From assembly GCA_027451225.1 (NCBI GenBank), contig DAIDJU010000053.1, positions 1-38,825 on the forward strand: a stretch of 38,825 bases of DNA. The letters are read 5' to 3'. Below the pieces are notes generated by a model. The model worked only from the letters and a program-made list of their open reading frames with translations, searched no databases and was not told the origin of the DNA. A program made the translations under genes and the position numbers. Each line of letters begins with the position of its first letter. The stretch's first letter is position 1. This stretch comes from Acidocella sp. GTDB taxonomy: Bacteria > Pseudomonadota > Alphaproteobacteria > Acetobacterales > Acetobacteraceae. Shown here piece by piece: positions 1 through 38,825 of this stretch.

Positions 1-1010
<1,010 letters not shown>

Positions 1011-1026
1011 ATCTCTGCTCTTCCGC

Positions 1027-1116
1027 TTAAAATGCCGTGGGTTGGGTTGTTAGGCATTCCCCTGAGCGATGGCGTGCCGCACCGGGCGCACGCAAAATAA
1101 CCTAGCCGCTCAGGGG
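1027..1116 (-). promoter_or_regulatory. putative leucine attenuator hairpins upstream of leuA
   Basis: On the minus strand CCCCTGAGCG (1116-1107) can pair perfectly with CGCTCAGGGG (1068-1059). Inside this lies a second inverted repeat, GCGTGC (1093-1088) with GCACGC (1077-1072). Immediately downstream AATGCC (1058-1053) can pair with GGCATT (1036-1031), extendable by G-U pairs at 1060-1059, and ends in TTTTAAG, which is a weak terminator-like tail. The leader-peptide stop lies in the first arm, so a ribosome that reaches the stop would block the large hairpin, while one stalled at the Leu codons would allow it. Which fold terminates is inference; the U-tract is poor. Confidence 0.5.
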
Positions 1117-1163
1117 CGGGTAAGTCGAAGAAGCAGCCCGAAAAGGGTTGGGGCGTAAGCCAT
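1110..1163 (-). CDS. leuL: putative leucine-rich leader peptide of leuA
   Basis: A 17-codon frame on the minus strand reads MAYAPTLFGLLLRLTRP and then TGA. Five of the 17 codons are leucine, four of them within codons 10-14. Four of the five are CTT, a codon I would expect to be rare in such GC-rich DNA. The stop (1110-1112) lies inside the 5' arm of a 10-bp hairpin, and leuA starts 99 nt further on. This is the classical layout of a ribosome-mediated attenuator, in which stalling at Leu codons during leucyl-tRNA shortage changes the RNA fold. There is no obvious Shine-Dalgarno before the ATG; a promoter-like pair would start transcription almost at the ATG, so the transcript may be leaderless. 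Reading and coordinates come from the sequence; function is inferred. Confidence 0.65.
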   Translation of the reverse strand: MAYAPTLFGLLLRLTRP

Positions 1164-1171
1164 GGCCAAAG

Positions 1172-1199
1172 AATTAAGGGGTTTTGCCGGGCGGCGCAA
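1172..1199 (-). promoter_or_regulatory. candidate promoter for leuL-leuA
   Basis: On the minus strand TTGCGC (1199-1194) and TTAATT (1177-1172) are separated by 16 nt, resembling sigma-70 -35 and -10 hexamers. A start 6-9 nt after the -10 would fall at about 1163-1166, at or just before the leader-peptide ATG. The match is moderate and rests on sequence resemblance alone. Confidence 0.35.
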
Positions 1200-1235
1200 G
1201 CATTTTGCCGCGCCGGCCCATGAGTGGGGCGCGGG

Positions 1236-2159
1236 TCAGCTCCCGCCTTGCGTGTAATGCGCGGCGAAGCTGCGCACCTTGGCGCGGAATTCGCCGGAGC
1301 CGAGAATGGCGCGCAATTCGTTGGCCCAGCTATGGCCGGAGTTGGCGCAATTCGTTACGGCATGGGCGAGGCCTTCCGGGTCCGGCTCGCGCAGCAGCAA
1401 TAGCTGGTAGAGCGCGGTCACATAATCCTCGGCGTCCCGCCTACGGCTGGCGGCGCTGGGGGCGGAGGCGCTCAGCGGCGCAAAGGTGCTGCCCATGGCT
1501 TCGGCCACGGCGGCCTCGATGATCGCCATGCGCTGGCCCATGTCATCGTTCGTCACCGCGCGCAGCACTTGCCGGATGAACGCGGCATGGGCGTAGTTCA
1601 GCACGCCGCACACGTCGCGCGTGGTCAGGCAGGCGCTTTCGGCCTCGGGCATGTTGCGCAGGCAGTCATGCAGCAGAATCTGATCATCGGGCACAGCGGC
1701 CCATTGATCCGCCCGGCGCAGTTCATCGTCGCTGATGGCGTGGAACGCGGCGCGTCAGTGCAGCAGGATGCGCACCGCCATGGGATGGCCGAGATTGATG
1801 GCGAAGACGCCATCGTTGACGCGCCACCAGAGCGGCGGGTCGGCGAGGTCCGGTGCGGCGATAAGCGCCAGATGCTCCTTGCCGGCCAGATAGGCGCGCA
1901 GGTCGAAATCCTGGCCGTGGATGTAGGAATCGGCGTCCAGATACACGGCCCAGCCGGTATAACCCTCCACCATCAGGCTCGTGAGCATCTCGATGCGGTT
2001 ATACGCCGCGTGCCACGGGTGAAACCCGCGCTTGATGCCGAGAAAGCTGTTGTAGCTATGGCCGTGGCGGCTGGCATAGGCCTGCACGGTCTGGCCGGTG
2101 AGGCGCAGCATCGGCGCGTAGCGGGCGGCGTCGGCGGTTTGCAGGAACAGGACGTTCAC
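1236..2159 (-). pseudogene. glycosyltransferase with DUF4214-like C-terminus, interrupted by in-frame TGA
   Basis: One continuous reading frame of 307 amino-acid codons runs from a GTG at 2159 to the stop at 1236, broken only by a TGA at 1757-1755. The first 134 residues look like a GT-A glycosyltransferase of the GMA12/MNN10 type: an N-terminal MNVLFLQT strand and a metal-binding D-A-D at residues 75-77 (YLDADSYIH), then NDGVFAINLGH. After the TGA the frame continues with AVPDDQILLHDCL, still glycosyltransferase-like, and then a segment resembling DUF4214 (LLLREPDPEG ... ILGSGEFRAK). TGG (Trp) to TGA, one C-to-T change at plus-strand position 1755, would explain the break. The start overlaps the rlmB stop as GTGA, so it was an operon partner. 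Alternatives are two separate products, readthrough or a sequencing error. If translated separately, the pieces are 1755-2159 and an internal-start product ending at 1236. Confidence 0.75.
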
Positions 2160-3184
2160 GGCGCGCGCGTCAGCTCGTACAGCGCCACCGCCCCGGCGGC
2201 GGAGACGTTGAGGCTCTCCATCCCGCCCGGCATGGCCAGGGCGCAGACCTCGTCGCAGGTTTCGCGCGTCAGGCGGCGCATGCCTTCGCCCTCGCTGCCC
2301 AGCACCAGCGCCACGCGCCGCCCGGCGAAATCCCCGCCGCGGAGCCGGGTGGAGGAATGGCCGTCCAGCCCCACCACCCAGACATCGGCGGATTTCAGCA
2401 CGACCAGCGCCCGCGCGATGTTGACGATTCGCAGCAGCGGGATCGTCTCCAGCGCGCCGGAGGCGGCCTTGGCCAGCGCGCCGGTTTCCTCGGGCGCGTT
2501 GCGGTCCTGCGCGATGACGGCGCAGGCGCCAAAGGCCTGGGCCGTGCGCATCAGCGCGCCGACATTGCGGGGATCGAAGATCTGGTCGAGCACCAGAATC
2601 GGGCCGGGGCGCTTGAGCGCGTCCAGCAGGGTGGGGGCCTCAAGCTGGTCGGTAAGCAGGGCGATGCCCTGGTGCACGATGCCCGAACCGGGACGCGCGC
2701 CGAGGATCTGGTCGATTCGCTCGCGCTGGGTGATCTCGGGCTGGATGGGCCAGGGCTGGGGGCATTCCGCCGCCAGCGAGGCCTGCGCCTCCTCGGTGAT
2801 CACGAGTTGGCGAAAGCGCCGCCGCGGATTTTTTAGTGCCGCCGCCACGGCGTGGGTGCCGTACAGCCACACCGCGCCCGCAGGCGTTGCGGCCGGGCGT
2901 TCGCCGCGCCCGCGCCCGCCATGCTCGCCACGGTCCTGCGCCCGCTCTGGCTTATGCTCGGCGCGGGCGGGCTGGTTTTGGCGAGTTTCCCCGCCACGCG
3001 GGCGGTTGGAGAAGGGGCGGTTCTGGTCGCCATGCTCGCCACGGCCTTGCGCCCGCTCGGGCTTATGCTCGGCGCGGGCGGGCTGATTTTGGCGAGTTTC
3101 CCCGCCACGCGGGCGGCCGGAGGAGGGGCGGTTCTGGTCGCCGTGGCGGCCGGATTTGCCGCGGGGCGGGCGGTTTTGTGTCAT
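2156..3184 (-). CDS. rlmB: 23S rRNA (guanosine-2'-O-)-methyltransferase, TrmH/SpoU family
   Basis: A SPOUT-fold methyltransferase expected to methylate the 2'-OH of G2251 in 23S rRNA using S-adenosylmethionine. The 342-residue protein has a substrate-binding domain beginning near VWLYGTHAVAAAL, then the three SpoU motifs: DPRNVGALMRTA, VLGSEGEGMRRL and SLNVSAAGAVALYE close to the C-terminus. About 100 N-terminal residues form a basic, low-complexity tail rich in R, G, Q and P, built from two 37-residue repeats (residues 14-50 and 51-87). It probably adds RNA affinity and makes the protein longer than the roughly 245 residues of E. coli RlmB. The stop overlaps the downstream glycosyltransferase start. 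TrmH is the main alternative, but the N-terminal substrate-binding domain favours RlmB. Confidence 0.9.
   Translation of the reverse strand: MTQNRPPRGKSGRHGDQNRPSSGRPRGGETRQNQPARAEHKPERAQGRGEHGDQNRPFSNRPRGGETRQNQPARAEHKPERAQDRGEHGGRGRGERPAATPAGAVWLYGTHAVAAALKNPRRRFRQLVITEEAQASLAAECPQPWPIQPEITQRERIDQILGARPGSGIVHQGIALLTDQLEAPTLLDALKRPGPILVLDQIFDPRNVGALMRTAQAFGACAVIAQDRNAPEETGALAKAASGALETIPLLRIVNIARALVVLKSADVWVVGLDGHSSTRLRGGDFAGRRVALVLGSEGEGMRRLTRETCDEVCALAMPGGMESLNVSAAGAVALYELTRAP
2918..3139 (-). repeat. 111-bp tandem duplication within rlmB
   Basis: Two adjacent copies of a 111-bp unit (2918-3028 and 3029-3139) with few differences encode two 37-residue repeats beginning HGDQNRP and ending RGE. 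The unit is an exact multiple of three, so the duplication keeps the frame. A short degenerate third start (GRHGDQNRP versus GEHGDQNRP) suggests that the boundary sequence itself is repeated. Confidence 0.9.
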
Positions 3185-3212
3185 GGCGTTTCACTATCTC
3201 TCCACTCACGCG

Positions 3213-3241
3213 TTGACAACCGAACCTGTTTCGGGGCAAGG
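3213..3241 (+). promoter_or_regulatory. candidate promoter upstream of tRNA-Tyr
   Basis: A perfect TTGACA (3213-3218) lies 35 bp before the mature tRNA-Tyr 5' end. With a 17-nt spacer the -10 would be GCAAGG (3236-3241), a poor match. A second perfect TTGACA is at 3560-3565, before tRNA-Trp, again without a good -10. The assignment rests on the -35 hexamer and position only. Confidence 0.3.
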
Positions 3242-3253
3242 AGCGCCCCACGC

Positions 3254-3339
3254 GGAAGGGTGCCCGAGTGGCTAAAGGGGACGGACTGTAAATCCGTTGG
3301 CGTGCGCCTACGTTGGTTCGAATCCAACCCCTTCCACCA
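3254..3339 (+). tRNA. tRNA-Tyr (GUA)
   Basis: Cloverleaf with acceptor GGAAGGG (3254-3260) pairing with CCCTTCC (3329-3335), discriminator A and an encoded CCA at 3337-3339. The anticodon GTA is at 3288-3290. There is a long variable arm, as expected for a type II tRNA, and a T-arm GTTGG-TTCGAAT-CCAAC. The next 107 bp, up to tRNA-Gly, contain nothing I recognise. Confidence 0.97.
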
Positions 3340-3446
3340 TTTTCCTGAAAAATTTTATCAAATCTCAAAGTTTTGTTCCTGGGCTTTACTCGCGCCCTGG
3401 TCTTGGCTTAACCATGCACTGCCCGGCAACGGGCGAGTGTTTGCAC

Positions 3447-3520
3447 GCGGGTGTAGCTCAACGGTAGAGTCCCAGCCTTCCAAGCTGGTTGTGCGGGTTC
3501 GATTCCCGTCACCCGCTCCA
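3447..3520 (+). tRNA. tRNA-Gly (UCC)
   Basis: Acceptor GCGGGTG (3447-3453) pairs with CACCCGC (3510-3516), followed by discriminator T and an encoded CCA (3518-3520). The anticodon stem CCAGC/GCTGG holds the loop CTTCCAA with anticodon TCC at 3479-3481. Tyr followed by Gly is the conserved order upstream of tuf in many proteobacteria, but no tuf follows here. Confidence 0.97.
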
Positions 3521-3613
3521 ATTGCCAGACGCAAAATGTCCGGCTAAAGGAGCAGACACTTGACAGCGGACGCGCCACAGTGTGGAAGGCGGCGTTACCG
3601 TGCTGGTACGGAT

Positions 3614-3690
3614 AGGGGCGTAGCTCAATTGGTTAGAGCGCCGGTCTCCAAAACCGGAGGTTGAGAGTTCGAGACCCTCCGCCCCTGCCA
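3614..3690 (+). tRNA. tRNA-Trp (CCA)
   Basis: Acceptor AGGGGCG (3614-3620) pairs with CGCCCCT (3680-3686), followed by discriminator G and an encoded CCA (3688-3690). The anticodon stem CCGGT/ACCGG holds the loop CTCCAAA with anticodon CCA at 3648-3650. It lies 46 bp upstream of secE, the usual bacterial arrangement, and is probably co-transcribed with secE-nusG. Confidence 0.97.
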
Positions 3691-3736
3691 TCCCTATCCC
3701 AGCACGTTTTTATTCGCTGTTTCTCGGAGTTCGGTT

Positions 3737-3931
3737 TTGGCGTTCAACCTGGTAAAATTCGCGCGCGACGTGCGTGCCGAGGCGGCAAAGACCACCTGGC
3801 CCTCGCGCAAGGAGACCGTGCAGACCACGGGACTCGTGCTTGCCATGGTGATCGTCACGGCCCTGTTTTTCCTGACTGTCGATCAGATTATCGGCGCGGT
3901 CATGCGCGCGCTGTTCGGCGTCGGAAGCTAA
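3737..3931 (+). CDS. secE: preprotein translocase subunit SecE
   Basis: Small essential subunit of the SecYEG channel that clamps SecY in the inner membrane. The protein has 64 residues, the usual length of the short single-span alphaproteobacterial SecE. The amphipathic N-terminal part carries the conserved EAAKTTWPSRKE (residues 15-26), followed by one membrane helix (about residues 32-56) and a short tail. I chose the TTG at 3737 because CGGAG (3725-3729) lies at good distance and no ATG fits. The nusG ATG begins 11 bp after the stop, so the two are surely co-transcribed. Confidence 0.93.
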   Translation: MAFNLVKFARDVRAEAAKTTWPSRKETVQTTGLVLAMVIVTALFFLTVDQIIGAVMRALFGVGS

Positions 3932-3942
3932 GGAATTTTTTA

Positions 3943-4473
3943 ATGGCCAAGCGCTGGTACGTTCTGCACGTCTATTCGGGTTTCGAGAAGAAGATCTCGC
4001 AGCAGATCAAGGAACAGGCCGAGCTGAAAGGCCTGGCCGAGCAGATCGGCGAGATCGTGGTGCCGTCCGAGGAGGTCACCGAGGTGCGCCGCGCCCAGAA
4101 GGTGAACACCGAGCGCAAGTTCTTCCCCGGCTACGTGCTCATCAACATGGATATGACCGATGACGCCTGGCACCTGGTGAAGGATGTGCCGAAGGTGACC
4201 GGCTTCCTGGGCAGCCGCAACAAGCCGTCCCCGATCAGCGACGCCGAGGCCGAGCGGATCATGAAGCAGCAGCAGGAAGGCGCCGAGACGCGCCGCCCCG
4301 CCGTGACCTTCGAGATCGGCGAGCAGGTGCGCGTGGCCGATGGCCCGTTCACCAGCTTCAACGGCGTTGTCGAGGAAGTGGACGAGGAGAAGGGCCGCGT
4401 GAAGGTCATGGTCTCCATTTTCGGCCGCCCCACCCCCGTGGATCTGGAATACGCCCAGGTGGAGAAAGTCTAA
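3943..4473 (+). CDS. nusG: transcription termination/antitermination protein NusG
   Basis: General elongation factor that binds RNA polymerase and links it to Rho or to the leading ribosome (via NusE/S10). The 176-residue product starts MAKRWYVLHVYSGFEKK, the hallmark of the NGN domain. It has the FFPGYVLINMDM strand-turn in the middle and a C-terminal KOW domain (about residues 124-176: GEQVRVADGPFTSFNGVVEEVD). The ATG at 3943 follows an AAGGA (3929-3934 region) that overlaps the secE stop. In most bacteria rplK-rplA follow; here a drug-efflux operon does. Confidence 0.97.
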   Translation: MAKRWYVLHVYSGFEKKISQQIKEQAELKGLAEQIGEIVVPSEEVTEVRRAQKVNTERKFFPGYVLINMDMTDDAWHLVKDVPKVTGFLGSRNKPSPISDAEAERIMKQQQEGAETRRPAVTFEIGEQVRVADGPFTSFNGVVEEVDEEKGRVKVMVSIFGRPTPVDLEYAQVEKV

Positions 4474-4495
4474 CCAGGCTTGCAATCTCCGCTGC

Positions 4496-4530
4496 GTCCC
4501 TTATCTCGGCCTCAATAAGGCGAGAGGGAC
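4496..4530 (+). promoter_or_regulatory. hairpin covering the emrA ribosome-binding site
   Basis: GTCCC (4496-4500) and TCTC plus GCCT (4504-4507, 4509-4512) can pair with GGGAC (4526-4530), GAGA (4522-4525) and AGGC (4518-4521), leaving a TTA bulge and a CAATA loop. The 3' arm contains the GAGAGGGA Shine-Dalgarno of the GTG start at 4534. No U-tract follows, so it is not an intrinsic terminator; it could limit translation of the efflux operon. The pairing is visible, the function is inferred. Confidence 0.4.
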
Positions 4531-4533
4531 AAT

Positions 4534-5547
4534 GTGGCTGACGTGAACACATCCAAGACCATGCCGCGCTGGGCTATGCTCGGCGCGGCTGTTTTTATTT
4601 TGGCAGCCCTTTTGGCTTGGCTCGCCCATTATCTGCTGCTGGGCCAGTATCTCGTCAGCACGGATGACGCCTATCTCGCCGCGGATTCGAGCCTGATCGC
4701 AGCCAAGGTCAGCGGCTATGTCACGAAGGTCGCGGTTGATAACGGCGATTCGGTGGAGCCCGGGCAGTTGCTCGCGGTTATCGACCAGCGCGACTACCAG
4801 AACGCTCTGGCCGAGGCCAAGGCGGCGGCAGGGGCGGCGCAGGCGGGGCTGATTTTGCAACAGGCGAAGGTCGAGGCCGCCAAGGCGGCGTTGCAGGGCG
4901 ATCAGGCGCGCGAGATTTTCGCCGAACAGAATCAGACACGCTATACCGGCCTCTCCGCCAAGGGCGCCAGCACGGTGCAGCAGGCCGAGCAGGCGAATAC
5001 CGATGTGGCCGCCATCCGCGCCCAGCTCGATGCCGACAAGGCGAATCTTCAGGCTGCCATCGCCCAGGTGGACGTACTGACCGCCGCCCTGGCCCGCGCC
5101 AAGGCGCAGGCGGCGCAGTCGGGGCTGGATCTCGAACATACCGAGATCCGCGCCCCGGTGGCCGGCATGGTCGGCAACAAGAATATCTCGGTGGGCGATT
5201 ATCTGCAGCCGGGCACGCAGATCATGGCCGTGGTGCCGCTGGCCCAGGTGTATGTGCTGGCCAATTATAAGGAAACGCAGATCACCAACATGGCGCTCGG
5301 CCAGAAGGTGAGGGTGCATGTCGATGCCTTCCCTAATCTCGACGTGCGCGGGCATGTGGATGCCATCTACCCCGCCTCGGGGCAGACGTTCGCGCTGCTG
5401 CCGCCCGATAATGCCACGGGCAACTTCACCAAGATCGTGCAGCGCGTGCCGGTGAAGATTTTGCTCGACCTGACGCCAGGGCAGATCGGCAAGCTTCGGC
5501 CGGGCATGTCGGTTGAGCCGGAAATCGATACACGCGGCCAGTCGTGA
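4534..5547 (+). CDS. emrA: HlyD/EmrA-family efflux membrane-fusion protein
   Basis: Periplasmic adaptor of a tripartite multidrug pump, anchored in the inner membrane and joining the MFS transporter to an outer-membrane channel. The 337 residues begin with a single membrane helix (about 14-36), then a lipoyl-like half-motif (KVSGYVTKVAVDNGDSVEPG, about 58-77). A long Ala/Gln-rich coiled-coil hairpin follows (about 90-190), then the second lipoyl half and beta-barrel (EIRAPVAGMVGNKNISVGD). The GTG at 4534 follows GAGAGGGA. The stop overlaps the emrB GTG (GTGA), indicating translational coupling. No TolC-type outer-membrane partner is in the window. Substrates cannot be told from the sequence. 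Confidence 0.88.
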   Translation: MADVNTSKTMPRWAMLGAAVFILAALLAWLAHYLLLGQYLVSTDDAYLAADSSLIAAKVSGYVTKVAVDNGDSVEPGQLLAVIDQRDYQNALAEAKAAAGAAQAGLILQQAKVEAAKAALQGDQAREIFAEQNQTRYTGLSAKGASTVQQAEQANTDVAAIRAQLDADKANLQAAIAQVDVLTAALARAKAQAAQSGLDLEHTEIRAPVAGMVGNKNISVGDYLQPGTQIMAVVPLAQVYVLANYKETQITNMALGQKVRVHVDAFPNLDVRGHVDAIYPASGQTFALLPPDNATGNFTKIVQRVPVKILLDLTPGQIGKLRPGMSVEPEIDTRGQS

Positions 5548-7106
5548 CCCCGCCGGAGAAGGTTTCGCCGCGCAACCTTGTCGCCGTGGCGGGCGGGCTG
5601 ATCGGCGCGTTCATGGCGGTGCTGAACATCCAGGTGGTGAACACCTCGCTGCCCGACATCCAGGGCGGCATCGGCGCCGGGCTGGATGACGGCGGCTGGA
5701 TCTCCACCGCTTATCTGATCGGCGAGATCATCGTCATCCCGCTCTCGGGCTGGCTGACCTCGGTGTTCTCGCTGCGCCGTTATCTCATCACCAATACGGT
5801 GCTGTTTCTGTTCTTCTCGGCCGCCTGCGGCTTTGCCGGCAACTTCCCCGAGATGGTGACGCTGCGCGCCCTCCAGGGCTTCTCCGGCGGCGTGCTCATC
5901 CCGCTCGGGCTGCTTTGCGTCATCACCCTGCTGCCCGAGCGTGTGCGCCCCACCGGCTTCGCCATCTTCGCGCTTTCGGCCACCTTCGCCCCGGCCATCG
6001 GTCCCACCATCGGTGGGGCGATCACCGATATTTACGGCTGGCGCTATATTTTTTTCCTGAATCTAGTGCCGGGGGGGCTGATGCTCAGCGCCCTGGTCTG
6101 GGGGCTGCAGCCTGCGCCCATGCAACTGGAGAAATTCCGCCAGGGTGACTGGATTGGCGTTATCACCATGGCGGTGGGGCTCGGCACGCTGCAAACGGTG
6201 CTGGAGGAGGGCAACAAGGACGACTGGTTCGGCTCGGTGTTCATCCAGCGCCTGTCGATTATCTCCGTCATTTCGCTGATCGCGTTTCTGGTGCAGGAGC
6301 TGCGCCCGGGCAACAAGGCGCCGCTGGTGAATCTGCGCTTGCTGGCGCTGCGCAATTTCGCCTTCTCCAGCGTCGCCAACACCACGCTGGGGTTTGTGCT
6401 GTATTCGGCGGTGTATCTCATCCCGCTTTATCTTGCGGTGGCGCATGGCTACAGCGCCGAGCAGGCCGGGTTGGTAATGGCCTGGATCGGCCTGCCGCAG
6501 CTGCTCATCATCCCGTTCAGCCCGTATCTGATGCGCCGGATCGACCCGCGCTGGCTGTTGCTGTTGGGGCTGACGCTGTTCACCATCAGCTCGTTCATGA
6601 ACATGAATCTCGGTCCCGACGATAGCGGGCCGCAGATGCTGCTGCCCAACCTCATCCGCGCCGTCGGCCAGGCGCTGGTGTTCCCGTCCATGACGTTCAT
6701 CGCCACCGCCGGAATACCGCTGAAGGATGCGGGGTCGGCCTCGGTGCTGTTCAACATGCTGCGTAATCTCGGCGGGGCGATCGGTATCGCCGTGGTGCAG
6801 ACCTTCATCACCAACCGCGAGAAATTCCACTCCGCGATCATTACGCCAACTGTAAGCCTACTGAATGCTGCAACGCAGCAACGACTTCAAATGTTGCAAA
6901 ACTATTTCATGGCGCACGGCATGAACGATCCTGCTGCAGCGCAGCAACAAGCGATTCAGCTTCTTGGAACCACGGTGCGTTTGCAGGCCGATTATTTTGC
7001 TTATGGCGATGCTTTTGCTTTGCTCGGCACGGCCATGCTGGTTTCCATTGTTGCCACGCTCTGCCTCAAAAAGGTCACAGGCGCTGGCGCAGCTGGGGGA
7101 CATTGA
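5544..7106 (+). CDS. emrB: EmrB/QacA-type MFS multidrug transporter (DHA2, 14 TM)
   Basis: Proton-driven drug exporter of the DHA2 branch of the major facilitator superfamily. The 520-residue length and hydrophobic pattern fit 14 membrane helices. The N-terminal helix carries NIQVVNTSLPDIQGG (the D1-type motif of EmrB/QacA), then GWISTAYLIGEIIVIPLSGWLTSVFSLRR (first cytoplasmic loop), and antiporter motif C is seen in FAPAIGPTIGG. The GTG start overlaps the emrA stop. From about 6838 to the end the DNA is visibly richer in A/T and uses different codons (CAA, TTA, GCA), a shift that continues past the stop into the start of phaB. The reading frame is intact. Confidence 0.9.
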   Translation: MTPPEKVSPRNLVAVAGGLIGAFMAVLNIQVVNTSLPDIQGGIGAGLDDGGWISTAYLIGEIIVIPLSGWLTSVFSLRRYLITNTVLFLFFSAACGFAGNFPEMVTLRALQGFSGGVLIPLGLLCVITLLPERVRPTGFAIFALSATFAPAIGPTIGGAITDIYGWRYIFFLNLVPGGLMLSALVWGLQPAPMQLEKFRQGDWIGVITMAVGLGTLQTVLEEGNKDDWFGSVFIQRLSIISVISLIAFLVQELRPGNKAPLVNLRLLALRNFAFSSVANTTLGFVLYSAVYLIPLYLAVAHGYSAEQAGLVMAWIGLPQLLIIPFSPYLMRRIDPRWLLLLGLTLFTISSFMNMNLGPDDSGPQMLLPNLIRAVGQALVFPSMTFIATAGIPLKDAGSASVLFNMLRNLGGAIGIAVVQTFITNREKFHSAIITPTVSLLNAATQQRLQMLQNYFMAHGMNDPAAAQQQAIQLLGTTVRLQADYFAYGDAFALLGTAMLVSIVATLCLKKVTGAGAAGGH

Positions 7107-7280
7107 TCTCCAGCACGCAATATCTTGGCGCGACTTGATTTAGGTCATGTTCGTGAAAAGATTTTGTTTTGAAAAAGAACCCACTGGATCAAAGGCGGCA
7201 GGTGTGGAACTCTGCGTTTAGCGGCTCACCACCCGCTGTGAGTCGGTCTAGCGTCTGGAAAACACTGGAGGAATGTTAAT

Positions 7281-8003
7281 ATGTCTCGCGTAGCATTGGT
7301 TACTGGCGGAACTCGTGGAATCGGCGCAGCCATTAGCGTTGCCCTTAAAGAGGCAGGCAGGACAGTCGTTGCGAGCTATGCGGGCAATACCGCCGCGGCG
7401 GAAGCTTTCAGCAAGGAGACGGGCATCGAGGCGCTGAAGTTCGATGCCGGCAGTTACGATGAATCCGTTGCGGCTGTGAATGATATCGCTGCCCGCCACG
7501 GCGCCATCGAGATTCTGGTGAACAACGCAGGTATCACCCGCGACGCGGTGATGGGCAAGCTCACCCGCACCATGTGGGATGAGGTGATCGACACCAATCT
7601 TGGCTCCTGCTTCAATCTTTGCAAAGCCACGTTCGACGGCATGAAGGCCAAGAAGTTCGGCCGCGTGGTGAATATCGGCTCCATCAACGGTCAGGCCGGG
7701 CAATACGGTCAGGTAAACTACGCCGCCGCCAAGTCCGGCATCCATGGCTTCACCAAGGCCCTGGCGCAGGAAGGGGCGCGCTACAACATCACCGTGAACG
7801 CGGTGGCCCCCGGCTATGTGGATACCGACATGGTGCGCGCCGTGCCGGCCGACGTGCTGGAGAAGATCATCGCCAAGATCCCCCGCGGGCGCCTCGGCAC
7901 CGCGAATGATATCGCCCGTGGCGTGGCCTTCCTCACCGCCGACGATGCCGATTTCATCACCGGCTCGACGCTTTCCATCAACGGCGGCCAGCATATGTAC
8001 TGA
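7281..8003 (+). CDS. phaB: acetoacetyl-CoA reductase (SDR family)
   Basis: NADPH-dependent reduction of acetoacetyl-CoA to (R)-3-hydroxybutyryl-CoA, the second step of polyhydroxybutyrate synthesis. The 240-residue product is a classical short-chain dehydrogenase with the cofactor motif TGGTRGIG (8-15), NNAG (81-84) and catalytic S134, Y147 and K151 in the YAAAK context. The segment SINGQAGQYGQVNYAAAKSG is typical of PhaB and separates it from FabG, the main alternative. The start is fixed by GGAGGA (7267-7272), 8 nt before the ATG. No phaA or phaC is adjacent, so the gene stands alone. The 173-bp upstream gap is AT-richer than its surroundings and holds a CTCAC/GTGAG inverted repeat; no confident promoter was found. 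Confidence 0.9.
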   Translation: MSRVALVTGGTRGIGAAISVALKEAGRTVVASYAGNTAAAEAFSKETGIEALKFDAGSYDESVAAVNDIAARHGAIEILVNNAGITRDAVMGKLTRTMWDEVIDTNLGSCFNLCKATFDGMKAKKFGRVVNIGSINGQAGQYGQVNYAAAKSGIHGFTKALAQEGARYNITVNAVAPGYVDTDMVRAVPADVLEKIIAKIPRGRLGTANDIARGVAFLTADDADFITGSTLSINGGQHMY

Positions 8004-8023
8004 GTGAGCTGTACTGAGTGACC

Positions 8024-8053
8024 GAACCCGCCAGGGGAAACTCTGGCGGGTTC
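8024..8053 (+). terminator. hairpin terminator between phaB and dinG
   Basis: An 11-bp perfect stem GAACCCGCCAG/CTGGCGGGTTC with an 8-nt loop sits 20 bp after the phaB stop and is followed by GCTTTAT, a short U-tract. It lies between convergent genes and probably ends phaB transcription. Confidence 0.75.
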
Positions 8054-8056
8054 GCT

Positions 8057-10771
8057 TTATCCGGCGTTCAGAAAACGGCGGATGCCGGTAATGGCCTCGG
8101 CCAGACCAGAGCGGATGATCGGCGCGGTTTCGGGGAAGGCGCTGAACAGGCGCGATGGCACCTGCTTATCCAGCAGCACGAACACGCCTCTGTCATCGGC
8201 GCGGCGGATCAATCGTCCGAACGCCTGACGTAATCTCAGCCGCACGATCGCATCGTCGTAATCCTTCGGCGCGCCATGCGAGAGATGTGTGCGTCTTGTG
8301 CGGTGCAATATATCCGGGCGCGGCCAGGGCGTGCGCTCGAACACCACGAGGCGCAGGGCGTTGCCCGGAATATCCACGCCGTCGCGCATCGCATCCGTGC
8401 CGAGCAGGCAGGAATGTTCCTCGGCGCGGAAGATATCCACCAGCGTCGCGTTATCCATCGCGTCCACATGCTGGGCGTAGAGCGGAATGCCCGCTTCCTC
8501 CAATTTGGGCGCGATGCGCGACTGCACCGCCTTCAGCCGCGAGATGGCGGTGAACAGCCCCAGCCCGCCGCCGCCCGCCGCCTGGAACAGCGCCTGATAC
8601 GCCCCGGCAAGCTGCCCGATATCCTGCGTGTTCACATCCGAGACCAGCACGATGCGCGTGCGGTCCGCATAGTCGAACGGTGACTCGAACGCGGCGCGAA
8701 TCGCGGGCGTGGCGAGATGCACCGCCCCGGTGCGCGCCTCGGCGTTTTCCCAGGCGGTTTCATTGTCGCTGCCGTCGCGCAGCGTGGCGGAGGTGATGAG
8801 CAGCCCATGCGCGGGGATGGCGATGCTCTGGATGAACGCTTCCGTCGGGTCGAGCATGTGCGAGAGCAAGGCGATGTCGCGGTCGGTCCCGGCCTCGCGG
8901 TCGAGGCGCAGGAACTCGATGCGCGCCGGGCGCTGGCCGGGGGCGGGTTCGTTGCCCAAGCCGTCTAGGATGCGCGTCCAGGCGGAAAGCGGGTCCATGC
9001 CCCGGCGCTTCAGCCCGCGCGCGATGCCCTCCAGCCGTTGGCGCACGGTCTCCTCCAGTTCCGGGTCAGTCTCCAGCCGGTCCAGCATATGCTCGCGCAG
9101 CGCCTCCAGCGGCGCGCGCAGTTCAGCCAGGGCGCGGGAGAGGGTTTGTGCCGCGGGCAATATGTCCGGGTTCAGCGGGTGCAAATCGCCCTCGAATCCC
9201 ACGGCCCCGTTCAGCTCGCTCTCCTTGGCGCGGGCGCGGAGCTGTTCGCGCAAGGCTCGCAGCAGCGCCTCGGCCGGGTTGTTGTCCGGTTCCAGCTCCG
9301 GGTCGAGCCGGGTGGAGAACATCGGTGCGGGCAGGGCCTTCGCCGCCTTCAGCGCTGCTTCCACATGTTTTTTGGTGGTGTCGTCGGTGGCGGCGAGATC
9401 CTCCAGCCGCCGGGCGAGGCCACGGGCGCGTGAGCGTGTGCCCTCGGCCCCCAGCAGCCAGCGCCGCAGTTCAGCCATGGCGGCGCCGGAAAGCTCCACG
9501 GAGAAGGCGCTATCCGCCGCGTCGAAGATATGATGCCCTTCGTCGAACACGTAGCGCGTGGGCACGTAATCGTCGTCCAGCCCGCCCCACACGGCCTGGG
9601 CCATCACCAGCGCATGGTTGGCGATGACGAGATCAGCCTCCCGCGCATTGCGCACCACGCGCTCGATGACGCAGGTGGAGAAATGCGGGCAGGCGGCATG
9701 GATGCACTCGCCGCGCCGGTCGGCGATTTGCGCGAGCAGCCCGCCGCCGAAGAGTTCGGCGAACCAGCCGGGCAGGTCGCCGCCGAAGAGATCGCCATCG
9801 GCGCTGGCCATGGCCCAGCGGGCAATCAGCCCCAGCGGCGTGGCGTAGCGCTCCACGCCCGAGGCGTCCTCGAAATTCAGCAGGCAGAGATAATTCTCCC
9901 GTCCCTTGCGCAGCACCACCTTCAACGCGCCGGGCAGGCGGCTGGCCTCCTGTTCGATCTGCCGTTGCAGATGCCGCGTATAGGTGGAGACCCACACCGC
10001 GCCCTTGTTCTGCTCGGCCCAGAGCGAGGCGGGGGCGAGGTAGCCCAGCGTCTTGCCCGTGCCGGTCCCGGCCTCGGCGATGACCACATGCGGGCTGCCC
10101 TCAACGAGGCGTGGCGCGAAGGCCTCCGTCGCGGCCGAGGCGAAATCCGCCTGGGCCGGGCGCTGTTCGGCCCCAGGCCCCAGCAGCGTGGCGAGCCGTG
10201 CGCGCGCCTGGGCTGAGGTGACGGGGAAAGACGATGGCGGCGGCCGGGGGGCGACTTCCTCCCATTTCGGCAGGCGTTTGCCCAGGCGCATGGCCATGCC
10301 GTCCGGCCGGGCATGGGGCTGGCCGAGGGCCGCCAGCACGTAAGGCGCCCAGCCCCAGCCAAATTCCCCCATGCGCGCGGCCAAGCCAGGGGCATCGCGG
10401 TTGGCGGGCGTGTCCTTGCCCGCCGCCAGCCGGGCGAGCAGCGCCTCGGCCATTTCCGCCAGCGCCAGCGCGGCGGAGTCGAGGCTCTGCGGCACGTCCA
10501 TCTCCAGCGCGCGGGCGAGTCCGGCGGGGGTGGGGGCGAGCGTTTGCGCCGGGCAGACGAAGGCGAAGAGTTCCAGCAAGTCCAGCAGCTGGATTGCCGG
10601 ATTGCCGAGGCGCTTGAGCGTGACCGGCCCATGCACCACCAGGGCGGAATCCTGCCCAAGCTGGCGCGCCACGGTGCCCAGCTTCAGCGGGGCCACCACG
10701 CCATCCGTGCCGAGGATGACGGCGCGGCCATGTCCGGCCACCAAAGCGGGCAGGGGAGGGAGAATCGGCAT
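8057..10771 (-). CDS. dinG: ATP-dependent DNA helicase, DinG/XPD family
   Basis: Superfamily 2, XPD-like 5'-3' helicase thought to resolve R-loops, forks and damage structures. The 904-residue protein has an N-terminal domain of about 200 residues without recognised motif, as in alphaproteobacterial DinG homologues. Then come Walker A (AEAGTGTGKT, 232-241), a Cys-rich insert likely to hold a 4Fe-4S cluster (YLCLLN ... GECIHAACPHFSTC, spacing C-x4-C-x5-C in the last three), a DEGH Walker B (VFDEGHHIFD) and the C-terminal helicase motifs ending in LRLRQAFGRLIRR (motif VI). It is a single-gene unit, convergent with phaB and divergent from lysK with 96 bp between the starts. Confidence 0.88.
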   Translation of the reverse strand: MPILPPLPALVAGHGRAVILGTDGVVAPLKLGTVARQLGQDSALVVHGPVTLKRLGNPAIQLLDLLELFAFVCPAQTLAPTPAGLARALEMDVPQSLDSAALALAEMAEALLARLAAGKDTPANRDAPGLAARMGEFGWGWAPYVLAALGQPHARPDGMAMRLGKRLPKWEEVAPRPPPSSFPVTSAQARARLATLLGPGAEQRPAQADFASAATEAFAPRLVEGSPHVVIAEAGTGTGKTLGYLAPASLWAEQNKGAVWVSTYTRHLQRQIEQEASRLPGALKVVLRKGRENYLCLLNFEDASGVERYATPLGLIARWAMASADGDLFGGDLPGWFAELFGGGLLAQIADRRGECIHAACPHFSTCVIERVVRNAREADLVIANHALVMAQAVWGGLDDDYVPTRYVFDEGHHIFDAADSAFSVELSGAAMAELRRWLLGAEGTRSRARGLARRLEDLAATDDTTKKHVEAALKAAKALPAPMFSTRLDPELEPDNNPAEALLRALREQLRARAKESELNGAVGFEGDLHPLNPDILPAAQTLSRALAELRAPLEALREHMLDRLETDPELEETVRQRLEGIARGLKRRGMDPLSAWTRILDGLGNEPAPGQRPARIEFLRLDREAGTDRDIALLSHMLDPTEAFIQSIAIPAHGLLITSATLRDGSDNETAWENAEARTGAVHLATPAIRAAFESPFDYADRTRIVLVSDVNTQDIGQLAGAYQALFQAAGGGGLGLFTAISRLKAVQSRIAPKLEEAGIPLYAQHVDAMDNATLVDIFRAEEHSCLLGTDAMRDGVDIPGNALRLVVFERTPWPRPDILHRTRRTHLSHGAPKDYDDAIVRLRLRQAFGRLIRRADDRGVFVLLDKQVPSRLFSAFPETAPIIRSGLAEAITGIRRFLNAG

Positions 10772-10867
10772 TCCTGGTTGTTATACGGGCTTGTTCACGG
10801 TTTGTCTCGCCTCAACCACACACCCCCAGTTGCGGGTCTGCCGTTCCGGTTCTAGAGCAAGCGCACC

Positions 10868-12439
10868 ATGAGCGAAAATACACAAACCTCTCTGTCCTGG
10901 CCCTTCCGTGAAGCTGAACGTATCGCCGAGCGCCTGAAACAGAAAGGCAAGGACCACGCGCTGTTCGAGACCGGCTACGGTCCCTCCGGCCTGCCGCATA
11001 TCGGCACGTTCGGCGAGGTGGCGCGCACTTCCTGGGTTCGCAAGGCGTTCACCGATCTTACCGGCCTGCCCTCGCGCCTGCTCGCCTTTTCGGACGACAT
11101 GGACGGCCTGCGCAAAGTGCCCGAGAACGTGCCCAACAAGGACATGCTGCGCCAGCATCTCGGCAAGCCGCTGACCCGCATCCCCGACCCGTTCGGTAAG
11201 TTTGAGAGCTTCGGCGCGCATAACAACAACATGCTGCAGGAATTCCTGCGCGCCTTCGATTTCGAGTTCGAATTCGCCTCCGCCTCCGATTACTACGCCT
11301 CCGGCCGGTTCGACGATGCGCTGCTGCACGTGTTGCGCCACCACCAGGAGATCGTCGACATCATCCTGCCCACGCTGGGCTCCGAGCGCGCGGCCACCTA
11401 TTCGCCGATCCTGCCCATCCACCCGCGCACCGGCGTGGTCATGCAGGTGCCCATCGACAAGGTGGACGTGGAGCACGGCACCGTGTTCTGGACCGACCCG
11501 GACACTGGCGCGAAGTTCGAGACCTCCGTGCTGGGCGGTGCGGCCAAGCTGCAATGGAAGGCCGACTGGGCCATGCGCTGGTACGCGCTGGATGTGGACT
11601 ACGAAATGTCCGGCAAGGATCTGATCCCGTCGGTGAAGCTGTCGTCCGACATCGTGCGCGCCCTGGGCAAGGAGCCGCCGGTGACGCTCACCTACGAGCT
11701 GTTCCTGGACGATAAGGGCCAGAAGATTTCCAAGTCCAAGGGCAATGGCCTGTCCATCGAGGAATGGCTGACCTATGCGCCCAAGGAATCCCTGGCGCAG
11801 TTCATGTATCACGCCCCGCAGCGCGCCAAGCGTCTGTTCTTCGATGTCATCCCCCGCGCCACGGACGATTACATCAACAACGTCGCGGTTCTGCCCAAGG
11901 CCGAGAAGCCGCATGACAACCCGGCCTGGCACATCCATGGCGGCGTGCTGCCCGAGCATGCGGGCTCGCCGATCAGCTTCACCATGCTGCTCAACCTCGC
12001 CTCGGTGAGCAATGCGGACAGCCCGGAGATGCTCTGGGGCTTTATCCGCGCCTATATGCCCGAGGCCAATGCCGAGACCGATCCGTTCCTGGCCAAGCTG
12101 GTGCACCACGCGGTTGCCTACACCAAGGATTTCGTGATCCCGGCCAAGCAGTTCCGCAGCCCCACCGATGTGGAGCGCGGCGCGCTGGTGGATCTGGCCG
12201 AGAGCCTGAAAGCCAACGAGCAGGCCAGCCATAAGGGCGAGACCGAGGCGGAAAAGCTGCAGAACCTTGTTTACGAGGTCGGCAAGCGCCATCCCTTCGC
12301 GCCGCTGAAATCCTGGTTCGATTGTCTGTATCAGGTGTTGCTCGGCACGCCGGAAGGCCCGCGCTTTGGCGGCTTCATCGCCCTGTACGGTGTGGAGCGC
12401 AGCATCGCGCTGATCGAAACCTCCCTGGCCCGCGGCTAA
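10868..12439 (+). CDS. lysK: lysine--tRNA ligase, class I (archaeal type)
   Basis: Charges tRNA-Lys with lysine. This is the class I enzyme (LysRS1), unrelated in fold to the common bacterial class II LysS. It is found in archaea, most alphaproteobacteria and spirochaetes. The 523-residue product has the Rossmann-fold signatures PHIGTFGE (HIGH-type, HIGT at 44-47) and KISKS (286-290), and the LysRS1 block AFSDDMDGLRKVP. The C-terminal helical part should bind the anticodon. It is followed 21 bp later by a membrane-protein gene and then an aldehyde dehydrogenase, which suggests one transcript. I saw no class II lysS in the window. Confidence 0.95.
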   Translation: MSENTQTSLSWPFREAERIAERLKQKGKDHALFETGYGPSGLPHIGTFGEVARTSWVRKAFTDLTGLPSRLLAFSDDMDGLRKVPENVPNKDMLRQHLGKPLTRIPDPFGKFESFGAHNNNMLQEFLRAFDFEFEFASASDYYASGRFDDALLHVLRHHQEIVDIILPTLGSERAATYSPILPIHPRTGVVMQVPIDKVDVEHGTVFWTDPDTGAKFETSVLGGAAKLQWKADWAMRWYALDVDYEMSGKDLIPSVKLSSDIVRALGKEPPVTLTYELFLDDKGQKISKSKGNGLSIEEWLTYAPKESLAQFMYHAPQRAKRLFFDVIPRATDDYINNVAVLPKAEKPHDNPAWHIHGGVLPEHAGSPISFTMLLNLASVSNADSPEMLWGFIRAYMPEANAETDPFLAKLVHHAVAYTKDFVIPAKQFRSPTDVERGALVDLAESLKANEQASHKGETEAEKLQNLVYEVGKRHPFAPLKSWFDCLYQVLLGTPEGPRFGGFIALYGVERSIALIETSLARG

Positions 12440-12460
12440 GCCAGCCTTAAGGCGCGGGCC

Positions 12461-13420
12461 ATGCGGCGCAAAGCGCTAAAATACCTGCCGCCGGTGCTTG
12501 GCCTGCTGGTGCTGGCCGGCGCCGCGGTGGGGTTGCGCGGGGCGCTGAAGAAACTCAGCCTCGCGGACATCCTCGCAGCCCTTGAGGCCACACCGCGCGA
12601 GCATATCCTGCACGCGGTGCTGGCGCTGGCGCTCAGCTTCTGCATCATGTGCGCCTACGATTTGCCGGGCGTGCTGTTCGCCCGGCGGAGCGAGACATTC
12701 CCCCGGCTTGGCCTGCACCGCGTCGGGCTGGCCTCGTTCTGCGCCTATACGCTGAGCCATGTGCTGGGCGCGCCGGCCATTTCCGCCGCCGCCATCCGTG
12801 TGCGGCTTTACGCGCAATGGGGCGTGCCGGGGCGCGGCATTACCCGCATTGTCGCGCTCTCGGGCACCAGCTTTACCCTTGGCCTCGCCTCGCTGCTGGG
12901 TACGTTCCTGCTGCTGCGGCCCGATGCCATGCCCGGCTTCGGCAATGCCGGGCCGGAGGTGCTGCGTTTGGCCGGGCTGGTTCTTATCTGCATCCCTGTC
13001 GCCTATGTCGCGGCGGCGCATGGGCGCAGCGCCATTCGGCTGCTGGGGCGCGAGATTCCGCTGCCCGGATCGCGCCTCGCCATCGCCCAGATCTTCATCT
13101 CCTGCGCCGATATCGCGGCGACCAGCGCCATACTCTACGCCGTGCTGCCCCCCACGCCGGGCTTGGGCTACCCGCTGGTGCTCAGCCTCTATCTCGCCGC
13201 CTTCGCCTCTGGCGCTTATTCCGGCCTGCCGGGCGGGGTGGGGGTGTTCGATTCCGTGTTGCTGCTCGGTCTTTCCGCCTATCTGCCCACGGCAGATGCG
13301 CTGGGGGCTATTCTGTTGTTCAGGGTCATGTATTTTCTGGCGCCGGCGTGCATAGGCGGACTCTGCTACGCCGCACATGAGCTGTGGGCGCATACGCAAG
13401 CGCCGGGAGAAACAAAATGA
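12461..13420 (+). CDS. lysylphosphatidylglycerol synthase TM-region family membrane protein
   Basis: A 319-residue polytopic membrane protein of the UPF0104/LPG_synthase_TM family, the domain that forms the flippase half of MprF. About eight helices are predicted by eye from hydrophobic stretches. The conserved SGLPGGVGVFDSVLL segment near residue 255-270 is the family hallmark. The C-terminal aminoacyl-transferase domain of MprF is absent, so this protein alone should not make lysyl-phosphatidylglycerol. Stand-alone members are usually uncharacterised or linked to lipid and hopanoid biology. It follows lysK by 21 bp, and its TGA overlaps the ATG of the aldehyde dehydrogenase. Whether the lysK linkage has meaning is open. 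Confidence 0.75.
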   Translation: MRRKALKYLPPVLGLLVLAGAAVGLRGALKKLSLADILAALEATPREHILHAVLALALSFCIMCAYDLPGVLFARRSETFPRLGLHRVGLASFCAYTLSHVLGAPAISAAAIRVRLYAQWGVPGRGITRIVALSGTSFTLGLASLLGTFLLLRPDAMPGFGNAGPEVLRLAGLVLICIPVAYVAAAHGRSAIRLLGREIPLPGSRLAIAQIFISCADIAATSAILYAVLPPTPGLGYPLVLSLYLAAFASGAYSGLPGGVGVFDSVLLLGLSAYLPTADALGAILLFRVMYFLAPACIGGLCYAAHELWAHTQAPGETK

Positions 13421-14805
13421 GCATGCAACAGACGATCACGCCCGTGGACGGCCGGGTCTATGCCGAGCGTCCCTTCGCGGGCGAGAACCATATCAACGCG
13501 GTGCTGGACAATGCGGTAAAAGCGCAGGCGCAATGGGCGCTGACCACGCTGGAAGAGCGCGCGGCCCTTTGCTCCAAATTCTGCGACGCGCTGCTGACGC
13601 ATATCGACGAGATCGCCCTGGAACTGGCCTGGCAGATGGGCCGCCCGGTCTCCCAGGCGCCGGGCGAGGTGCGCACCTGCATCGACCGCGCCCGCTACAT
13701 GATCGCCGAAGCCCCGGCCGGTCTCGCGAACCTCGACCCCGGCCCGAAGGACGGCTTCAAGCGCTACGTGAAGCGCACGCCGCTGGGGGTGATCTTTGTC
13801 ATCGCGCCGTGGAACTACCCGCTGCTCACCGCGGTCAACTCCATCGTGCCCGCGATCATGGCGGGCAACACCGTGGTGCTGAAGCACGCGGCGCAGACGC
13901 AGCTGGTGGCCGAGCGCTTCCAGCAGGCTTTCGACGAGGCCGGGCTGCCGCATGGCGTGTTCCAGCACATCCATGTGGCCGGCTCCACCGCCGAAAAGCT
14001 AGTGAAGGATGCCCGCATCGCGCATGTGAACTTCACCGGCTCGGTGCCGGTGGGCCATGCCGTCTCCCGCGCGGCGGCGGACCGGTTTATCGGTGTGGGG
14101 CTGGAGCTGGGCGGCAAGGACCCCGCCTATGTCCGCACCGATGCGGATGTCGGCTTCGCGGTGGACAACCTCATCGACGGCGCATTCTTCAACTCCGGCC
14201 AGTCCTGCTGCGGCATCGAGCGCATCTACGCGCATGAGAGCGTGTTCGAGGAGTTCGTGGAACGCGCCGTGGCCTTTACCAACACCTATCGCCTGGGCGA
14301 CCCGACCGTGGCTGAGACCAATATCGGCCCGGTGGTGTCCGCCAAGGCGGCGGGGTTCATCCGCGGCCAGGTGGACGACGCCGTGAGCCAGGGTGCGCGC
14401 GCGCTCATTGATCCCAAGACCTTCGCGGCGGATCAGGCGGGCACGGCCTATATGGCGCCGCAAATCCTCATCAATGTGGATCATTCGATGCGCGTGATGA
14501 CCGAGGAGACCTTCGGCCCCATCGTCGGCATCATGAAGGTCCGGGATGACGAGGAAGCCATCCGCCTGATGAATGACAGCGAATACGGCCTCACCGCCGC
14601 GATCTTCACGCGTGACGTGACCGCCGCCGAGCGCATCGGCGACCGTGTGGAAACCGGCACCGTGTTCCTCAATCGCTGCGACGCTCTGGACCCGGCACTC
14701 CCCTGGGTGGGGGTGAAGGATACCGGGCGCGGCTACACGCTTTCGCGCTGGGGCTACGAAACGCTGACGCGCCCCAAGAGCTACCATCTGCGTCTGCCGG
14801 CTTAA
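13417..14805 (+). CDS. NAD(P)-dependent aldehyde dehydrogenase
   Basis: Oxidises an aldehyde to the acid; the substrate cannot be fixed from sequence. The 462-residue product has the ALDH-superfamily features: PWNYPLL, the cofactor-loop FTGSVPVGH, general base E230 in ELGGKD, and the nucleophile within GQSCCG (C264 or C265). EETFGPIVGI lies towards the C-terminus. I start at the ATG at 13417 (SD GGGAGA, 13404-13409), overlapping the upstream stop as ATGA; a longer in-frame start at 13384 would sit inside the previous gene. Given the polyamine cluster 3 kb away without its own puuC, it could oxidise gamma-glutamyl-aminobutyraldehyde, but it is on the opposite strand and in another operon, so this is only a possibility. 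Confidence 0.88.
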   Translation: MSMQQTITPVDGRVYAERPFAGENHINAVLDNAVKAQAQWALTTLEERAALCSKFCDALLTHIDEIALELAWQMGRPVSQAPGEVRTCIDRARYMIAEAPAGLANLDPGPKDGFKRYVKRTPLGVIFVIAPWNYPLLTAVNSIVPAIMAGNTVVLKHAAQTQLVAERFQQAFDEAGLPHGVFQHIHVAGSTAEKLVKDARIAHVNFTGSVPVGHAVSRAAADRFIGVGLELGGKDPAYVRTDADVGFAVDNLIDGAFFNSGQSCCGIERIYAHESVFEEFVERAVAFTNTYRLGDPTVAETNIGPVVSAKAAGFIRGQVDDAVSQGARALIDPKTFAADQAGTAYMAPQILINVDHSMRVMTEETFGPIVGIMKVRDDEEAIRLMNDSEYGLTAAIFTRDVTAAERIGDRVETGTVFLNRCDALDPALPWVGVKDTGRGYTLSRWGYETLTRPKSYHLRLPA

Positions 14806-14824
14806 AAAACCAACACAAGTTTGG

Positions 14825-14850
14825 GTGCAGCTTTTTTCAAAAAGCTGCAC
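14825..14850. repeat. 12-bp perfect inverted repeat after the aldehyde dehydrogenase gene
   Basis: GTGCAGCTTTTT (14825-14836) and AAAAAGCTGCAC (14839-14850) form a perfect stem with a 2-nt centre. It lies 19 bp after the stop and just before a second, terminator-like hairpin. It has no U-tract of its own. It resembles dispersed intergenic palindromes, which a genome-wide count would show. Confidence 0.7.
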
Positions 14851-14868
14851 TTACAAGATGTCCAAAAC

Positions 14869-14900
14869 AAAAGGCCGGAGGATTTTTCCTCCGGCCTTTT
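14869..14900. terminator. bidirectional intrinsic terminator between aldehyde dehydrogenase and degP
   Basis: AAAAGGCCGGAGGA (14869-14882) pairs with TCCTCCGGCCTTTT (14887-14900) over a 4-nt loop of T residues. The stem is flanked by A-runs on the left and T-runs on the right, so it can terminate transcription from both convergent genes. Confidence 0.88.
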
Positions 14901-14922
14901 TCAGTAGCGCTTGCCCGGCTGA

Positions 14923-16479
14923 TCAGTTGCCGGAATTGTCGCTGCTGTTGCTCAGCCCGATGCCGATGAACAGCGCCTGGCCCTGGCGGATGATGCGCAG
15001 TGCCAGCGCGCCGCTGCCGCTCTTGCGCGCGGCGGCAATGGCGGCGACGGCTTCATCTGGCGTGCTCACGTTGGTGGCGCCCACGCCCACCAGCAGGTCG
15101 CCCGGCTGCAGCCCGGCCTGATCCGCCAGCGAATTCGGCTTCACCGCGGTGATCACGGTGCCGCTTGCGCTATCGGGCAGGTTGAGCTGGTTGCGCGCAT
15201 CCGGGGTCAGCGGCGCCAAAGTAAGGCCCAGCGCGCCCTGCTGCCCGGTGCTGGAGTTGCCGCCGCCATTCTGCTGGAAGCCGGCATCCGGGTTGGCGGG
15301 CATCGTCGTTACCGACACGGAGACGGTGTCCTGCTTGCCGTTGCGCAGATACACGATGTCGGCCTTGTGGTTGGGGTCGACATTGGCGATGTCGCTGGCC
15401 AGATCGCCAGGGCTGGTCACGGTCTGGCCGTTGACGCTGGTGATCACGTCGCCCGGCTTCAGCCCGGCCTTCTCGGCGGGGCTGCCCGGCGAGATGGCGG
15501 CCACCAGGGCGCCGTCCTTGGCCGGATTGTCGGTGGGCAGGCCGAGCGCCTGGGCCATCTGCGGCGAGATCTGCTGCGCCGCGACGCCGAGATAGCCGCG
15601 CACCACCTTGCCGTTGCTGATGAGCTGGGTGACCACGCGCTTGATCATGTCCGACGGGATGGCGAAGCCGATGCCCACGGAGCCGCCGGAAGGCGACAGG
15701 ATGGCGGTGTTCACGCCGATCACCTCGCCCTTCTGGTCGAAGAGCGGGCCACCGGAATTACCCTCGTTGATCGGCGCGTCGATCTGGATGAACTTGTCAT
15801 ACGGGCCGTCGCCGATATCGCGGCTCAGCGCGGAGACGATACCCGCCGTCACCGTGCCCTCGAGCCCGAACGGGTTGCCCATGGCCACCACCCATTCGCC
15901 CGGCACCACCGAGGCGGAGGGCCCAAGCTCGACATAAGGCAGCGGATGCCCGGCATTGATCTTCAGCACCGCGAGGTCGGTCTTGGCGTCGGTGCCCAGG
16001 ATCTTGGCGGGGTAGGTGTTGCCGTCCGAGAGGGTGACGGTGACCGTGCGCGCGCCCTTCACCACATGATTGTTGGTGACGATGGTGCCGTTCTGGTCGA
16101 TGATGAAGCCCGAACCCTTGGCTTCCACCGCCTGCGGCTGCTGCGGCGTGCCGAAGGCGAAGGGGAAACCGGGCGGGAAGCCGGGGATCTGCGGGAAGCC
16201 AGGCGGCAGGCCGTTCTGGTTCTGGCTGCCGCCGTTATCGTCCTGGTTGTCCGAGGCTTGGTCGAGTTTCAGATGCACATCGACCGACACCACGGCGGGC
16301 GCCACATGCTTCACGAGGCCGGAGAAATCCGGCACCGGGGTGAAGCTCTGCTGCACGGCCGTGGTTTCATCCAGAGATGCGTCCGCCGCATGAGCCGGGG
16401 TGACGGGCAGGCCGGCCAGGGCGGTAACGCCTAAGAGGGCCAACGTGAGCGCGGTGCCGCGGGTAAAGGATTTACGCAT
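14923..16479 (-). CDS. degP: periplasmic serine endoprotease, Deg/HtrA family
   Basis: Periplasmic protease/chaperone of protein quality control. The 518-residue precursor has a Sec signal peptide (about 1-31, cleavage after AHA). A trypsin-like domain carries the catalytic triad H138 (TNNHVV), D168 (KTDLAVLK) and S242 (GNSGGP), followed by two PDZ domains (about residues 280-370 and 420-510). A Q/N stretch and a Pro/Gly/Phe-rich segment (about 75-110) before the protease core correspond to the LA loop of DegP. It could equally be called DegQ or MucD. The gene is monocistronic, ending at a bidirectional terminator. Its upstream region is AT-rich with an imperfect palindrome. Confidence 0.92.
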   Translation of the reverse strand: MRKSFTRGTALTLALLGVTALAGLPVTPAHAADASLDETTAVQQSFTPVPDFSGLVKHVAPAVVSVDVHLKLDQASDNQDDNGGSQNQNGLPPGFPQIPGFPPGFPFAFGTPQQPQAVEAKGSGFIIDQNGTIVTNNHVVKGARTVTVTLSDGNTYPAKILGTDAKTDLAVLKINAGHPLPYVELGPSASVVPGEWVVAMGNPFGLEGTVTAGIVSALSRDIGDGPYDKFIQIDAPINEGNSGGPLFDQKGEVIGVNTAILSPSGGSVGIGFAIPSDMIKRVVTQLISNGKVVRGYLGVAAQQISPQMAQALGLPTDNPAKDGALVAAISPGSPAEKAGLKPGDVITSVNGQTVTSPGDLASDIANVDPNHKADIVYLRNGKQDTVSVSVTTMPANPDAGFQQNGGGNSSTGQQGALGLTLAPLTPDARNQLNLPDSASGTVITAVKPNSLADQAGLQPGDLLVGVGATNVSTPDEAVAAIAAARKSGSGALALRIIRQGQALFIGIGLSNSSDNSGN

Positions 16480-16537
16480 GTCTTGTGTGGTCTCCTGCGG
16501 TAAAAATTTTTGACTTATCGCTGTCTAATTTCTGTAC

Positions 16538-16555
16538 TGTGACATAAATGCCACA
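16538..16555. promoter_or_regulatory. imperfect 18-bp palindrome upstream of degP
   Basis: TGTGACATAAATGCCACA reads almost the same on both strands (TGTGRCAT/ATGYCACA halves) and lies 59 bp before the degP ATG, in an AT-rich gap. A wider TTATCG (16515-16520) / CGATAA (16560-16565) repeat brackets it. The half-site resembles CRP/FNR-type operators, but the regulator is unknown. Confidence 0.3.
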
Positions 16556-16644
16556 ATAACGATAAGCGCTCAATGTCCGGGGGCTAGGGGTTACATTTCT
16601 TCACGGCGTGCAAAACCGGGCGAAAATTAGAGTGATGGACTTAA

Positions 16645-17514
16645 TCAACGGTTCATCAGCACGGGTAGCTGGGCGTTTTCCAGTATATGGCGGGTGGTGC
16701 CGCCCAGGATAAGCTGGCGCAGCCGCGAGGCGGTGGAATACGCGCCCATGGACATCAGATCCGCCCCGAATGCCGCCGCCGCCGCCAGCAGCCCCGCACC
16801 GGTGATGCGGTTGATGGCGGAAAAGCGCGCGACATCGGCGCTGACGCCATGGTGCGAGATATATTGCGCCACTTCCTCCCCGCTGGGGCCGGGCTTGGCG
16901 TAATCCTCCGAGACCAGGATACGCACGGCCTCGGCCTGACGCACGAAGGGCATGACCGAGGCCAGGGCCGAGGCGGCGTTGGCGGTGCCATTCCAGGCGA
17001 TGGCCACGCGCTTGCCGATGCTCTGTGGCGGCACGGTGGGGGCCAGCAGCACGGGCCGCCCGGAATCGAACAGCACGGCATGCAGCGCATCGGCGGCGGA
17101 GACATCCTCCCCCGCCTGCGGATGCGGCACGATGGTGAGGTCCGCCAGCCGCGCCTTGAAGGCGATGACCTGCTCCTCCCGCCCGGTGACGGTGGTGAAG
17201 CAGGTGCTCGGCTCGTCGCGCCCGCGCTGGGCGGTGCTGATCGGCACTTCGGCGGCTTCGGCCGCCTGTTCGAACATTTCGCACAGCAGCTTCGCGCGCG
17301 CGCCGCCCTCGCGCTCGGTGGCGGTGAGCATGTCCTCGATGAGCGCGCCGGAAAGCCCCTCTCCGGCGAAGGGGGCGATATCGCGCGCATCGGGCTGGAT
17401 GTGCAGCACCTGCAAATGGGCGTTCCACATCCTGGCCAGCATCAGCCCGGTTTGCAGGGCGGGCTGGGCCGAGGCCGGATCGCTCACCGGCAGCAGAAAT
17501 TTGCGTACCGACAT
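16645..17514 (-). CDS. tandem universal stress protein (UspA family)
   Basis: A 289-residue protein with two Usp folds in tandem: the first begins MSVRKFLLPVSD and the second near KRVAIAWNGTANAASALA. The C-terminal half ends with the ATP-binding-type loop GAYSTASRLRQLILGGTTRHIL, so nucleotide binding is likely in that half; the first half lacks an obvious copy of this loop. Usp proteins are cytoplasmic stress factors without a single defined reaction. It is the last gene of the polyamine run, 68 bp after puuB and on the same strand, and may be co-transcribed. The 165-bp gap to degP is AT-rich. Confidence 0.85.
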   Translation of the reverse strand: MSVRKFLLPVSDPASAQPALQTGLMLARMWNAHLQVLHIQPDARDIAPFAGEGLSGALIEDMLTATEREGGARAKLLCEMFEQAAEAAEVPISTAQRGRDEPSTCFTTVTGREEQVIAFKARLADLTIVPHPQAGEDVSAADALHAVLFDSGRPVLLAPTVPPQSIGKRVAIAWNGTANAASALASVMPFVRQAEAVRILVSEDYAKPGPSGEEVAQYISHHGVSADVARFSAINRITGAGLLAAAAAFGADLMSMGAYSTASRLRQLILGGTTRHILENAQLPVLMNR

Positions 17515-17582
17515 CTTCGCCCCTCCTGGGTTCGGTTACGCCGATATTGGCGCGCCCCTTCGCCGGAATGCAATCTCCGCCC

Positions 17583-18839
17583 CTACAGCATGTCCCGCAG
17601 GCGGAACCATGTGGTGGCCGCCAGCAGGGCAGGGGTGCGGAAGGCCCGCCCGCCGGGGAACTTGGCATGCGGGATGCGGGCGAACACGTCGAACCGCTCC
17701 GCCTGCCCGGCGATGGCCTCCGCCGCTAGCTTGCCCGCCAGCCCCGTCAGCGCCACGCCATGCCCCGAGAAGCCATGCGTGAACAGGATGTTCGGCGCGA
17801 GCCGCCCGAAATGCGGGGCGCGGTTGACGGTAATGTCCACATTCCCGCCCCAGACGAACTCCACTTTGGCGTCCTTGAGTTGCGGGAACACCCGCACGGC
17901 CCGGCGCAGCATGGAAGCGCCGAGGCTCGGCGGCGGCAGGGTGGAGTAGGAGACGCGCCCGCCGAACAACATGCGGTCATCGGCCGAGCGGCGGAAATAA
18001 TCGAGCACGAAGTTGAGATCCGCCACCGCCTCGTTGCCGGGGATCAGGCCGGGAACATCCGCGCGCGGCTCCGTGGCCATGATATAGGTGCCCACCGGCA
18101 TGATGTAGCCGGCAATCCCCTCCAGCAGCCCGTTAAGGTAAGCCCCGCCCGCCACCAGCAGATATTTGGCCCGTACCTTATGCGGCCCCACCTGCAAGGT
18201 GAGCGTGTCGCCCTGTTCAAGATTCGTGACCTTGGCCCCGGCATAGAGCTTGGCCCCCGCCGCCTGCGCGGCCTTGGCCAGCCCCAGCGTGTAGTTCAGC
18301 GGGTGGATATGGCCGGAGATGCCATCTTCCAGCGCCGCCAGATAGCGCGGGCTGTTGAGGCGCGCGCGCAACTCCGCCCCCTCCAGCAGCCGCCCCACCG
18401 GCGCGCCGAGGCTCGCCAGTTCCTCCTGCTCCACGCGCAGATCCCGCACCTGGCGTGGCTTGATGGCGGCGTGCAGATAGCCGCGCACCGGATCGGCGGG
18501 GATGGCGAAGCGCTCGATCTGCGTGTGCAGCAGATCCACCGCCTCGAGGGACATGTCCCAGAGGCGTTTGGTTGTCGCGGCGTCGGTCAGGTGCTTGAGC
18601 TTGTGCAGCGAGCAGCCGAAGCCGGGAAGCACCTGCCCGCCATTGCGCCCGGAAGCGCCCCAGCCGATATCCTCAGCCTCCAGCAAGGCCACCGAATAGC
18701 CCCGCTCGGCCAGATGCAGCGCCGCCGAAACCCCGGTGATGCCGCCGCCGATAACGGCGGCATCCACGGTTACGTCACCCGCCAAGGTATCGGCGGCAAA
18801 ATCCACACGCCGTGTGGCGTGGTAGTAGTTGTTCAACAT
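17583..18839 (-). CDS. puuB: FAD-dependent oxidoreductase, gamma-glutamylputrescine oxidase type
   Basis: In the Puu pathway this enzyme oxidises gamma-glutamylputrescine to gamma-glutamyl-aminobutyraldehyde with release of ammonia and hydrogen peroxide. The 418-residue product is a DAO-family flavoprotein with the dinucleotide motif GGGITG (31-36), an acidic residue at the end of the second strand (LLEAEDIGWGASGRNGG, about 53-68, typical of this subfamily) and GFSGHGVALTGLAGKL near the C-terminus. It starts 15 bp after the puuA stop. The adjacent puuA and putrescine-type transporter make the assignment stronger than sequence alone. A generic D-amino-acid oxidase-like role is the alternative. 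Confidence 0.82.
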   Translation of the reverse strand: MLNNYYHATRRVDFAADTLAGDVTVDAAVIGGGITGVSAALHLAERGYSVALLEAEDIGWGASGRNGGQVLPGFGCSLHKLKHLTDAATTKRLWDMSLEAVDLLHTQIERFAIPADPVRGYLHAAIKPRQVRDLRVEQEELASLGAPVGRLLEGAELRARLNSPRYLAALEDGISGHIHPLNYTLGLAKAAQAAGAKLYAGAKVTNLEQGDTLTLQVGPHKVRAKYLLVAGGAYLNGLLEGIAGYIMPVGTYIMATEPRADVPGLIPGNEAVADLNFVLDYFRRSADDRMLFGGRVSYSTLPPPSLGASMLRRAVRVFPQLKDAKVEFVWGGNVDITVNRAPHFGRLAPNILFTHGFSGHGVALTGLAGKLAAEAIAGQAERFDVFARIPHAKFPGGRAFRTPALLAATTWFRLRDML

Positions 18840-18854
18840 GATTTGCCGCTCCGG

Positions 18855-20207
18855 TTAGACGTTGAGCAGCAGGTGTTCACGCTCCCAGGAGGAGATGACG
18901 CGCAGATAGGTTTCGTACTCGATGCGTTTGACCGCCACCAGCACGTCCACCATCTTCTCGCCCAGCACATCGCGCATCGGCTGGCTGTTGGCCATCAGGT
19001 CCAGCGCATGGGAAAGCTCGCGCGGCAGGGTGTACTCGCCCGAATAGGCCGAGCCGATCTGCGGTTCCGTCGGCGCCAGTCCTTCGACCATGCCGAGATA
19101 GCCGCAGGCCAATGTTGCCGCGAAGGCGAGATACGGGTTGGCGTCCGCCCCCGGCACGCGGTTTTCCACGCGCATGGCGTTGGGTTCGCCAAACGGCACG
19201 CGCAGGCCGCAGGTGCGGTTGTCGTACCCCCATTGCAGGTTGATCGGCGCGTTGGAGAAGCGCGTGAGCCGGCGGTAGGAGTTCACGTTCGGCGCGAAGA
19301 TCGGCATCACCGCCGGGATGTATTTCTGCAAGCCCGCCAGATAGCTCTTGAACAGCGGGCTGGCTTTGCCATCCGGCCCGGCGAACAGGTTCTCGCCCGT
19401 CTTCGGGTCCACGATGCTCTGGTGCACATGCATGGCCGAGCCGGGCTCGCCGCCCATCGGCTTGGACATGAAGGTGGCGTAGATGTTGTGGCGCAGCGCC
19501 ACCTCACGCACCGTGCGCTTGAACAGGAACACCTGGTCGGCCAGATGCAGCGGGTTGCCATGCAGGAAGTTGATTTCCACCTGCGCCGCGCCTTCCTCAT
19601 GGATCAGCGTGTCGAGATCCATCTCCTGAAGATCGCAGAAATCGTACATTTCCTCGAAGAGCGGATCGAACTCGTTCACCGCGTCCACCGAGTAGGATTG
19701 CCGCCCGGTCTCCTGGCGGCCGGAGCGGCCCACGGGCGGCACCAGCGGGTAATCGGGGTCGGTATTGCGGGCCACGAGGTAGAATTCCAGCTCCGGCGCC
19801 AGCACCGGCTTCCAGCCCTTCTCCTCGTACAGCTTGAGCACGCGCTGCAGGACTTGCCGAGGCGCCATCGGCACCGGCGTGCCGTTCGCGTATTGGCAAT
19901 CGTGAATAATCTGCGCGGTCGGCTCATGTGCCCAGGGCACGAGGCGGACAGTGCTGGCATCGGGGATCAGCTTGATGTCGATGATCGCCGGATCTGTGAG
20001 CTTGTCTTCCGGGTCGTCCGGGTATTCGCCAGTCACGGACTGGATGAAAATCGCTTCCGGCAGGCGCGGCGCGCCGCTTTGGAAGAATTTCTGCGCTGGC
20101 ATGATCTTGCCGCGCGGGATGCCGGTGATGTCCGGCACCAGACATTCGACTTCGGTAATCCGATGCTCGTCGAACCACTCTTTCAGATTAACTTGTTCAT
20201 TGCTCAT
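18855..20207 (-). CDS. puuA: glutamine synthetase-like gamma-glutamylputrescine synthetase
   Basis: Predicted to join glutamate to putrescine at the cost of ATP, the entry step of the Puu route, in the cytoplasm. The 450-residue product has the GS beta-grasp N-terminus (ECLVPDITGIPRGKIMP) and the catalytic domain with metal-binding glutamates in LAPELEFYLV and the HVHQS histidine motif (GEPGSAMHVHQSI). The C-terminal NRVPGADANPYLAFAA is shared by glutamine synthetases. It lacks the adenylylation-loop region of GlnA and lies between a polyamine importer and puuB. A synthetase acting on another amine (ethanolamine or spermidine, as in Streptomyces GlnA-like enzymes) is possible. The start ATG is 83 bp after potF, across a strong hairpin. 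Confidence 0.82.
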   Translation of the reverse strand: MSNEQVNLKEWFDEHRITEVECLVPDITGIPRGKIMPAQKFFQSGAPRLPEAIFIQSVTGEYPDDPEDKLTDPAIIDIKLIPDASTVRLVPWAHEPTAQIIHDCQYANGTPVPMAPRQVLQRVLKLYEEKGWKPVLAPELEFYLVARNTDPDYPLVPPVGRSGRQETGRQSYSVDAVNEFDPLFEEMYDFCDLQEMDLDTLIHEEGAAQVEINFLHGNPLHLADQVFLFKRTVREVALRHNIYATFMSKPMGGEPGSAMHVHQSIVDPKTGENLFAGPDGKASPLFKSYLAGLQKYIPAVMPIFAPNVNSYRRLTRFSNAPINLQWGYDNRTCGLRVPFGEPNAMRVENRVPGADANPYLAFAATLACGYLGMVEGLAPTEPQIGSAYSGEYTLPRELSHALDLMANSQPMRDVLGEKMVDVLVAVKRIEYETYLRVISSWEREHLLLNV

Positions 20208-20257
20208 GTTGTCCTCGATAGGCGGGCGGCGTCCGGGATTGAGCGCCGCCGTCGGAA

Positions 20258-20283
20258 CGGCGCCCCGCGGGTGCGGAGCGCCG
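20258..20283 (-). promoter_or_regulatory. intercistronic hairpin between potF and puuA
   Basis: An 11-bp stem with one mismatch (CGGCGCCCCGC/GCGGAGCGCCG on the plus strand) and a 4-nt loop begins 7 nt after the potF stop. No U-tract follows on the minus strand. Such hairpins after binding-protein genes often protect the upstream mRNA or reduce downstream expression; here that is inference. Confidence 0.5.
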
Positions 20284-20290
20284 GCTCAGT

Positions 20291-21349
20291 TTACTGGAGT
20301 ACGCTGGTCCAGATCTGGTTGAACAGCTTGTACTGGGCGCCGCGCAGCGGGGCGAGGAAGACGAGACGCTGCATCTCCTCGGGGCTGGGGTTGAGCAGCT
20401 TGCTGGCGAGAATGCCGCTCAGCTGCTTCTGCGAGGCCGCGTTCGGGCTGGCATATTGGTTGAAATTGGAAAGGGTCGCGCCGTTATTGGCGTCCAGGAT
20501 GAAGTTGATGAATTGCAGCGCCAGCTCAGGGTGCGGCGCATGGGTGGGGATGGCCATGGTGTCCACCCAGATCTCGGCGCCTTCCTTGGGCAGGAAGAAC
20601 TTGAGGCTCTTGCAGGAGCCGTCGCCATAGCACTGGCCGATATCGCCGTTATACGCCATGGCGGCGGCGATCAGCCCGCTCTTCATCTGGTCGCGCGCCG
20701 GGGTTTCATCGACAAACCCGGCGAAGTTCGAGCGCTTCTTGGTCTGCTCGATCAGCTTGGCCGCGGCGATCCACTGGCTCTTCTCGGAACAGTTGAAGCC
20801 GTAGCCGAGATAGGCGCAGGCAGCGCCGATCTGGTCGCGCCCCTCGCCCTTGGGGATCACGAACGGATAGTTCGGGTTCATCTTCGGGTCGAACAACAGG
20901 CCCCAGCCGGTGCCGGGGTCTTTGATCTTGGCCGGGTCGTACACGATGCCCGTGGTGCCCCACTGATACGGGATGGAGTAGGCGTCGTTCTGGTCGTAAT
21001 CAGGGTTCTGGAACTTCGTGGCCAGGTTGGTGAAGTTCGGCAGCTTGGAATGGTCGAGCGTCTGGATCAGCCCTTCATCCTGCAACTCCGGCACGTAGTA
21101 GGAGGAGGGAACCACCACGTCGTACTGCGAATCACCGCCCGCGCGCAGCTTGGCTTCCAGCTCGGCGTTGCTCTCGTAATCGGTCTCCACGACCTTGCAG
21201 TTGCACTGCGCCTCGAAGGATTTGATCAGGCCGGGGTCGATATAGTCGGACCAGATGAACAGGTTCAGCGTCGGTTGCCCGGCATGCGCGGCGGGGGCCG
21301 CGAGGCCAAGCGCGATCGCGCCCGCGGCGATGTAAGACAGGAATTTCAT
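20291..21349 (-). CDS. potF: putrescine/spermidine ABC transporter substrate-binding protein
   Basis: Periplasmic type II binding protein that delivers polyamine to the PotGHI importer. The 352-residue precursor has a signal peptide (about 1-23, ending AAHAG), then the PotD/PotF-type start LNLFIWSDYIDPGLIKSFEAQ and later YDVVVPSSYYVPEL. The sequence contains four cysteines in positions that could form disulfides (CNC and others). Its ATG overlaps the potI stop by 4 nt, so it is the fourth gene of a coupled transporter operon. Neighbouring puuA and puuB favour putrescine over spermidine, but the ligand is not proven. Confidence 0.9.
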   Translation of the reverse strand: MKFLSYIAAGAIALGLAAPAAHAGQPTLNLFIWSDYIDPGLIKSFEAQCNCKVVETDYESNAELEAKLRAGGDSQYDVVVPSSYYVPELQDEGLIQTLDHSKLPNFTNLATKFQNPDYDQNDAYSIPYQWGTTGIVYDPAKIKDPGTGWGLLFDPKMNPNYPFVIPKGEGRDQIGAACAYLGYGFNCSEKSQWIAAAKLIEQTKKRSNFAGFVDETPARDQMKSGLIAAAMAYNGDIGQCYGDGSCKSLKFFLPKEGAEIWVDTMAIPTHAPHPELALQFINFILDANNGATLSNFNQYASPNAASQKQLSGILASKLLNPSPEEMQRLVFLAPLRGAQYKLFNQIWTSVLQ

Positions 21350-22185
21350 GAGATGCTTCCTCTTGCTGCGAACTGGCCCGCGCGGTCGCGGTGCCGTGTG
21401 ATGAAGAAATGGATGAGCGCCAGCAGAATGATGGTGCCGATCATCAGCGTGCCGATGGCGTTGATCTCGGGCGAGATGCCCTTACGGGCGATGGCGCCGT
21501 AGATATAGATCGGCAGTGTGACGCTGCCCGGGCCGGAGGTGAAGAAGCTGATGGTGAAGTCGTCGATGGACAGGGTGATGCCAAGCATGAACCCGCCGAT
21601 GATCGCCGGCTGTACTAAGGGGATGATGAGATAGAGAAAGCTCTTGAGGCCGTTGGCATAAAGATCGTTGGCGGCGTCGAACAGATAGCGGTCCAGCCCG
21701 GCGAGGCGCGCATATACCGTAAGGGCGACATATGGCACCTGGAAGGTGATATGCGCGATGATCATCGTCTCCAGCCCTGCACCCAGCATGCCGGTGGCGT
21801 TGTGGACGAGGTTGAAGAAGATCAGCTCCGAGATGCCGAACACGAGGCTCGGCATGATGATCGGCGTGTAGATGATCAGGCTGGGGATATGCGCCAGCAC
21901 GCCCTTGGCGTTGGGCGTGCGGAAGCGGCATAGCCCGTAGCCCAGCAGCGTGCCGAGCGCGGTGGAGGTGATGGCCGAGCCGATGGCGAGGATGAGCGAG
22001 CGGCGCAGGGCGGAGAACACGTCGCCATCGTGCAGCAGCAGGTTATAGGCGTGCAGCGAATGGCCGGCCTCGTTCGGCGCGGGCGCGAAGGAGTAATACG
22101 CCACCAGCGCCAGCGGCGTGTAGAGCAGCGCGTAAAGCGGCCAGGAAATGCCCGAGAGGGCGTAGCGTACGCCGCGCGGGATCAT
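21346..22185 (-). CDS. potI: polyamine ABC transporter permease (PotI/PotC type)
   Basis: Inner-membrane permease, one of two that form the channel. The 279 residues give about six membrane helices. The EAA loop, which contacts the ATPase, is DAANDLYANGLKSFLYLIIP. The conserved SIDDFTISFF segment near the C-terminus is typical of PotC/PotI. It is coupled by 4-nt overlaps to potH upstream and potF downstream. Confidence 0.9.
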   Translation of the reverse strand: MIPRGVRYALSGISWPLYALLYTPLALVAYYSFAPAPNEAGHSLHAYNLLLHDGDVFSALRRSLILAIGSAITSTALGTLLGYGLCRFRTPNAKGVLAHIPSLIIYTPIIMPSLVFGISELIFFNLVHNATGMLGAGLETMIIAHITFQVPYVALTVYARLAGLDRYLFDAANDLYANGLKSFLYLIIPLVQPAIIGGFMLGITLSIDDFTISFFTSGPGSVTLPIYIYGAIARKGISPEINAIGTLMIGTIILLALIHFFITRHRDRAGQFAARGSIS

Positions 22186-23099
22186 ATCGTGACCTCCTCG
22201 GCCCCGCCCAGCTTACGGGTGAGGATGCGGAAGCCCACCAGCCCCATGCCGGTGAAGACGAGCATGATGATGGTCAGCGCCGCGCCATAGGGCCAGTCCG
22301 GCGTTTCGGTGAACTGGTTGGCGATCAGCGAGCCGATCATCAGCGCTTTGTCCCCGCCCAGCAACTGCGGCACCACGTAGTCGCCGAAGGCCGGGATGGC
22401 GACGAAGATGACGCCCGAGAGCAGGCCGGGGAGCGTCTGCGGAAACACCGCATGCCAGAACAGCCGCAGGCCCGAGGCGTAGAGGTCGCGCCCGGCTTCC
22501 ACCAGCGTCCAGTCCAGCTTCTCGGCCGAGGCATAGAGCGGCACGATCATGTAGGGCAGGTAGTTATAGGCAAGCCCGGTGGTAACGGCGAAGCTGCCCG
22601 GGGCGAGGCCGAGATCGGGCGGCACGGCATGCAGCAGATGCGCCGCCCAGGAGACCGGCGCGTTGGGGCCGAGCAGTTCCAGCCACGCATAGGTGCGCAC
22701 CACTTGGTTGGTCCAGGAGGGCAGCACGATGAACAGCAGCAGCAGCGGGCGCAGATCCTCGCGCTGGCTGAGGATGAAGAACACCAGAGGGTAGGACAGC
22801 GCGGCTGAAACCAGCGTGGCGGTTCCGGCCTGCCCCAGGGAGCGCAGGAAGATGGTGATATTGCCCGGATCCCAGCCGAGCAGCGAATACCCCGCCACTT
22901 GCTGGAAGGGCTGCACGGAGAGCGGCAGCACCGGCGCGCCGTAATCATCCGACGAGAAGAACGCGATGCCCAGCAGCACGGCGCTGGGGATCAGCAGGAA
23001 AAGCATGATCCAGACCAGCCCCGGCCCGGAGGTGACCCACAGCCGCAAACGCTGCCGCCCGGCCTCGATCTCCTGCTCGGTTTTCAAGGCGCCGCTCAT
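22182..23099 (-). CDS. potH: polyamine ABC transporter permease (PotH/PotB type)
   Basis: First inner-membrane permease of the importer, 305 residues and about six helices. A cytoplasmic N-terminal tail precedes the first helix (VWIMLFLLIPSAVLLG). The EAA loop is EAGRDLYASGLRLFWHAVFP, and PAFGDYVVPQLLGG is typical of PotB/PotH. It overlaps potG and potI by 4 nt on either side. Confidence 0.9.
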   Translation of the reverse strand: MSGALKTEQEIEAGRQRLRLWVTSGPGLVWIMLFLLIPSAVLLGIAFFSSDDYGAPVLPLSVQPFQQVAGYSLLGWDPGNITIFLRSLGQAGTATLVSAALSYPLVFFILSQREDLRPLLLLFIVLPSWTNQVVRTYAWLELLGPNAPVSWAAHLLHAVPPDLGLAPGSFAVTTGLAYNYLPYMIVPLYASAEKLDWTLVEAGRDLYASGLRLFWHAVFPQTLPGLLSGVIFVAIPAFGDYVVPQLLGGDKALMIGSLIANQFTETPDWPYGAALTIIMLVFTGMGLVGFRILTRKLGGAEEVTI

Positions 23100-24199
23100 G
23101 GTGAGATCAGCATGATATTGTCAGGCTTCAGCTCCACGGCCACCGGCTCGCCGGGCCGCCAGCTGCGCTCGGCGGCCTGGTTGTTGGTGTCGAACGCCAG
23201 TACGGATTGCCCGCCCGCCAGCTCGATGCGGTATTGCGTCGAGGCTCCCATATAAATGGCTTCGCGCACCGTGCCGAGGAACAGATTGGCGCGATCCTTG
23301 GGGACGGCGGTGTCGTTGTAGATCCAGATCTTCTCGGGCCGGATCATCGCCATGCTCGCGCCGTTCAGCGGTGCGGCGATGCCCAGCTCGCCGATTGGCG
23401 AGGCGGCGCTATGCGGGCCGGTGGGGGTGATGGGCCAGATGTTCGACAGGCCCAGGAACTCCGCCACGAACACGTTCCGGGGCTTCTCATACACATCCAG
23501 CACCGGGCCGACCTGCTCCAGTCTGCCCTGGCTCATCACCCCGATACGGTCGGACATCACCAGCGCCTCGTGCTGGTCGTGGGTAACGAAGATGAAGGTC
23601 ATCCCTAAGCGTTTCTGCATGCGCAGCAGCTCGATCTGGAGCTCGCTGCGCAGCTTGGCGTCCAGCGCGGAGAGCGGCTCGTCCAGCAGCACCACGTCCG
23701 GCTCGTTCACCAGGGCGCGGGCCAGGGCCACGCGCTGGCGCTGCCCGCCCGAAAGCTGGGCGGCGCTGCGGGTGGCGAACTGGCCGATCTGCATCATCTC
23801 CATCACGGCGTTCACGCGCTTCTTGCGCTCGGGCGTCTTCACGCCCTTCATGCGCAGGCCGAAGCCGATATTCTGCTCCACGTTGAGATGCGGAAACAGC
23901 GCGTAGGACTGGAACACCGTGTTCACCGCGCGCTTATGCGCCGGCACGTCCTCCATATCCTTGCCCGAGATCAGGATCTTGCCCTCATCCGGGGTTTCGA
24001 ACCCGGCGAGCATGCGCAGCAGCGTCGTCTTGCCGCAGCCCGAGGGACCAAGAAGCGTGAAAAACTCACCGGCATGGATTTCAAGGTCCACATGGTCCAC
24101 GGCGGGGGTGGAGCCGGTGAAAATCCGGGTGATGCCACGGATGGAAATAGCGCCGCGCTTGGGCGGATGGAGGGTGGCGGTGGGAACCGAGGCAGACAT
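23096..24199 (-). CDS. potG: polyamine ABC transporter ATP-binding protein
   Basis: ATPase that powers polyamine import. The 367-residue product has Walker A GPSGCGKT (51-58), the signature LSGGQRQRVALARAL, Walker B VVLLDEPLSALD and the switch histidine in VTHDQ. A C-terminal TOBE-type domain (about 280-367) is the usual regulatory part of PotA/PotG/MalK-type ATPases. It is the first gene of the potG-H-I-F-puuA-puuB run, and its promoter must lie in the 231-bp gap shared with the divergent puuR. Confidence 0.92.
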   Translation of the reverse strand: MSASVPTATLHPPKRGAISIRGITRIFTGSTPAVDHVDLEIHAGEFFTLLGPSGCGKTTLLRMLAGFETPDEGKILISGKDMEDVPAHKRAVNTVFQSYALFPHLNVEQNIGFGLRMKGVKTPERKKRVNAVMEMMQIGQFATRSAAQLSGGQRQRVALARALVNEPDVVLLDEPLSALDAKLRSELQIELLRMQKRLGMTFIFVTHDQHEALVMSDRIGVMSQGRLEQVGPVLDVYEKPRNVFVAEFLGLSNIWPITPTGPHSAASPIGELGIAAPLNGASMAMIRPEKIWIYNDTAVPKDRANLFLGTVREAIYMGASTQYRIELAGGQSVLAFDTNNQAAERSWRPGEPVAVELKPDNIMLISP

Positions 24200-24272
24200 C
24201 AGGGGCCTGCCTGGACGGTTTGGTTGCGGAAATTAGTTCCGGACGGCTTGATCGCCCACAGCACGTAAAACC

Positions 24273-24292
24273 CCAAAATTGTTGGCTTTTGG
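24273..24292. promoter_or_regulatory. candidate operator in the potG-puuR gap
   Basis: CCAAAA (24273-24278) and TTTTGG (24287-24292) form an inverted repeat with an 8-nt spacer, 74 bp before the potG start, in an AT-rich divergent gap. A helix-turn-helix dimer such as PuuR could bind such a site. The sequence is not the E. coli PuuR box, so the link is inference. The rest of the gap is AT-rich with no clear -35/-10 pair. Confidence 0.3.
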
Positions 24293-24430
24293 AGTGTGGC
24301 TTAGGCCCCCTTTGGCCGTCAAGAATAATTGGATGATGTTTTTTGGAGGTTTCACGTTTTTCGTTGCGCGCGAGAATATTGCCCGCGTAGCATTGTTGAA
24401 AATCCTAAACGTGCGGATCATAAGGAGATT

Positions 24431-25009
24431 ATGCCGGCAGCCCTGCAGAACGATGACACGTTGGACGATATCGGCACCAGGCTGAAGCTGGTGCGGCAGA
24501 TTTTCGGGCTGACCCAGCGTGAGCTGGCCCGTCGGGCAGGGGTGACGAATGGGGCGATCTCGCTGATCGAACAGAACCGGGTCAGCCCGTCCATTTCCTC
24601 GCTCAAGAAGATCCTGGACGGAATTCCGCTCTCGCTGGCGGATTTCTTCACGCTCAATTTTTCGTCGTCCGACAGCGTGTTCTTCACCGGGGAGGAACTG
24701 ACCGAGATCTCCTACGATCCGGCGATTTCCATGCGCATGGTCGGCCGCAAGGTGAAGGACCGCTCGTTGCAAATGCTGAGCGAGACCTACCAGCCCGGCG
24801 CCGATACAGGGGACGCCATGCTCCGCCACGCGGGCGAGGAATGCGGCATCGTGGTCTCGGGCAGTGTAATCCTGACCGTGGGCGTGCAGGAGCGCGTGCT
24901 TAACCCCGGCGACGCCTATTACTTCCGGTCGGACATCCCGCACCGCTTCCGCAACCCAGGGCCGGAGCCCTGTGTGCTGATCAGCGCCAACTCGCCGCCA
25001 TCGTTCTAG
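24431..25009 (+). CDS. puuR: XRE-family regulator with cupin domain, PuuR type
   Basis: A 192-residue transcription regulator expected to repress the divergent polyamine genes and respond to putrescine. The N-terminal HTH_3 domain (about 13-70) reads LGL-type helices TQRELARRAGVTNGAISLIEQ. The C-terminal cupin_2 domain (about 115-185) contains HAGEECGIVVSG and the PGDAYYF...PHRFRN barrel strands that probably bind the ligand. I start at 24431, where AAGGAG (24422-24427) lies just upstream; the longer frame from 24329 runs through AT-rich, non-coding-looking DNA. It is divergent from potG, the arrangement known for puuR. Confidence 0.88.
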   Translation: MPAALQNDDTLDDIGTRLKLVRQIFGLTQRELARRAGVTNGAISLIEQNRVSPSISSLKKILDGIPLSLADFFTLNFSSSDSVFFTGEELTEISYDPAISMRMVGRKVKDRSLQMLSETYQPGADTGDAMLRHAGEECGIVVSGSVILTVGVQERVLNPGDAYYFRSDIPHRFRNPGPEPCVLISANSPPSF

Positions 25010-25011
25010 CC

Positions 25012-25419
25012 ATGGCGCGTCTCACGGGTGGGTGCCTCTGCGGCGCTGTAACCTACAGCCTGGAGTACCTGCCGGGGGATGTCGCCGATATCTGTTTCTG
25101 CCGGGAGTGCCGAAAGGCCAGCGGTGCGGCGTCGCTGCCCTGGGTGCAGGTGCCGCCCTCGCGCTTTCGCGTCACCAAGGGGCGGGCGAGGGGCTATGCC
25201 TCATCCGCGCACGCCACCCGCTGGTTCTGCCCCGATTGCGGCGGCCCGCTTTACATGACCGACGATGAGGGCCGCTCGGTCGGCGTCACCCTCGGCTCGC
25301 TGGACGCCCCCGAGGCGATCCGCCCCACCGTGCAGGGCTGGGTGTGCGAGCGCGTCTCCTGGCAGGCGTGGGATGAAACCCTGCCCGCCTACGAGAAAGC
25401 CCCGCCTTACGACCTCTGA
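25012..25419 (+). CDS. GFA-family (glutathione-dependent formaldehyde-activating-like) zinc protein
   Basis: A 135-residue protein of the GFA/CENP-V fold. The zinc ligands are clear: GGCLCGAVTY (C8, C10), ICFCRECRKASG (C28, C30, C33) and WFCPDCGGPLY (C73, C76). Family members have been linked to formaldehyde-glutathione chemistry, but most have no proven reaction. It begins 2 bp after the puuR stop, so it is probably co-transcribed with puuR; whether it takes part in amine or aldehyde metabolism is unknown. Its stop is at 25417-25419, overlapping the end of the convergent GH17 gene by 13 bp. Confidence 0.85.
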   Translation: MARLTGGCLCGAVTYSLEYLPGDVADICFCRECRKASGAASLPWVQVPPSRFRVTKGRARGYASSAHATRWFCPDCGGPLYMTDDEGRSVGVTLGSLDAPEAIRPTVQGWVCERVSWQAWDETLPAYEKAPPYDL

Positions 25420-27029
25420 GCCCGTCGGAGCGTGGCAAGCACCGGGGCGGCGAGCACCAGCGCCTCGATATTCCAGATGACGAAGACGAGATTGCTCGGC
25501 CCCTCAACCACCATGTCGGCCAGGGCCAGCACGGCCAGGGCGGCGGCGGCGGCGATTTCCTCCCAGCCCACCTGCTGTGGCTTGTCCTTGCTCCAGAAGC
25601 GCAGCACGGCGGCGATGACGGGGATGATGAAGACCGGCGTCGGCGCGTCGCGGTAGCGGCCGTCGAACACCAGCAGCGCCTGGAAGATGGCGGCCGAGAC
25701 CAGGAAGACGAACCACAGGCTGTCATAGTTCACGCTCAGGCGGAACCGGCGCAGCCCCGCCAGCACGGCGGCTCCGGTGGTCACGGGCGGCAGCGTCCGC
25801 CCGGTCAGCATGGCCTCGGCCCGGCGGATGACCAGCAGCGCGAACAAGGCTTGCAGCGGCAGGTTCACCAGCGCGTCGAGCAGCATCCAGGTCTCGAAGG
25901 GCAGGCTGGCTTCCCGTGGGGTGAACAGCACGCCCAGATGCTGCCAGTACACATGCAAATAGGGCAGGGTGCCGACACAGGCCACGGCCAGCCCATTGCC
26001 CAGCGCGAAGGCAGGCAGGGCGAGGCGCAGGTTGCGAAACCCCACGGCGGCGAACAGCAGCACTCCGGCCAGGGCCGCGAACCCGGCATACCAGGGCCAT
26101 TGCGGGTTCTCCACCACTGGGCCGTTGAGGGGGAATTTCGGCTGGCGTCCGGCGGTCCAGATACCCCAATTCGCCCCGGCCACGCCCTCGGAGGTCTTCC
26201 AGTTCTGGTCGAAGGCTTCGATCAGATTGTAATCCACCCCATCGCGTGCCGCGAGCATGGCGAAGCGGCGGAGGAACACGGCCTCCTGCACGCGCCCGGT
26301 GGCGGCGGGGCCGCGCCAGCGCCCGGCCGAGGGCCAGCCCGTCTCGCCGATGGAAATCTGCTTGCCGGGGAACATCGCCTTGAACTGCTCGGTGGTGGTC
26401 TGGATTTCGGCCAGGGCGTCGTCCACGCTCAGCGGGGTGTCCTCCCAGTAGGGTAGGAAGTGGATCATCACCACATCCACATGCGGCGCGACCTGCGGGA
26501 ATTTCTTCCAGAAATCGGTGACATCGGCATAGGCCACGGGCTGTTTCACCCGGGCGCGCACATAGTCGATGTTCTTGATCAGATCGTCCACCGAGAGGTC
26601 GCGGCGCAGCAGCACCTCGTTGCCGACGATCACGCGGGTAACGGTGTCGGGGTGCGCGTTGGCCTCGGCGATCCCGGCGGCGATCTCCTTGGCGTTGTCG
26701 GCGGGGTTGCTGCCAAGCCAGATGCCGAGCCATACCTTCAGCCCCGCCTGCTTGGCCAGCGCGCCGATATCGTAATCCCCATGGCTGGAGGAATAAGTGC
26801 GGATGCCGTCGGATTCCGTGGCGATCAGCTTGAGGTCCTTGGCCACCTCGGCCCCGGTGGGGTAGTCGGTGGAGAAGGGGCTCTGCCAGGGCTGGTACGG
26901 CCCGTAGGAGAGGCTGTTGAACTTGCCGGGCGGCATGGTCACATCCCCTGCCTGCGGCTGGTTCGGATTCGCCCACATGGCGAAGGTCAGCAGACTCAGC
27001 AGTACACAGGCCAGGACGTTTTTGATCAT
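25407..27029 (-). CDS. GH17-like beta-1,3-glucanase/transglycosylase fused to a membrane domain
   Basis: The 540-residue protein starts with a hydrophobic signal or anchor (about 1-20). The glycosyl hydrolase family 17-like domain (about 30-330) has general acid E138 in IVGNEVL and nucleophile E229 in IGETGWPS, the two GH17 signatures. After this come about seven membrane helices (about 340-540). Such a protein could trim or rearrange a beta-1,3-glucan in the periplasm during synthesis or export, as proposed for NdvC-type proteins. No glucan synthase is adjacent. I use the ATG at 27029 because it begins the signal sequence; the frame is open further upstream but into the next gene. The start is divergent from the CoA-binding gene by 46 bp. 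Confidence 0.78.
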   Translation of the reverse strand: MIKNVLACVLLSLLTFAMWANPNQPQAGDVTMPPGKFNSLSYGPYQPWQSPFSTDYPTGAEVAKDLKLIATESDGIRTYSSSHGDYDIGALAKQAGLKVWLGIWLGSNPADNAKEIAAGIAEANAHPDTVTRVIVGNEVLLRRDLSVDDLIKNIDYVRARVKQPVAYADVTDFWKKFPQVAPHVDVVMIHFLPYWEDTPLSVDDALAEIQTTTEQFKAMFPGKQISIGETGWPSAGRWRGPAATGRVQEAVFLRRFAMLAARDGVDYNLIEAFDQNWKTSEGVAGANWGIWTAGRQPKFPLNGPVVENPQWPWYAGFAALAGVLLFAAVGFRNLRLALPAFALGNGLAVACVGTLPYLHVYWQHLGVLFTPREASLPFETWMLLDALVNLPLQALFALLVIRRAEAMLTGRTLPPVTTGAAVLAGLRRFRLSVNYDSLWFVFLVSAAIFQALLVFDGRYRDAPTPVFIIPVIAAVLRFWSKDKPQQVGWEEIAAAAALAVLALADMVVEGPSNLVFVIWNIEALVLAAPVLATLRRAQRS

Positions 27030-27075
27030 GGCCGCAGGCTTAGCCGGGCGGCGATTTTTGGGGAAGAGATACGAA

Positions 27076-27480
27076 ATGAACGACGACGCGATCCGCCATA
27101 TCTTAACGCAGACGAAGCGCATCGCCCTGGTCGGCGCCTCGGCCAAGCCCGAGCGCGCCTCCCACCATGTCATGGAATTCCTGCTGGAAAAGGGCTTCGA
27201 CGTGACGCCCGTGAACCCCGGCCTCGCCGGGCAGGAGATTCTGGGCCGCAAGGTGGTGGCGAGCTTGGCCGAAGCCGCCCCGCTGGAGATGGTGGATCTG
27301 TTCCGCCGGTCGGAGGAGGTGGAGGCCCCGGTAGAGGAGGCGATCCGCCTTGGCGCCAAGACGATTTGGATGCAGCTTGGCGTGATCAACGAAGGTGCAG
27401 CGGAAAAGGCCCGCGCCGCCGGGCTGGCGGTGGTGATGGACCGCTGCCCCGCGATCGAGATGCCGCGTCTGGGGCTTTAG
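27076..27480 (+). CDS. CoA-binding domain protein (YccU type)
   Basis: A 134-residue stand-alone Rossmann-fold CoA-binding domain (CoA_binding_2). The nucleotide-binding start is RIALVGASAKPERASHHV, with VTPVNPGLAGQEILGRKV after it and WMQLGVINEGAAEKARAAGL and VMDRCPAIE in the second half, all typical of the family. The role is undefined; related domains occur in acyl-CoA synthetases. The ATG at 27076 has only a weak purine-rich SD (GGGAAGAG) before it. It is convergent with rph. Confidence 0.85.
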   Translation: MNDDAIRHILTQTKRIALVGASAKPERASHHVMEFLLEKGFDVTPVNPGLAGQEILGRKVVASLAEAAPLEMVDLFRRSEEVEAPVEEAIRLGAKTIWMQLGVINEGAAEKARAAGLAVVMDRCPAIEMPRLGL

Positions 27481-27507
27481 GCCGACTGCCCTGGCGCCGG
27501 GTGGAAA

Positions 27508-27531
27508 GGGGCGGGCACTGCATCCCGCCCC
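27508..27531. terminator. hairpin between the CoA-binding gene and rph
   Basis: GGGGCGGG (27508-27515) and CCCGCCCC (27524-27531) form a perfect 8-bp stem with an 8-nt loop between two convergent genes. No clear U-tract is present on either strand, so it may be a weak or Rho-assisted terminator. Confidence 0.5.
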
Positions 27532-27537
27532 GGAACT

Positions 27538-28251
27538 TTAGCTCAGAGCTGCCTTCTGCGCCGCGAACAGCTCCGCCGTGCCTAGGCGTGCCAAGCTCAG
27601 CAGGGACTGGAAGGAGGCGTCGTCGAAAGTGGATTTTTCCGCCGTGGCCTGGATCTCCACGATGCCCCCGCCCTGGGTGAGCACGAAATTGGCATCGGCA
27701 TCGGCCGCCGAGTCCTCGGCATAATCGAGGTCCAGCACCGGGTTGCCCTGGAAGATGCCGCAGGAGACCGCCGCTACCTGCCCGGTGAAGGGAATGGCCT
27801 TGATGATGTTGTTGCTCCGCAGCTTGCGGAAGGCCAGGGCCAGCGCCACGTAGGAGCCGGTGATGGCCGCACAGCGCGTGCCGCCATTGGCGTTCAGCAC
27901 GTCGCAATCCAGGGTGACGGTGATCTCGCCCATCGCCTTGCGGTCCACCACGGCGCGCAGCGCCCGGCCGATCAGGCGCTGGATCTCTTGCGTGCGGCCG
28001 GATTGCTTGCCACGCGCGGCTTCGCGGTCGCCGCGGGTATGGGTGGCGCGGGGCAGCATGCCGTATTCGGCGGTGATCCAGCCCTCGCCCTGGCCGCGCA
28101 TGAAGCCCGGGACCTTGCCCTCCACGCTGGCGGTACACAGCACCTCGGTGCCGCCCATGCGGATCAGCGCCGAGCCCTCGGCGTGGTGGGAGAACCCGGT
28201 CTCGATGGAGACTTTACGGAGTTCGTTGAAATTTCTGCCTGAGGGCCGCAT
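27538..28251 (-). CDS. rph: ribonuclease PH
   Basis: Phosphorolytic 3'-5' exoribonuclease that trims tRNA 3' ends. The 237-residue product starts [20 protein letters not shown] and has the family core [32 protein letters not shown], then [20 protein letters not shown] and [18 protein letters not shown], all strongly conserved. I place the start at the ATG at 28251; a longer open frame upstream lies antisense to hrcA. It is divergent from hrcA with 49 bp between, the common alphaproteobacterial layout. Confidence 0.96.
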
Positions 28252-28300
28252 GATGGTCTCTCCTAGTCGATTTGCGGTGCTATTATCCGAGACTGTGACA

Positions 28301-29368
28301 ATGGACCATAGAGGCAAATCCCCCCCGCCACGGCTGCCGCCGGGGCTCGATATCCGCTCCGCCGCCGTGCTGCGCGAGATCGTGGAGCAATATGTGGAGA
28401 CCGGCGAGCCGGTGGGCAGCCGCACGCTCTCACGCCTGCTGCCGCAAAAGCTCTCCCCGGCCACCATCCGCAACGTGATGGCCGACCTCACCGATGCCGG
28501 GTTGCTGTTCTCGCCGCATACCTCGGCGGGAAGGCTGCCCACCGAGCGCGGCCTGCGCCTGTTCGTGGACGGGTTGCTCCAATTCGGCGAACTGGCCGAG
28601 GAGGAGCGTGCCACCATCAACATGGCGCTGGCCGGTTCCGGGCGCTCGCTCCAGGATACGCTGGCCCAGGCCAGCTCCATGCTCTCCGGGCTTTCCGCCG
28701 CCGCCGGGCTGGTGCTGGCCCCCAAGGGCGAGGGCGCGGTCAAGCATATCGAGTTCGTGCCGCTCTCGCCGGGGCGGGCTCTGGTGGTGTTGGTCTCGGC
28801 CGATGGGCAGGTGGAGAACCGCATTATCGAGACCCCGCCCGGCCTGCCGCCCAGCGCCTTGCAACAGGCGAGCAACTACCTCAACGCCCGGCTCTCGGGG
28901 CTGACCATCGCGGAGCTGCGCACGCAGGTGGGCGACGAGATGACCGCCGACCGCACGGAGCTGGACGCGCTGACCGGCGCCGTCATTGCCGCCGGTCTGG
29001 CCGATTGGGGCAGCGAGGGCAGGGGCGGCTCGCTGATCCTGCGCGGGCAGGGACGGCTGCTGGAAGATGTGGACCAGTTGGAGAAGCTCGCCGCCATCCA
29101 GGCGCTGTTCGAGCGGCTGGAAGCCGAGGAAACCATGCTGCGCCTGCTGGAACTGGCGGAGAATTCGGATGGCGTGCGCATCTTCATCGGCGCTGAGTCC
29201 GGGCTGTTCGGGGCGGCGGGTGTCTCCATGGTGGTGGCCCCGGCGCGCAACGCGCAGGACCGAATCGTCGGCGCGATCGGGGTGATCGGCCCGACGCGGA
29301 TCAATTACGGCCGTATTATTCCGGTGGTGGATTACACCGCGCGGGTGATTGGCCGCCTCTTGGGATAG
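28301..29368 (+). CDS. hrcA: heat-inducible transcription repressor HrcA
   Basis: Represses chaperone operons by binding CIRCE elements; GroEL helps it fold. The 355-residue product has the N-terminal winged helix (about 15-95: [32 protein letters not shown] and [18 protein letters not shown]). The GAF-like and insertion domains follow, ending in [24 protein letters not shown], the family signature. The ATG at 28301 is divergent from rph. The usual neighbour grpE is not downstream; instead a dehydrogenase gene follows after 47 bp. I saw no CIRCE-like inverted repeat in the window. Confidence 0.95.
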
Positions 29369-29415
29369 CGCCGCAGCGCCCCCATCTCTGCGACGAAGTT
29401 ATTCAGGGAGATTTC

Positions 29416-30297
29416 ATGAAGCTCGCATTCATCGGCCTCGGCCAAATGGGCCAGGGCATGGCGGCCAATCTCGTTAAGGCCGGGCATGAGGTGGCGGTAT
29501 ATAACCGTTCGGTGGACAAGGCCGCCGGGCTGGTCGCGCAGGGCGCGAAGCTGGCCGGCACGCCCGCCGAAGCGGCGAAAGGCGCCGAGGCCGTATTCAC
29601 CATGCTGGCCGACGACAAAGCGTTGGAGGCCGTGGTGTTTGGCGCTGATGGCCTGATCTCCACCCTGGCGCCGGGGACGGTGCATGTGTCCTCCAGCACC
29701 ATCAGCGTGGCCTTGGCGGAACGGCTGACCGAGGCGCATGCCAAGGCGGGGCAGGGCTTTGTCTCGGCCCCTGTGTTCGGCCGCCCTGACGCAGCGGCGG
29801 CGGCGAAGCTGTTCATCGTGGCGGCGGGCGCGCCGGAGGTGGTTGCCCGGTTGCAGCCGCTTTTCAATGTTCTGGGCCAGCGGAGCTTCGTCGTGGCGGA
29901 GACGCCGTCCAGCGCCAATCTGGTCAAGCTTTCGGGGAATTTCCTCATCGGCTCGGTCATCGAATCGCTCAGCGAGGCATTTGCCCTGGTCGCCAAGGGC
30001 GGCATCGACCCCGCAGCCTATCTCGACCTGCTGACCTCCACCCTGTTCACCGCCCCGGTATACAAGACCTATGGCGGGCTGATTGCGGGGGAGACGTTTA
30101 CCCCTGCCGGGTTCGCGGCTCCGCTGGGGCAGAAGGATGTGCGTCTGATCCTTGCCGCGGGCGAGGCGCTGAACGTGCCCCTGCCGCTGGCCAGCCTGCT
30201 GCGCGATCGTTTTCTGGCCCTGCTGGCCCAGCCGGGCGGAGCAGAGCTGGACTGGTCGGCGATCAGCATGCTCGCCAGGCGTGATTCCGGCCAATAG
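29416..30297 (+). CDS. NAD(P)-dependent beta-hydroxyacid dehydrogenase family protein
   Basis: A 293-residue member of the 3-hydroxyisobutyrate dehydrogenase / tartronate semialdehyde reductase family. The N-terminal Rossmann motif is GLGQMG (7-12). The probable catalytic lysine is K171 in NLVKLSGNF, with N175 nearby, and the C-terminal substrate-domain motif is GQKDVRLIL. The usual APVSGG loop is replaced by SAPVFGRPDAAAA, as in one subgroup of poorly characterised members. The substrate is unknown. The SD AGGGAG (29404-29409) supports the ATG at 29416. It may be read through from hrcA. Confidence 0.85.
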   Translation: MKLAFIGLGQMGQGMAANLVKAGHEVAVYNRSVDKAAGLVAQGAKLAGTPAEAAKGAEAVFTMLADDKALEAVVFGADGLISTLAPGTVHVSSSTISVALAERLTEAHAKAGQGFVSAPVFGRPDAAAAAKLFIVAAGAPEVVARLQPLFNVLGQRSFVVAETPSSANLVKLSGNFLIGSVIESLSEAFALVAKGGIDPAAYLDLLTSTLFTAPVYKTYGGLIAGETFTPAGFAAPLGQKDVRLILAAGEALNVPLPLASLLRDRFLALLAQPGGAELDWSAISMLARRDSGQ

Positions 30298-30347
30298 AGG
30301 TTGCAGCGGGGCGCAGGCTTCGATATAGCCACCCTCGCCCTGGCTTT

Positions 30348-30423
<76 letters not shown>

Positions 30424-30478
30424 GGAAAATCAAACGATTAGATGTTTTTGCCGGTGTGACTGGACCGAGAGGTTCACG

Positions 30479-30832
30479 CTATACGGCCTCCTGCGTTTCA
30501 GGAGCGGCTGTGCTTAAAGCTTCGTCCTGGATCAATTCCAGGCCGATCTGGTTGCCATCAACCCAGCGCCGCCGTGCGCGGTAATAGGTTCCGGCAAATT
30601 CCAAGGAGACGAACTCCGGCACCTCAGATGGATGCACATAAGTCTCAACGCGTATGCCCGTTTCGGACATGTCGAGAATCTCGCAGCTAAGTACGCGCGG
30701 TTCCTCGCCGCCATACGCCAAGAGCCCTAAGGAAGACAGTTTTTCTCGCCTTGCGCGGCGCTGCTCACGATTGAGATCTGAGGAATGGGTGTCGGCGTTT
30801 TCGGGTTCTGGTTTTGGGGTTGTAATATCCAC
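30479..30832 (-). CDS. PilZ-domain protein (putative c-di-GMP receptor)
   Basis: A 117-residue cytoplasmic protein. A charged N-terminal stretch holds the Arg-rich switch (RRARRE, about 25-30). The PilZ barrel follows with the second binding motif D54-M-S56-E-T-G59 (D/N-x-S-x-x-G) and the closing RRRWVDGNQIGLEL. Both parts of the c-di-GMP site are therefore present, although the Arg motif is spaced from the barrel by a longer loop than usual. The C-terminal 15 residues look disordered. It is transcribed away from the second PilZ gene (31156), with an AT-rich spacer between. Confidence 0.82.
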   Translation of the reverse strand: MDITTPKPEPENADTHSSDLNREQRRARREKLSSLGLLAYGGEEPRVLSCEILDMSETGIRVETYVHPSEVPEFVSLEFAGTYYRARRRWVDGNQIGLELIQDEALSTAAPETQEAV

Positions 30833-31155
30833 GATATATGCTGCCTAACACAAAATCATAACGGTATTTAATCACAAAGTTATCAGAATATCACTGTATA
30901 AAATCGGTTTTTGAAAACGTATCAAAAATCAATGTCCTGGTGTGGTTTTTGCGATTTTCTTAAAGATGTTTGGTTCAGGCGCATAAAGTTAAAATAGCCA
31001 ATTTTAATAATCTGCTTATCAAGATTTTTGAGGTGGTGTTTTTTCTGGCATGGAGGATGTCGGTTGCAAATTCACAATGAATTTGCATGGATTTTCCGCC
31101 GATTTTATGCTGTAGTTGCGATAGAAAAAAATTCAAATCGGAGGAGGCGCTTGGT
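30833..31155. other. AT-rich divergent spacer between two PilZ genes
   Basis: This 323-bp gap between divergent PilZ genes is far richer in A/T than the rest of the window, with runs such as TTTTTGAAAACG and AAAAAAATTC. I see no credible gene in it; a 70-codon minus-strand frame (30975-31187) has no recognisable protein and overlaps the second PilZ gene. It presumably holds both promoters. A perfect inverted repeat lies at 31065-31087. No clear -35/-10 pair could be chosen because too many AT-rich hexamers match. Confidence 0.6.
31065..31087. promoter_or_regulatory. 9-bp perfect inverted repeat upstream of the second PilZ gene
   Basis: TGCAAATTC (31065-31073) and GAATTTGCA (31079-31087) are separated by 5 nt, 68 bp before the ATG at 31156. 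No T-run follows, so an operator is more likely than a terminator. The binding factor is unknown. Confidence 0.45.
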
Positions 31156-31437
31156 ATGAGCGCAATGATTCCGCAATCCGCGTCCAACAGCCCGGAACGC
31201 CGTAACGAGCATCGGAACCGCGCGATAAAGTCAGGGAAGCTGCTTTATGGTAGCTTTAGCCCCACTGTAATCGACTGTATCATTCATGATTTGTCGGCAA
31301 CTGGCGCCTGTGTCGAAACCGAAGTGATGGTCGAGGTGCCGGAAACGCTGATTTTGCGTTTTGCGGACAATACGCAGCGCAAGGTGCGCCGGTGCTGGGC
31401 GCGCGGTAATCTTGTTGGTGTCGAGTTCATATCTTAA
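31156..31437 (+). CDS. PilZ-domain protein, short
   Basis: A 93-residue protein consisting almost only of a PilZ domain. It has RRNEHR (15-20) as the Arg motif, D45-L-S47-A-T-G50 as the second c-di-GMP motif, and RRCWARGNLVGVEF at the end. The start at 31156 is set by GGAGGAGG (31140-31147), 8 nt upstream; an in-frame ATG at 31087 has no SD. Like the divergent PilZ protein it should bind c-di-GMP; the output partner is not in the window. Confidence 0.82.
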   Translation: MSAMIPQSASNSPERRNEHRNRAIKSGKLLYGSFSPTVIDCIIHDLSATGACVETEVMVEVPETLILRFADNTQRKVRRCWARGNLVGVEFIS

Positions 31438-31758
31438 AGTTAATTGTCAGGGCCGCTCACGGCAGGTGAAATCCCCATTTTTGGGGGCGGATTTCCGCAA
31501 TATGCAATGCTGCATCGCAGCTACCGCATAGCAGCAGTGGGGGGTTGCTCGGGAGTAACAATCCTTTTCATCGTATTTTTGAAGGAAACCCAGCGTTTTT
31601 TCTGGGGGAGCAGCACGCCCGAAACGGGCGCCGGTAACAAATGTGTCAGGCGTGTTACAGTCCCAGCAGAGTCATGGCTGGGTCCCGCTGAGTGCGTTTT
31701 GTTTGATTTTGAATGGCTTATACTGCCCGGCGCAACCAATTTGGTAAGGATACCACTA
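31438..31758 (+). other. structured 321-bp upstream region of the OmpA-type gene
   Basis: No gene is supported here; the reading frame upstream of the porin stays open but shows no protein-like pattern. Several inverted repeats are visible: GAAATCC/GGATTTC enclosing CCCCA/TGGGG (about 31467-31497), CCCAG/CTGGG (about 31590-31607), GCCCG/CGGGC (about 31617-31629) and CCCAGC/GCTGGG (31662-31667, 31677-31682). The first may end the PilZ transcript. The others lie before the likely porin promoter at 31719. Confidence 0.5.
31719..31724 (+). promoter_or_regulatory. candidate -10 box of the OmpA-type gene
   Basis: TATACT (31719-31724), preceded by an AT-rich GTTTTGTTTGATTTTGAATGG stretch, is the best -10 match before the gene. 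It would start transcription near 31731, leaving a 5' UTR of about 28 nt with AAGGAT as SD. The -35 is weak (GTTTTG at 17-nt spacing). Confidence 0.4.
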
Positions 31759-32832
31759 ATGAAACTCCGTCTCGCGCTTGCCGCAGCTACGTGCTTGGCT
31801 CTGCCGCTGGCCGCCCAGGCTCAGCCGGTTAAGGGGCCGTATGTCAGCCTCGGCGCCGGTACCTCCCTGCAGGATGGCTTCAGCTACGACAACCACAACG
31901 GCAGCTACGGCAAGTTCAACACCACCCCCTCCTATTCGGGTCAGGTGTCTGTTGGTTACGGCCTGGGCAACGGCTTCCGGGCTGAAATCGGCGGCAATTT
32001 CTACCGCAACAACCTGAGCTCCGCCCACAACTACGGCGCCAATAACGGCATCTCCGCCGCTCATGGCGGCACCGAGACCTACGGCCCGATGGTGAACGTG
32101 CTGTACGACTTCAATGTCGGCCTGCCGATCTTCCCCTACCTGGGCGCCGGTGCGGGCTACCAGTGGGTTCACCTGTCCAACAGCCTGGCGGGCAATGGCA
32201 ACGGCTACCGCGTCGGCGGCGATGCCGGCAGCTTCGCCTACCAGCTGATCGCCGGCGTGTCCTACCCGCTCCCCTGGGTGCCGGGCCTGTCCGCCACCGC
32301 CGAGTACCGCTTCATGCAGCTGGTCTCCAGCCGCAACTACGCTGAGGTCGGCGGCAATAACGGCATCGTGAAGCTGGGTCAGCACGAGTACCACACCTTC
32401 CTGCTGGGCCTGCGCTACCAGCTCTTCAATGCCCCGTCCGCGGCTCCGGCTCCGGCCCCGGTTCCGGCTGCTGCTCCGGTTGCCGCCCCGGCCCCGGCTC
32501 CGGCCAAGACCTATCTGGTGTTCTTCGACTGGGATAAGTACAACCTGACCCCGCGCGCGACCCAGATCATCGCGCAGGCCGCCGCCGACTCCAAGACCCA
32601 GAACGTCACCACCCTGAACGTTGCCGGTTACACCGACACCTCGGGCACCGCGGTGTACAACCAGGGTCTGTCCGAGCGCCGCGCCAAGGCTGTGGCCGCG
32701 CAGCTGGTGCAGGACGGCGTCCCGGCCTCCGAGATCGAGATCCAGGCCTACGGCGCCACCCACCTGCTGGTCCCCACCGGCCCGGGCGTGCGCGAGCCGC
32801 AGAACCGCCGCGTCGAGATCGTTCTCAAGTAA
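31759..32832 (+). CDS. OmpA-family outer membrane protein
   Basis: A 357-residue precursor with a Sec signal peptide (about 1-21, ending AAQAQ). An N-terminal eight-stranded beta-barrel-type domain rich in Y/G/N follows (about 22-225), then a Pro/Ala linker (about 230-252) and a C-terminal peptidoglycan-binding OmpA domain (about 255-357). The latter has FFDWDKYNLTP, VAGYTDTSG and LSERRAKAVAAQL with the conserved D and R, and ends in NRRVEIVLK. It anchors the outer membrane to peptidoglycan and may act as a slow porin. Codon use is strongly biased to GC-ending optimal codons, suggesting high expression. It is followed by a strong terminator. Confidence 0.92.
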   Translation: MKLRLALAAATCLALPLAAQAQPVKGPYVSLGAGTSLQDGFSYDNHNGSYGKFNTTPSYSGQVSVGYGLGNGFRAEIGGNFYRNNLSSAHNYGANNGISAAHGGTETYGPMVNVLYDFNVGLPIFPYLGAGAGYQWVHLSNSLAGNGNGYRVGGDAGSFAYQLIAGVSYPLPWVPGLSATAEYRFMQLVSSRNYAEVGGNNGIVKLGQHEYHTFLLGLRYQLFNAPSAAPAPAPVPAAAPVAAPAPAPAKTYLVFFDWDKYNLTPRATQIIAQAAADSKTQNVTTLNVAGYTDTSGTAVYNQGLSERRAKAVAAQLVQDGVPASEIEIQAYGATHLLVPTGPGVREPQNRRVEIVLK

Positions 32833-32852
32833 CGGTCCTCAACGCCCAAAAG

Positions 32853-32880
32853 AAAACCCCGGCACATCGCCGGGGTTTTT
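32853..32880 (+). terminator. intrinsic terminator of the OmpA-type gene
   Basis: CCCCGGC (32857-32863) and GCCGGGG (32869-32875) form a GC-rich stem with a 5-nt loop, flanked by AAAA before and seven or more T after. This is a textbook Rho-independent terminator 20 bp after the stop. The T-run ends close to the end of the convergent thiX gene. Confidence 0.93.
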
Positions 32881-32889
32881 TTGTGCCTC

Positions 32890-33624
32890 TTAACCGCCCG
32901 GCGCCCAGCGCAACAGGCGGCGCAGCGTTTTGTCCACGGTTACATAGAGCCCGATGGCGATCGCCATCAGCACCGCCAGCGCCGCGAACATCAGGTCGGG
33001 CTGGATGCGCGCATTGGCGTTCAGCATAACATAGCCAAGCCCCGAGGACGCGCCGACCCACTCGCCCAGAATTGCGCCGATGGGCGCCACCGCCGCCGCC
33101 ACCCGCAGGCCGGAGCCCAGGGCAGGCAGGGCGGCGGGCAGGCGCAGGCGCAGCAGCACGTAAAGCGGCTTGGCGTCCATGGTGCGGGCGAGGTCCAGCC
33201 AGCCCGGCTCGGTGCGGCGCAGCCCGTCGAGGAAATTCGCCGTGACGGGGAAGAAGATGACCAGCATGGCCATGGCCACCTTGGAGGTCAGCCCGAAGCC
33301 CAGCCACAGCACCATCAGCGGCGCCAGGGCGAAGACGGGAATCGCCTGGCTCAGCACCAGCACCGGCAGCAGCCAGCGCTGCAACACCGGTGAAGCCGCC
33401 ACGCCCAAAGCCGCCAGCGCGCCGAGAATCGTCCCCCCCGTCAGCCCCAGCCCGATTTCCGCCAGCGTCACCCCGGCATTATCGGCCAGATACGCCCGCT
33501 GGTTCCACAAAGCCGCCCCCACGGCTTGCGGGCTGGGCAGCATGTAAGGCGGCGCGCCGCCATAAGCCGCGATGCCCCACCACAGCGAGATAAACACCGC
33601 GAGCGTGACGAGTGGGCGGATCAT
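32890..33624 (-). CDS. thiX: ABC transporter permease, thiamine-precursor (ThiX) type
   Basis: Inner-membrane permease of the BPD_transp_1/SsuC type, 244 residues with about six helices and the EAA loop DLARTMDAKPLYVLLRLRLP. The family alone would also fit sulfonate or nitrate uptake. The TPP riboswitch at the head of the operon and the THI5-like binding protein point to pyrimidine (HMP or formylaminopyrimidine) uptake. The ATG overlaps the thiZ stop (ATGA). It is the last gene of the operon. Confidence 0.82.
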   Translation of the reverse strand: MIRPLVTLAVFISLWWGIAAYGGAPPYMLPSPQAVGAALWNQRAYLADNAGVTLAEIGLGLTGGTILGALAALGVAASPVLQRWLLPVLVLSQAIPVFALAPLMVLWLGFGLTSKVAMAMLVIFFPVTANFLDGLRRTEPGWLDLARTMDAKPLYVLLRLRLPAALPALGSGLRVAAAVAPIGAILGEWVGASSGLGYVMLNANARIQPDLMFAALAVLMAIAIGLYVTVDKTLRRLLRWAPGG

Positions 33625-34352
33625 GCCGGGCTCAGCAGGGCGAGGCGGCGCAGCAGCTCGCCCTGCCTATGCAGCATCGACTCGTCATCCGGCGCGCGGG
33701 GCGGCGCACCCGGCACGGTGAGCGGCGGCCCCAGAGTCGCGGGCGTGCCCGCCAGCACCCACAGGCTATGCCCCAGCCGGCAGGCTTCCAGCGGGTCATG
33801 GGTGATCAGCAGCACGGTGCGCTGATCCAGCAATTCCACCGCCAGATCCTGCAACCGCGCCCGGCTGATCGCATCCAGCGCCGAGAACGGCTCGTCCATC
33901 AGCACCACCGGGCGGTCTTCATAGAGTGTGCGGGCCAGGGCCACGCGCTGGCGCTCGCCGCCCGAGAGTGTTGCGGGCAAGGCGCGCAGCCTATGCCCCA
34001 GCCCCACGCGGCGGAGCAGTGCCTCGGCCCGTTGCGGCTCCCGCCTTTGCCCGCGCAGCACGGCCCCCAGCATCACGTTCTCCAGCGCGCTGGCCCAGGG
34101 CAGCAGCAAATCCTGCTGCGCCATATAGGCCACCCGCCCGGCCAAAGGCGCGCCATCGTCGGCGGATACATGGCCGGCGGCGGGTGTCTCCAGCCCGGCG
34201 ATGATCCGCAGCAGGCTCGTCTTGCCCACGCCGCTCGGGCCAAGCAGCACGGAGAACCGCCCGGCCGGGAGCGTGACGTTCAGCCCCTCGAAGATGCTCT
34301 CCCCCGCATAGCGCAGGCAAAGCCCCCCGATCACGATCCCCGGCGGCGGCAT
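33621..34352 (-). CDS. thiZ: ABC transporter ATP-binding protein, thiamine-precursor (ThiZ) type
   Basis: ATPase of the thiamine-precursor importer, 243 residues. It has Walker A GPSGVGKTSLL, a Q-loop in YMAQQDLLLPW, the signature LSGGERQRVALARTL, Walker B VVLMDEPFSALD and the H-switch in ITHDPLEA. I start at the ATG at 34352, directly after the thiY stop. An upstream in-frame ATG (34382) would overlap thiY by 29 nt. The C-terminus after about residue 200 is Pro-rich and lacks a TOBE domain. Confidence 0.85.
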   Translation of the reverse strand: MPPPGIVIGGLCLRYAGESIFEGLNVTLPAGRFSVLLGPSGVGKTSLLRIIAGLETPAAGHVSADDGAPLAGRVAYMAQQDLLLPWASALENVMLGAVLRGQRREPQRAEALLRRVGLGHRLRALPATLSGGERQRVALARTLYEDRPVVLMDEPFSALDAISRARLQDLAVELLDQRTVLLITHDPLEACRLGHSLWVLAGTPATLGPPLTVPGAPPRAPDDESMLHRQGELLRRLALLSPA

Positions 34353-34353
34353 C

Positions 34354-35304
34354 TTACCCGGCGATCTGCACCGCGTAGGCATCCAGCGGCAGAGCCTGCT
34401 TGATCAGCCCGGCCGCGTGCATGAAGTCCCGGTACTTGGTGTAGCGGGCGGTATCCAGCGCCGCCGGATCATGCGCGAAGTAAGGCGGCAGCGCGTGCCA
34501 GGAGGCGATATCCAGCTTGTCGTTCAGGCTGGGATTGTCCTTCAGGAACAGCGCCAGCATCTTCTCCGGGTCCGCCGCCAGCGCCGCCGCGCCTTCGCGC
34601 AGCGCGCCGAGGAAACCGGCCAGCGCCGGGGCTTTCAGCTTGCTCTGCGCGGAGAGCAGGATCAGCTCATCGGCCATCGGCACGCCATAATCTTCGGGCG
34701 CGAAGATCACCGGCTCCAGCCCGGCCTGGGCGAGCTGGATATCCTCATAGGTACGGAAGGTGCCGATCACCGCATCCACCGCGCGCGATTGCAGCGCGGT
34801 GACGAGGTTGAAGTTCACATTCACGAGCGTCACGTCGGCCAGGGTCAGCCCCACCGATTTCAGCATGGTGCCGATCAGCACCGTCTCCACCCCGGCCACC
34901 GAATAGCCGATCTTGCGGCCCTTGAGCTCGGTGAGCTTGGTGATGCCGCTTTCCTTCAGCGCGGTCAGCGTGTTCAGCGGCTTGTCGATCAGCGTGCCGG
35001 TGCGGCGCAGCGGCAGCCCCTGGTCCACCAGAAGATAAAGCTGCGGCTGGTAGCTGAGGCAGGCATCGGCCTGCCCGGCGGCGACGAGGCGCGGCGGCAC
35101 GTCCGGGTCGGTGGGGGCGATCAGCTTCACATCCAGCCCGGCGCGGGCGAAGGCGCCGCAATATTTGGCGGCGAAGAGCGGCGCGTGGTCCGGGTTGATG
35201 AACCAGTCCAGGATGAGGGTGAAGCTCTGCGCCGCGCCGGCGCGGGCAAGGGCAGGGGCCGCCAGCATGGCGGCGGTGGATGAGATAAATTGACGGCGTT
35301 GCAT
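34354..35304 (-). CDS. thiY: ABC transporter substrate-binding protein, NMT1/THI5-like (ThiY)
   Basis: Periplasmic binding protein for a pyrimidine thiamine precursor, 316 residues. The N-terminus MQRRQFISSTAAML has twin arginines followed by Q-F and an Ala-rich stretch, a likely Tat signal. The NMT1 domain starts LILDWFINPDHAPLFAAKYCGAF, typical of THI5/ThiY (pyrimidine-binding W and H). VGLTLADVTLVNVNFN follows in the middle. The start at 35304 has GGGAG (35313-35317) close by, which lies in the 3' part of the TPP riboswitch. Some members bind nitrate, sulfonate or taurine, but the riboswitch settles the pathway. Confidence 0.88.
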   Translation of the reverse strand: MQRRQFISSTAAMLAAPALARAGAAQSFTLILDWFINPDHAPLFAAKYCGAFARAGLDVKLIAPTDPDVPPRLVAAGQADACLSYQPQLYLLVDQGLPLRRTGTLIDKPLNTLTALKESGITKLTELKGRKIGYSVAGVETVLIGTMLKSVGLTLADVTLVNVNFNLVTALQSRAVDAVIGTFRTYEDIQLAQAGLEPVIFAPEDYGVPMADELILLSAQSKLKAPALAGFLGALREGAAALAADPEKMLALFLKDNPSLNDKLDIASWHALPPYFAHDPAALDTARYTKYRDFMHAAGLIKQALPLDAYAVQIAG

Positions 35305-35310
35305 GAGCTT

Positions 35311-35384
35311 GGCTCCCTTCGCTGGCATTACCCAGGCAGGTTCAGCGGGTATGATCTCAGCCCGCACAGCGCGGACACCCCGGA
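35311..35384 (-). promoter_or_regulatory. TPP riboswitch (THI element)
   Basis: Read on the minus strand the region has the THI-box core: CCGGGGTG, then GGGCTGAGATCATACCC with the invariant CUGAGA, then GAACCTG, TGGGTAATGCCAGCG and AGGGA. This is the ligand-binding fold for thiamine pyrophosphate. It ends directly at the thiY Shine-Dalgarno (GGGAG), 8 nt before the ATG, and no terminator hairpin follows. Control is therefore probably by hiding the ribosome-binding site when TPP is bound, as is common in Gram-negative bacteria. Confidence 0.95.
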
Positions 35385-35430
35385 TGCGCAATCATGTTGC
35401 CGAACGCCCGTTGGCGTCAAGCGTGGCGGC

Positions 35431-35910
35431 TTATCCCTCGGCGCAGAGCGGTGCCGCCTTTGCCCCCAGCGCCTCGCAAGCCGCCTGGGGCGAGAGCACC
35501 ACGATCAGCCCGCGCTTGCCGCCATTGATGCCCACCGTCTCGAACCCCATGGCCGAAGCCTCGAACAGCACGGGCACTTTTTTTCGTTGTCCGAACGGGC
35601 TGATGCCGCCGGTGCGGTAGCCGGTCAGCCGCTCGGCCTTCTCTGGAGGCATCATCGCCGCCGATTTGGCCCCCAGAGCCGCTGCCACCAGTTTCATCGA
35701 GAGGCTCCTATCCCCCGGCAGCACCGCGCAGGCGGGGGCGTTGTCCACCTCCAGCATCAGCGTCTTCAGCAATTGCCCCGGTGGAATCCCCGTGGCCTCT
35801 GCGGCTTGCAGGGCCACGCGCTCCTGGCCCGGATCGTACTTATATTCCACCACGCGGAAGGCGATGTTGGCGGCGCGCAGAAACTGCGTCGCCGGTGTGC
35901 CGGTGCTCAT
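35431..35910 (-). CDS. ybaK: Cys-tRNA(Pro)/Cys-tRNA(Cys) deacylase, YbaK/EbsC type
   Basis: Trans-editing enzyme that hydrolyses mischarged Cys-tRNA(Pro). The 159-residue product has the YbaK fold with VEYKYDP near the start, the segment LPGDRSLSMKLVAAALGAK with the catalytic-type lysine, and GGISPFGQRKKVPVLFE, the family signature. The ATG at 35910 overlaps the stop of the DUF4186 gene (ATGA). It is the last gene of ubiA-DUF4186-ybaK. The same fold includes ProX and the INS editing domain, but the motifs fit YbaK best. Confidence 0.88.
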   Translation of the reverse strand: MSTGTPATQFLRAANIAFRVVEYKYDPGQERVALQAAEATGIPPGQLLKTLMLEVDNAPACAVLPGDRSLSMKLVAAALGAKSAAMMPPEKAERLTGYRTGGISPFGQRKKVPVLFEASAMGFETVGINGGKRGLIVVLSPQAACEALGAKAAPLCAEG

Positions 35911-36269
35911 ATCTCGGTCCTCGTCATCTCGCGGTCGAGCCAGCGCATCAGCAGCCCGGCCACATAAGCCTGCTCCCCGGCGCTCAGCGCCTGCCCCTGC
36001 GGGATGCGGTGCCATTTGGCCAGACAGCCCCGGCAGCAACAGGCGGTGGCATGCTGGGCGATGAACACCGGATGCCCGCGCATCGGCGTCTGCCGCCCGT
36101 CATTGGCCGGAGCCTCGGGGGCCAGACGGGTGGCGATGAACCCACGCGCATGCTCCGCGATCACCTCGCGCCCCTTGGCCCGAGCGTAATCGCGCTCGTG
36201 CGGGCCCAGATGAAACCGGCTGCGGAATTTGGAGCGGGCGAGCCGGGTGAAGATATCCTCCTCCGGCAT
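35907..36269 (-). CDS. DUF4186 family protein, cysteine-rich
   Basis: A 120-residue protein that I recognise as DUF4186, a family without known function. Conserved features are SKFRSRFHLG, HARGFIATRLAPEAP.DGRQTPM, and GHPVFIAQHATACCCRGCLAKWH (about residues 65-87) with C77, C78, C79, C82 and H66, H73, H87. This cluster could hold a metal ion. The start at 36269 is the first Met that begins the family; an upstream in-frame ATG at 36353 would lie inside ubiA. It is 8 bp after ubiA and overlaps ybaK, so it sits in one operon with both. Confidence 0.82.
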   Translation of the reverse strand: MPEEDIFTRLARSKFRSRFHLGPHERDYARAKGREVIAEHARGFIATRLAPEAPANDGRQTPMRGHPVFIAQHATACCCRGCLAKWHRIPQGQALSAGEQAYVAGLLMRWLDREMTRTEI

Positions 36270-36277
36270 CGCCGGGT

Positions 36278-37177
36278 TCAGATCTGCCCCGCCAGGATCG
36301 CCACCGCCACGGCCAGCCCCACCTCGCGGTTGAGCTTGAACAGGGTGAGGCAATAGCCGGGATTGTTGATATCAAGTGTTGCCACCTGCCAGGCCAGCAG
36401 CCCTGCGGGGATGAGCATCAGCCAATACGCCCAGACATGCAGCCCGCTGCCCCAAAAGGCGAGCAGCAGCAGCAGCACGGTGCCGGTGTAGCAGACGGCC
36501 GCCATCTGCCGTGTGCGCGCCCCGAACAGCCGGGCGGTGGACTTTACCCCCACCACAGCGTCGTCCTCGCGGTCCTGATGCGCGTAGATGGTGTCATAGG
36601 CCAGAATCCACAGGATGGTGGCGGCGTAGAGCGGCAGGGCCGGCCAAGCCAGATGCCCCGCGGCGGCGGCATAGCCCATCGGCGCGCCCCAGCCGAAGGT
36701 GAAGCCCAGCACCACCTGCGGCCACCACGTCACCCGCTTGGCCGCCGGATACAGCGCCACCAGCAGCAGCGAGCACACGCCCAAGATCTGCGCCGTGCGG
36801 TTGAGCAACAGCAAAATCACCAACCCGGTGAGGCAGAGCAGCGCCAGGAAGATGACCGCCTGCGTCACGCTCACGGCGCCCGAGGCCAGCGGACGCCCGC
36901 GCGTGCGCTCCACCTGGGCGTCCAGCTTGCGGTCCCACAGATCATTCACCACGCAGCCCGCGCCGCGCATCACCACCGAGCCCAGCCCGAACAGCAGCGC
37001 CAGCCCCAGCCCGGACCAGACCCCATGCGCGGCCAAACAGATGGCCCATAGCCCCGGCAGAAACAGCAGCCACACGCCAATCGGCCGATCCAGCCGGGCC
37101 AGCAGCACATAGGGCACGAAACGTGGCGGCACATGGGCCACCCAGCCGGTCAGGCGTATATCGGTGAATCCGCTCAT
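36278..37177 (-). CDS. ubiA: 4-hydroxybenzoate polyprenyltransferase
   Basis: Integral membrane enzyme that joins a polyprenyl chain to 4-hydroxybenzoate in ubiquinone synthesis. The 299 residues give about eight to nine helices. The first Asp-rich motif is NDLWDRKLD (78-86), where N78, D79, D82 and D86 bind Mg-pyrophosphate. The second is YDTIYAHQDREDD (about 193-205). R-T-R-G-R-P-L-A-S-G after the first motif is typical of UbiA. The start is divergent from rsmE with 18 bp between the ATGs, so the promoters must overlap the genes. Confidence 0.94.
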   Translation of the reverse strand: MSGFTDIRLTGWVAHVPPRFVPYVLLARLDRPIGVWLLFLPGLWAICLAAHGVWSGLGLALLFGLGSVVMRGAGCVVNDLWDRKLDAQVERTRGRPLASGAVSVTQAVIFLALLCLTGLVILLLLNRTAQILGVCSLLLVALYPAAKRVTWWPQVVLGFTFGWGAPMGYAAAAGHLAWPALPLYAATILWILAYDTIYAHQDREDDAVVGVKSTARLFGARTRQMAAVCYTGTVLLLLLAFWGSGLHVWAYWLMLIPAGLLAWQVATLDINNPGYCLTLFKLNREVGLAVAVAILAGQI

Positions 37178-37195
37178 GGTGCTATTCAGCGCCGC

Positions 37196-37903
37196 ATGAG
37201 CATCGCGTCAATTCGCCTATATGTGCCCGGGCCGCTCGTCGCCGGGGCTGACATCGCGCTTTCCGAGGCGCAATCCCACTATATCGCCACCGTGATGCGC
37301 GCGGCGGAAGGGGATGCCCTGCGCGTTTTCGATGGCGCGAGCGGCGAATGGCGCGCCGCCGTCTCCAAACTGTCCCGCAAGGCGGTTACGCTCACACTGG
37401 CTGAGCAAACCCGCCCCCAGGCCCCGGAGCCCGATGCCTGGCTCTGCTTCGCCCTGCTCAAGCGCGCCAAGACGGACATGGTGGTGGAGAAGGCGACGGA
37501 ACTCGGCGTTTCCGTCATCCAACCGATCATCACCGCACGAACCAATGCCGACCATGTGAACCTGGACCGGCTGCGCGCCATCGCCATAGAAGCCGCCGAG
37601 CAATGCGAGCGTCTGGCCGTGCCGGAAATCCGCGCGCCGTTGCAGGTGGGCAGGCTGATGGCGCAATGGCCCGAGGATCGTCAGCTCTTCATCGCCGATG
37701 AGCGCCGCACCAGCGGGCTGCTCGGCCCGGTTGCAGGCAAGTCCGCGCTGATGATCGGCCCCGAGGGCGGCTTTACCGAGGCTGAACTTGAAGCTATCGC
37801 TCGCACACCCCAGGTAACGCGCGTGTCCCTGGGCGCCCGCATCCTGCGGGCCGAAACCGCGGCCATAGCCGGTCTGGCGTTGCAACTCGCGGCCCAGCCC
37901 TAA
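37196..37903 (+). CDS. rsmE: 16S rRNA (uracil(1498)-N3)-methyltransferase
   Basis: SPOUT-class enzyme that methylates N3 of U1498 in 16S rRNA. The 235-residue product has the N-terminal PUA-like part (HYIATVMRAAEGDALRVFDGASGEW), the ELGVSVIQPIITART strand block and the C-terminal SAM knot with IGPEGGFTEAELEAI and SLGARILRAETA. The ATG at 37196 is preferred because it starts the family; an upstream start at 37133 would lie inside ubiA. gshA follows after 14 bp, the common alphaproteobacterial pairing. Confidence 0.95.
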   Translation: MSIASIRLYVPGPLVAGADIALSEAQSHYIATVMRAAEGDALRVFDGASGEWRAAVSKLSRKAVTLTLAEQTRPQAPEPDAWLCFALLKRAKTDMVVEKATELGVSVIQPIITARTNADHVNLDRLRAIAIEAAEQCERLAVPEIRAPLQVGRLMAQWPEDRQLFIADERRTSGLLGPVAGKSALMIGPEGGFTEAELEAIARTPQVTRVSLGARILRAETAAIAGLALQLAAQP

Positions 37904-37917
37904 CAGGGAGTCAAAGC

Positions 37918-38825
37918 TTGTCTAACCCCGGAGACGCTGATTCGCGGATCATCGAGGATGCGCGCGACCTTGCCGCCTACCTTGAATCCGGCTGCAAACC
38001 GGCGGACAGCTTTCAGATCGGCACCGAGCATGAGGCCTTCGGCTTCCGCCTGCGCGATGACGGCCCGCCCAGCTACGAGGAGGAAGGCGGCATCGCCGCA
38101 CTGCTCGCCGCCGTGCGGGCGCGCGAGGGTTGGGAGCCGATCCTCGACCACGGCAACACCATCGGGCTGAAGGGGCAGGGAGCGTCGCTCTCGCTGGAGC
38201 CGGGCGGGCAGTTCGAACTCTCCGGCGCGCCACTGGCCGACCTGCACGCCACGAAGGCGGAGCTGGACGCGCATCTCGCCCGCCTGCGCGCGATTGCGCC
38301 GGGGCTGGGGCTGGGCTTCGCGCCTTTGGGCTTCCACCCCGTCGCCACGCGGGCGGATATGCCGATGATGCCCAAGGGCCGCTACAAGCTGATGCGCGAA
38401 TACATGCCCAAGGTCGGCACGCGCGGGCTGGACATGATGTTCCGCACCTGCACCGTGCAGGTGAATCTCGATTTCTGTTCGGAAGCCGACATGGTGCGCA
38501 AAATGCGCGTCGGCTCCGCCTTGCAGCCGCTGGCCACCGCCCTGTTCGCCAACTCGCCCTTCTACGAGGGCAAGCCCAACGGCTATCTCTCCAACCGCGC
38601 TTTGGTCTGGACGGACACGGACAACGCCCGCTCCGGCATCCCGGCCGTCATCTTCGAGGACGGCTTCGGCTTTGAGGCCTACGCCAACTGGCTGCTCGAT
38701 GTGCCAATGTATTTCGTCTACCGCGACGGCGAGTATTTCGACGCCACCGGCGCCTCCTTCCGCGACTTCATGGCGGGTAAGCTGGCCGCCCGCCCGGGCG
38801 AGCGCGCCACCATGGGCGATTTCGC
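37918..38825 (+). CDS. gshA: glutamate--cysteine ligase (GCS2 type), C-terminus cut by window edge
   Basis: Makes gamma-glutamylcysteine, the first step of glutathione synthesis. About 302 codons are visible, against roughly 450-460 for the alphaproteobacterial/plant-type enzyme. The N-terminus has FQIGTEHEAFGFRL (metal and glutamate site), then HGNTIGLKGQGASLSLEPGGQFELSG. GFHPVATR, MPKGRYKLM and TCTVQVNLDF follow, all conserved. I use the TTG at 37918 because GGGAG (37906-37910) lies 7 nt upstream and no ATG or GTG fits. It is 14 bp after rsmE and probably co-transcribed. Confidence 0.92.
   Translation, partial: MSNPGDADSRIIEDARDLAAYLESGCKPADSFQIGTEHEAFGFRLRDDGPPSYEEEGGIAALLAAVRAREGWEPILDHGNTIGLKGQGASLSLEPGGQFELSGAPLADLHATKAELDAHLARLRAIAPGLGLGFAPLGFHPVATRADMPMMPKGRYKLMREYMPKVGTRGLDMMFRTCTVQVNLDFCSEADMVRKMRVGSALQPLATALFANSPFYEGKPNGYLSNRALVWTDTDNARSGIPAVIFEDGFGFEAYANWLLDVPMYFVYRDGEYFDATGASFRDFMAGKLAARPGERATMGDF

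Follow-up and report, generated by a model that had tools for sequence, protein, structure and literature searches.

The leuA gene commits carbon to leucine. Translational attenuators of the ermC type are drug-induced and work through a stalled leader ribosome that frees a downstream Shine-Dalgarno sequence. Such attenuators are mentioned in PMC2965389. Several other leader systems also resemble the locus described here. In the enterobacterial leu attenuator, leuL, a Leu-codon leader peptide stands ahead of leuA (PMC6123439). In the actinobacterial LEU element (Seliverstov et al., 2005, PMC1262725), the run of Leu codons in a leader forms a base stem with the leuA Shine-Dalgarno sequence, and a pseudoknot is also part of the element. 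For S. lividans, the leuA leader (leuL1) is described as leaderless and as lacking a typical terminator (PMC8079986). S. meliloti trpL/rnTrpL is a leaderless leader ORF, its AUG being the 5' end of the transcript (PMC7298713, PMC10117765). A later paper from the LEU group (PMC4833913) refers to a survey of 2010 on control by ribosome-binding-site overlap, which may include part of what is described here.

The present locus is from Acidocella sp. and lies in a stretch of 38,825 nt, here called the window. It is likely that the element found upstream of leuA is a leucine-responsive translational attenuator of that gene. Like leuL, it has a Leu-codon leader peptide before leuA; it differs from leuL in that no intrinsic terminator/antiterminator switch was found, and in a leader predicted to be leaderless and a control predicted to be translational. 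With the LEU element it shares the Leu-codon leader before leuA, the lack of a terminator part and, at class level, a base stem between Leu codons and the leuA ribosome-binding region, which is unclear in the genus group of the window. It differs from the LEU element by its occurrence in Alphaproteobacteria, a hairpin at the stop codon (CCCCTGAGCG/CGCTCAGGGG) and the core CTTCGACTTA. S. meliloti trpL is likewise an alphaproteobacterial leader ORF with transcription starting at the AUG, as is predicted here, but it involves Trp and transcription termination, whereas the present element is read as involving Leu and translation. Unlike the ermC type, codon starvation is proposed as the signal, and the sensor codons would themselves be the masking strand. 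There is also a resemblance between the S. lividans peptide ...LLLLSCRGEGL, given in PMC8079986, and ...LLLLSCP of locus L229, which is a lead only. An alphaproteobacterial account of the element was not found in the literature searched; Lopatovskaya et al. (2010) or Vitreschak et al. (2004) may describe such a leuA leader.

The leader frame upstream of leuA

The leuA gene of the window (3..1010, minus strand) starts at 1010, and its 3' end lies beyond the window edge. It matches several 2-isopropylmalate synthase models, one of them above its cut-off despite the cut gene. Upstream, on the minus strand at 1110..1163, is a leader ORF that is delineated by sequence, alignment and frame statistics and is predicted to be leaderless. 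Read from 1163 to 1110, it is ATG GCT TAC GCC CCA ACC CTT TTC GGG CTG CTT CTT CGA CTT ACC CGC CCC TGA, i.e. 17 codons and a stop. The peptide, MAYAPTLFGLLLRLTRP, has five Leu codons, of which four lie within the run LLLRL. CTT accounts for four of the five; its share of Leu codons in 27 long, mechanically chosen ORFs of the window is 9.4%. Such a 17-residue, Leu-rich frame with mainly CTT codons had been the starting point of the original prediction, and it is both present and conserved in relatives. The leader region folds somewhat more stably than its shuffles (z -2.26; 5 of 200 shuffles are equally good).

Is the frame translated, or are the Leu codons a product of chance? The motif recurs across public genomes directly before leuA, which argues against chance. 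In 117 cluster representatives, Leu density before the motif is 2.71 per 10 codons in the leader frame, whereas the other two frames have 0.36 and 0.79; a stop codon interrupts the leader frame in none of the 117, and the other two frames in 19 and 15, respectively. The codons at CTT CGA CTT read LRL in 98 of these representatives and LLL in 15, and the leader stop is 18 nt past the motif start in 93. The leader ends in Pro-stop in 94 representatives and in Pro-x-x-stop in 15 more. Residues preceding the LRL core vary widely among leaders, and in nine of the 117 the stretch examined holds no more than two Leu codons. The Leu leader frame before leuA is thus confirmed as genuine and beyond chance.

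Distribution

A search for leuA in 41 genomes shows the motif in all 20 same-genus leuA loci that have upstream DNA; a comparison of relatives had been proposed as a check. Two further same-genus loci (L028, L029) are uninformative, as the contig ends inside leuA, and the leuA start of G022 is on another contig. Among six more distant leuA loci above the family cut-off, the motif was seen by eye in four (L004-L007) and was not seen in L003 and L008. A second leuA copy is present in the window's own assembly (G000, contig C59, 9131-10340; L002/L023) and shares its leader and neighbouring gene with the first. It is 84% identical to the window copy and, around the leader, differs at 2 of 320 bases from G020 (L019); it may come from a co-binned relative.

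The core DNA pattern, CTTCGACTTA-N4-CCCCTG-loop-CAGGGG, was scanned over named public genomes and matched at least 118 stretches. In 115 of the 118 pattern matches listed, leuA lies directly downstream on the same strand; the three without leuA, loci that end within 96 bases, were dropped. Among the 80 matches listed by name are Gluconobacter, Komagataeibacter, Acetobacter, Acidiphilium, Roseomonas, Caulobacter and Micavibrio. When applied across the class, a covariance model matched 89 of 387 class-wide genomes (64 of 264 genera), all 89 with a same-strand leuA downstream whose aligned start is 34-409 nt away. The model missed the L005 genome, a seed member, and prevalence is therefore underestimated. 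In a draw from the phylum, 52 of 299 genomes had a covariance-model match: 52 of the 113 class genomes and none of the 186 others, the split being counted from the leuA-search listing of what is, by its handles, the same draw. A leuA-family match is found in 183 of the 186 non-class genomes. At the gathering score, Rfam gave only tRNAs in the window; below that score there were two weak, unrelated matches in the region (E 3 and 8.3). Among 20 of the 89 class loci, Rfam gave one sub-threshold hammerhead match (E 0.63) and no plausible family.

For the comparisons below, 135 loci were reduced to 128 distinct ones, and the class set and pattern set partly overlap. No leuA start was found in four loci (L086, L105, L122, L147). 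The genus group comprises 26 loci (25 in the promoter alignment), including five public records placed by sequence (L045, L099, L120, L136, L139). The genus-group alignment holds 24 of the 26 references, with L020 and L025 omitted. A class-level alignment, which lacked six of the 89 class loci, was set aside because sequences of both strands are mixed in it.

Promoter-like elements and predicted start of the transcript

When 25 genus-group loci are aligned on the leader ATG, CTTGC is conserved at -36..-32; position -12 is T in 22 of the 25, position -11 is A in 23 and position -1 is C in 22. The -35-like element of the window, CTTGCG (1195..1200, minus strand), is one base further up, and its -10-like hexamer, TTAATT (1172..1177, minus strand; -14..-9 from the leader ATG), recognized from the sequence and the same alignment, is also displaced by one base relative to the aligned loci. 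The promoter-like pair first suggested at this site thus finds comparative support, but it was not picked up by a consensus promoter scan of the window. A promoter score based on the logo is higher at the best in-frame ATG than at control positions in 86 of 108 other loci (mean 9.10 vs 6.42). No conserved ribosome-binding site precedes the leader ATG among the 25 aligned loci.

Because the -35 and -10 elements keep a fixed distance from the leader ATG, the transcript is predicted to start at, or one base before, the ATG, and the leader is probably translated leaderless. Both the promoter spacing onto the AUG and the absence of a conserved ribosome-binding site recall the leaderless leader of the S. 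meliloti trpL type. The leaderless leader peptide had been foreseen, and promoter spacing supports it; it is less of an exception than had been supposed, since a leaderless start is also described for S. meliloti trpL and for leuL1 of S. lividans.

Pairing of Leu codons with the leuA ribosome-binding region

In the minimum free energy (MFE) fold, the Leu-codon stretch CTG CTT CTT CGA CTT A (1121..1136, minus strand) is the 5' strand of a base stem, P1, and this strand also shows covariation at class level. The 3' strand in the MFE fold is TAAGcgGAAGAGCAG (1015..1029, minus strand), which contains the likely leuA Shine-Dalgarno sequence, GGAAGAG, at 1018-1024. Clear examples of P1 elsewhere are CCTTCGACTTAGGTG with CACCTGAGTCGAAGG in L098 and CTTCGACTTACGCG with CGCGTAAGTC...GAAGG in L182. 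Compared with dinucleotide shuffles, the pairing of the leader stretch with the region before leuA has a mean z of -1.03 over 132 loci (62 below -1, 5 above 1), and a control strand pairs with that region no better than chance (mean z 0.13).

Codons such as CTCCTT resemble an anti-Shine-Dalgarno sequence in any case, and the key test is therefore one in which partners are swapped between loci. With 70 clusters, the residual for own partners is -2.73, compared with -0.10 (sd 0.32) for permuted ones. For 67 clusters of 85 class loci, it is -4.02 compared with -0.01 (sd 0.37); four of the 89 class loci are absent from this set (L152, L169 and L171, unparsed; L232, absent from the table). With the 117 cluster representatives, the residual is -3.23 (z -11.8) and negative in 95, and pairing energies are -16.72 with own and -13.39 with swapped partners. 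Reversed, shuffled and reverse-complemented controls give z values of -1.3, -0.3 and -0.8, respectively, and the signal is smaller with the core alone (z -3.9) or the flanks alone (z -2.8). The Leu-codon stretch covaries with the leuA ribosome-binding region at class level.

Where in the stem does the covariation lie? Pairs in the Shine-Dalgarno zone are nearly equal in number with own and swapped partners (4.88 vs 4.61), so that covariation is mainly in the stem flanks. Four or more pairs in -14..-5 are formed in 81 of the 117 representatives, and swapped partners do so as often (0.70); fractions of pairing position by position also differ little. Complementarity to the Shine-Dalgarno sequence was considered as the whole explanation of P1 and rejected as such: swapped partners pair the zone almost as often, and the case for P1 rests on the swap tests.

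Covariation is weak in the window's genus group, where the swap residual is negative in 13 of 26 loci. For the window itself the residual is -1.0, which places it 24th among 128 tails and 47th among 128 leaders. We infer that P1 is used in this genus, and the mechanism in the window is less certain than that of the class.

The stop-codon hairpin and other hairpins

A 10-bp hairpin holding the leader stop had been predicted, and it is found at 1116-1107 with 1068-1059, where it varies with compensation. Its 5' arm, CCCCTGAGCG (1107..1116, minus strand), includes the leader stop TGA, and its 3' arm is CGCTCAGGGG (1059..1068, minus strand); both are defined by alignment and covariation. In 52 aligned sequences, this hairpin, P2, has standard pairs in 95.1% of cells, a share that does not exceed 60.5% once the partner is slid; its covariation score exceeds that of all 500 shuffles. 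One of the five P2 measures, further pair types, is unexceptional, being reached by 70 of the 500 shuffles. Of the aligned sequences, 50 match a pattern that fixes part of the P2 stem, and weight rests on the free positions. In L007, a locus identified by its leuA gene and independently of the pattern, the leader stop is TAG and the P2 partner strand is altered to match. The P2 stop-codon hairpin is real.

A further hairpin, P0 (GACTTAcCCGC with GCGGcTAGGTT; 1099..1126, minus strand), pairs the end of the Leu stretch with bases just past the leader stop and excludes both P1 and P2. Its mean z is -2.58 in the 26 genus-group loci and -0.32 in 102 others. P0 was thus rejected as a general feature, being enriched in the window's genus group only. 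P0 would compete there with P1 and P2, and the switch may be altered in this genus.

Between P2 and leuA, the MFE fold has a third hairpin, P3 (AATGCC...GGCATT, 1058-1053 with 1036-1031; 1031..1058, minus strand). The hairpins of relatives were to serve as another check: P2 is kept with compensation, but the P3 stem is partial or missing in the same-genus loci L012, L016, L021, L022, L024 and L025. In L020, the P3 loop contains a long inverted repeat, GGGGGTTTTTCAC...GTGAAAAACCCCC, and the short surrounding stem is mostly retained. Many loci (e.g. L040, L049, L067, L070, L137) carry a second copy of CCCTGAGG directly after the P2 3' arm (CAGGGG). This downstream copy could pair with the P2 3' arm instead (mean z -0.40 over 132 loci); no role is assigned to it.

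Proposed mechanism

How might such a leader act on leuA? Transcription would start at the leader ATG, and the 17 codons would be read from a leaderless mRNA. With leucine plentiful, the ribosome would pass the Leu codons, and the leader stretch could then pair with the leuA ribosome-binding region, P1 enclosing P2. With P1 formed, leuA would be translated poorly. When charged tRNA-Leu is short, the ribosome would stall on CTG CTT CTT CGA CTT and block P1, leaving the leuA site open. The same Leu codons would thus be both sensor and masking strand. We infer the stalling of the ribosome and its effect on leuA expression; control is placed at leuA translation because class-wide covariation joins the Leu stretch and the leuA ribosome-binding region. 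Mutations in the leader codons of S. coelicolor leuA are reported (PMC1262725) to be inconsistent with classical attenuation, and this weighs against the proposed mechanism.

Ribosome footprints placed in a thermodynamic model are broadly consistent with the scheme. In 57 loci, a footprint on the Leu codons raises opening of the Shine-Dalgarno sequence by a mean of 0.13-0.17, compared with 0.00 for a footprint upstream and 0.05 for one at the stop. With a wider definition of the site and 128 loci, the rise is 0.07-0.10 on Leu codons, 0.01 upstream and 0.02 at the stop. In the window, the opening of GGAAGAG goes from 0.15 in the free RNA to 0.43-0.46 with a footprint on codons 10-14, and is 0.18 with one at the stop; footprints on the neighbouring non-Leu codons 9 and 15-17 also open it (0.40-0.76). 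The result for the window varies with the choice of site: the 6-mer at -16..-11 does not open (0.28 free, 0.20-0.25 stalled), and over -15..-5 the values are 0.16 free, 0.33-0.38 with Leu codons covered and 0.32 at the stop.

Alternative explanations

The original prediction was of transcription attenuation, with a second terminator-like hairpin before leuA. The hairpin AATGCC/GGCATT is there, but its terminator character is unsupported, as a scan of the window found no terminator-like site before leuA. Under classical attenuation, as in enterobacterial leu operons, P0 or P2 would be the (anti-)antiterminator and P3 (AATGCC...GGCATTTT) an intrinsic terminator. P3 is followed by T-runs in the window and several members of the genus, P0 and P2 are mutually exclusive with P0 enriched in the genus group, and TTTT in tails before leuA is there somewhat above expectation (10 of 26; expected fraction 0.23). 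Outside the group, however, 16 of 102 tails have TTTT, where a fraction of 0.13 is expected, and the hairpins of the tails hardly exceed shuffles in strength, if at all (mean z -0.33 and 0.10). No antiterminator that excludes a terminator was found: P2 and P3 are adjacent, without overlap, and compatible in the MFE fold, so that no choice between terminator and antiterminator is visible, and although P0 excludes P2, no terminator was found to which it would lead. With the negative scan, T-runs near shuffle expectation and a P3 that is incomplete in relatives, the terminator reading was rejected, and classical attenuation is considered unlikely. Attenuation that depends on Rho is a distinctly unlikely alternative, which could nevertheless add to translational control. 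Once the leader ribosome has gone and leuA is untranslated, Rho would stop transcription in a C-rich region before or inside leuA. The window stretch between P2 and leuA is indeed C-rich and G-poor, and no intrinsic terminator was found, but the region before leuA varies in sequence and in length (15-148 nt from the motif to the extrapolated LeuA start).

Strong nucleotide conservation of CTTCGACTTA could also point to a binding site for a regulatory protein, such as Seliverstov et al. proposed for the LEU element of Actinobacteria; the leader frame would then be incidental. The confinement of Leu enrichment and stop absence to the leader frame in the 117 representatives, and the stop codon that changes together with its pairing partner in L007, make this very improbable. 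Could the peptide itself be the sensor? The prevalent Pro-stop ending might stall termination in response to leucine, as in an arrest peptide, for which TnaC is the comparison. The C-run of P2, however, also dictates the Pro codon, leaders vary widely in the residues ahead of the LRL core, and a footprint at the stop shifts mean Shine-Dalgarno opening little; an arrest peptide seems to us the most improbable of the readings.

Significance

If translational attenuation by the Leu codons is right, many Alphaproteobacteria, including the acetic-acid bacteria Gluconobacter, Komagataeibacter and Acetobacter, would control leuA by translation and not by the textbook terminator, and the element would escape terminator scans. 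Leaderless translation as a sensor could then be studied in a simple test case, and a link across phyla to the actinobacterial LEU element would be possible. A broader proposal is more doubtful, though possible: that these loci form one family of leaderless translational attenuators that spans the class and lacks an Rfam match, with codons as sensor and mask, which may share ancestry or design with the LEU element. If both the family and the link are true, control of leuA by codons that serve as mask would be an old device present in two phyla.

Neighbouring sequence

Two other features lie on the minus strand upstream of the leader. Between leuA and an rRNA methyltransferase gene, at 1236-2159, is a frame that matches DUF4214 near its end; an in-frame TGA (1757-1755) splits it in two. 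At 2880-3100, the rRNA methyltransferase, of the SpoU family, has a repetitive N-terminal extension, GDQNRP..GGETRQNQPARAEHKPERAQ.
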